A stretch of DNA of 35,266 nt from Minisyncoccota bacterium (GTDB lineage: Bacteria > Patescibacteriota > Minisyncoccia > Phycocordibacterales > UBA9973): assembly GCA_018061865.1 (NCBI GenBank), contig JAGOTH010000007.1, positions 1-35,266 on the forward strand, written 5' to 3'. Made by a program: the position numbers and the translations under genes. Below, piece by piece: positions 1 to 35,266 of this stretch. The notes below the pieces were generated by a model, which had not been told where the DNA came from, did no database searches, and was given only the letters and a program-made list of their open reading frames with translations. Positions within the stretch are counted from its first letter, which is position 1. Each line of letters starts with the position of its first letter.

Positions 1-2
1 TT

Positions 3-305
3 GGCAAAAGACTCTTAGAACTTTTTGGCTCATATGAAAGTTTTGTAAAAGAATTTTCTTCTCTTGCTGTAACTCGTGGTATCGGCTGGGCAGTGCTCTG
101 GTATGACAAAAATGAAGATAAGTTTCTGACAACCTGGATAGACGAACAACACCTAGGCCAACTCAACGGTTGTGAGATGATACTCGCACTCGATATGTGG
201 GAACATTCATACGTCGCCGACTACCAGCCGAGTGGAAAGAAACAATACGTTGAAGATTTCTTCGAAAATCTCAATTGGTCAGTTGTAGAAAAGAATTTTA
301 ATTAA
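3..305 (+). CDS. Fe/Mn superoxide dismutase, C-terminal part (5' truncated by the window)
   Basis: The reading frame is open from the first bases of the window and ends at 305, so this is the C-terminal 100 residues of a longer gene. It shows the C-terminal signature of iron/manganese superoxide dismutases: a GIGWAVLWYD strand, then LALDMWEHSY, whose Asp and His are two of the four metal ligands, then VADYQPSGKKQYVEDFF and a final NW motif. The enzyme converts superoxide to peroxide and oxygen in the cytoplasm. The other two His ligands and the start lie outside the window. Metal preference cannot be read from this part. A strong hairpin terminator follows directly. An internal GTG at 93 is not the start, because conserved family sequence continues upstream of it. 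Confidence 0.9.
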   Translation, partial: GKRLLELFGSYESFVKEFSSLAVTRGIGWAVLWYDKNEDKFLTTWIDEQHLGQLNGCEMILALDMWEHSYVADYQPSGKKQYVEDFFENLNWSVVEKNFN

Positions 306-307
306 TA

Positions 308-337
308 AAAAAACCGCTCAACTGAGCGGTTTTTTTA
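308..337. terminator. Rho-independent terminator, probably bidirectional
   Basis: Stem CCGCTC (314-319) and GAGCGG (324-329) with an AACT loop, A-run before and T-run after. It sits between the superoxide dismutase gene and the convergent esterase gene and can serve both strands. Confidence 0.88.
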
Positions 338-339
338 TT

Positions 340-1404
340 TTAACTATTCGTATTTATGAAACTTATCACTTGAGTTAAGTATCGTGATAGTAGTCCCCCA
401 ACATGGGCGAGGTCACTTGCGACATACACATCGCTCGCTACACCAACAGCGCCGAGTTTGGTATCAAGTGTGGTTGCTTGGATAGTCGGAACACTTCTGT
501 CTTTGTCTCCGTGAAGTATTAGAAACGGTGAATCCCCTGCGTTTATGTATGTTTCAGGAGATAGTGCTTCATATGTAGATTCACATGCTGTACTTGGCAC
601 AGGAGAACATCCAGTTTCTGAACTTATGGCGTTTTGGATACCACTCGACATTGTGTCGACGATAGAAGCGACATAACTTCCAGAAATATTTATCACCCCT
701 GCGATATTACTGTTGTAGCCAGTGTTGCCTCCGACTGTTCCCTCGAGTGCTGTGTTGCCTTCTGTTACACCCATGAGCGAGGCGAGTACTCCTCCGGCTG
801 ATTCACCGAGAGTAAATAGTGCGTCTGGATTTATATTGTATTCACTTGCATGTGCTTTTACATATCGAGCAACACCTTTCACGTCATGAAGTGGGGCTGG
901 GAAAACTGCAGTACCTGAAAGTCTGTAATCTATGGCCACAGATGCTATACCGTGCTTGGCAAGCATAACAGAATCGTCTGCGACGCCGTTCTTGCTTCCA
1001 CCATGGAATCCTCCACCGTGGATATATAAAACTGCAGGGGTTGCCCCAGTAACCCCAATTGGGGTGTATATATCAATCTTTAGACTCATTCCGTTTACCG
1101 TTGCATAAACGATATCCTTCTCTGTTGCAACGGTGTAATCCTCACCAAAAGAAACGGATCCCGACACTGTTTCTCCTGTTGTATCTCCAGAACTTGAACC
1201 GTTATTTTCTTCTGAAACGTTTCCTTCCGTTTGATTTACCTTTTCTTGTATTTTTTCTTCTCGCTTCTGTTCTTTGTAATTTTGAATTCTTTCCTCCTGT
1301 GAAGGAATGAAAAAGGCAGCTGCTACTCCAGCTACAATTAATAAAGCTATTACTAAAACTATAACTTTTATTTTATTTTTATTTGTTGGGGTGATTTGTT
1401 CCAT
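340..1404 (-). CDS. Membrane-anchored alpha/beta hydrolase (esterase/BD-FAE type)
   Basis: 354 residues. An N-terminal hydrophobic segment (about 13-33) followed by a charged, then Ser/Gly-rich linker (35-90) suggests a signal anchor with the enzyme outside the membrane. The catalytic domain starts near 95. HGGG at 129-132 is the oxyanion-hole motif of carboxylesterase/lipase-like hydrolases, GESAG at 200-204 carries the nucleophile Ser202, HGDKDRSVP gives Asp302, and His334 in DLAHVGG completes the triad. All catalytic residues are present, so it should be active on an ester; the substrate is unknown. Transcribed alone, convergent with the dismutase. A TATAGT box ends seven bases before the ATG, suggesting leaderless expression. 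Confidence 0.85.
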   Translation of the reverse strand: MEQITPTNKNKIKVIVLVIALLIVAGVAAAFFIPSQEERIQNYKEQKREEKIQEKVNQTEGNVSEENNGSSSGDTTGETVSGSVSFGEDYTVATEKDIVYATVNGMSLKIDIYTPIGVTGATPAVLYIHGGGFHGGSKNGVADDSVMLAKHGIASVAIDYRLSGTAVFPAPLHDVKGVARYVKAHASEYNINPDALFTLGESAGGVLASLMGVTEGNTALEGTVGGNTGYNSNIAGVINISGSYVASIVDTMSSGIQNAISSETGCSPVPSTACESTYEALSPETYINAGDSPFLILHGDKDRSVPTIQATTLDTKLGAVGVASDVYVASDLAHVGGLLSRYLTQVISFINTNS

Positions 1405-1410
1405 ATTAGA

Positions 1411-1416
1411 ACTATA
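1411..1416 (-). promoter_or_regulatory. -10 box of the esterase gene (leaderless arrangement)
   Basis: Minus-strand TATAGT whose last base is seven bases before the A of the ATG at 1404, so the predicted transcription start is the start codon itself. The same spacing recurs at four other genes here. Confidence 0.45.
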
Positions 1417-1535
1417 CTACTTTGATATTTATTTTGCATCTATACAACAGGTCAATGTAAAAACCAGGATAAATGCTAAAATATAACAGTGGGCAAGAGA
1501 AAAATCTTGTAACACATTATCAATCAAATCGTCAT

Positions 1536-1541
1536 TATAAT
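1536..1541 (+). promoter_or_regulatory. -10 box for the 1559-2283 gene pair
   Basis: Perfect TATAAT about 18 bases before the ATG at 1559, giving an expected leader of about 11 bases. No convincing -35 at 17 bases. Confidence 0.5.
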
Positions 1542-1558
1542 AGAGCAGAGCAAATATT

Positions 1559-1828
1559 ATGGATTACTTTACAAAAATGGACATTTTCTTCATGATCGCA
1601 AGCATCGGATTTGTTTTAATGACAATAGCGTTGGTTGTGCTCAGTATTGTCTTGTATAAATTAATTTCTCGATTTAGAGAAATTGCTGAAGATATAAAAG
1701 ACATATCAGGAAATGCAAAGGACATTGCCGACGAAATACACGACGAAGTTGGCAAGGCTAGATTTGCTCTCTGGGAACTTTTTAAATTTTTCGGTCGGAA
1801 AAAGAAAAGAGTTACTCAAAAAAAATAA
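1559..1828 (+). CDS. Small single-pass membrane protein with a heptad-like helix
   Basis: 89 residues. One transmembrane helix (about residues 8-35, FFMIASIGFVLMTIALVVLSIVL core) is followed by an amphipathic stretch with regularly spaced Ile, Ala and Asp/Glu (REIAEDIKDISGNAKDIADE region, about 40-68) and a basic tail ending in KKKRVTQKK. This resembles the DUF948/YtxG-like layout of a short membrane helix followed by a coiled coil, but I cannot name the family with certainty. It is 23 bases upstream of a YtxH-like gene, and YtxG/YtxH-type pairs are common, which supports the reading. Probably co-transcribed with that gene. Confidence 0.7.
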   Translation: MDYFTKMDIFFMIASIGFVLMTIALVVLSIVLYKLISRFREIAEDIKDISGNAKDIADEIHDEVGKARFALWELFKFFGRKKKRVTQKK

Positions 1829-1851
1829 TTTACAAATAATTAATTAATTTT

Positions 1852-2283
1852 ATGAAAAATAAAAAAGCAAAGAAAATAGCAATGATGACAGGACTTGCAA
1901 TTGCAGGGGCTGGAGCTGCGTATTTATACGGAACAAAAGATGGTAAAAAGAAAAGAGGAGAGATTAGTACTTGGGCAACAAAGGCAAAAAAGGAAGTTTT
2001 AAATAAAGCCAAAAAAGTAAACAATATAAAAGAGACAGCTTATAACGAAATTATTAAAAACGTTATGGACTCTTACTCTTCTATAAAGGATGTGAACAAA
2101 AAAGAAATTGATTCTCTAGCCAAAGAATTAAAATCTGGTTGGAAGCATTTAAAAACTGATGTAAAGGGCGTAGCCAAAAAACCAAAAGCTAAAGTACCTA
2201 CATCTAAAATGAAACCGAAAGCAAAGGTAAAAGCAACAGTGAAAAAAGCAGTTGCTAAAGTAAAAAAATCTATAAAAAAATAA
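1852..2283 (+). CDS. YtxH-like membrane protein with a Lys/Ala/Pro-rich tail
   Basis: 143 residues. An N-terminal Gly/Ala-rich hydrophobic helix (about 10-27, TGLAIAGAGAAYLYG) followed by GTKDGKKKRGEI matches the start of YtxH domains, where the helix is followed by a basic G-K-x-x-R motif. The middle (30-95) is helical and charged. The last 45 residues are a low-complexity tail of Lys, Ala, Val and Pro in KPKAKV and KKAVAKVKK units, like histone H1-type or DNA-binding tails. Function is not known; a structural or nucleoid-associated membrane role is conceivable. The ATG is preceded by an AT-only leader without Shine-Dalgarno sequence. A strong terminator follows. Confidence 0.72.
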   Translation: MKNKKAKKIAMMTGLAIAGAGAAYLYGTKDGKKKRGEISTWATKAKKEVLNKAKKVNNIKETAYNEIIKNVMDSYSSIKDVNKKEIDSLAKELKSGWKHLKTDVKGVAKKPKAKVPTSKMKPKAKVKATVKKAVAKVKKSIKK

Positions 2284-2288
2284 TTTAT

Positions 2289-3758
2289 TTATTTCAACAA
2301 AACACCCTTGGTCAGGGTGTTTTGTTTTTTATTTTTGAAAATTCTAAAAATAATAAACAGAACAACGAAGATTAGAACTGCATTAATAAGCAAGTTTGTT
2401 CTAATGCTGGCAAAACTAATGTTACCCAAAATATCCACGGTAATTAGGAGGTAAGAAAGTAGAATATTTGCAAAGAAGGCTGGAAGAAATCCAATTAATG
2501 GAAAAATTGAAAACAAAATAATAACTCCTCCCAAAAGCATGACTGCCGGCAGAATTGGAACAATTAGAATATTGGCCGGAAGAGAAATCACAGAAAATGT
2601 CCCTGTTTTTATTAAAAGGAGAGGAAGAACTGCAATCTGGGCCGAGATAGTTGCAAGAACGGTATCCCGAAGAAACTTTTTCTTTATCCATTTGAAATAC
2701 CTCTCGAGTCTATCTGGAAAGATAATAAGACCCAAAGTTGCAAGGGCGGAAAGCTGAAAAGAAAGATCATAAATTAAAATCATTGGGTTAACTAAAACCA
2801 TGATGAAAACGGCAACCGATAAGGCTCGTAGTGCGTCATAAGTTCTTCCTATTTTTCTCGCGATTAAAACAGTAAGCGCCATTATCGTCGCCCTCACAAC
2901 TGACGCCCCACCTCCAACCATTGTCGCAAAGAGAATTGAAATAATAATTGCTGGCAAAAAAGAATAACGGAGACCAAAGGTCATCTCTCCAAACCTAAGA
3001 ACCGAATCCAAAATAATTGAAACATTGTATCCAGAGAGAGCCATGATATGAATTGTTCCAGTTCTAATGAAAGAGTCTCTGATGTCTGCAGGTATTCCGT
3101 CGCGATCTCCAAGCAGTATCGCATTCAATAGTGAAGACTTTGGCTCAGGTAAAACTTCTGAAATCTGGCTTTTAAGATTTTCGGCAAATCTAAATAAAAC
3201 TTTTCTAATCGGCGCACGAAATTCCCCCACTTTCTCATAGCTATCAACTTCCAAAATATATTTTATTCCATCCTTTTTTAAATAACCGATATAATCAAAC
3301 TCTTTCCCCTGATCTGTCTCAAAATTTTTAGGCTCTTTTAGAATTCCTCTAACAAAAAGCTTATCTCCGAAATCGACTTCTACGTCCCTCTCGAAAACAA
3401 GTAACACGTCAGGCGCTCCGGCTTGATCAACACCACCCTTTGCTCGAAGAGAGAATTCTTTTCTAGCTGGATAATTTAATACTTCTACACTCATTTCCAC
3501 CTCTTCTCCTTCAAGCGACGACAGTGGATCTTCATGAAATAACTCTGGTTTGAAAATAGAAGCCCGGAAAAAACCCACTAACAAAAACAATATTATAAAA
3601 ACAAAAGACAGTCCGCTCTTTGTAATAAAAAGTTTTTTTGTAAAATAAAAAACTCCTATAGAAAAAACAACCGACAAAACTAAAATCCAAAAGAGACTGA
3701 GGGAGAGGTAAAATATCCCAACACCAAAAAGAAAACTAGAAAAAAGTATATACCACAC
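2289..3758 (-). CDS. comEC: ComEC/Rec2-type DNA uptake channel, without nuclease domain
   Basis: 489 residues, GTG start. N-terminal membrane segments (about 1-70), then a soluble OB-like DUF4131 region (about 75-185), then the Competence domain, recognised by LLGDRDGIPADIRDSF followed by TGTIHIMALSGYN, and a run of further membrane helices to the C-terminus. In competent bacteria ComEC forms the inner-membrane channel for single-stranded DNA. The metallo-beta-lactamase domain that ends the roughly 750-residue versions is missing, as is usual in CPR genomes. The GTG overlaps the TAG of the upstream rnhA (TAGTG), which points to translational coupling. With the pilus operon further right it gives this window both surface and membrane parts of a DNA uptake route. 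The final ten codons lie in the terminator of the convergent operon. Confidence 0.9.
   Translation of the reverse strand: MWYILFSSFLFGVGIFYLSLSLFWILVLSVVFSIGVFYFTKKLFITKSGLSFVFIILFLLVGFFRASIFKPELFHEDPLSSLEGEEVEMSVEVLNYPARKEFSLRAKGGVDQAGAPDVLLVFERDVEVDFGDKLFVRGILKEPKNFETDQGKEFDYIGYLKKDGIKYILEVDSYEKVGEFRAPIRKVLFRFAENLKSQISEVLPEPKSSLLNAILLGDRDGIPADIRDSFIRTGTIHIMALSGYNVSIILDSVLRFGEMTFGLRYSFLPAIIISILFATMVGGGASVVRATIMALTVLIARKIGRTYDALRALSVAVFIMVLVNPMILIYDLSFQLSALATLGLIIFPDRLERYFKWIKKKFLRDTVLATISAQIAVLPLLLIKTGTFSVISLPANILIVPILPAVMLLGGVIILFSIFPLIGFLPAFFANILLSYLLITVDILGNISFASIRTNLLINAVLIFVVLFIIFRIFKNKKQNTLTKGVLLK
2298..2330 (+). terminator. Terminator of the 1559-2283 operon, overlapping the 3' end of comEC
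   Basis: An 11-bp perfect stem (2298-2308 with 2314-2324, arms starting CAAAACACCCT) with a 5-base loop, followed by a T-run on the + strand. On the other strand the same bases encode the last residues of ComEC (QNTLTKGVL), so one sequence is both terminator and coding sequence. Confidence 0.85.
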
Positions 3759-4489
3759 TATTTATTCTGCCAGGTCTCCACAAGTTCTTTTTCTTCCGCT
3801 TCTGAAAACACTTTCTTGAAGAGTGCGCCAGCCTTACCTTGTACAAAATCCTTACACGAATCCCAATCAGAAAAAATTCTAGTTTCTCCGTTTACTCTTG
3901 CAACATATGAATAAGCCTTTCCTTTATTTTCTTTTTTCTGCTTAGATGCCGGGAGGTTCTTCAAGTAACCGAAAAGTTCTTCAAACTGCTCCATCTGTCC
4001 ACGGAAAAGTATCGGCGGATTTCCCTTTGAATAAGTTTGCGCAATTTCATTAGCTCTTTCGTTCAGAAAATCACCGCTGTGTCCTTTAACTTTTTCATAG
4101 CTAACTTTTATATTTTTACTTGAAAGCTTCAAAGTCACTCCCATTAGTTCCTGCCAAATATCCTGATTGGAAACATCATTTCCCTCTTTTGTTTTCCAGC
4201 CATTCTTTGCCCAACCATAAACCCAACCAGTAGCTCCACCCAGAACATAGGTAGAATCGGTTGAAATAATAACCTCCTCAATTTTCGATTCTTTTTTTGA
4301 AAAGAATTTCAAGGTTTCTAAGACTGCCCGAAGCTCCATTCTATTGTTTGTTGTATGTTCCTCATATCCACCCAGCTCCTCGATTTTACCCTGAGGTAGC
4401 AGGATAACCGTTCCGTAGCCCCCAGGTCCAGGGTTACCGCTAGATGAGCCGTCCGTATAAACTAAGGCTTTATTGTCTGTTTCTTCCAT
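3758..4489 (-). CDS. rnhA: Ribonuclease HI with a C-terminal viroplasmin-like domain
   Basis: 243 residues. Residues 8-152 are an RNase HI domain: YTDGSSSGNPG with Asp13, NNRMEL with Glu52, STDSTYV with Asp78, and KGHSGDFLNE with the flexible-loop His137. The fourth carboxylate, normally Asp in RxDELA, is Asn147 in RANEIA; this position tolerates replacement in known RNase HI enzymes, so activity is still likely. Residues about 192-240 (YVARVNGETRIFSDWD, then C, VQGKAGALFKK) resemble the viroplasmin/hybrid-binding domain that eukaryotic RNase H1 carries at its N-terminus; here it is at the C-terminus. The enzyme removes RNA from RNA-DNA hybrids. First gene of a two-gene operon with comEC. Confidence 0.88.
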   Translation of the reverse strand: MEETDNKALVYTDGSSSGNPGPGGYGTVILLPQGKIEELGGYEEHTTNNRMELRAVLETLKFFSKKESKIEEVIISTDSTYVLGGATGWVYGWAKNGWKTKEGNDVSNQDIWQELMGVTLKLSSKNIKVSYEKVKGHSGDFLNERANEIAQTYSKGNPPILFRGQMEQFEELFGYLKNLPASKQKKENKGKAYSYVARVNGETRIFSDWDSCKDFVQGKAGALFKKVFSEAEEKELVETWQNK

Positions 4490-4557
4490 ATATCCTTATT
4501 CTATAACTATTTTTGCCTTTTTGTCACAAAGTCCCGAAATCACCGTCTATATTAATG

Positions 4558-4594
4558 TAAGCGAAAACGAGTATAATGCTTAGGTGTTCGCTTA
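4558..4594 (+). promoter_or_regulatory. Promoter of the 4621 gene embedded in an inverted repeat
   Basis: A perfect TATAAT (4572-4577) lies between TAAGCGAA (4558-4565) and TTCGCTTA (4587-4594), an exact 8-bp inverted repeat spaced by 21 bases. The arms cover the -10 region and the expected start site, which is the layout of a repressor operator. The right arm alone could also act as a 5' leader element. No clear -35. Confidence 0.4.
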
Positions 4595-4620
4595 ATTATA
4601 AACTTAATTAATTTTAAAAT

Positions 4621-5067
4621 ATGAAAAAATTTGCAATTATTATCCCAGCACTAGCTCTTGCTCTTGCATCATTTGCACCGAGCGCTGAAGCTGCAACATT
4701 ACCAGAAATCAAGGATCGTTTCGACGCAGTTGAAGTGAAGCTTGATCGAGTTATGGACAGATTCAGTGATGTAATAGAAAAAGCAGAAGCTCTTGGAAAA
4801 GACACTACAGAAGCAGAAGCTCTATACAACGATGCTGAGGCAAAAAGAGAAATAGCAAAAGCTGAAGTTGCAGAACTAAAAGTTATGCTTGATGAAACAG
4901 AAAAAATGACACCTGAAATAAAGGCTCAAGCAAAGGTAACAAAGGATTCTCTAAAGGCTTTCAAAGACACAATGGTAGAAATGCACAGCAAGCTAAAGGA
5001 TCTTTTCTCAAAGAAGCCAGTAGCTGATGACGGAGAACCAGCAGATGTTGGAGACCCTGTAGAATAA
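4621..5067 (+). CDS. Secreted helical (coiled-coil) protein with acidic C-terminus
   Basis: 148 residues. A clear signal peptide (MKKF, hydrophobic to about residue 19, then SAEA before ATLPE) suggests cleavage near residue 24. The mature part is nearly all charged helix with heptad-like Leu/Val/Ala spacing (DRFDAVEVKLDRVMDRF, KREIAKAEVAELKVML), followed by a short Pro/Asp/Glu tail. No catalytic motif; not recognised as a named family. Small secreted coiled-coil proteins of this type are common and uncharacterised in CPR genomes. Its promoter lies in an inverted repeat, so regulated expression is plausible. Divergent from rnhA. Confidence 0.75.
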   Translation: MKKFAIIIPALALALASFAPSAEAATLPEIKDRFDAVEVKLDRVMDRFSDVIEKAEALGKDTTEAEALYNDAEAKREIAKAEVAELKVMLDETEKMTPEIKAQAKVTKDSLKAFKDTMVEMHSKLKDLFSKKPVADDGEPADVGDPVE

Positions 5068-5091
5068 TAAGTGATATAATACTTATGCTAA

Positions 5092-5133
5092 AAAACACAT
5101 ATACAGTAAAATGTATATGTGTTTTAGTTTAAA
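5092..5133 (+). terminator. Hairpin after the 4621 gene, terminator-like
   Basis: A 13-bp perfect stem (5092-5104 with 5113-5125, arms beginning AAAACACATATAC) with an 8-base loop, ending in TTTTAGTTT. A short palindrome TAAGT-N8-ACTTA (5068-5085) with an internal TATAAT lies just upstream, so a second start before the next gene is possible. Confidence 0.6.
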
Positions 5134-5150
5134 AGCTAACTTAAAAAATT

Positions 5151-5390
5151 ATGAAAAACAAAGGAAATATAGCGCTCTGGACACTTGTAGCCATAATAAT
5201 TCTTGCTGCGATCTTAGTTCTAGGAAACGAGAGCAAGAAGAAAAATATGGAAATAGAAAGCAACGTTCAAACAGAAGAGAGCGCAACAACAGAATCAACA
5301 ATGACTGAGGCAGAAATTTCAGCAGAACTTGATTCTATTGGAAACGATCTCGATTCTACAGACGTAGACTCTCTCGATCAAGGATTGTAA
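5151..5390 (+). CDS. Small membrane-anchored protein with acidic tail
   Basis: 79 residues. One transmembrane helix near the N-terminus (about 8-25, LWTLVAIIILAAILVL) preceded by a few basic residues predicts the tail outside. The tail is rich in Glu, Ser, Thr and Asp and contains two related acidic segments, ELDSIGNDLDS and STDVDSLDQGL. No family recognised. It shares the lack of Shine-Dalgarno sequence and the poly-A/T start context with its neighbours, and a terminator follows, so it is likely a real gene. It is the last ordinary gene before the array island. Confidence 0.65.
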   Translation: MKNKGNIALWTLVAIIILAAILVLGNESKKKNMEIESNVQTEESATTESTMTEAEISAELDSIGNDLDSTDVDSLDQGL

Positions 5391-5406
5391 TAAAAAACCA
5401 AAAATA

Positions 5407-5445
5407 AAAATCCCCTCCGCAAAAACAAGGGGGATTTTATTTTAT
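5407..5445 (+). terminator. Terminator of the 5151 gene and left edge of the array island
   Basis: Stem AAAATCCCC (5407-5415) and GGGGATTTT (5430-5438) with a 14-base loop, then TATTTTATT. It shields the array from upstream + strand transcription. Confidence 0.75.
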
Positions 5446-5455
5446 TCAAAAAACA

Positions 5456-5535
5456 GTTTTAATTTTGGCCCGGAATTTACCGAACCCCATACACTGGCAT
5501 ACAGTAGAGCACGGAACTCCACGTAACTAAACCGA
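5456..5535 (+). repeat. Array unit A (imperfect hairpin + 9 pentamers)
   Basis: Leader about 5456-5466; imperfect hairpin 5467-5486, with core CGG/CCG at 5471-5473 and 5480-5482 and two C-A mismatches further out; link CCCAT; tract 5491-5535 with nine R-S-N-N-N pentamers starting ACACT GGCAT ACAGT. The hairpin is the weakest of the set, which fits a unit at the edge of the array. Confidence 0.75.
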
Positions 5536-5656
5536 ATTCAAGAATTCAAAAAAACTTTGAATTCTTGAAAATGGTGCCGAGGATTTTTCACCTCGGCGAT
5601 TAGTGCAGAGAACTAAAGCGGACAAAACTGAAGCACAGTGGAGCCCACGATACTAT
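5536..5656 (+). repeat. Array unit B (hairpin + 11 pentamers, extra leader hairpin)
   Basis: The leader holds its own 14-bp perfect inverted repeat (5537-5550 with 5556-5569, containing GAATTC). GC hairpin GCCGAGG (5576-5582) and CCTCGGC (5591-5597), loop ATTTTTCA. Link GATT. Tract 5602-5656 has eleven pentamers, all beginning AG or AC: AGTGC AGAGA ACTAA and so on. Confidence 0.85.
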
Positions 5657-5764
5657 ATATTTTTATTTTAAGATTTTTAGTTGCCCCACAAAAGTGGGGC
5701 CCAAGGACAAGAATAGACCACCGGAGAACACTAAACCTAAGTCGAGAATACGCAACCGGACAGG
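5657..5764 (+). repeat. Array unit C (hairpin + 12 pentamers)
   Basis: Leader of the TTTTAGTTG class, up to about 5683. Hairpin GCCCCAC (5683-5689), AAAA loop, GTGGGGC (5694-5700). Link CCAA. Tract 5705-5764, the longest, has twelve pentamers starting GGACA AGAAT AGACC, all purine then G/C. Confidence 0.85.
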
Positions 5765-5878
5765 AAAATCTTTACCAAACCACAAAAATAAATTTATGAT
5801 CTGGATAAAAATGGGGAGGAATTCCTCCCCCGCAGACTAGGGCACCTTAGAGTGCAACACGTAAGCCCAGGGCACTGC
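5765..5878 (+). repeat. Array unit D (hairpin + 9 pentamers)
   Basis: Leader contains the 41-base element 5773-5813, identical to those of units H and I. Hairpin GGGGAGG (5813-5819), AATT loop, CCTCCCC (5824-5830). Link CGC. Tract 5834-5878 has nine pentamers starting AGACT AGGGC ACCTT. It ends eight bases before the helicase stop codon. Confidence 0.85.
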
Positions 5879-5885
5879 AAAATTA

Positions 5886-7709
5886 TTATTTTATTTTCTT
5901 CATCAACCTCAATGTATCTTCAATACACTCTTCAAAAGATAGTTTGTAAACATAAGCCGGCTTTAACCACTTAGGTAATCCTGCATATGTAAACTTTCGA
6001 TATTGAGATGACATACAAAATGTCACACCCTTATCGTCTATACTTCGAATATTCCTACCTGAATTCTGAACAATACGGAGCATTTCTCTCCATATCCAGA
6101 TTCCCCATGTTCCACCTTCCCCAAATCTTCTCTTTTCAAACTGAGCTTTAGGATCAGTTGGTGGAGGATATGATGGTCGTAAAGAAAATATTATTGGCGC
6201 AATACCGTTTGGTAAATCAATTCCCTCTCCATATTGAGCCATAGAACCCAAAAGCACCATTCCACTTCCTTCTTTAAAGAATCTGGCCGCTTCTTTTGCT
6301 TTGATCCCATTTCCATAGGTCACAACCGTCACCCCTTCTTCTTCTGCGACTTTCAGAAACTTTTGACGTTCCTCGTCGCTTACAACAAGAACTAAAGAGC
6401 GGAGATTGTTATTGGCAAAAATTCTACAAGCCTTTGCAATCTTACGGAGTGTTTTTGATTTGTCACCTTTTCTCTGATGACTAACAGATAAATCAGCCGC
6501 ATCAGTTGGGATAAAAATCTTTCGATTTTGGATTGGAAAACTTGATTCAAATTGATAAAATGGCATTTTGTCTTCTTTCCAGCCCGTTTGAACTCGAAAT
6601 GGATGTTCATTGCCGATTGTTCCTGAAAGAGCGACAACCAGTTTTGGCATTATTTTTGCGATAATAGGAGCCACGTAATAACACTTTATGTTAAGAGTGT
6701 ATCGAATTAAATCGTCTTCCACCTCCTGCATTGTTCCGTAAACATAATTAAGCGGATAACGCTCATCTGATTCAAGGGCAAACTCAAAAGATTTAACATA
6801 ACGTCTCAGGTCTCTAACGACCATCTCAAGCTTCTTTAGTAAATCAATTTCATCATCGCTACTTGGTTTCTTTGTTTTTATAACATCGGAAACTTTCTTT
6901 TGAATTTTATTGGCATCAATTTCAGAAATAATCTTTAACAATCTGCGCAACTGTTTATCATTAAGCAGAGTTTCAACATTCTTTCTTCTTTCTTCAAGAA
7001 TTTCCATCATTGCATTGATAAATTTTCTGAAAACTTTATATTCTTCAATGCCATTTTCTTTAAGAAAAGATTCTATTTGCAATAAATGATAATCACTTAT
7101 TTCATAAGAAAGCGCATTTCTAATAATCTCCGGCAATTGATGGGCCTCATCTACAACTACAGCTCTTACATCTTCCCACTCTCTTGAAAAAAGAGCCGTG
7201 AATAAATAAAAAGAAACTGTTGCAGAAATAAGATTACCTTGTTTTACTTTCCACTTTGTATCCAAATAAGGGCAACGATGTGCATCAACTTCATGTGTTT
7301 CGCCAGTTTGTTGATTTACACGATGAGGACAATCCTTAAGAAGAGAACAAGGGATTTCATCCGCCTTATAAGAATCTTCATAGTACAAACAATCATACTC
7401 ACTTCTTCCATAAACTACTGAGAATTCTGGATAAAGTAATTTTGCCTGATCTACCTGAGCTTTATTTGGCGAAAGGAAAAAATATATCCCCTTATCATCG
7501 TTGGCTGTCCTGATTGCTTTTAAAATTGTATAGGCAAGAGCAGTTTTACCGTCTCCAGTTGGCGCTTCAAAGATTCCTCCTTTTTGCGTTTCCTGAAGAA
7601 TTGATAGAATTGCACCCTGATTCGGACGCATAATTTCATGGACTTCCTTTGGGAAGTGCGACAAGAAGTCGATCTGAGACTTTGTTGTCTGATTAGTTTC
7701 TGTAGACAT
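5886..7709 (-). CDS. XPD/DinG-family Fe-S superfamily 2 DNA helicase
   Basis: 607 residues. Walker A APTGDGKT (49-56), four cysteines at 107, 121, 127 and 146 spaced as in the Fe-S domain of XPD/DinG helicases, DEAH box at 187-190, a C-terminal helicase lobe with GSMAQYGEGIDLP (motif V) and QNSGRNIRSIDDKG (motif VI). Such enzymes unwind DNA or R-loops 5' to 3' with ATP. E. coli DinG resolves R-loops, and DinG-like Csf4 is the helicase of type IV-A CRISPR systems. There is no exonuclease domain. The gene lies between the two array blocks and is transcribed from a TTGACA promoter just outside unit E. Its position makes it a likely partner of the array. The start fits the promoter (leader about 29 bases). 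Confidence 0.9.
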   Translation of the reverse strand: MSTETNQTTKSQIDFLSHFPKEVHEIMRPNQGAILSILQETQKGGIFEAPTGDGKTALAYTILKAIRTANDDKGIYFFLSPNKAQVDQAKLLYPEFSVVYGRSEYDCLYYEDSYKADEIPCSLLKDCPHRVNQQTGETHEVDAHRCPYLDTKWKVKQGNLISATVSFYLFTALFSREWEDVRAVVVDEAHQLPEIIRNALSYEISDYHLLQIESFLKENGIEEYKVFRKFINAMMEILEERRKNVETLLNDKQLRRLLKIISEIDANKIQKKVSDVIKTKKPSSDDEIDLLKKLEMVVRDLRRYVKSFEFALESDERYPLNYVYGTMQEVEDDLIRYTLNIKCYYVAPIIAKIMPKLVVALSGTIGNEHPFRVQTGWKEDKMPFYQFESSFPIQNRKIFIPTDAADLSVSHQRKGDKSKTLRKIAKACRIFANNNLRSLVLVVSDEERQKFLKVAEEEGVTVVTYGNGIKAKEAARFFKEGSGMVLLGSMAQYGEGIDLPNGIAPIIFSLRPSYPPPTDPKAQFEKRRFGEGGTWGIWIWREMLRIVQNSGRNIRSIDDKGVTFCMSSQYRKFTYAGLPKWLKPAYVYKLSFEECIEDTLRLMKKIK

Positions 7710-7744
7710 ATTTTAGTATTTATTTTTCAATAAGAATTTTCTTT

Positions 7745-7773
7745 AAAATATCATTATATTTGAGATTTGTCAA
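7745..7773 (-). promoter_or_regulatory. Promoter of the helicase gene
   Basis: Minus-strand TTGACA (7773-7768), 17-base spacer, TATTTT (7750-7745). The predicted start is near 7738, about 29 bases before the ATG. It begins right after the unit E hairpin, which on this strand is followed by TTTTTT and so can act as an insulating terminator. Confidence 0.65.
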
Positions 7774-7775
7774 AT

Positions 7776-7858
7776 AAAAAACCCCGATAAAATCGGGGCC
7801 CGTAGACTAGAGGAGATTGCATTACTGGACAGCGCAATGGGTTACCTCACCACTCAGC
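7776..7858 (+). repeat. Array unit E (hairpin + 11 pentamers)
   Basis: Hairpin CCCCGAT (7782-7788), AAA loop, ATCGGGG (7792-7798). Link CCCGT. Tract 7804-7858 has eleven pentamers starting AGACT AGAGG AGATT; the last is TCAGC, one of only four pentamers with a pyrimidine first. On the minus strand the hairpin runs into six T residues, a full intrinsic terminator. Confidence 0.85.
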
Positions 7859-7963
7859 AATTATATAGTTAAATAGTTTTGGTTTAGTTGTTCCAGCTTT
7901 TGATGGAACCCATAGATCAGAGAAGAAGACAACAGTAAACCATACTATGCTTCGCCATACTGA
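7859..7963 (+). repeat. Array unit F (hairpin + 10 pentamers)
   Basis: A+T leader ending TTTAGTTG. Hairpin GTTCCA (7890-7895), 8-base loop, TGGAAC (7904-7909). Link CCAT. Tract 7914-7963 has ten R-S-N-N-N pentamers starting AGATC AGAGA AGAAG. It includes AGTAA ACCAT, which is also all that remains in unit K. Confidence 0.85.
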
Positions 7964-8066
7964 AAATATATTTAATTGAAAGAATTTTAGTTGTCCCGAC
8001 ATAAGTCGGGACCCGTGGCTCACAAGAGAAAACTGCAGGACGCAGAACTGCACATTGCGATACGAT
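7964..8066 (+). repeat. Array unit G (hairpin + 10 pentamers)
   Basis: A leader segment at 7963-7993 differs from that of unit J at one base in 31. Hairpin GTCCCGAC (7993-8000), ATAA loop, GTCGGGAC (8005-8012). Link CCGT. Tract 8017-8066 has ten pentamers starting GGCTC ACAAG AGAAA, all purine then G/C. Confidence 0.85.
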
Positions 8067-8185
8067 ATCTACCAAACCACAAAAATAAATTTATGATCTG
8101 GATAAAAATGCCGAGGATTGGTTACCTCGGCCCACAGAATAGAGCGGTGCACAATAGAGTACTTAAGAGCACACCAGAATGCAAT
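8067..8185 (+). repeat. Array unit H (hairpin + 10 pentamers)
   Basis: 8065-8133 is identical over 69 bases to 8184-8252 of unit I and shares 41 bases with unit D. Hairpin GCCGAGG (8110-8116), loop ATTGGTTA, CCTCGGC (8125-8131). Link CCAC. Tract 8136-8185 has ten pentamers starting AGAAT AGAGC GGTGC. The tract differs fully from that of unit I although leader and hairpin are identical. Confidence 0.87.
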
Positions 8186-8304
8186 ATCTACCAAACCACA
8201 AAAATAAATTTATGATCTGGATAAAAATGCCGAGGATTGGTTACCTCGGCCCGGAGAACAGAATGGAATTGAATTGACTGCAGAACCCCTCAGCACTCGA
8301 CAGA
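8186..8304 (+). repeat. Array unit I (hairpin + 10 pentamers)
   Basis: Leader and hairpin (8229-8250) identical to unit H at a 119-base offset. Link CCGG. Tract 8255-8304 has ten pentamers starting AGAAC AGAAT GGAAT. Three of them begin with T (TGAAT, TGACT, TCAGC), the loosest fit to the purine rule, but position 2 is G or C in all ten. Confidence 0.85.
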
Positions 8305-8399
8305 AAAAATATATTTAATTAAAAGAATTTTAGTTGCCCCAACTTTCATTGGGGCCCGGACAAAAGGACAGAGTACCTGGCAAAGCGCTAGATCACCTG
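8305..8399 (+). repeat. Array unit J (hairpin + 8 pentamers)
   Basis: Leader 8306-8336 of the TTTTAGTTG class. Hairpin GCCCCAA (8336-8342), loop CTTTCA, TTGGGGC (8349-8355). Link CCGG. Tract 8360-8399 is the shortest complete one, with eight pentamers starting ACAAA AGGAC AGAGT. Confidence 0.85.
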
Positions 8400-8483
8400 A
8401 TTCTATTTCAAAGAATATCCACTTTTTAAATTTTAGATACTCTACAAAAATGGTGAGGACTAATCGCCTCACCAGTAAACCAT
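8400..8483 (+). repeat. Array unit K (terminal unit, hairpin with 2 pentamers)
   Basis: Hairpin GGTGAGG (8452-8458), 8-base loop, CCTCACC (8467-8473), then only AGTAA ACCAT before the pattern stops at CTTTT. On the minus strand the hairpin is followed by ATTTTTG and stands directly after the stop codon of the RAMP-like gene, so it probably also terminates that gene. Confidence 0.7.
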
Positions 8484-8493
8484 CTTTTAATCT

Positions 8494-9093
8494 TTAGGCT
8501 GCAATATCAAATTTGGTCACTTCAAACATACCGAACGGTCCACCAGTTCCGGGACGAAAATCTCCCAGACCTTTATTTGTACCGGCAATGTCGAATAAAT
8601 TACGAAGTGTTTTTTCATCAATCTTTTGTGGATCAAATTCAACTTCTACATCGATTTCCCAATTATCAAATCGTGGACGAATGATAGAAACTGCAACCTT
8701 TTTTGAGCCATTTTGCAATTGCCCACGGCGCATATCGAGCGCAGCATCTTCAGGTTTACAATTTGTAAATGGAAGAAATAAACCTTTTACTTTCAACATA
8801 CCGTACATTGTGGTAGTAGTCGCGGTGGAGATTTTCTTACCAGCAACCTTTACTTCCTGACCAGCCTGTTTCAAGCAGGCGTTCATGTAAGTTACCGGAA
8901 TTCCCACCTTTCCGTTTTCCAATGGGATTTTTTCTTTCATTCTGTCTTCGGCCGGTCTTTCTTTGTCCGCAGATGACGATTTTTTTCCTTTGACTCCCGC
9001 CAATTCAAGCAGAGTGTCCTGTGTCATAGGATTAAACAGGATGGGAGATATCCCCCGGATTGTTACCATAACAATCTTTCTTTTGTTGTCCAT
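8494..9093 (-). CDS. RAMP/Cas7-like protein beside the pentamer array (proposed)
   Basis: 199 residues. The N-terminus is a beta strand followed by IRGISPILFNP (12-22). The middle has a Lys-rich loop (34-56) and a Thr run (90-95). The C-terminal part has IRPRFDNWE (138-146), a charged beta strand, a helix, and a glycine loop at 171-190 with G171, G175, G177, R180, G182, G184, G185 and G188 (KGLGDFRPGTGGPFGMF). A G-rich loop between the last helix and last strand is typical of RAMP proteins (Cas5, Cas6, Cas7). I recall phage-encoded hypothetical proteins with the same RPRFDxWE and DFRPxxxGPFG signature, but cannot name a family. No catalytic residues are evident, which fits an RNA-binding backbone subunit more than a nuclease. 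It has the strongest promoter of the island. The RAMP assignment is an inference from motifs only. Confidence 0.6.
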   Translation of the reverse strand: MDNKRKIVMVTIRGISPILFNPMTQDTLLELAGVKGKKSSSADKERPAEDRMKEKIPLENGKVGIPVTYMNACLKQAGQEVKVAGKKISTATTTTMYGMLKVKGLFLPFTNCKPEDAALDMRRGQLQNGSKKVAVSIIRPRFDNWEIDVEVEFDPQKIDEKTLRNLFDIAGTNKGLGDFRPGTGGPFGMFEVTKFDIAA

Positions 9094-9108
9094 AGCTTAT
9101 TTTTTTAA

Positions 9109-9159
9109 TGTACACATCGTACAAATAGATATATAACATAACCTTGACTTATCGTCAAG
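9109..9159 (-). promoter_or_regulatory. Promoter of the RAMP-like gene with two palindromes
   Basis: Minus-strand TTGACG (9158-9153), 17-base spacer ending TGT, TATATA (9135-9130): a near-consensus extended -10 promoter, start near 9123, leader about 30 bases. Palindrome CTTGAC-N5-GTCAAG (9143-9159) covers the -35 box, and TGTAC-N5-GTACA (9109-9123) lies at the predicted start. Either may be an operator. Confidence 0.65.
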
Positions 9160-9166
9160 TGTATTA

Positions 9167-10822
9167 TTATTTTATTTCAACAAGTCTTAATCTGACTTCT
9201 TCGCGTCCCATAAAATATGAAATCTCTACGTTAGCAAGAATTGTTGGATTTTCTGTTTCAGGTAAAATTTTATCTTTAGCAAAAAATGAAATCATTTTTA
9301 TTCTCTTTCCCTTGCCGTCCCCGAGTGTAAACATTAGGTGATCTCCAGTTTTTCCAAAGCTTTTTGTCTCGATAATTTTTGCATCAACAAGTTCAAATAT
9401 CGGCTTAGGATTTCCAACACCAAAAGGGGCGAAAGCATTTATTCTTTTAGCAAAAGAAATATCTACCTCGCCAAGGGTAATACTTATGGGAGAGTCAGAA
9501 GCCAACTCTTCCCTCTCAGAATTATTTTCTAATTCAACAAGCTTCTCAACTAGCCGATCCTCCAGTGTAAAAATATTTTCTTCTAAAATTGAAAATCCTC
9601 CAGCTTGAGAGTGCCCCCCGAAACCATTGAACTCTTCCTTTGCCAGATTCATGAGATTGAAAACATTTATTCCCCCAAAGCTTCTAACAGATCCTTTTAT
9701 CAAACCGTCACCATTACGTCCCCAAGTAAAAACAGGAATTTTGTATTCTTCTACAATCTTTGATGCCACCAGACCCAATACCCCAATTCTCCAATCAGGC
9801 TCCCCAATAACCAGAACACTTGGAACGTCTCTCTCCACCATTTTCTTTTTCACCTCTTTCATTATTTGAGCAACAGAAGTCTTTCTGGTTGTATTCATTC
9901 CCTCAAGCTTCTCCGCCAATTCTTCAGCCTCTTTGTCATTCTCAGAAACTAGTAAGTTATATGCCAGATACGGAGTGTCCATTCTACCCGCAGCATTAAG
10001 TCTCGGTGTTAACATAAAAGTTAAATCATCTTCGTTCAGTGTCGCTGGATCCATTTTTATTTTTTTGAAAAGTTTGGCAATTCCAGGACGACGATTCTTT
10101 CTCAAAACAGAAATTCCGTATTTTGCAATCAATCTATTTTCTCCAACAAGCGGAACCATATCTGACAATGTCGCAAATCCTGCCATATCAAGAAGCCATT
10201 CTTCCCATCTCTCTGGCACTCCAAAATATTCACGATACTTGGACAAGAAGGCAGAGACTAGTTTCCAAGCAACACCAGCGCCTGAAAGATGCGGGAAAGG
10301 ATACTCGCCAACTTGTGGGTGAAGTATCGCAAAAGCGCTCGGCAACTCTTCTGGTAAGGTGTGATGATCGGTGACAATAACGTCTATTCCTTTCGACTGA
10401 GCTAGGAAAACAGCTTCGAGAGAAGATATTCCAACATCAACAGTAATAATTAATTTTGTTCCATTTTTTTCTGTTGATTCAACAACATGAGAGTGAAAAC
10501 CGTATCCTTCTTCGTGACGGTCTGGAATATAAACACTGAAGTTCTTTGATCCAATTTTTCTCAAAAAATCAGACAAGATTACAGCTCCTGGAATACCATC
10601 ACAGTCGTAATCTGAATAAATAACAATCCTCTCTCCTCCTGTTATGGCTTCAAAAATCCTAACAACCGCCTTTTCCATGTCCCGCATCAAAAATGGATCA
10701 TGAAAGCCATCAGAGATTGATGGCTTCAAAAACGAAACAGCCTCTTCTTGAGTTTTTATCCCAACGCGAGAAAAGAGCAATTGTTCAATTAGTGAGTAAT
10801 TTTCTAGGCCATTTTTCATCAT
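9167..10822 (-). CDS. recJ: Single-stranded-DNA-specific exonuclease RecJ
   Basis: 551 residues from the chosen ATG. DHH phosphoesterase motifs: SDYDCDG (about 70-76), VTDHH further on, and in the DHHA1 part GGHSQAGGF, then an OB-fold C-terminal domain ending FMGREEVRLRLVEIK. It degrades single-stranded DNA 5' to 3' in recombination and repair. The frame stays open to an ATG at 10840, but that lies inside the probable promoter of the divergent HIT gene, so I prefer the ATGATG at 10822-10817. RecJ is part of the core repair set and need not belong to the neighbouring array island, although it begins only 73 bases from it. Confidence 0.92.
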   Translation of the reverse strand: MMKNGLENYSLIEQLLFSRVGIKTQEEAVSFLKPSISDGFHDPFLMRDMEKAVVRIFEAITGGERIVIYSDYDCDGIPGAVILSDFLRKIGSKNFSVYIPDRHEEGYGFHSHVVESTEKNGTKLIITVDVGISSLEAVFLAQSKGIDVIVTDHHTLPEELPSAFAILHPQVGEYPFPHLSGAGVAWKLVSAFLSKYREYFGVPERWEEWLLDMAGFATLSDMVPLVGENRLIAKYGISVLRKNRRPGIAKLFKKIKMDPATLNEDDLTFMLTPRLNAAGRMDTPYLAYNLLVSENDKEAEELAEKLEGMNTTRKTSVAQIMKEVKKKMVERDVPSVLVIGEPDWRIGVLGLVASKIVEEYKIPVFTWGRNGDGLIKGSVRSFGGINVFNLMNLAKEEFNGFGGHSQAGGFSILEENIFTLEDRLVEKLVELENNSEREELASDSPISITLGEVDISFAKRINAFAPFGVGNPKPIFELVDAKIIETKSFGKTGDHLMFTLGDGKGKRIKMISFFAKDKILPETENPTILANVEISYFMGREEVRLRLVEIK

Positions 10823-10831
10823 TAAACAGTA

Positions 10832-10840
10832 TGTTATCAT
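10832..10840 (+). promoter_or_regulatory. Extended -10 promoter of the HIT gene (leaderless)
   Basis: TGTTATCAT with the last base seven bases before the A of the ATG at 10847, so the transcript should start at the start codon. It lies in the 24-base gap to the divergent recJ. Confidence 0.45.
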
Positions 10841-10846
10841 TATTTT

Positions 10847-11248
10847 ATGGAAGACTGTATTTTCTGCAAAATAGTGAAAGGAGATATACCTTGCACAAAG
10901 GTATATGAAGATGATAATTTTTTAGGTTTTTTAGATATTGAACCAGTAAAGAAGGGTCATACCCTTTTAGTGCCAAAAGACCATGTTGTTTGGATTGAAG
11001 AAATGGAAGACAGCAAACTTTCAGAGTCTTTTATTGTCTCTAAAAAGATAATAAAATCAATGAAAGAAAACCTTGGTTCTGATTATGTTCAGATAGGAGT
11101 AGTTGGAACAGATGTCCCCCATTTCCACATTCATCTAATACCTAGAAAAATATCTGACGGAAAGCTTTCGGTTATGAGACCGCAAGAAAATTATGAAAAT
11201 GAAGAAGAGAAAAAGGAAATAGTAGAAAAAATAAAATCCACCCTATAA
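10847..11248 (+). CDS. HIT-family nucleotide hydrolase (Hint/FHIT-like)
   Basis: 133 residues. CIFCKIVKGDIP (4-15) is the usual N-terminal start of bacterial HIT proteins, with two cysteines that often bind zinc. The histidine triad is at 92-96 in VPHFHIHLIPR, the nucleotide-binding and catalytic motif. Such proteins hydrolyse or transfer nucleoside monophosphates (AMP-lysine, dinucleoside polyphosphates); the exact substrate cannot be told. Normal length for the family. Divergent from recJ, with its own terminator whose left arm includes the last codons. Confidence 0.9.
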   Translation: MEDCIFCKIVKGDIPCTKVYEDDNFLGFLDIEPVKKGHTLLVPKDHVVWIEEMEDSKLSESFIVSKKIIKSMKENLGSDYVQIGVVGTDVPHFHIHLIPRKISDGKLSVMRPQENYENEEEKKEIVEKIKSTL

Positions 11249-11265
11249 AAGGGTGGATTTTTGTT
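11233..11265 (+). terminator. Terminator of the HIT gene
   Basis: Perfect stem AAAATCCACCC (11233-11243) and GGGTGGATTTT (11251-11261) with a 7-base loop and trailing T residues. The stop codon lies in the loop. Confidence 0.88.
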
Positions 11266-11269
11266 TTGT

Positions 11270-11297
11270 TTGACAAAATCCAACAAAAAAGTAGTAT
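11270..11297 (+). promoter_or_regulatory. Promoter of the 11316 gene
   Basis: TTGACA (11270-11275) with TAGTAT (11292-11297) at a 16-base spacing, about 19 bases before the ATG. Confidence 0.5.
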
Positions 11298-11315
11298 GAA
11301 GAAAAACTTGTAAGT

Positions 11316-11795
11316 ATGATAAAAAATAACTTAGGTTTGGTTACGCTGCTTATTGAAAATGAGAAAGAGTTGTTCAAATACATTCGCAATGTTCACGGTG
11401 GTGACGGCCCAAGCGGTCTTGTGACCACAAACTTATTTAGTATGGACCTCAAAACAAAAGGAAGAACCACAAAAGATTCTTCGTTTCCTGTAATAGAAAT
11501 ACATATGGGATTCCACTATGACAGATTTAGGAGAATGCCTAAAGCTTTTTTTCTTTCAATAAGAAAAGACCGTATTTGGGCTGAGCATCTTAGAATGAAG
11601 AGTGGGGATAATGTAATCATAGGTAAAAACTACCTCTCCTTTAGTGGGAAAAAACTAATCGGAAACGAAATAAGATTAGACATAAGACTGGGAAAAAACC
11701 AGAAACAACAAATTTTAGAAGCAGTCAGATTTATCTGTTCTGCCATAAAAATAGAGCTGGAAGAAATTGTAATTCCCCCAAAAGCAGCCTCTTGA
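11316..11795 (+). CDS. Uncharacterised protein, 159 residues
   Basis: No signal peptide or membrane helix. The first third has a Gly-rich turn (HGGDGPSG, about 27-34). The middle has alternating beta-type strands with many basic and aromatic residues (IEIHMGFHYDRFRRMPKAFF, then SIRKDRIWAEHLRM). The end is a helix (KQQILEAVRFICSAI). I do not recognise a family. The mix of strands and basic residues would fit a small nucleic-acid or ligand-binding domain, but this is only a guess. It has its own TTGACA promoter and a terminator, so it is a single-gene unit, convergent with pgk. Confidence 0.6.
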   Translation: MIKNNLGLVTLLIENEKELFKYIRNVHGGDGPSGLVTTNLFSMDLKTKGRTTKDSSFPVIEIHMGFHYDRFRRMPKAFFLSIRKDRIWAEHLRMKSGDNVIIGKNYLSFSGKKLIGNEIRLDIRLGKNQKQQILEAVRFICSAIKIELEEIVIPPKAAS

Positions 11796-11818
11796 GCTGT
11801 TTTTTTATTTTTTGCTTT
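11780..11818. terminator. Short hairpin terminator between convergent genes
   Basis: AGCAGC and GCTGTT arms (about 11783-11800, one G-T pair) around CTCTTGA, followed by a T-rich run. A-rich on the left, so it may also serve pgk on the minus strand. Confidence 0.5.
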
Positions 11819-12947
11819 TTATAACTGCATCAATTCCCGGCAAACTTCCTTTCGATAAATAATCGAGCGTTGCTCCTCCACCACTTGAAACAAATATATT
11901 TTCCTTTTTGTATTTCAGAGCAAGAACGGCAGTGTCTCCCCCTCCTACAATTGCTGAAACTTTATTTTTTGAAATTGCTTTTAGGATTTTTTCACTTCCA
12001 TCCACAAACCCTTCTTCATAAATTCCGGTTGGGCCATTCCACAAAACAAATTTCGATTCTTTTATTAAATCAGCGATTCTGGTAGCTGTTTCTTTTCCAA
12101 TGTCTACAATCTTCTCTCCCTTCTCTACTTCTTCAATTCTACAAATCCTTTTTCCGCCACTTAGAGTTACAATCAAGTCAAAAGGTAGAAGAATTTTCTT
12201 ATTTTTCAGAAGTGGTTTTATTTTTGGATCCTTTTCAAAAAGAGACTGTCCCACCTCAAGTCCGGCTTCATAAAAAAAGCTATTAGCAAGAGCTCCTGTG
12301 ATAACAATGTTGTCTGCTTTTTTTAGAAATTTATTAATAAGAGGAAGTTTGGTAGAGAACTTAGCTCCGCCAAAAATAACAAGAGAACCCTTTGGCATAT
12401 TTATCGCCTCTTCCAACTTCTCTATTTCAAGGGACATCCTTATGCCGAAAAATGAAGGCAGAATCTTGGGCAAACCAACAATTGAAGAGTGTTTTCTGTG
12501 AGAAACAGAGAAAGCTTCGTTAACAAAGAAACTTGCGTCTTTTGCCAACTCCTTCGTGAACCGTGCCTCGTTTTCAACTTCTCCTTTAAATTTTCTTATA
12601 TTTTCAAGCAAAATAATATCTCCTGCTTTCATTCCTTTTTTCTTTTCTTCTAGTTCCGCGAGTGTCTCGGCAAAAAGAACTTTTCCAATCCTCCTTCTCA
12701 AATAATTAAGAACCGGTAGTAAGCTCTTCTTCCCGTCCTCTCCTAAATGACTCAGGATTACTACTTTTGCTCCTTTCTTAGATAAAGAGTAGATAGTCGG
12801 CAAAGCAACATCAATTCTATAAGAGCTGACAATTTTATTATTTTCAATTGGGACATTGAAATCGGCTCGGAGAAGAACAAACTTACCACGAATATTTCCA
12901 GTTTTAGCTAAACTTTTTTTGTAGATATCTCCTTTGCGATTTGGCAT
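11805..12947 (-). CDS. pgk: Phosphoglycerate kinase
   Basis: 380 residues, slightly short for the family. RADFNVP near residue 28-34 binds 3-phosphoglycerate, followed by SHLGE (usually SHLGR), an ENIRKFKGE motif, GGAKFSTKLPL, NGPTGIYEEGF for nucleotide binding, and GGGDTA then SSGGGATLDYLS near the C-terminus. It makes ATP from 1,3-bisphosphoglycerate in glycolysis. The SHLGE change replaces a usually conserved Arg and is worth noting, but the remaining motifs are intact. The start lies 40 bases inside tpi, an unusually long overlap; no later in-frame ATG would keep the conserved N-terminus. Co-transcribed with tpi. Confidence 0.93.
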   Translation of the reverse strand: MPNRKGDIYKKSLAKTGNIRGKFVLLRADFNVPIENNKIVSSYRIDVALPTIYSLSKKGAKVVILSHLGEDGKKSLLPVLNYLRRRIGKVLFAETLAELEEKKKGMKAGDIILLENIRKFKGEVENEARFTKELAKDASFFVNEAFSVSHRKHSSIVGLPKILPSFFGIRMSLEIEKLEEAINMPKGSLVIFGGAKFSTKLPLINKFLKKADNIVITGALANSFFYEAGLEVGQSLFEKDPKIKPLLKNKKILLPFDLIVTLSGGKRICRIEEVEKGEKIVDIGKETATRIADLIKESKFVLWNGPTGIYEEGFVDGSEKILKAISKNKVSAIVGGGDTAVLALKYKKENIFVSSGGGATLDYLSKGSLPGIDAVIKSKK

Positions 12948-13678
12948 ATTTTTGTAAACTGCTTAGCGTTTAAACTGGCTCTCCCTATCAAAAGTCCACC
13001 TGAGCCTCTAACCGAAAGAAATTCTGCTGAATTTTTTTCATCCACTGAACCTCCATATAAAATCTGAACCTTACCTTTTCCTTTTGTTAAGTCTGAAACA
13101 ACTTTTTGAATAAAAATAATCATTTCTTCAAACTCATGAGAAGTTGCACTTCGTGTTGCGCCTTTCCCAATTGCCCAAACAGGCTCATACGCAATAAAGC
13201 TACCTTTTCCAAAACTTGAATTAATTTTTATAACAGATTCTATTTGTTCTCTAACAAAAGAGAAATAGGAAGAATCGTCTTGTCTTTCTTTTTCTCCAAC
13301 GCACAAAATAGGGATAATTTTTTCACTTAAAATATTAGATACTTTTTCTGCCACAATCTCATTTGTATCGCCCCTTTTTCTAACTTCAGAGTGTCCAACA
13401 ATTGCATATTTTATACCAAAAGAAGAAAAAGCCTTCACGGGTATTTCTCCTGTATTTGATCCATCTTTTGTTAATGGAAAATCTTGAAGTGAAAGAGAGA
13501 ATTTCTTTGTTCCTTTCCTTTTGGAAAGATCAGGTATAAAAATAGAGGGCGGAGCTATAACCACTTCAAATTTATTATTTTTTGGAATCTCCTTATCAAT
13601 AGATGAAGCTAGAAGGCTGGCTTCTTTTAGGTTTTTTGGATTTTGTTTCCAATTTCCTACAATAAATAATTTCTGCAT
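12908..13678 (-). CDS. tpiA: Triosephosphate isomerase
   Basis: 256 residues from the ATG at 13678. GNWKQN near the start holds the substrate-binding Asn and catalytic Lys, IVGHSEVRKRGD the electrophilic His (the usual GHSERR here reads GHSEVR), AYEPVWAIGKG the catalytic Glu, and ILYGGSV the phosphate-binding turn. It interconverts dihydroxyacetone phosphate and glyceraldehyde 3-phosphate. The open frame extends to 13696, but TGCTATAAT ends seven bases before the 13678 ATG, so the upstream codons are promoter sequence. It lies directly after the pilus operon but has its own promoter, and forms a glycolytic operon with pgk. Confidence 0.93.
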   Translation of the reverse strand: MQKLFIVGNWKQNPKNLKEASLLASSIDKEIPKNNKFEVVIAPPSIFIPDLSKRKGTKKFSLSLQDFPLTKDGSNTGEIPVKAFSSFGIKYAIVGHSEVRKRGDTNEIVAEKVSNILSEKIIPILCVGEKERQDDSSYFSFVREQIESVIKINSSFGKGSFIAYEPVWAIGKGATRSATSHEFEEMIIFIQKVVSDLTKGKGKVQILYGGSVDEKNSAEFLSVRGSGGLLIGRASLNAKQFTKICQIAKEISTKKV

Positions 13679-13684
13679 TTGGAA

Positions 13685-13693
13685 ATTATAGCA
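13685..13693 (-). promoter_or_regulatory. Extended -10 promoter of tpi-pgk (leaderless)
   Basis: Minus-strand TGCTATAAT; TATAAT ends at 13685, seven bases before the A of the ATG at 13678. The same TGCTATAAT string stands before the gene starting at 26560. Confidence 0.6.
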
Positions 13694-13700
13694 CAAACGA

Positions 13701-15188
13701 TTATTCCACCTCTTCCCAGCCGATTGTTTGATACTTGTCAGAAGTTAAAGGGAAAGATGGTGGCGGGGCGTATAGAAGGTTGGCATCATATATGATAACT
13801 CTCTCGTCATAACCGTTTCCGTCAGTATAAGCGAACCCATATCTTTGGTTCGTAGCGATCATCCCATAAAGAGTTATTGTGGTTTTGGCTGAATGAGTAC
13901 AACCTCCATAGTAATACCTTCCAGCTCTACCATTTTGGGCAATAAGAGCGGCGTCGATACGCAAACTATCATCAGATACCATTCCAACATTAAAATCCTT
14001 TTGTGAAATAAGACCAATCACATCAGAACCGTCATAATTGGTATACAACAAATCATTGTTAACAGTTATGCTTTTTCTAGTGCTTGGAGTATCTGGGAAT
14101 CTTCCAGCGGCAATTGTTAGCCTAGCCCCATCTATTCGCCCTTCTACCCAAACATCGTCTTCCAAGAAAATTAAACCGTTTGAAGGAAACGAGTAGTTCC
14201 CGAGCAGAGTTCTTCCGTTTGAACGAACACTCCAAGTTCCCCAACCAGTCTGACTCTGTGAATTATTACAACTACCAGCTGCAGTGAAGTTGGTGACTCG
14301 ATAAAGATCGTATGTATCGTTGGTCTTTAAGATTATTAAATATCCAAGTCCTCCAGATGCCCCGTAATACTGACCGCTGGATTGAGCACTAGTCTTTATT
14401 GCGGACAAATCAGAAGTGATACCAGCAAAATCAACAGTAGGAACAGGAAACTCCCTTCCCGCAACAAAAACATCCGGCCTTTCGTTTGGAGCAGAAGGAG
14501 GAGGAACTTCAGAAGATAAGTAGGCATCACTTACGCCAGTTGAAGGAGGGACTCTAACATGGGTATGTACGCCATACTCCAGCTTTTCTGCGCCAGTATC
14601 ATCGTGATCTGGATCATCATAAGAAGATCGCGCCGAGGTTATCAAGTTATACGCTATTCCATCGAAACGGATTCCTCCATTGGAATGAAGTGGTCCATAA
14701 GTTATAGTTCCCTCTCCAAATCTCATATCAGCATTGGCAACAACTGCAAACTTGGCAAACGAAGGTATTGCCAACTGAGTCTTTATTCTTCTTGTAACGG
14801 CAGGATCAGCATCAACATGTCCACTTGATTTAACAATAACCAAAGTGGATCCAGTTGTGGGTGGTGTTATTTCTAGGTCAAAGTAACCAATTCTTTCCCC
14901 ATCTTTGTTATAAAATATATGAGTAAATGGACCAGAGCTAGTTGTAGAACCATCTCTAAAATCAGTAGACGAATGGGCCAGATGCCATCGATAATAATCA
15001 ACTCCCGCCTCTGCAATCTGGAAAGCCTGCTCTCTGTAAACCAGCCTTTTTGAAACTTTCAAACTCGAAGCGGCCCAACCAATGAAACCAAGTGAAACCA
15101 TTATTGCTAAACTAGAAAAAATAAAAACTGAAAGCAATATGGAGCCTTTGTTTTTTTTTATATTTTTACTATTGTTTAAAAAAATCAT
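13701..15188 (-). CDS. PilX-like pilus assembly/adhesin protein
   Basis: 495 residues. The N-terminus KKNKGSILLSVFIFSSLAIMVSLGF is a hydrophobic helix after a basic leader ending in Gly, like type IV pilin precursors, but it lacks the usual Glu at +5. The following AFQIAEAGVDYYRW motif is typical of PilX-type minor pilins. The remainder (about 100-495) is a beta-rich extracellular domain with many Ser, Thr, Gly and Tyr and a Cys-containing segment, with several aromatic loops. It probably forms part of the pilus tip. Start and upstream stop overlap as ATGA, so it is translated with the prepilin before it. Last gene of the pilus operon. Confidence 0.78.
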   Translation of the reverse strand: MIFLNNSKNIKKNKGSILLSVFIFSSLAIMVSLGFIGWAASSLKVSKRLVYREQAFQIAEAGVDYYRWHLAHSSTDFRDGSTTSSGPFTHIFYNKDGERIGYFDLEITPPTTGSTLVIVKSSGHVDADPAVTRRIKTQLAIPSFAKFAVVANADMRFGEGTITYGPLHSNGGIRFDGIAYNLITSARSSYDDPDHDDTGAEKLEYGVHTHVRVPPSTGVSDAYLSSEVPPPSAPNERPDVFVAGREFPVPTVDFAGITSDLSAIKTSAQSSGQYYGASGGLGYLIILKTNDTYDLYRVTNFTAAGSCNNSQSQTGWGTWSVRSNGRTLLGNYSFPSNGLIFLEDDVWVEGRIDGARLTIAAGRFPDTPSTRKSITVNNDLLYTNYDGSDVIGLISQKDFNVGMVSDDSLRIDAALIAQNGRAGRYYYGGCTHSAKTTITLYGMIATNQRYGFAYTDGNGYDERVIIYDANLLYAPPPSFPLTSDKYQTIGWEEVE

Positions 15189-15802
15189 AAGTTGTCTTTC
15201 AAATTTCTAAGAGATACTTGGGTCGAGACTGTCGTAGAAGAAATTGCGTCTGTCGCTATCGCATCAATTATAAATGTTATCTTTACTAATCTTATACTAT
15301 CAGTAGACATTGGATAAGTTAAGGGTGTTGATGTGCTAGAGCCAGTATAATTGGTGTCGTAATATTCAAATATTGCAGAACTTCCATTTCTAATTCCTGA
15401 AACAACGTCTGTTATTGATTCAGTTCCATAAACAGAAGGGTTCCCGCTTGCTGTTTTCACTCCCTTTTTTAAAGTTGTTCCAGAAAGGAAATATCTAACT
15501 CTTTCTGTTTTTGCATCTCCCGAAATATCAGAAAAGAAAACAAAACTGGATGTAGCCGCACTTTCTATTGCGTAAGCACCATTTGCCGCTGGAGACATGG
15601 ACCTAACTTCATTTGCCATTGGTCTTAATATTTTTCTAGCGTCATCTGCCAAATTTAATTCATTATTGAAAACTCTCGAAAAACCAACATAGTCTTTCTG
15701 AAATTTTCCTACAACCCCGACAAAAATTCCCAAAATTGCCAGCACGACGATAATTTCTGCCAAAGAATATCCCTTATTTAGGTTTTGCATTTTTTTAATC
15801 AT
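15185..15802 (-). CDS. Type IV prepilin-like protein
   Basis: 205 residues from the ATG at 15802. A short basic leader ends in NLNKG, followed by YSLAEIIVVLAILGIFVG: a class III signal peptide with cleavage after Gly and Glu at +5, for prepilin peptidase processing. The helix is followed by a small soluble domain with Ser/Thr-rich beta strands. The frame reaches 15835, but that start would extend into the upstream gene; ATG 15802 gives the ATGA overlap seen throughout this operon. Likely a minor pilin or pseudopilin. Confidence 0.82.
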   Translation of the reverse strand: MIKKMQNLNKGYSLAEIIVVLAILGIFVGVVGKFQKDYVGFSRVFNNELNLADDARKILRPMANEVRSMSPAANGAYAIESAATSSFVFFSDISGDAKTERVRYFLSGTTLKKGVKTASGNPSVYGTESITDVVSGIRNGSSAIFEYYDTNYTGSSTSTPLTYPMSTDSIRLVKITFIIDAIATDAISSTTVSTQVSLRNLKDNL

Positions 15803-17592
15803 GAGGGAGAAAGGGCTATTTCTAATTTCTGCCAAGAAGAATTGATTGTGTAGTTTGTTTGGACATAAGAGTCGTACCCAGACTTAGATATTGTAATTGT
15901 ATAGTCTCCCAATGAAAGTCCTCCAAAAGAAACTTGTCCAGGTGGGACACAAGAAGAAGTGAAAGTGAAAGAAGCGTCCGTAATATTGGAAGTTTCAGCT
16001 GAATCGGATGACTCAAGAAATACTTTATATCTAAAATATCTGTTGCCATTATTAGAAGAGTGAATGTCTTGATTACCAGCAAAATAATAACTACTTGTTG
16101 TCCCATCAGGTCCTGCAAAAGTCCAACCTGAGCTTGTGCTGTTAGAAGAGGCGACTTGAAACTTCACATCTGTATTTAGAGGCTGGCTAAGTGGCTCCCA
16201 GTATATATTAGAAAAGTTAGTTCCTGCCCCAACATCAAAAGTTGATGATATTAAGTTTCCATCTGAAACATAAGATCCCAAGACATCTCTTAATTTCAAA
16301 GATCCGATTGGACTGTCGTTTTCTATGTTTCCATCAGAAGAAGAATACTCATCTTCAATTGTAAAATCTTCCTGTCCCCCACCCCCTGACCAATCGGTCT
16401 GATTAATATAACCTCTTCCTGTTGTTTTGGTTTCATCAAAACCTGTTTTTACAAGCTGAACATCAACTCCTTCAAGCGGGAGGGCCGTAGACTGATCAGT
16501 TACAACCACCAAGAGGCGATTTGGATCTTTTGAGGCAACGATAACATCCATCGGCTGACTTGCTCCAGGTGTAAGACCCAGCGCAAGAAGAGGATTTGTT
16601 CCAATTAAGTCATATGATGAATCCGTAAGGGTCATATTGTATGTATCCCAATCAAGACTGCCTATCGTTATCTGCCCACTTCCATTACTTGTGTGATCAA
16701 CATCATATTTTAAAACATCCGGACCTGTACCTATGAGTTTAGATCCGAAAAGGTTGAAATCAATACCTCCAACAGCAGAACAAGTTTGTAGTTTTGTAGA
16801 AACAGAAATAGAACTAACTTCATCAATAGAAAATGACAGTTGTGTTATTTGTTGAGTTAAAACAGTTGCGTGTGGCTTAGAAGGATTCGGGTTACTAACA
16901 GCGCCAACAGGATATGTCCTGTCTGTACTGTATCCACTTTTTGTTACTGTTATCTGATATGTTTCTGTTGCTGGGGGCGCATCAACTATTGTGAGAGTTC
17001 CATCAATTCCTGTAACATCATTTATATTAATTGCTGGAGAGACAGAATTATTTACAATAGAAACATTTGCATCTGGAAGAGCAACTCCATCAGCATCAAA
17101 AACTTTTATTACCAGGGCTCCATTTGTAGAAGATGTTTCAAGGTTCTTAGGAGAAACTCTAGTGGAGAAAAAGACCGGAACAAAGTTCTGACATGAAGAA
17201 CAATTTACTTCCACCTCAACTAATTTAGCGTCAGCAGGAGAAAGGTCATTGGGGCTTCCACCAAGCGTTCCATCATATGGGTCATCATAATTTCTTATAG
17301 TTGTATTTATTGCAAAAGAAATTCCGTCGCGCACTAAAGACTCTGAAGAAGATATCTGTCCTGATGGTATTCCTCCGTAAGTTCCAATGCTGGCATATGG
17401 CATGTTTCTTATTATCTCAAATCTCTCATTAACAAGAGCCGTCGCAATCTCTCTTTCTTTGATAACGGAGATAACCCTTAAAACTCTGCTATAACCTCCA
17501 TAAACTGCCGCAGAAACTCCTACAAATATAGATATAGCGATAATTACCTCAATCAGTGTATATCCCTTGTTTTTTTTAAAAAGATTCTTCAT
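15799..17592 (-). CDS. Large prepilin-like protein with Ig/CarboxypepD_reg-type domains
   Basis: 597 residues from the ATG at 17592. Leader MKNLFKKNKG then YTLIEVIIAISIFVG, a canonical prepilin cleavage site with Glu at +5. Residues about 175-270 look like a carboxypeptidase-regulatory-like beta sandwich (VIKVFDADGVALPDANVSI, later GYSTDRTYPVG). A second such unit lies around 355-420 (LLVVVTDQSTALPLEGVDV) and a third at the C-terminus (SLGDYTITISKSGYDSY). A CxxC pair (NCSSCQ) is near 155. It is far longer than a normal pilin and probably a tip-located adhesin. One base separates it from the pilC stop codon, which argues against the start at 17667. Confidence 0.8.
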   Translation of the reverse strand: MKNLFKKNKGYTLIEVIIAISIFVGVSAAVYGGYSRVLRVISVIKEREIATALVNERFEIIRNMPYASIGTYGGIPSGQISSSESLVRDGISFAINTTIRNYDDPYDGTLGGSPNDLSPADAKLVEVEVNCSSCQNFVPVFFSTRVSPKNLETSSTNGALVIKVFDADGVALPDANVSIVNNSVSPAININDVTGIDGTLTIVDAPPATETYQITVTKSGYSTDRTYPVGAVSNPNPSKPHATVLTQQITQLSFSIDEVSSISVSTKLQTCSAVGGIDFNLFGSKLIGTGPDVLKYDVDHTSNGSGQITIGSLDWDTYNMTLTDSSYDLIGTNPLLALGLTPGASQPMDVIVASKDPNRLLVVVTDQSTALPLEGVDVQLVKTGFDETKTTGRGYINQTDWSGGGGQEDFTIEDEYSSSDGNIENDSPIGSLKLRDVLGSYVSDGNLISSTFDVGAGTNFSNIYWEPLSQPLNTDVKFQVASSNSTSSGWTFAGPDGTTSSYYFAGNQDIHSSNNGNRYFRYKVFLESSDSAETSNITDASFTFTSSCVPPGQVSFGGLSLGDYTITISKSGYDSYVQTNYTINSSWQKLEIALSPS

Positions 17593-17593
17593 C

Positions 17594-18817
17594 TTACTGA
17601 ATTGAATCCATAATAGAATAAAGAGGAGACAACATCGAAACAGCAAAGAATCCAACAGCTGCTCCAATAAAAAGCATTAAAACAGGTTCAATAATAGTAG
17701 AGAGATCTTTTGTTTTCCCCTCAATCTCACTTTCATAAAACTCAGCTATATCTAAAAACATTTTTGATAGCTCTCCTGTTTCTTCTCCAACTTCCGCCAT
17801 TTCTCCAACCATAACAGGATAAAGTTTCGGATATTTTTTTATAGTCTCAGAAATTGGGATTCCTTTTTGAACAGAAATTAGGGCTTCGTCCAAGACTTTT
17901 TTGTAATGAATATTTTGAACAACATCTTTAGTTATTTCAATAGCTCTAGTTATCTCTACCCCCGCCCCCATCAAAGAAGCCAGAGTTCTGGTTGTTCTTG
18001 CTGCATTTATCTGAACAGCAATACCTCCAATAACAGGAAGTCGGAGTATTACTTTATCAATAATAGGAGCTAATCTTCTGGACCGAAGGGCTAGAACTAT
18101 TCCCGAAAAAAAAGAAATCAAGATTCCGACAGCTAAAAGAAAGTGGTTTGAGAAGAAATCACTTATAGAAATAACAATTTGAGTGCTGGCTGGAAGTTCC
18201 ACATTCAACTCTTTGAAAGTTCCAGCTAAAGTTGGCACAACAAAGGTCATCATAAGAATTCCAACAATAACAATTGCAATCATAATAACTGATGGGTACA
18301 TCATTGCCCCCTTAACTTTCTTCTTTAAGTTATAAGATTTCTCCAAGTTAACAGATATTTCTTTTAGCGTATTCGGTAGCCCTCCAGACTCTTCTCCTGC
18401 TCTCACCATTGAAACAAAGAGTGACTGAAAGACATTGGGGTATTTTTGCATTCCACCAGAGAGTGTTCCACCTTTATCTATCTCGGCAATCATTCCAGTA
18501 AGAACACTCTTCATGGTCGGATTGTTAGATTGCTTCTGCAAAACCTCCAAAGCTCTATAAAGAGAGAGTCCCGCTGCCAACATCCCCGCCAAGTTCCGGG
18601 CAAACATTATTTTCTGAGAAAGCTTTACCTTGTTTAAAAAGGGTAAATTATTCAAAAAAGAAATTCCTCTATTTTTAGGCTTATTTCCTTCCTTTATGGA
18701 AACCGGGGTGTTTCCTTCATCTCGAATTTTTTTAGCTGCATCAAATTTGTTTTCCGCCTCGATCATCCCCTCAATCAAGGTTCCAACTTTTGTTTGTGCT
18801 TTGTAAATGAAATTCAT
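17594..18817 (-). CDS. pilC: Type IV pilus inner-membrane platform protein PilC
   Basis: 407 residues, the normal length. An N-terminal cytoplasmic segment with YKAQTKVGTLIEGMIEAENKFDAAKKI, then two type II secretion F domains, each with a membrane helix (the first near 170-190 and the last at the C-terminus, LMLFIGAAVGFFAVSMLSPLY). The repeated MVRAGEESGGLP and MAEVGEETGEL motifs are diagnostic of PilC/GspF. It couples the PilB ATPase to pilin polymerisation. It starts six bases after the pilB stop codon. Confidence 0.93.
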   Translation of the reverse strand: MNFIYKAQTKVGTLIEGMIEAENKFDAAKKIRDEGNTPVSIKEGNKPKNRGISFLNNLPFLNKVKLSQKIMFARNLAGMLAAGLSLYRALEVLQKQSNNPTMKSVLTGMIAEIDKGGTLSGGMQKYPNVFQSLFVSMVRAGEESGGLPNTLKEISVNLEKSYNLKKKVKGAMMYPSVIMIAIVIVGILMMTFVVPTLAGTFKELNVELPASTQIVISISDFFSNHFLLAVGILISFFSGIVLALRSRRLAPIIDKVILRLPVIGGIAVQINAARTTRTLASLMGAGVEITRAIEITKDVVQNIHYKKVLDEALISVQKGIPISETIKKYPKLYPVMVGEMAEVGEETGELSKMFLDIAEFYESEIEGKTKDLSTIIEPVLMLFIGAAVGFFAVSMLSPLYSIMDSIQ

Positions 18818-18823
18818 AAAAAA

Positions 18824-20578
18824 TTATTCTGAAACAACACGCAGAACTTCTTCTGTGGTAGTAAGTCCGAGCACTGCCTGATAAATTCCATCTTCAAGCA
18901 TTGTCATCATTCCTTCTTTCTTTGCCTGTTCTTCTATTTCGTCTCCAGATGCTCCCTTCAAAACCAATTCTTTTATAGCAGGTGACATAACCATCACTTC
19001 GTGAATTCCAACTCGGCCACTATATCCACTTTCGCAATCTACACTTTTCTTCTCTCTGTAAAAAGGAATCTCTTCCCATTTGGCATCTTCTGAAAGAACC
19101 TTTTCTTCTTTAAGAAGTTTCAACATTCTATCTAGATCAATTATTTTTTCTAAAGCAGAAAGTTCAGCTTTATTTAAAAAATATTTTTCTTTTGTATTAC
19201 AAAGTTTTCGTACAAGTCTCTGCGCAATAACAGTCTTCACAGTAGAAACGATAAGAAATGGTTCAACTCCCATATCTATCATTCTTGGAACCACTCCGGC
19301 GGCTGAGTTCGTGTGTATAGTTGATAGAACCAAGTGTCCCGTAAGGGACGCATTAACACCCAGAGCGGCTGTTTCTCCGTCTCGAATCTCTCCCACCATG
19401 ATAATATCTGGGTCTTGTCTAAGAAGAGTTCGAAGTCCATTCGCAAAAGTAAGCCCAATCTCACTTTTTACTTGAGTTTGGTTAACTCTTGGCATTTGAT
19501 ACTCAATCGGATCTTCAACAGTAGAAATATTCACTTCCGGAGTATTCAAAATATCTAACATCGTATAAAGAGTTGTTGTTTTTCCGCTTCCGGTTGGACC
19601 TGACGCGAGTAACATTCCTGTTTTTTGTTTCATTCCTTCGTGAATTCTCTCAAGTGCTAACCCGTGGAATCCGAGACCTTCGAGAGTAAATCCCCTACTG
19701 CTTTCTTTCAAAATACGAATAACAACTTTTTCTCCAAAATAAACAGGTAGGGTTGAGACACGAAAAGAAACCCTCTGATCATCTTGGGAAATTTTAAATC
19801 TTCCATCCTGAGGCAATCTCTTTTCGTCCAATTTTAAACCAGAAAGAACCTTTATTCTTGCAGTAATTGCTGGAGCAGAATCTTTTGGCAAAATCATCGC
19901 ATCTCGCAAAATTCCATCAATTCTGTATCGAACAAAAAGTTCTGTCTCTCCGGGTTCGATGTGAATGTCAGAAGCGTTTTGTAAAATAGCGTGAGAGACC
20001 AAAGTATCAACAATCTGAACAACCGGAAGGTCTTCGGCTAGCGCCTTAAGCTCTTTTTCTGTTTGAGCAGTATCTCCTCCAGCCTCACTTATTGTTTTAA
20101 GTGTTGCGGTTTCCTTTTGAATTATCGAGTCGAACTCAGCCTTCAGACTTCTTCTGTATTGAGCAAGAGCTGTTTTTATAGACTCTCCATCGGTTAGTCT
20201 TGGTAAAATCTTGAGCTCAACTTTCTTCTTAACAGAATCAATAACTGGCAAGTCATCGAAATCAAGCATTGCCACTTCAAGGCCCTTATCGGTTTTATTG
20301 TAAGCAATGATATTGTGGTTTCTGGCAATTGGCTCTGGAATGAGAGACAAGACATCCGAACTGATCTTTTGCCCAATTAAAGAAACAAAAGGAATACCTA
20401 AAACATAAGCTTCCATTCTTTTCAAATCGGAGTCTTTAAGTTTTCCTTCTGAAACCAAAATATCTCCGAGGCTTCTACCCGAAGAGGAGGCTTCTTTTAC
20501 TGCACTGTTTAAATCCGTTTTAGAAATTAATCCAGAGTCAGAAATAAATTTTTCTAGTTGCTTTAAAGCAATCTGCAT
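18824..20578 (-). CDS. pilB: Type IV pilus extension ATPase PilB
   Basis: 584 residues. N-terminal MshEN-type domain (about 1-140), linker helix, then the secretion ATPase domain with Walker A GPTGSGKTTTLY, Asp box, VEDPIEYQ and Walker B (RQDPDIIMVGEIRD), His box (TGHLVLSTIHTNSA). It drives pilus assembly. The usual four-cysteine zinc site is reduced to two (RKLCNTKEKY and SVDCESGYSGR), so zinc binding is probably lost. No retraction ATPase PilT, PilD peptidase or PilMNO is seen in this window. First gene of the pilus operon, with TATAAT ending seven bases before the ATG. Confidence 0.93.
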   Translation of the reverse strand: MQIALKQLEKFISDSGLISKTDLNSAVKEASSSGRSLGDILVSEGKLKDSDLKRMEAYVLGIPFVSLIGQKISSDVLSLIPEPIARNHNIIAYNKTDKGLEVAMLDFDDLPVIDSVKKKVELKILPRLTDGESIKTALAQYRRSLKAEFDSIIQKETATLKTISEAGGDTAQTEKELKALAEDLPVVQIVDTLVSHAILQNASDIHIEPGETELFVRYRIDGILRDAMILPKDSAPAITARIKVLSGLKLDEKRLPQDGRFKISQDDQRVSFRVSTLPVYFGEKVVIRILKESSRGFTLEGLGFHGLALERIHEGMKQKTGMLLASGPTGSGKTTTLYTMLDILNTPEVNISTVEDPIEYQMPRVNQTQVKSEIGLTFANGLRTLLRQDPDIIMVGEIRDGETAALGVNASLTGHLVLSTIHTNSAAGVVPRMIDMGVEPFLIVSTVKTVIAQRLVRKLCNTKEKYFLNKAELSALEKIIDLDRMLKLLKEEKVLSEDAKWEEIPFYREKKSVDCESGYSGRVGIHEVMVMSPAIKELVLKGASGDEIEEQAKKEGMMTMLEDGIYQAVLGLTTTEEVLRVVSE

Positions 20579-20584
20579 AGAAAT

Positions 20585-20590
20585 ATTATA
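20585..20590 (-). promoter_or_regulatory. -10 box of the pilus operon (leaderless)
   Basis: Minus-strand TATAAT ending at 20585, exactly seven bases before the A of the pilB ATG at 20578. No convincing -35. Confidence 0.5.
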
Positions 20591-20638
20591 ACTTTATTCG
20601 CGGTTCTCTGCGAATTTTTTGTTAACAATATATTCTTT

Positions 20639-22309
20639 TTAGATCAAAGAAATCTGTTTTTTTATTCTTCTCTTTGTCTCTTCTACGCCGATAGTCTCGA
20701 TTATTAAAAATAAGTCTGGAGTATTGGCTCTCAGTGTCAGCGATTTTCTTAAAATCATAGCAAAATCACCAAATTGTCCTTTAAAATTGTCTGGATTTTC
20801 TTTAAAGCTCTTAGCGTCACGAGCAAAACCGTATTTTGAAGCAATTTCTCTCATTTCCAAAATCCAACCGTCTTTACCCAAGTCCACATTTGCAATTTGA
20901 TCCATATTTTCTGTAAGAATATTCTTCACTAAATCTTTTTTATCCTCAAAAATTTCAGAACTACCTAAATTATCAACTTCTTCGTCAAATAAATCTGAGA
21001 AAAAGTACTTAGTCATTTCAAAGACATCATCAAAGCAGGCGAAGTCTTTTCTGGATTTTTCTCCACCTCTTTCAATACTAAATATTCTTTTAGAATAATT
21101 AGTATCTCCATTGAAAATGGTTGCCACTTCTTTGTTGTATTTTTCTGCCCATTCTATAAATAACCCAAAAAACTTGTCTGTATCATATCGAGCCAAAACC
21201 TCTTTACCAACAAATTCCAACTTTTTCATATCAAAAAGCGCTCCACTCTTAGACATTTTGCTTATTTCAAAAGGAAATTCTTTAAGGTCTTTGTCTTTAT
21301 TCTCCTTTCTCCATGGTTCAAAAGATGAATTCGCAATATTAAGTAGATACTCAGTTATTGCTTCAACTGAAAATCCTTTTTGCATATAAAATTCCACACT
21401 AGCCTCCGGATCTTTTCTTTTAGAGAGCTTTCTCTTTCCTTCACCATCCATCTTCATAATTGGAGAAATATGCGCATAACGAGGAGTATCAAATTCCATA
21501 AAAGAAAACAATTCTAAGTGCGTTGGTAGAGAAGATATCCATTCGTCAGAGCGAATCACATCAGTTACTCTCATAAATCTATCATCCATAACATGCGCGA
21601 AGTGATAAGTAGGCAAACCATTTCTCTTTAAAATAATTTCATCTCTATCATTCTCGGTTACTTTTATCATTCCTCGGAGCATGTCTTTAAATTCTGATTG
21701 GTTCTCGTGAGAACCTTTTGAGCGCATTCGAATTACAAATTCTTTCCCCGACTTTATTTTTTCAGATATTTCTTCCTCAGAAAGATTTCTACAAGTTCTC
21801 CACTGCCCCCAATATCCAGTTCTTACTTTTGACTCTTCTTGAATTTTTCTTTTAGCATCTAATTCATCCTCTGTACAAAAGCAAGGGTATGCCAACCCTT
21901 TAGCCAAAAGGTCTCTAACCCCAGTGGCATATATTTCTTTTCTGTCACTTTGTCTATACGGTCCATAATCACCCATGTCTTTACCTGAAGACAAAACTCC
22001 TTCATCGTAATTTATTTTAAAATGAGAAAGGCCTTCAACTATAAGATCTTCAGCTCCTTCTTGTTTTCTTTTATCGTCAGTATCTTCAATTCTTAAAATA
22101 AACACTCCATTAGACTGGTGTGCCATCCTTTCTGACACCAACCCTGTCAAAATACCTCCAATATGCAAAAATCCAGTAGGGCTTGGAGCAAAACGAGTGA
22201 CTTTTGACCCTTCTTTTAGACCTCTTGGGGGAAATTTTGTCTCCAATTCAGACACAGAAAGCCCCATATCTGGGACCAGAGAATCAATTAGTTCCTTTGA
22301 ATAGTTCAT
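20639..22309 (-). CDS. gltX: Glutamyl-tRNA synthetase
   Basis: 556 residues from the ATG at 22309. FAPSPTGFLHIGG (HIGH motif about 49-52), IEDTDDKR, the zinc-type segment CFCTEDELD followed by WRTCR, and KRKLSKRKD (KMSKS-like) identify a class I glutamyl-tRNA synthetase; the C-terminal anticodon-binding region follows. It charges tRNA-Glu, and in bacteria without GlnRS also tRNA-Gln. A GTG at 22327 extends the frame, but a TGATAAAGT element at 22326-22318 covers it and predicts a start near 22311, so I prefer the ATG. Divergent from the T9SS-tagged gene. Confidence 0.94.
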   Translation of the reverse strand: MNYSKELIDSLVPDMGLSVSELETKFPPRGLKEGSKVTRFAPSPTGFLHIGGILTGLVSERMAHQSNGVFILRIEDTDDKRKQEGAEDLIVEGLSHFKINYDEGVLSSGKDMGDYGPYRQSDRKEIYATGVRDLLAKGLAYPCFCTEDELDAKRKIQEESKVRTGYWGQWRTCRNLSEEEISEKIKSGKEFVIRMRSKGSHENQSEFKDMLRGMIKVTENDRDEIILKRNGLPTYHFAHVMDDRFMRVTDVIRSDEWISSLPTHLELFSFMEFDTPRYAHISPIMKMDGEGKRKLSKRKDPEASVEFYMQKGFSVEAITEYLLNIANSSFEPWRKENKDKDLKEFPFEISKMSKSGALFDMKKLEFVGKEVLARYDTDKFFGLFIEWAEKYNKEVATIFNGDTNYSKRIFSIERGGEKSRKDFACFDDVFEMTKYFFSDLFDEEVDNLGSSEIFEDKKDLVKNILTENMDQIANVDLGKDGWILEMREIASKYGFARDAKSFKENPDNFKGQFGDFAMILRKSLTLRANTPDLFLIIETIGVEETKRRIKKQISLI

Positions 22310-22317
22310 TATATATG

Positions 22318-22326
22318 ACTTTATCA
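22318..22326 (-). promoter_or_regulatory. Extended -10 promoter of gltX
   Basis: Minus-strand TGATAAAGT, predicted start about two bases before the ATG at 22309, thus nearly leaderless. Confidence 0.35.
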
Positions 22327-22397
22327 CGAGAAAAGCCTTAAAACTAGGGTTTTTCTTATAAACAGCTTATACACACTCGAGCTCGACTACCCTTGAC

Positions 22398-22426
22398 TTG
22401 ACAAGCTTTATAATGTTTAATGTAAT
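22398..22426 (+). promoter_or_regulatory. Promoter of the T9SS-tagged protein gene
   Basis: TTGACA (22398-22403), 17-base spacer, TGTAAT (22421-22426), predicted leader about 9 bases. A perfect TATAAT (22409-22414) also lies in the spacer. This is a sigma-70-type promoter and not the TTTG/TAnnTTTG type of Bacteroidota. Confidence 0.6.
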
Positions 22427-22441
22427 CAAAGCATATTAAAA

Positions 22442-23758
22442 ATGAAAAATTTAATCGCAATCCTGTTGACTGCCTTGTTGGGAGGCGCAACAACAACTCT
22501 GTTTTCACAAATTTCATGGGAAGATTTTGACGCTGTTGTAGTAAACGAACAGTGGCAATGTCTTGATTTTTCCTCTAATGAGGATGGGTCGCAAACAAAA
22601 GCCTACTTAGCTGAAACACCCTACGGGACATTCCTGTACGGTAAATTTTCTGAAATAAATGGTAACCAGTATAACTCGGTTGCTAAATTTTCAGACCAAA
22701 AACTTGAATCAGCGCCTTTTGTAAATGAAGAATTTAACCAAATTTTCCAGATAGAAGTAAATGGTGACGATGTAATATTCGTTACTAACATTGATATATT
22801 CAGTTGGAATGGGGAGGGAAATCTGGTTCCGTGGGGAATCGATATCGATGTGTCTGATCAAGACAACCTTGAAGACATAATATATTCAAAGATAGTTTCA
22901 GGAAAATTGGTAATTTCTGGCAACATTTCCTACCTTAATGGAATGTCTGCATGGGGAGCAATTATAGACCTAAGTTCTCATGTTATCGAAAAGATAATTT
23001 TCAAAGATGGATACACTGGAGGAGATTTCGATAAATTATTTGACACTGTTTGGTTTAGTTACAACTATACAGAACTTGGAGCCGGTCCAGATTGGAAATG
23101 CTTATTAGGATATGATCTTGGCACAGGACAAGAAATAGAACCAAATACACCCTTCTTGATTAACCTCGTAGGTGATGTTGAATACTTTAATGAAAAAATC
23201 TACGGAGTATTTACTGACCCGTTAGATTTAATAACAAAACTTTACACTTTCGATGGTGTGAATTGGAACAAGATATCCGGTGGAGGACATTTGTTTGTTA
23301 TTGAAGATAACCTTTATATATCTCCAGGTCCATTCAGACTAAAAGAAGACGGGATTTCATGGGAAGTAATAGTTGATTCAGATTCAACCTTGATGTTCGA
23401 GAGAACATTTTGGATAAATGGATTCTGGTACGGCGTTGCAAACCCAGGAATGTCTCCTCTGAAAGCAGAGTGGGGTGATGATTTTGTAGAAAATATCTGT
23501 GCCAATAAATTCATAGCGAAACTCGGTGAGCCCGAAGAAGAGGTTTCAGTAACTGAAAATATTTCTGAAAATTTTGAACTTTATATATCAGGTGAAAACT
23601 TGGTTATAAATTCAAAGCAAAACTTTTTACTCCAGATTTACAATATCTCTGGACAAAAGATTTTGGAAAAAGAAATTTTTCCAGGAAACGAAACCTTTCA
23701 CTTCGATCAACCAGCCGGAATCTATCTGGCAAAAAATAAAAGATTCGTTAAGCTATAA
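22442..23758 (+). CDS. Secreted protein with Bacteroidota-type T9SS C-terminal sorting domain
   Basis: 438 residues. Signal peptide 1-23 with the LFSQ end typical of Bacteroidota. The central part (30-355) is a run of beta strands with repeated Trp and Gly (FDGVNWNKISGGGH, KEDGISWEVIVDS), like a beta-propeller. The last 70 residues match type A T9SS sorting domains: LYISGENLVINSK, then LQIYNISGQKILEKEI, and GIYLAKNKRFVKL at the end. The tag directs proteins to the type IX secretion system, which CPR bacteria are not known to have. Likely acquired from a Bacteroidota partner or host. It is preceded by a standard sigma-70 promoter and followed by a strong terminator. Confidence 0.82.
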   Translation: MKNLIAILLTALLGGATTTLFSQISWEDFDAVVVNEQWQCLDFSSNEDGSQTKAYLAETPYGTFLYGKFSEINGNQYNSVAKFSDQKLESAPFVNEEFNQIFQIEVNGDDVIFVTNIDIFSWNGEGNLVPWGIDIDVSDQDNLEDIIYSKIVSGKLVISGNISYLNGMSAWGAIIDLSSHVIEKIIFKDGYTGGDFDKLFDTVWFSYNYTELGAGPDWKCLLGYDLGTGQEIEPNTPFLINLVGDVEYFNEKIYGVFTDPLDLITKLYTFDGVNWNKISGGGHLFVIEDNLYISPGPFRLKEDGISWEVIVDSDSTLMFERTFWINGFWYGVANPGMSPLKAEWGDDFVENICANKFIAKLGEPEEEVSVTENISENFELYISGENLVINSKQNFLLQIYNISGQKILEKEIFPGNETFHFDQPAGIYLAKNKRFVKL

Positions 23759-23782
23759 AATATCCCAACATATTAAGGCTTT

Positions 23783-23822
23783 ACGAAAAAACCCCCGCAA
23801 CTCGCAGGGGGTTTTCTTTTTT
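23783..23822. terminator. Bidirectional terminator between convergent genes
   Basis: CCCCC (23792-23796) and GGGGG (23807-23811) with an inner GC/GC pair, flanked by A-run and T-run, between the T9SS-tagged gene and the minus-strand 23831 gene. Confidence 0.85.
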
Positions 23823-23830
23823 ACTATTTT

Positions 23831-24736
23831 TTAACAAGAAGCTCCGGCTGGTCGAGCTGGTATGGTTATAGGAGAATAAAGAGCTTCTGCAGTATTAGTT
23901 TCATCACCTGAAGAACCGGTTAGTCTTACTTGTGTTACATAAGTTGAGCCCACTTTCTTAGGAAAACTGATTGTGATGGGACTGCCAGAACCGTAGTAAG
24001 TCCAGTCAGCGGCATATCCACTATATCTCCATTCATAAAAAACAGAACCATCTGCCCCTGTGGCACTTGCGGTGTAAGTATAGCTCTTTGTACAACTATC
24101 TTCAGAAATGAGACCGCTTTGAGTATAAGATACAGACAAAGGAATATCTTCAACTTCCACATCTGGCACGTCTATATCCTTACATAATACAATTTTTCCG
24201 TTTGTGTCAGCACAAAGCATTGTTGGATACCAATCATCTGACTGTCCTTTTAAGGTTATATCAAAACCAGGTCCTGCATTAACGAGGGCAGTAGAGAGAA
24301 TATCTCCAGAAACATTCAGTTCTTCTGGACCAGTAGGGGTAACGAAAGCTGTTGTGTCATAACCGATGTTAACTTTTGCAGAAGGTTCTACAATGTTTAT
24401 AACTCCAGCTTGGCCGTCTTTACCAAACTTTGAAGAACCTACAAATTGACTTGTTTTCCAAACCTGCAAAATATCTGTCCAGGTAGTTCCGTTGTCAGTA
24501 ACTGGAGTAGTAATTTCTAGTTGGACATTTGGATTTGCAGTAGTTCCCAAAGACAGCCATCCTTCTTTTGCTTGGTTGCTACTGCTCACGTTGATCGGAG
24601 CTGGGGCGTTGTTTGCCTCACTCGGCGCTCCAGCTGGAGGTGCCCACGCAGCTTGAACATAAGAAATCCCAGCGACAAGCACAAGTCCAATCGCGATTCC
24701 TTTTATTGTGTGTATAAATGTCTTGTTTATTTTCAT
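23831..24736 (-). CDS. Secreted surface protein of CPR type
   Basis: 301 residues. Signal peptide (to about residue 30, IGLVLVAGISYVQA before AWAPP). The segment WAPPAGAPSEANNAPAPINVSS followed by KEGWLSLG is a pattern seen at the N-terminus of many Parcubacteria extracellular proteins. Beta-rich middle (about 60-190) with one CADTNGKIVLC pair, then an Ig-like domain (about 200-300) with SVSYTQSGLISEDSC and a final Cys. It is probably attached to the cell surface or to pili. It is the third gene of a minus-strand group of surface proteins (26560, 26213, 24736), separated from the second by 52 bases. Function unknown. Confidence 0.72.
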   Translation of the reverse strand: MKINKTFIHTIKGIAIGLVLVAGISYVQAAWAPPAGAPSEANNAPAPINVSSSNQAKEGWLSLGTTANPNVQLEITTPVTDNGTTWTDILQVWKTSQFVGSSKFGKDGQAGVINIVEPSAKVNIGYDTTAFVTPTGPEELNVSGDILSTALVNAGPGFDITLKGQSDDWYPTMLCADTNGKIVLCKDIDVPDVEVEDIPLSVSYTQSGLISEDSCTKSYTYTASATGADGSVFYEWRYSGYAADWTYYGSGSPITISFPKKVGSTYVTQVRLTGSSGDETNTAEALYSPITIPARPAGASC

Positions 24737-24788
24737 ACTTTTAATTTTACTTGTAATTTACTTTTAATAAAACTCCTTTATCAACATA

Positions 24789-26213
24789 TTAATTTTCTCG
24801 GTATTCAAACTTTGGAACTCCACCCGGGCAATCTTCTAAGTCTGTACATCTTACATTGGCACAACTATCTTGGACTAAAACCGTTGCCGTATCTGAAATT
24901 GTTCCTCCTCCCTCGGCGTCTGCAACATCACAAGAAATCTTGTAACTTGCTGTGCTTGCTGGATTTACATCATCGCTTCCGCTTGTATCTCCATCGGTAT
25001 CAAAGTCAGCTTGATAATCTGCTGAACAATAAGTTGTGTAAGAAGAAGTCCAAGAAATTGATTCTGGGCCCTCTCCTGTTTCAATACAAGCTCCGATAAG
25101 GTTTACAAATGGACCACTACAATCATTAGAAACAGTAACGGTGGCCTCGTCTTCTACTGTTCCCCCTCCAGCTCCCGCAGAGACTGAACAGGATACAGAA
25201 TAAGTAGAAGTGTCTGTAGGGTTTACATCGTCAGCCCCTTCAGTTGCTCCTGCTGTTGAGAATCCGAGTCCGCTTCCAGTACAAGAGACTGTGTCTCCAG
25301 AATCCCAAGATAGGGTTCCTGTCTCTCCCGGAGCTATACATATGTCTGTTAGGTTAACAAAAGCGTCTCCTTCTGTTGCCCCAGTTATTGGAACACTTGT
25401 TGAAGCAATATCTGCCATATCCCAAGTCTCACCAGCTTTTATACAAGCAATTGAGTATGAGACAGCACTGAAGGCTGGTCCGGGAACCGTTACTCCGCTC
25501 TGAGCTCCATTTGGTGGAGTAAGCATTGGAATACTCATCCAAGAAGATATATCTCCTGTTGTAGTATTACTTCCAGTGTTTGGCTTACATTGAATATAAC
25601 CACTTCCCACTGGTGCAACCCAGTTTAGAGAAACTGTCACAGGTGTTCCTGTGTAAGAAACAGAAGCAGGCGTTGCATAAAGAGTTAATCCTGTTGCTTC
25701 TGATGGCGGGAAAGTAACTCCAGAAAAATCTACCCAACCAACAACATCATCTCCCCATCCATATCCACTAGCGTCTCCTGTTGGAGAAACAGTCACTCCA
25801 TAAGTAGCCCCTGTCATAGAAAGAAGTCCATCCCATCCGTCTTCTGTCGCTCCGTCAAAAGCTCCTCCTGCAAGAAAACTAGCAAATCCAGTTACAACAC
25901 TAGTTCCAGGTGCCATTCCAGGCAAAATACTTACCCCAGAAAAATTCACCCAACCAACATTCGGCGACCATCCATACCCAGAAAGAGCTCCTCCTTCAGA
26001 AGCAGTTACTCCATAGTTATTTGTTCCACAAACATTTCCACCTCCACCGGCTGATGGTTGTGACGCGCAATTCATAAAGATCCATCCAATATCTGGTGAC
26101 CAAGCAGTTCCTGTCACTGATCCCCCCGCTCCTTTTACTGGTAGAACAATAGAAGCTATAACCAAAAAAGCTGATAAAAATAAGGCTAATTTAAGTTTTT
26201 TAGTAATTTGCAT
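24789..26213 (-). CDS. Secreted protein with GxxWSPxxGW repeats and Cys-rich Ig-like domains
   Basis: 474 residues. Signal peptide 1-29 (ending VLPVKGA). Three repeats of the form GTAWSPDIGWIFMN, GYGWSPNVGWVNFSG and GYGWGDDVVGWVDFSG in residues about 35-180 are a feature of Parcubacteria surface proteins. After it come Ig-like or fibronectin-like domains, each with a paired cysteine (TDICIAPGETGTLSWDSGD, then IGACIETGEGPESISWTSS) and a repeated DDVNPxxTxxYxxSC strand. The final 17 residues have CxxxxxC (RCTDLEDC). Probably a cell-surface or envelope component. Two bases separate it from the upstream gene, so they are co-transcribed. Confidence 0.75.
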   Translation of the reverse strand: MQITKKLKLALFLSAFLVIASIVLPVKGAGGSVTGTAWSPDIGWIFMNCASQPSAGGGGNVCGTNNYGVTASEGGALSGYGWSPNVGWVNFSGVSILPGMAPGTSVVTGFASFLAGGAFDGATEDGWDGLLSMTGATYGVTVSPTGDASGYGWGDDVVGWVDFSGVTFPPSEATGLTLYATPASVSYTGTPVTVSLNWVAPVGSGYIQCKPNTGSNTTTGDISSWMSIPMLTPPNGAQSGVTVPGPAFSAVSYSIACIKAGETWDMADIASTSVPITGATEGDAFVNLTDICIAPGETGTLSWDSGDTVSCTGSGLGFSTAGATEGADDVNPTDTSTYSVSCSVSAGAGGGTVEDEATVTVSNDCSGPFVNLIGACIETGEGPESISWTSSYTTYCSADYQADFDTDGDTSGSDDVNPASTASYKISCDVADAEGGGTISDTATVLVQDSCANVRCTDLEDCPGGVPKFEYREN

Positions 26214-26215
26214 GT

Positions 26216-26560
26216 TTATTCAGTCTCGTTTAAAGATGATAAAAGCGACTGTTTATCAGAATCAGATATTTCTCCTCCAGTAGACTCAGTCTTTAGTCCA
26301 GCCAAAAGATCTTCTTTTTCAGCCTCTGTTGGTCCGGGTCCAGCTTCTGCTTTTAGCTGTTCAAGTAGTTGTAATTTTTCCTTATCAGACAAAGGTCTGT
26401 TTCTCTCAAATCTTGAAACCAAAAAGTATACCCCTCCAAGAAAAATAGCTATAACCACAATCGAAATTACATATTGTTTTATTTTTCTTCTCTTATCTCC
26501 ACTTCCAACATTTGAAAAGTCTTGAGCTGGAGAAGATGACGGCATAGTTGTTGTATCCAT
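26216..26560 (-). CDS. Small membrane protein with three helical repeats
   Basis: 114 residues from the ATG at 26560. Cytoplasmic N-terminus rich in Ser, Pro and basic residues, one transmembrane helix (about 30-48, YVISIVVIAIFLGGVYFLV), then an extracellular part made of three similar units of about 20 residues: SDKEKLQLLEQLKAE, TEAEKEDLLAGLKTES and SDSDKQSLLSSLNETE. No family name. The frame continues upstream to 26935 through the 45-bp repeats, but the TGCTATAAT promoter seven bases before 26560 marks the true start. First gene of the surface protein operon. Confidence 0.72.
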   Translation of the reverse strand: MDTTTMPSSSPAQDFSNVGSGDKRRKIKQYVISIVVIAIFLGGVYFLVSRFERNRPLSDKEKLQLLEQLKAEAGPGPTEAEKEDLLAGLKTESTGGEISDSDKQSLLSSLNETE

Positions 26561-26566
26561 GCAGAA

Positions 26567-26575
26567 ATTATAGCA
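26567..26575 (-). promoter_or_regulatory. Extended -10 promoter of the surface protein operon (leaderless)
   Basis: Minus-strand TGCTATAAT; TATAAT ends at 26567, seven bases before the A of the ATG at 26560. Identical string and spacing to the tpi promoter. Confidence 0.6.
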
Positions 26576-26627
26576 CTTTAAAAATATAAAAATCTTACAA
26601 ATTAAATTTTTGTGGATATTTACCCCG

Positions 26628-26753
26628 ACACCTTTTATGGCAGTATTATTAGGGGTGTTTTTATTTTTTAGTTTTATATAAACAATAATTATAGTTAGTT
26701 GTAAATTTTCAAATAAAATTGTGGAGCAATAAATACTCTGCCATAAAAGGTGT
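26628..26753. repeat. Imperfect inverted repeat pair, MITE-like
   Basis: ACACCTTTTATGGCAG (26628-26643) recurs inverted at 26738-26753, and similarity extends a few bases outwards with small gaps. The A+T-rich interior is about 95 bases. It could be a small non-autonomous element or a long leader structure; no target duplication was identified. Confidence 0.4.
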
Positions 26754-26852
26754 GGGGGTTTACCTGCATACCTTTCTCCTCTGTTTGCGGAAAGGTGTGG
26801 GGGTTTACCTGCATACCTTTCTCCTCTGTTTGCGGAAAGGTGTGGGGGTTTG
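26746..26852 (+). repeat. 45-bp tandem repeat, about 2.4 copies
   Basis: Two full copies (26746-26790, 26791-26835) appear identical by eye, and a third begins at 26836 and breaks off within about 17 bases. Each copy starts AAAGGTGTGGGGGTTT. The right inverted-repeat arm overlaps the first copy. Confidence 0.85.
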
Positions 26853-26869
26853 CCCCATCTGTCTTTTTC

Positions 26870-26878
26870 TGGTATATT
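26870..26878 (+). promoter_or_regulatory. Extended -10 promoter of nusA
   Basis: TGGTATATT, directly after the tandem repeat, with a weak TTTGCC at -35. Predicted leader about 57 bases, containing a 7-bp hairpin at 26891-26909. Confidence 0.45.
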
Positions 26879-26941
26879 GCGAATATTACAAGTCGGATGG
26901 TCTCCGGCTTTATTTATTAAATAATTGAATAACAATTAAAT

Positions 26942-28243
26942 ATGTTAGACCTAAAAGCGCTTAAATTAGCAGCTGTACAGTTAGAGGAGGAACGAAAGGT
27001 TCCACAAGACAAGATAATAGAAGCAATCGAGTTCTCTCTCGCTGCCGCCTACAAAAAAGAATATGGAAAGAGAGACCAAATCGTTCGCTGTAAATTCAAC
27101 TTTGAAACTGGCGACACAGAATTCTACCAAGTAAAAATCGTAGTTGATGATTCAACTGTTCGATTCGTTGAAGAAGGAGAAGAAGACGTTCCAGAAGAAG
27201 GAGATGAACGAACTAGATACAATTCAGAAAAACATATCATTCTAGAAGACGCCAGAAGAATAAAAGCTGACGCGGAACTTGATAGTGAAATTTCTTTCCC
27301 ACTTGAAACAAAAGAAGATTTCGGAAGAATTGCAGCCCAAACAGCAAAACAAGTAATCATCCAGAAGATTCGTGAGGCAGAAAGAACATCTATTGTTGAC
27401 GAATACGGAGCAAAAGAAGGAGAAATTGTTTCTGGATATGTTTCAAAAACTGACCGTGGAGCAATGTTCGTTGACCTACACCGAGCAACTGGAATCATGC
27501 CCTTTGAAGAGCAGATCCAAGGTGAACACTGGAAAAGAGGAGACAGAATAAAAGCTTATCTATATGAAGTAGATGAAACTCCAAGAGGTATCGTTTTGAG
27601 ACTCTCTCGAACCCATCCTCGTTTTATAGAAATGCTATTTGCCGTTGAAGCACCCGAAATCGCCAGCGGAGTTGTTGTAATAAAAGCTATTGCCCGAGAA
27701 CCGGGATCCCGATCAAAGATCGCAGTTTTCTCAAACGACGAACGAGTTGATCCAGTTGGATCTTGTGTTGGTGGAAGAGGAGTTAGAGTTACAACAATAA
27801 TGAATGAATTGTCCGGAGAAAAAATAGATATTATTCCATGGGCTGAAGATCCAGCAACTTTCATTTCAAACTCACTCTCTCCTGCAAAAGTTCTAGATGT
27901 TGTAATTGATGCTGATGGCAGAACGGCAACTATTGAAGTGGCCGATGACCAGCTATCTCTTGCAATCGGAAAAGGCGGACAAAATGTTCGTCTCGCTGCC
28001 AAACTAACTGGCTGGAGAATCGACATCAAGGGAGTTAAAGGAGAAGAATTCGCTTCAAGTGACGGAGAAGAAGTTCGACTCGAAGATGAAGCTGGATTTA
28101 TAAAACTATCTGATCTAAAAAACCTAACAACAGACTCTGAAGAATCTATTGAGGAAGAAATCGTAGAAGAAACAGAAAACAAAGAAGAAGAAAAGGAAGA
28201 AGCGATCGAAAATGAAGAAGTTAAAAAGACAGACGAAGAATAA
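26942..28243 (+). CDS. nusA: Transcription termination/antitermination factor NusA
   Basis: 433 residues. N-terminal RNA-polymerase-binding domain (about 1-125, with VPQDKIIEAIEFSLAAAYKKEYG), S1 domain (about 135-205, GEIVSGYVSKTDRGAMFVDL), two KH domains (about 210-365, with VGSCVGGRGVRV and LAIGKGGQNVRLA). The last 60 residues are an acidic Glu-rich tail in place of the AR repeats found in E. coli NusA. NusA binds RNA polymerase and nascent RNA and modulates pausing and termination. It heads a group of housekeeping genes with ppa and tig. Confidence 0.95.
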   Translation: MLDLKALKLAAVQLEEERKVPQDKIIEAIEFSLAAAYKKEYGKRDQIVRCKFNFETGDTEFYQVKIVVDDSTVRFVEEGEEDVPEEGDERTRYNSEKHIILEDARRIKADAELDSEISFPLETKEDFGRIAAQTAKQVIIQKIREAERTSIVDEYGAKEGEIVSGYVSKTDRGAMFVDLHRATGIMPFEEQIQGEHWKRGDRIKAYLYEVDETPRGIVLRLSRTHPRFIEMLFAVEAPEIASGVVVIKAIAREPGSRSKIAVFSNDERVDPVGSCVGGRGVRVTTIMNELSGEKIDIIPWAEDPATFISNSLSPAKVLDVVIDADGRTATIEVADDQLSLAIGKGGQNVRLAAKLTGWRIDIKGVKGEEFASSDGEEVRLEDEAGFIKLSDLKNLTTDSEESIEEEIVEETENKEEEKEEAIENEEVKKTDEE

Positions 28244-28288
28244 TTTCTCTTACTATAAGCTATAACCTAAAAACTAACACTATTCTAT

Positions 28289-28876
28289 ATGGCAAATATA
28301 AACGTTCCCCCATCCAAGTTCATGTATAACCTAATCCACGTTCTTCCTCCGTTTGTAAAAGACGGTGAAGAAAGAGTAAATGTGGTTATAGAAGTTTCCG
28401 CTGGTTCAATAAATAAATACGAAATCATAACAGAAAGCGGACAACTCAAACTCGACCGTGTTGGATACTCTTCTCTCGCTTACCCTTTCACTTATGGAGC
28501 GATCCCTATGACTTGGGACTTTGACGGAGATCCACTTGATATAGAAATCCTAAACATAACAGAGCCTCTTGTTCCTGGATCTGTAGCAGAAGTTAGAGTT
28601 ATTGGAATGATGAAATTTGAAGACACTGGAGAAATTGACGACAAAATAATTGGGGTTCTGGCAGACGACAAGAGATGCGATCACATAAAAAGCGTTGAAG
28701 ACCTTGGCGAATACTTCATAAAAGAAACAACTTATTACTGGGAAAACTACAAAGCCCTAAAGAAACCAGGAACAGGAAAGGTTCACGAATTCCTAGGAAG
28801 AGATGAAGCCATTAAAACAATAAAAGAGTGTGCCGAAAGATACAATACAGAATACGCACCTAAAATATCTCAATAA
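28289..28876 (+). CDS. ppa: Inorganic pyrophosphatase (family I)
   Basis: 195 residues. The metal-binding signature DGDPLD lies at 79-84, preceded by YPFTYGAIPMTW, and followed by GMMKFEDTGEIDDKIIGV with further acidic ligands, and YKALKKPGTGK, typical of family I enzymes. It hydrolyses pyrophosphate, driving nucleotide polymerisation and tRNA charging. Family-typical length. A 29-residue gene starts one base after its stop codon. Confidence 0.95.
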   Translation: MANINVPPSKFMYNLIHVLPPFVKDGEERVNVVIEVSAGSINKYEIITESGQLKLDRVGYSSLAYPFTYGAIPMTWDFDGDPLDIEILNITEPLVPGSVAEVRVIGMMKFEDTGEIDDKIIGVLADDKRCDHIKSVEDLGEYFIKETTYYWENYKALKKPGTGKVHEFLGRDEAIKTIKECAERYNTEYAPKISQ

Positions 28877-28877
28877 A

Positions 28878-28967
28878 ATGATTGAAAAAGGGAAAATAAA
28901 TATTGGAACTCTTATTGTAATTGTTCTTCTGGTCCTAGCTTCCGTTTACTTTTTGTCAGTGAAATAA
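28878..28967 (+). CDS. 29-residue single-pass membrane microprotein
   Basis: ATG at 28878, stop TAA at 28965-28967. A short charged N-terminus (MIEKGKINIG) is followed by one hydrophobic helix (TLIVIVLLVLASVYFL) and a basic end (SVK). It begins one base after the ppa stop codon and ends 14 bases before tig, so it fills the gap between two operon genes, as a translationally coupled gene would. Amino acid order is that of a real membrane helix with a charged N-terminus. Homologues were not checked. Confidence 0.6.
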   Translation: MIEKGKINIGTLIVIVLLVLASVYFLSVK

Positions 28968-28981
28968 ATTAAATACCAAAA

Positions 28982-30040
28982 ATGAAAATACCAAAAATTG
29001 AAATTGAAAAATTAGAAAAAAGCCGAATCGCAATAACTGGAGAAATCGACACAGAAACTTTTATGAGTTTCAAGGAAAAAGCACTCGACGGATTTGTTGA
29101 CGCTGTCGAGTTGCCAGGATTCCGAAAAGGAAAGGCTCCACGAGATCTCGTTCTAAAGCATATAGGCGACAAGGCAATCCTTGAAGAAATGGCGGAGCTC
29201 GCTCTTGCTGAAGTTTATCCGGTAGTTATAAAAGAAGAAAAAATTGATGCAATCGGAAGACCTGAAATAACTCTAACAAAAATCGCTCTCGACAATCCTC
29301 TTGGATTCAAAATCACAACAGCCGTTGTGCCGGAAATAGAGCTTCCTGATTACAAAAAAATTGCCAAGGAAGAAAACAAGAATAAAAAAGAAACAACTCT
29401 GACAGACGAAGAGCTAGAAGAAGGAATTTTAAAACTCCGAAAATATCGAGCTCATGAAGCTATCCACGCAGAAGGACACGCTCATGATAACCACGAACAC
29501 GGAGAAGCACTCGATGAGAAAAATCTTCCTGCCTTTGATGAAGAATATGTAAAAAGCCTTGGGAAATTCGAAAGCGTTGATGACTTTAAAACAAAGTTCA
29601 AAGAACAAATGCTTGATGAAAAGAAGTGGCAAGAAAAAGAAAAAATAAGAATTGCCATTTTAGAAAAAGTTCTAGAAGATATGAAAGTTGAAGTTCCTGA
29701 TATCCTTGTTTCTTTTGAAGAGAACAAAATAATCGAAAAACTAGAGAGCGACATTGCTAACATGGGACTTGATTGGAATGATTATTTGAAAAGAATTGGA
29801 AAAACAGAAGACGATATTCGAAAAGAATTCCATGATGACGCAGAAAAGAGAGCGAAGCTTTCTCTTGCAATTGAAAAGATTGGTAAAGAAGAAAAACTCG
29901 CTCCAACAGAAGAAGAAATCGAAAACAACGTAAAAGACTTGATGAGTAAATACGAAGGAGTTGATCCATTACGAGCAAGGCTTTATGTCGAAGAGGTTCT
30001 GCGAAACCAAAAGGTTCTAGAATTTTTAGAAACTCTTTAA
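28982..30040 (+). CDS. tig: Trigger factor without PPIase domain
   Basis: 352 residues, about 80-100 shorter than usual. The ribosome-binding N-terminal domain is present, with LPGFRKGKAP (44-53) as the ribosome-docking motif. The C-terminal chaperone arms follow from about residue 185 to the end. The FKBP-type PPIase domain between them is missing; in its place is a short charged linker with a His-rich patch (HAEGHAHDNHEHGE, about 160-175). Trigger factor binds nascent chains at the ribosome exit. Loss of PPIase is known in some reduced lineages; the His patch suggests metal binding but this is inference. Confidence 0.9.
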   Translation: MKIPKIEIEKLEKSRIAITGEIDTETFMSFKEKALDGFVDAVELPGFRKGKAPRDLVLKHIGDKAILEEMAELALAEVYPVVIKEEKIDAIGRPEITLTKIALDNPLGFKITTAVVPEIELPDYKKIAKEENKNKKETTLTDEELEEGILKLRKYRAHEAIHAEGHAHDNHEHGEALDEKNLPAFDEEYVKSLGKFESVDDFKTKFKEQMLDEKKWQEKEKIRIAILEKVLEDMKVEVPDILVSFEENKIIEKLESDIANMGLDWNDYLKRIGKTEDDIRKEFHDDAEKRAKLSLAIEKIGKEEKLAPTEEEIENNVKDLMSKYEGVDPLRARLYVEEVLRNQKVLEFLETL

Positions 30041-30057
30041 AAACAAAGTTCCTGTAA

Positions 30058-30086
30058 AAAACCCCCGAAATTCGGGGTTTTTTTAT
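30058..30086 (+). terminator. Terminator of the nusA-ppa-tig group
   Basis: CCCCGA (30063-30068) and TCGGGG (30072-30077) with an AAT loop, A-run before and seven T residues after. Confidence 0.88.
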
Positions 30087-30130
30087 ACAAAAATATAAGC
30101 CGTTCTAGTCTTTTAAAAGAATCGTATTTT

Positions 30131-30139
30131 TGTTAAGAT
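30131..30139 (+). promoter_or_regulatory. Extended -10 promoter of the 30157 gene
   Basis: TGTTAAGAT with predicted start near 30146, about 11 bases before the ATG. Confidence 0.4.
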
Positions 30140-30156
30140 AGGCAAAACAAAAAAAT

Positions 30157-30339
30157 ATGAAAAATGAAATAAAAAGTACGAAGGTAGCCAGAGAGCTAAC
30201 AAAAAACCCCGCAGTATTTTTCAACGAAGGAATAGAAGGTGATTCCCTTAATAAACGAATCCTTTGTGATGACAAATCAGCCAAAGTCGCGTTTATCTCC
30301 CTCTTCCCAGAACTAAAGAACAAAATATCCCCCGCCTAA
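30157..30339 (+). CDS. Small protein, 60 residues, unknown function
   Basis: No membrane helix and no signal peptide. The sequence contains a mixed charged N-terminal helix (EIKSTKVARELTKNP), a GIEGDSLNKRI turn, a single Cys, and a hydrophobic AKVAFISLFPEL strand. No family recognised. Support for it being a gene comes from an extended -10 upstream, a start in poly-A context like its neighbours, and a terminator overlapping its stop codon. Confidence 0.5.
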   Translation: MKNEIKSTKVARELTKNPAVFFNEGIEGDSLNKRILCDDKSAKVAFISLFPELKNKISPA

Positions 30340-30353
30340 ATGGCGGTTTTTTA
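30332..30353 (+). terminator. Terminator of the 30157 gene
   Basis: CCGCC (30332-30336), loop TAAAT that contains the stop codon, GGCGG (30342-30346), then TTTTTTATT. Confidence 0.75.
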
Positions 30354-30369
30354 TTACTCTATTTTTGTG

Positions 30370-30375
30370 TATAAT
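30370..30375 (+). promoter_or_regulatory. -10 box of the 30393 gene
   Basis: Perfect TATAAT, predicted leader about 11 bases. -35 unclear. Confidence 0.5.
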
Positions 30376-30392
30376 CATATAAAAATTAAGAT

Positions 30393-30737
30393 ATGAAGGT
30401 TATTTTACAAGAAGAAAAGCATGAAAATAAAAGACTGTTTTTAATGCATATCTCAGAAAAAGAGACGTCCAAAATACTTGATACCCCTAATTTTTTAATA
30501 GGCACAAGCAATACAGGTATACACTTCCAACTAGCAGACAGGGGGGACTTAATCGACAATCCAGTATTCAGATTAGAGTTTGGAACCCCTGAAGTTTATG
30601 TAATGTATGGAAAAACCGGTTTCAAAACAAACAAAGACCATTTGGATTATTTGACTGGACTTAGTCCAATCAAAATGGTATTTGGAAAAGACGATACTTG
30701 TGTAGGGTATGTAAAAATTCAAACAGAAGAAGCCTAA
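30393..30737 (+). CDS. Uncharacterised protein, 114 residues
   Basis: Soluble, mixed alpha/beta composition: an N-terminal strand-turn (MKVILQEEKHENKRLFLMHI), a helix (SEKETSKILD), and a Gly/Thr/Asp-rich middle with GTSNTGIHFQLADRGD and FRLEFGTPEVYVMYGKTGF. No family recognised. Its own TATAAT box and its own hairpin terminator (30748-30771) make it a single-gene unit. Confidence 0.6.
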   Translation: MKVILQEEKHENKRLFLMHISEKETSKILDTPNFLIGTSNTGIHFQLADRGDLIDNPVFRLEFGTPEVYVMYGKTGFKTNKDHLDYLTGLSPIKMVFGKDDTCVGYVKIQTEEA

Positions 30738-30747
30738 ATTTTTTAGT

Positions 30748-30778
30748 TCCCACCCCTAAACAAAGGTGGGATTTTGTT
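30748..30778 (+). terminator. Terminator of the 30393 gene
   Basis: TCCCACC (30748-30754) and GGTGGGA (30765-30771), 10-base loop, then TTTTGTTT. Confidence 0.78.
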
Positions 30779-30781
30779 TAG

Positions 30782-30810
30782 TTGACATTCATAATAAAAA
30801 AGAAGATACT
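30782..30810 (+). promoter_or_regulatory. Promoter of the 30828 gene
   Basis: TTGACA (30782-30787), 17-base spacer, GATACT (30805-30810), predicted leader about 11 bases. Confidence 0.6.
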
Positions 30811-30827
30811 CCTAAAAAATTGATCTT

Positions 30828-31184
30828 ATGAAAAGAGTATTCGCTATTATTTTAGCCATAATCCTAACAACAGGTTTAGTTGGTGCCCTTCTTTTGTGGG
30901 GAATAAACAAGTGGAGAAAAGACCGGACGAAAAAAGAAGAAATTTCAATTATCCTTATCCAAAAAGAAAATAAAATCGACTCTCTCGAAAGAGAACTTGA
31001 ATACTCAAAAGAGCTAATTGAAACCCTCCAGTTCAACAAAAAAGATTCCTATTATTTTTATGATATGAATGAAAAAAGATATTTTTGTTTTGGAGGAATT
31101 GTTATTATAAAAGAATTTACCAACAATAAACCACCTGATTTGTTTGAAGATTGGACTGAAGACGTTGAGCTTGCAACTTACTGA
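30828..31184 (+). CDS. Small membrane protein with coiled-coil segment
   Basis: 118 residues. N-terminal transmembrane helix (about 4-26, FAIILAIILTTGLVGALLLWGI), basic stretch (NKWRKDRTKKEE), a heptad-like helix (KIDSLERELEYSKELIETL, about 50-68), then a Tyr-rich segment (YYFYDMNEKRYFCFGG) and an acidic C-terminus. Not recognised. A consensus promoter and a terminator frame it as a single gene. Confidence 0.65.
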   Translation: MKRVFAIILAIILTTGLVGALLLWGINKWRKDRTKKEEISIILIQKENKIDSLERELEYSKELIETLQFNKKDSYYFYDMNEKRYFCFGGIVIIKEFTNNKPPDLFEDWTEDVELATY

Positions 31185-31186
31185 AA

Positions 31187-31215
31187 CCCGCAATCTGCGG
31201 GATTTTTTATTTTTT
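31187..31215 (+). terminator. Terminator of the 30828 gene
   Basis: CCCGCA (31187-31192), ATC loop, TGCGGG (31196-31201), then ATTTTTTATTTTTT. Confidence 0.85.
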
Positions 31216-31219
31216 AAAA

Positions 31220-31247
31220 TAAAAAACCGCCCCAACTTTGGGACGGT
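31220..31247 (-). terminator. Terminator of the 31270 gene
   Basis: Minus-strand hairpin 31247-31226 with nine pairs (one G-T) and an AAGT loop, followed by TTTTTTATTTT. Nearly the same sequence ends the 33434 gene. Confidence 0.82.
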
Positions 31248-31269
31248 CGCCATATAAATGGCTCATAAC

Positions 31270-33249
31270 TTAAATTTTCACTGTCTGTAACTGAAAGGCA
31301 TCTTCGATCGCTTTCATAAACGCCTCATCGTCTTCTTTCGTTGCAGCATCTTTAATTGCCACAAAGTCAGGTTTCAATGTTACGCTTTTATCACCGATTG
31401 TTGTGCTGTTGGCTTCTGATTGCTTATCGTTATAACCTTTTACGGCTTTTTTGATACCATCAATTCCACCAAAGTTAATCACAATTTTAAAGAAACGATC
31501 CGAGCCTGCTTCCTGCATAACTCCGTTACTTAAAATTTTTGATAAGTCACGATCAATGTTTTCGTTCCAACCATTTACAATTCTTTCGAATTGTTTATCC
31601 TGTTCGGCCACGATACAAAGGTAACTTGCAACTTCAGGTGATGCGCTGTTCACAAAACTGCTGTTTAAAATTCTTATTTTATTACCATCAAGTTTGCTAA
31701 TGCAAATCTCTAAAGTTTTTAAGAATTCTGAGGACATTTCTTCCTGATAAATAAATTGAGAAATAAATTCTCCCAATTCAGCATCACGGAACTTTGTTTT
31801 TGCCCTCAAGATGCTCAGCAATTGTAAAAATGCCTTTCTTGTTTCATCCTTCATCTGGATTACTCTGTTTACATCAAGTTTAATTGCATTGATTGTTTTC
31901 CAATCAGCCGGGCTGATTTTCAAAGCATCCTGTGCAATATTGATAAAATTAGAATCAGCTTCCAGTTGTTTTTTGATTTCAGCAAAGGACCAAGTTGTAC
32001 TTCCAAGGTTTCTTGCAATTACCGGATACTCTTTTGCAAATAATAAATATTCGTCAAAACTGGCATTTTTTCTAATATAATCAGTTAAATGCTCATTCGA
32101 CATTGCAATTTTTAAGGCATCAATCTGTTTTCTGATAGGGATGTTTTTTACCATATCAGGATCATAATTGATATTTTGCTCTTCGAGTATTGATTGCATA
32201 ATAGATCTTACCTCTTCTTCTTTAATCTCATTTAATTTACCTTCCGGATTTCTCTGAAGGGCAATCATAACGATTAAAAAAACGATAATAATATCTATTA
32301 AATATCCAATGTAAGATTGGAAACCATCGGCTTTCAAATCTTTAGGTCCTAACTTATTCTCCGGTATAACGCTTGTTACCTTTGGATACTCGGCTATTTC
32401 CTTCATTGAAGAAGATAAAACTTGTAAGTTACTTACTTGCTGCTGACTTAATCCTTGCATTTTAATTGCCTGCTGAAGACCTGCGTCCGTACTACGGGCT
32501 TGGCTTTTCATTGCATTTTCACTTGATTCATAATCTGAAACGGCTTCCATAATTAACCTTCTTTGTTCATCCAGCCACTTATTGGCTTCAATTAAACTTT
32601 TAAAGGTGGGAACATTGCCCATTTTCAAACTTTGAACTGTTGCGGGTTTCATTCCGCTGATAAAATCTGCTTTTTCAAAAACCACACCTTTTCCGTCTCT
32701 TTTTTCCTCAACGCCTCTTACATTTTTTGCATTGTTGATTGAACGTTGCATTAAATCAGCAACTGATTCCGCATTACTACGATACTCTTCCGACACCTGA
32801 TACATTTCAGTCATTCTTCCTTCAGTGGCATTTTTTAAGTTTCCACCGCCGAAGTAACCACCCATTGCGTAACCTAAGTAAAACAGGGACGCAATTTCAA
32901 AGGCTAAGGCAAAATATCGCCATCTACCCTTTAATGCATTTGTCGTAAGAAGCATTATCAACGTAACATCTAAAATTCCAAAGAAAATTGCGATGAAACC
33001 TGCGTAGCTAAATAAGTAATTCCCACCTAACCATGCCATATAAGTAATGGCTCCGATCATTAAGGTTGCAACAATCGCTAAAAATATCTTTGTATTTTTT
33101 TGCGATGACGCTTTGGAAACTTCTTCGTTTAACTTTAAATTTGCTTTTTTCCCTGCATTTTTAACGGTAGCAGAAATTTCACCGGTGCTGTTTGCGTTCA
33201 GGATATCCCCGATCACAGACATGTTTGTGTTTGGATTGTTGCTATTCAT
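31270..33249 (-). CDS. Large membrane protein of unknown function, probably acquired
   Basis: 659 residues. An N-terminal soluble Asn/Lys/Ser-rich segment (1-50), three close membrane helices (about 55-75, 80-101, 112-133), a soluble helical part with charged and Gln-rich sequence, another membrane helix near 310-335 (YIGYLIDIIIVFLIVMIAL), and a long soluble C-terminal half with helical repeats rich in Asp, Lys, Ile. No family recognised. Wording of the protein and base use differ from the neighbouring housekeeping genes and look Bacteroidota- or plasmid-like. It forms a pair with the lipoprotein gene upstream: matching promoter types and near-identical terminators. Confidence 0.7.
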   Translation of the reverse strand: MNSNNPNTNMSVIGDILNANSTGEISATVKNAGKKANLKLNEEVSKASSQKNTKIFLAIVATLMIGAITYMAWLGGNYLFSYAGFIAIFFGILDVTLIMLLTTNALKGRWRYFALAFEIASLFYLGYAMGGYFGGGNLKNATEGRMTEMYQVSEEYRSNAESVADLMQRSINNAKNVRGVEEKRDGKGVVFEKADFISGMKPATVQSLKMGNVPTFKSLIEANKWLDEQRRLIMEAVSDYESSENAMKSQARSTDAGLQQAIKMQGLSQQQVSNLQVLSSSMKEIAEYPKVTSVIPENKLGPKDLKADGFQSYIGYLIDIIIVFLIVMIALQRNPEGKLNEIKEEEVRSIMQSILEEQNINYDPDMVKNIPIRKQIDALKIAMSNEHLTDYIRKNASFDEYLLFAKEYPVIARNLGSTTWSFAEIKKQLEADSNFINIAQDALKISPADWKTINAIKLDVNRVIQMKDETRKAFLQLLSILRAKTKFRDAELGEFISQFIYQEEMSSEFLKTLEICISKLDGNKIRILNSSFVNSASPEVASYLCIVAEQDKQFERIVNGWNENIDRDLSKILSNGVMQEAGSDRFFKIVINFGGIDGIKKAVKGYNDKQSEANSTTIGDKSVTLKPDFVAIKDAATKEDDEAFMKAIEDAFQLQTVKI

Positions 33250-33269
33250 TTTTCAAATTGTTTGAATAT

Positions 33270-33298
33270 ATGATAGCACAAAAGAGTAGAAAAGTCAA
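33270..33298 (-). promoter_or_regulatory. Promoter of the 31270 gene
   Basis: Minus-strand TTGACT (33298-33293), 17-base spacer ending TGC, TATCAT (33275-33270): a near-consensus extended -10 promoter, leader about 14 bases. Confidence 0.7.
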
Positions 33299-33379
33299 CC
33301 CCTACAGGCGAACACCTAGAGTATCTAAGAGGTAGTTATTTTCCTTATTTTCAAAGGGTTTTTGCTAAAAATAGACAAT

Positions 33380-33406
33380 AAAAAAACCGCCCCAATTACG
33401 AGACGG
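33380..33406 (-). terminator. Terminator of the 33434 lipoprotein gene
   Basis: Minus-strand hairpin 33406-33387, CCGTCTC with GGGGCGG (seven pairs, two G-T), then seven T residues. Same arms as the terminator at 31226-31247 apart from a few bases. Confidence 0.75.
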
Positions 33407-33433
33407 CTTAACATCACTGAAAACCCAAATAAC

Positions 33434-33967
33434 TTATTTTTTGATGAGGGTGGTTTCCGTTGTCCCCTCACCGAGGTTTACATCTTGTATCCACACCACA
33501 TCTCCGGCTTTCACCTTCGGTGCATCGTTGCCGTTTTCATCATCTTCATACAACTGACTTATGTAAATATCACTCGCATGTTTGTCTTCACTTCTAATCA
33601 ATGCGGTAGTATGTATGCCTATTTTAGTTTCTTTACCAGAATCATCCGAGTCATAAACAGGGATATTTTCTATGTAAAGAACTTTATAAGGAATATTTTT
33701 GTCGGTACCAGCACCGTTAAACACCTTTAAACCGATGGAATGTAATTCCTGGTCAGGACAATTATTTTTTTCTTTTTCTGCTTTAAGATTTTGAATTTCC
33801 AAGCGCAGGCTTGCGATTTCGTTGTCCAGAATTTCAATGTTGCTCTTATAAGTGGAGCACGCATCTGTTGGTTGTCTTTCACGGGAGCTTCCTCCGCATG
33901 AAGTAAGCCCCATGATGATCAAAAATAAAGAAAAAATGGTCGTCAGAAATAATGTTTTGTTTTTCAT
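33434..33967 (-). CDS. Lipoprotein of probable Bacteroidota origin
   Basis: 177 residues. A signal peptide with lipobox GLTSC, followed by GGSS, the usual Bacteroidota lipoprotein start. A coiled-coil segment (about 45-68, NIEILDNEIASLRLEIQNLKAEKEK) is flanked by two cysteines. The C-terminal domain is beta-rich (IGLKVFNGAGTDKNIPYKVLYIENIP), ending in KAGDVVWIQDVNLGEG. No named family. It has a consensus promoter (TTGACA, 17 bases, TGC-TATACT) and precedes the large membrane protein on the same strand, but with its own terminator between. Confidence 0.75.
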   Translation of the reverse strand: MKNKTLFLTTIFSLFLIIMGLTSCGGSSRERQPTDACSTYKSNIEILDNEIASLRLEIQNLKAEKEKNNCPDQELHSIGLKVFNGAGTDKNIPYKVLYIENIPVYDSDDSGKETKIGIHTTALIRSEDKHASDIYISQLYEDDENGNDAPKVKAGDVVWIQDVNLGEGTTETTLIKK

Positions 33968-34012
33968 TTGTTTTAATATTTAGTTTTTTAAATTACAATT
34001 GTTTACTCTAGT

Positions 34013-34041
34013 AGTATAGCATTTTAATGCAGTTTTGTCAA
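34013..34041 (-). promoter_or_regulatory. Promoter of the lipoprotein gene
   Basis: Minus-strand TTGACA (34041-34036), 17-base spacer ending TGC, TATACT (34018-34013). Leader about 39 bases. The strongest match to consensus in the window, same architecture as the 31270 promoter. Confidence 0.72.
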
Positions 34042-34045
34042 GTCA

Positions 34046-34071
34046 AAAAAGCCCTATTTCTAAGGCTTTTT
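34046..34071. terminator. Terminator of the NYN gene
   Basis: AAAAAGCC (34046-34053) and GGCTTTTT (34064-34071), 10-base loop. On the minus strand it ends the NYN gene and separates it from the lipoprotein gene. Confidence 0.65.
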
Positions 34072-34095
34072 CTACTTCACTACTCTCGACCTTGT

Positions 34096-34120
34096 GTCGG
34101 GATCCCGACTTTGGTCGGGA
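34096..34120. repeat. Three-arm palindrome similar to array unit hairpins
   Basis: GTCGGGATCCCGAC (34096-34109) is a perfect palindrome, and its right half pairs again with GTCGGGA (34114-34120) around a TTTG loop. The arms match the hairpin of array unit G, but no pentamer tract follows on either side. Confidence 0.6.
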
Positions 34121-34126
34121 CTACCC

Positions 34127-34636
34127 TTATCCCCTACCTTCAATAAGATATTTCTTTGGGTTTTCAGAAAGGTCTAAGAAATGATCAACTGATTCTTTTA
34201 GAGTAATTGAGGCAGATTGTCCGAAAGTACAAGCTTCCATTTGAGTTGTTTGTCGTAAATATTCTACAAGAGGAACAAAGTCTCCGTCTCCAGTCATAAG
34301 AATAATTGCGTCTACCTTGGGTGCCATAAGCATGGCATCTACTGCCATTCCAATATCCCAATCGGCCTTCTTTGATCCATCGGAAAAAACTTGTAGACCT
34401 TTGACCCTAGTCTCAATCCCCGCTTTATTAAGTGCATCAAAAAATGCCTGTTCTTCTTTTGAATCAGAATCAATGACATAAGCAATAGCCCGAACAAGCT
34501 TTCTACCCGCAACTGCTTCCTTCAAAATATTTCCGAAGTTTACTTTTCTTTTGTATAAATTTTTTGCGCTGTGATACAAATTTTGTGTATCGATGAAAAC
34601 AGCAACGCGCTGTTCTTTGTGTTTAAAAATAGCCAT
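34127..34636 (-). CDS. NYN-domain protein (LabA/DUF88-like)
   Basis: 169 residues. FIDTQNLY (14-21) carries the first acidic residue of the PIN-like active site. KKADWDIGMAVDAM and MTGDGDFVPLVEYL supply the other conserved Asp residues. NYN proteins are predicted to be metal-dependent ribonucleases, and are widespread in bacteria. All the active-site acidic residues visible in the family are present. Single-gene unit upstream of the palindrome at 34096-34120, downstream of rpsO on the same strand. Confidence 0.88.
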   Translation of the reverse strand: MAIFKHKEQRVAVFIDTQNLYHSAKNLYKRKVNFGNILKEAVAGRKLVRAIAYVIDSDSKEEQAFFDALNKAGIETRVKGLQVFSDGSKKADWDIGMAVDAMLMAPKVDAIILMTGDGDFVPLVEYLRQTTQMEACTFGQSASITLKESVDHFLDLSENPKKYLIEGRG

Positions 34637-34726
34637 ATACTTAGTTATTAGTTTTGAGTTTATAGTTTCAAGAAGAAACTTTAACTCTTTTTATAAAAAT
34701 TCCGACGTGCAATAAGGAGAGAAAAT

Positions 34727-34746
34727 CAAATCGCCCCTAAGGGCGA
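34727..34746 (-). terminator. Weak terminator of rpsO
   Basis: TCGCCC (34731-34736), CTAA loop, GGGCGA (34741-34746); minus-strand T-run is interrupted (TTTGATTTTC). Confidence 0.5.
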
Positions 34747-34751
34747 AGTGA

Positions 34752-35012
34752 TTATGATTTTAGTATTTTTGAAATTTTATCAAAAGATTTTTTGTCGCTT
34801 TTTTCAAGATTTTTCATAATCTTTCTTCTTTCAGCAACCATTTTGATAAGTCCACGGCGAGAACCATTGTCTTTCTTGTGTTTCTTCAAGTGACCAGCTA
34901 GTTCATCTATCCTTGTAGACAAGATTCCAACTTGAACAGGAGCTGAACCAGTGTCAGTTTCGTGCTTTTGGAAGCCTTTTATTACTTTTTGTTTCTTTTT
35001 TGTAGTAAGCAT
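34752..35012 (-). CDS. rpsO: 30S ribosomal protein S15
   Basis: 86 residues, family-typical. The S15 pattern is clear: HETDTGSAPVQVGILSTRI, then ELAGHLKKHKKDNGSRRGLIKMVAERRKIM, the part that contacts 16S rRNA helices 20-22. It binds early in small-subunit assembly. A hairpin follows it. The leader (35013-35098) is too short to judge whether the S15 autoregulatory structure is present. Confidence 0.95.
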   Translation of the reverse strand: MLTTKKKQKVIKGFQKHETDTGSAPVQVGILSTRIDELAGHLKKHKKDNGSRRGLIKMVAERRKIMKNLEKSDKKSFDKISKILKS

Positions 35013-35086
35013 AAAAATTGTTTCGCCTTATTGCGTATGGATACTTTAGCATACTTTGAGGAACTTTGCAAGGGGTGCCTAAAACA

Positions 35087-35111
35087 CAAAAATCGACCCT
35101 AATTGGTCGAT
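35087..35111 (-). terminator. Terminator of the 35099 small gene
   Basis: Minus-strand ATCGACC with GGTCGAT (35111-35105 with 35098-35092), loop AATTAG containing the stop codon, then TTTTTGTGTTTT. Confidence 0.75.
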
Positions 35112-35233
35112 ATCTTCACCCCAAAATACTTATCCATCATTTTTATCCAGCTTTTCTGTTCATTCTTTATCCAAGCAACTTGGAAACAAAGGAGCATAAA
35201 GGATAACAGGAGCACAAACATAAAGTTGTCCAT
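35099..35233 (-). CDS. Small membrane protein (44 residues or more), may extend past the window
   Basis: From the ATG at 35233: MDNFMFVLLLSFMLLCFQV, one membrane helix, then a basic amphipathic tail (KNEQKSWIKMMDKYFGV) ending at TAG. The frame stays open to the window end (11 more codons, with an in-frame GTG at 35251), so the true start may be upstream. A strong hairpin terminator wraps the stop codon, which supports a real gene. No family recognised. Confidence 0.55.
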   Translation of the reverse strand: MDNFMFVLLLSFMLLCFQVAWIKNEQKSWIKMMDKYFGVKISTN

Positions 35234-35266
35234 TTCCAAAACAAACACCTTTTCAATAAAAAAAGA

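Follow-up and report, generated by a model that had tools for sequence, protein, structure and literature searches.

The tail gene and its surroundings

The window, i.e., the whole 35,266-nucleotide stretch analyzed here (contig C4; the genome as a whole amounts to 614 kb, at 97.7% completeness and 0.28% contamination), holds at 22442–23758 (+) a real open reading frame for a 438-aa secreted protein, in which a signal peptide is followed by a fast-evolving orphan body and a C-terminal T9SS type A tail. As read from the sequence, the signal peptide covers residues 1–22 (22442–22507, +; MKNLIAILLTALLGGATTTLFS) and ends ...TTTLFS directly before a Gln at +1, whose codon lies at 22508–22510, as in the Bacteroidetes Q-rule. 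The tail domain occupies residues 370–438 (23549–23755, +), with seven predicted β-strands and a match to TIGR04183 at 23600–23734.

A G+C-rich hairpin between A and T runs (23792–23825), a probable (bidirectional) terminator, separates the tail gene from the convergent gene. The latter (23831–24736, −) encodes a secreted 301-aa protein that has a signal peptide, with neither a tail nor Gln at +1. The following gene (24789–26213, −) encodes a secreted 474-aa surface protein with GYGWSPNVGWVNFSG-like repeat units, whose relatives in G001 and G069 are likewise encoded close to tail genes. This region of surface-protein genes is bordered on one side by pgk-tpiA (11805–13696, −) and on the other by nusA (26942–28243, +), for a window arrangement of pgk-tpiA ... 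tail gene ... nusA. A PilB-like type II/IV secretion ATPase (18824–20578, −) belongs to a pilus gene cluster. The divergent upstream neighbor (20639–22327, −) is a glutamyl-tRNA synthetase-like gene (gltX), named from sequence resemblance alone. Its product is 44–46% identical to those of Clostridia and of G010, and ~33–40% identical to those of most family members over long matches; the window gltX thus looks like a replaced copy. The gltX matches in G002 and G051 read through one in-frame TAA. In the preliminary description, the promoter of the tail gene was held to be of CPR type; however, no sigma-70-like promoter pair was found upstream of the gene on the + strand. Upstream AGG-type motifs provided no useful separation of tail genes from native genes.

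Identification of the tail domain

Curated profiles taken alone yield borderline evidence for the tail. Against TIGR04183 (the NCBIfam T9SS type A sorting domain; cut-off, 23 bits), residues 387–431 score 20.4 bits with hmmscan, i.e., under the cut-off, and the protein reaches 23.3 bits, above it, in a six-frame search of the genome; Pfam profile PF18962 does not match the protein. The motif D/E-like end (PAGIYLAKNKRFVKL) is intact, and the opening stretch of the type A domain, motif A (P-N-P), is missing or degenerate. An HMM of CPR tails, built with the 438-aa protein left out, scores this protein at 24.1 bits, versus a best of 8.8 bits for 2000 shuffled versions of its C-terminus, and ranks it third among 404 ORFs of its own genome, behind two other tail proteins. 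These stronger proteins, from contigs C12 (429 aa, ...KIVIN) and C8 (414 aa, ...FSFVKL), account for TIGR04183 scores of 50.5 and 28.4 bits, both over the cut-off.

Folded alone from a single sequence with AF2, the last 69 residues (370–438) are predicted to form a seven-stranded β-sandwich (mean pLDDT 71; core 80–87); in a prediction of the complete protein, pLDDT is 37 outside the tail. Foldseek returned the RgpB, 5hfs, and RemA C-terminal domains (CTDs) at ranks 4–8 with weak E values (0.07–0.13), while DUF3244 and other Ig-like folds were placed above T9SS CTDs. As the Ig-like fold is common, the seven-strand match is weakly specific, and the fold alone is not diagnostic. The call is supported by the CPR-tail HMM relative to shuffled sequences, the predicted fold, and the two clearer tail proteins in the genome, which together confirm a T9SS type A-like tail on the 438-aa protein. 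The earlier pairing of a Bacteroidota-like signal peptide with a type A tail in a CPR genome showing no T9SS was thus borne out. The body is without homologues in plasmids or the PDB, and among 148 related genomes it has a single weak 24% stretch. Codon usage of the gene lies at the 57th percentile of the genome's own genes.

This architecture resembles that of T9SS type A cargo such as RgpB, RemA, and AmyB, in which a Sec signal peptide (often with Gln at +1) and a variable body precede an Ig-like domain of ~70 aa and seven strands, located at the very C-terminus, with a motif D/E-like end containing lysines. Those proteins, however, are encoded by Bacteroidota, whereas the CPR tail proteins come from a cell with no outer membrane (OM) and no detectable T9SS. 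The tail is also akin to the C-terminal sorting tags known from monoderm bacteria, LPXTG among them, which likewise mark Sec-exported proteins of a one-membrane cell; unlike these, it has no LPXTG-like motif plus hydrophobic helix, the tag being a folded β-sandwich according to the model.

A reduced genome with no outer membrane

Absence of ribosomal protein uL30 is a CPR hallmark, and uL30 was matched in none of 100 relatives (own genome included) versus 13 of 14 control genomes; the genome is reduced and of CPR type. An Omp85/BamA profile had no match in 148 relatives, with seven control genomes matched. The preliminary description had pointed out that the tail needs a type IX system, which CPR cells are not known to carry, and had proposed a check for porU, porV, or sprA-like genes. 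Neither SprA nor Peptidase C25/PorU was detected in the 148 genomes; the controls had no match to either, nor did a Persicobacter megaplasmid used as a control for C25. The firm argument against a T9SS in this genome is therefore the missing OM. With no Omp85-type OM and no T9SS marker, the 438-aa protein is not T9SS cargo in cis.

The M28 fold, that of the Bacteroidetes glutaminyl cyclase, is missing in this genome, and 84 of 90 relatives lack it as well. Peptidase M28 family members were found in the remaining six (G003, G018, G028, G043, G047, and G120), four of which fall in genus g19; a glutaminyl cyclase could be among them.

Distribution of tails across the family

The tail is no one-off. 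TIGR04183 tails are present in 43 of the 89 genomes of the GTDB family, representing 22 of 24 genera, versus 18 of ~374 sampled genomes elsewhere in the phylum, only 8 of which exceed the cut-off (Fisher p ~6e-22 for family versus rest of phylum, on nearly the same counts). Tails stop at the C-terminus or near it: of 110 tail matches extracted, 106 end no more than 16 aa from the end of the profile. Among 85 complete tail proteins, 78 have a predicted signal peptide. Among 82 family tails, 80 have G-x-Y in the motif D region, and 77 have a Lys within the last 13 residues (the motif E region). Some tail-bearing contigs are as long as 336, 325, 284, and 277 kb, the genomes themselves measuring ~0.6–0.9 Mb, which excludes contamination.

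Outside the family, G340, a distant member of the Patescibacteria, encodes four YPNPF-type tail proteins (L057, L078, L082, and L084) on contigs of 95–284 kb and is a second independent occurrence of tails. In G122, from family f35 of the same order, ten tail matches (L142–L144), several in tandem, lie on contigs of 15–33 kb that may be contamination.

Synteny of tail genes and selection on tails

In six genome pairs, a tail gene sits between the same neighbors, many of which are 80–97% identical, with the tail proteins themselves at 30–74% identity. One such pair, G002/G051, spans two genera, with more-diverged neighbors (22–88%). Certain loci also recur across genera: pgk-tpiA-tail in G001 and G140 (and near it in G038), such that the region holds tail genes in three genera; recA-tail-efp in G007 and G053, with tail-efp in G034; and nusA-tail in G016, G033, and G053. 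A search next to the tail genes brought up neither a CPR "reader" nor any recurrent partner gene; their recurrent neighbors are housekeeping genes and other surface-protein genes.

In four pairs or paralogue sets, identity was much higher in the tail than in the body, at 83 versus 32% (across two genera), 64 versus 29%, 59 versus 34%, and 66 versus 38%. Moreover, dN was lower than dS in the tails of five syntenic pairs (p 2.8e-7, 4.3e-4, 6.4e-4, 5.4e-5, and 1.1e-7); in the sixth, G040/G051, tail constraint was not significant (p 0.16). The tail was not better conserved than the body in two of six orthologous pairs (G057/G069 and G006/G061) and was less conserved in G011/G025. Tails are thus under purifying selection, and the bodies are mostly lineage-specific. 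Given the native codon usage, the shared loci, and the selection on tails, these genes are not recent arrivals; rather, the bodies turn over quickly while tail and locus persist.

Signal peptides, tail types, and tail dialects

Gln occupies the +1 position in 47 of 78 tail proteins versus 5 of 83 other proteins of the own genome with a called signal (Fisher p 3e-14), a contrast that is approximate given the simple caller used and the many membrane proteins among the 83. Gln at +1 is the Bacteroidetes Q-rule, which is absent from related phyla (PMC5837995). Type B tails make up about a quarter of those in Bacteroidota, with ~900 versus >3000 in 104 genomes (PMC10202324); at that rate, unbiased transfer would have brought ~19 into the 148 genomes, whereas one was found (p 9e-9), the expectation being weaker if the hosts are poor in type B. 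This sole type B CTD (L201:1185–2063, −; TIGR04131, 62 bits) is encoded in G001, on a 251-kb contig that also bears type A tails. What type A tails have in common is one generic shuttle, PorV.

Two dialects of tail were distinguished. Most tails are of the PNP kind, and YPNPFNP tails occur in several genomes of genus g16. The latter sequence is presumably Ignavibacteria/Chlorobi-style; the g16 tails match it and are likewise C-terminal, differing in that they sit in CPR. None of the 25 family genomes with at least two tails mixes the two dialects (permutation p <1e-4), and the same loci hold either dialect in different genomes. Such uniformity fits a match to a tail reader, but equally well tail genes gained several times from a single partner lineage or multiplied by duplication inside the genome.

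Possible functions of the tails

A life on other cells is generally assumed for CPR bacteria; those of this family are tiny and probably host-dependent. As the tail is constrained, it must do something. Our preferred reading, to which we assign a probability of roughly 40%, is that the tail works in trans, addressed to the tail-reading machinery (PorV/PorU) of a Bacteroidota partner. The tail proteins form a resident secreted-protein set of one CPR family, and their N-terminal signal and type A domain would descend from Bacteroidota-type proteins. Because the cell has no OM and shows no T9SS, and a signal peptide is present, export would be by Sec only, across a single membrane. At the partner, T9SS surface components, such as the PorV shuttle and the PorU sortase, would read the tail; the partner would thereby capture the CPR proteins or anchor them on its surface, or export them anew if they get into its periplasm. 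We prefer this reading as the simplest account of the tail, the Q-rule, the dialects, and the missing machinery together.

A more specific form of this proposal, which we put forward only tentatively, is that CPR epibionts hijack the host T9SS, with PorV/PorU linking tagged proteins to the host surface or with export from the host periplasm, and with the dialect tracking the host lineage. PorV/PorU are not known to capture an externally supplied CTD. In Bacteroidota, both proteins act at the cell surface: PorV keeps cargo there, and PorU cleaves the CTD and links the cargo to A-LPS (PMC5562754). Motifs D and E are required for T9SS secretion, and motifs B, D, and E have been modelled on extracellular loops of PorV (PMC10202324). 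Against reading by a partner, uniform dialects could also be imitated by genes that arrived several times from the same donor.

The alternative that survives best, albeit one we regard as less likely, is a CPR-internal surface module, in which a tail taken from Bacteroidota long ago now serves as a domain for folding, stability, or anchoring to the wall or S-layer and is read by a CPR component. The selection on tails and their retained C-terminal position require just some receptor, not a foreign one, and the tail genes do lie among CPR surface-protein genes; yet the lack of a recurrent partner gene beside them speaks against such a module. It would also leave unexplained why the Q-rule is retained with no glutaminyl cyclase fold and why one genus has the YPNPFNP dialect, and it offers no reason why about half of the family genomes manage without tails. 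Between the two options raised at the outset, reuse of the tail as a surface module and mimicry of host proteins, addressing to a host is somewhat ahead.

Passive horizontal transfer appears more doubtful again. Here, whole genes for secreted proteins would have come repeatedly from Bacteroidota neighbors or hosts, with a functionless tail riding along. Bacteroidota belong to the non-CPR lineages that most often donate genes to Patescibacteria (PMC12455944), and such transfer would account for the double Bacteroidota signature of tail and Q-rule, for the mostly lineage-specific bodies, and for the Bacteroidota-like lipoproteins described below. It would not, however, account for syntenic orthologues across species and genera, for native codon usage, or for the near absence of type B tails, and a functionless tail would be expected to decay or be lost first, rather than to be under purifying selection. 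The recent transfer from Bacteroidota envisaged in the preliminary description is disfavored by native codon usage, loci common to genera, and selected tails.

Finally, an artefact through mis-binning or mis-joining of Bacteroidota contigs is scarcely credible: all of the genomes are probably metagenome assemblies and some tail contigs of relatives are short, but nusA, pilus genes, and pgk-tpiA flank the tail gene on both sides in the window contig, tails lie in syntenic chromosomal loci across CPR genera, on contigs of up to 336 kb in genomes of 0.5–1.0 Mb, and pair after pair of independent assemblies has CPR orthologues of 80–97% identity as neighbors, which refutes the suspicion of misassembly.

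Relation to previous knowledge

CTD proteins have been described as restricted to Bacteroidota, tracking T9SS genes with few exceptions (review, PMC10202324). Selected, family-wide tails in bacteria with no OM break this rule. Our literature search, in which subscription papers were thinly covered, brought up no description of T9SS tails in CPR. Labels such as "T9SS type A sorting domain-containing" may already have been given to CPR proteins by automatic annotation, and single CPR tail matches are therefore not new; as far as we found, it is the family-wide, selected, and dialect-uniform pattern that is undescribed. Should a Bacteroidota partner indeed read the tails, then (i) the likely hosts of this CPR family would be named, its host being unreported as far as we found, (ii) a molecular handle would be gained on CPR action at the host surface, and (iii) the host lineage could be read from a genome by its tails.

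Other Bacteroidota-like secreted proteins

Further proteins of the same genome have a Bacteroidota-like appearance. A 219-aa protein on contig C14 (L047:5773–6429, −), with a Q-rule signal peptide and no Pfam match, reads like a Bacteroidota outer-membrane β-barrel, even though the genome lacks Omp85. Three Bacteroidota-looking lipoproteins (ACEKSES.., SCSKTEKK.., SCGGSS..) are encoded at L035:10214–10750, L049:17012–17386, and, in the window, 33437–33967; the borrowed secretome may thus be wider than the tail proteins.
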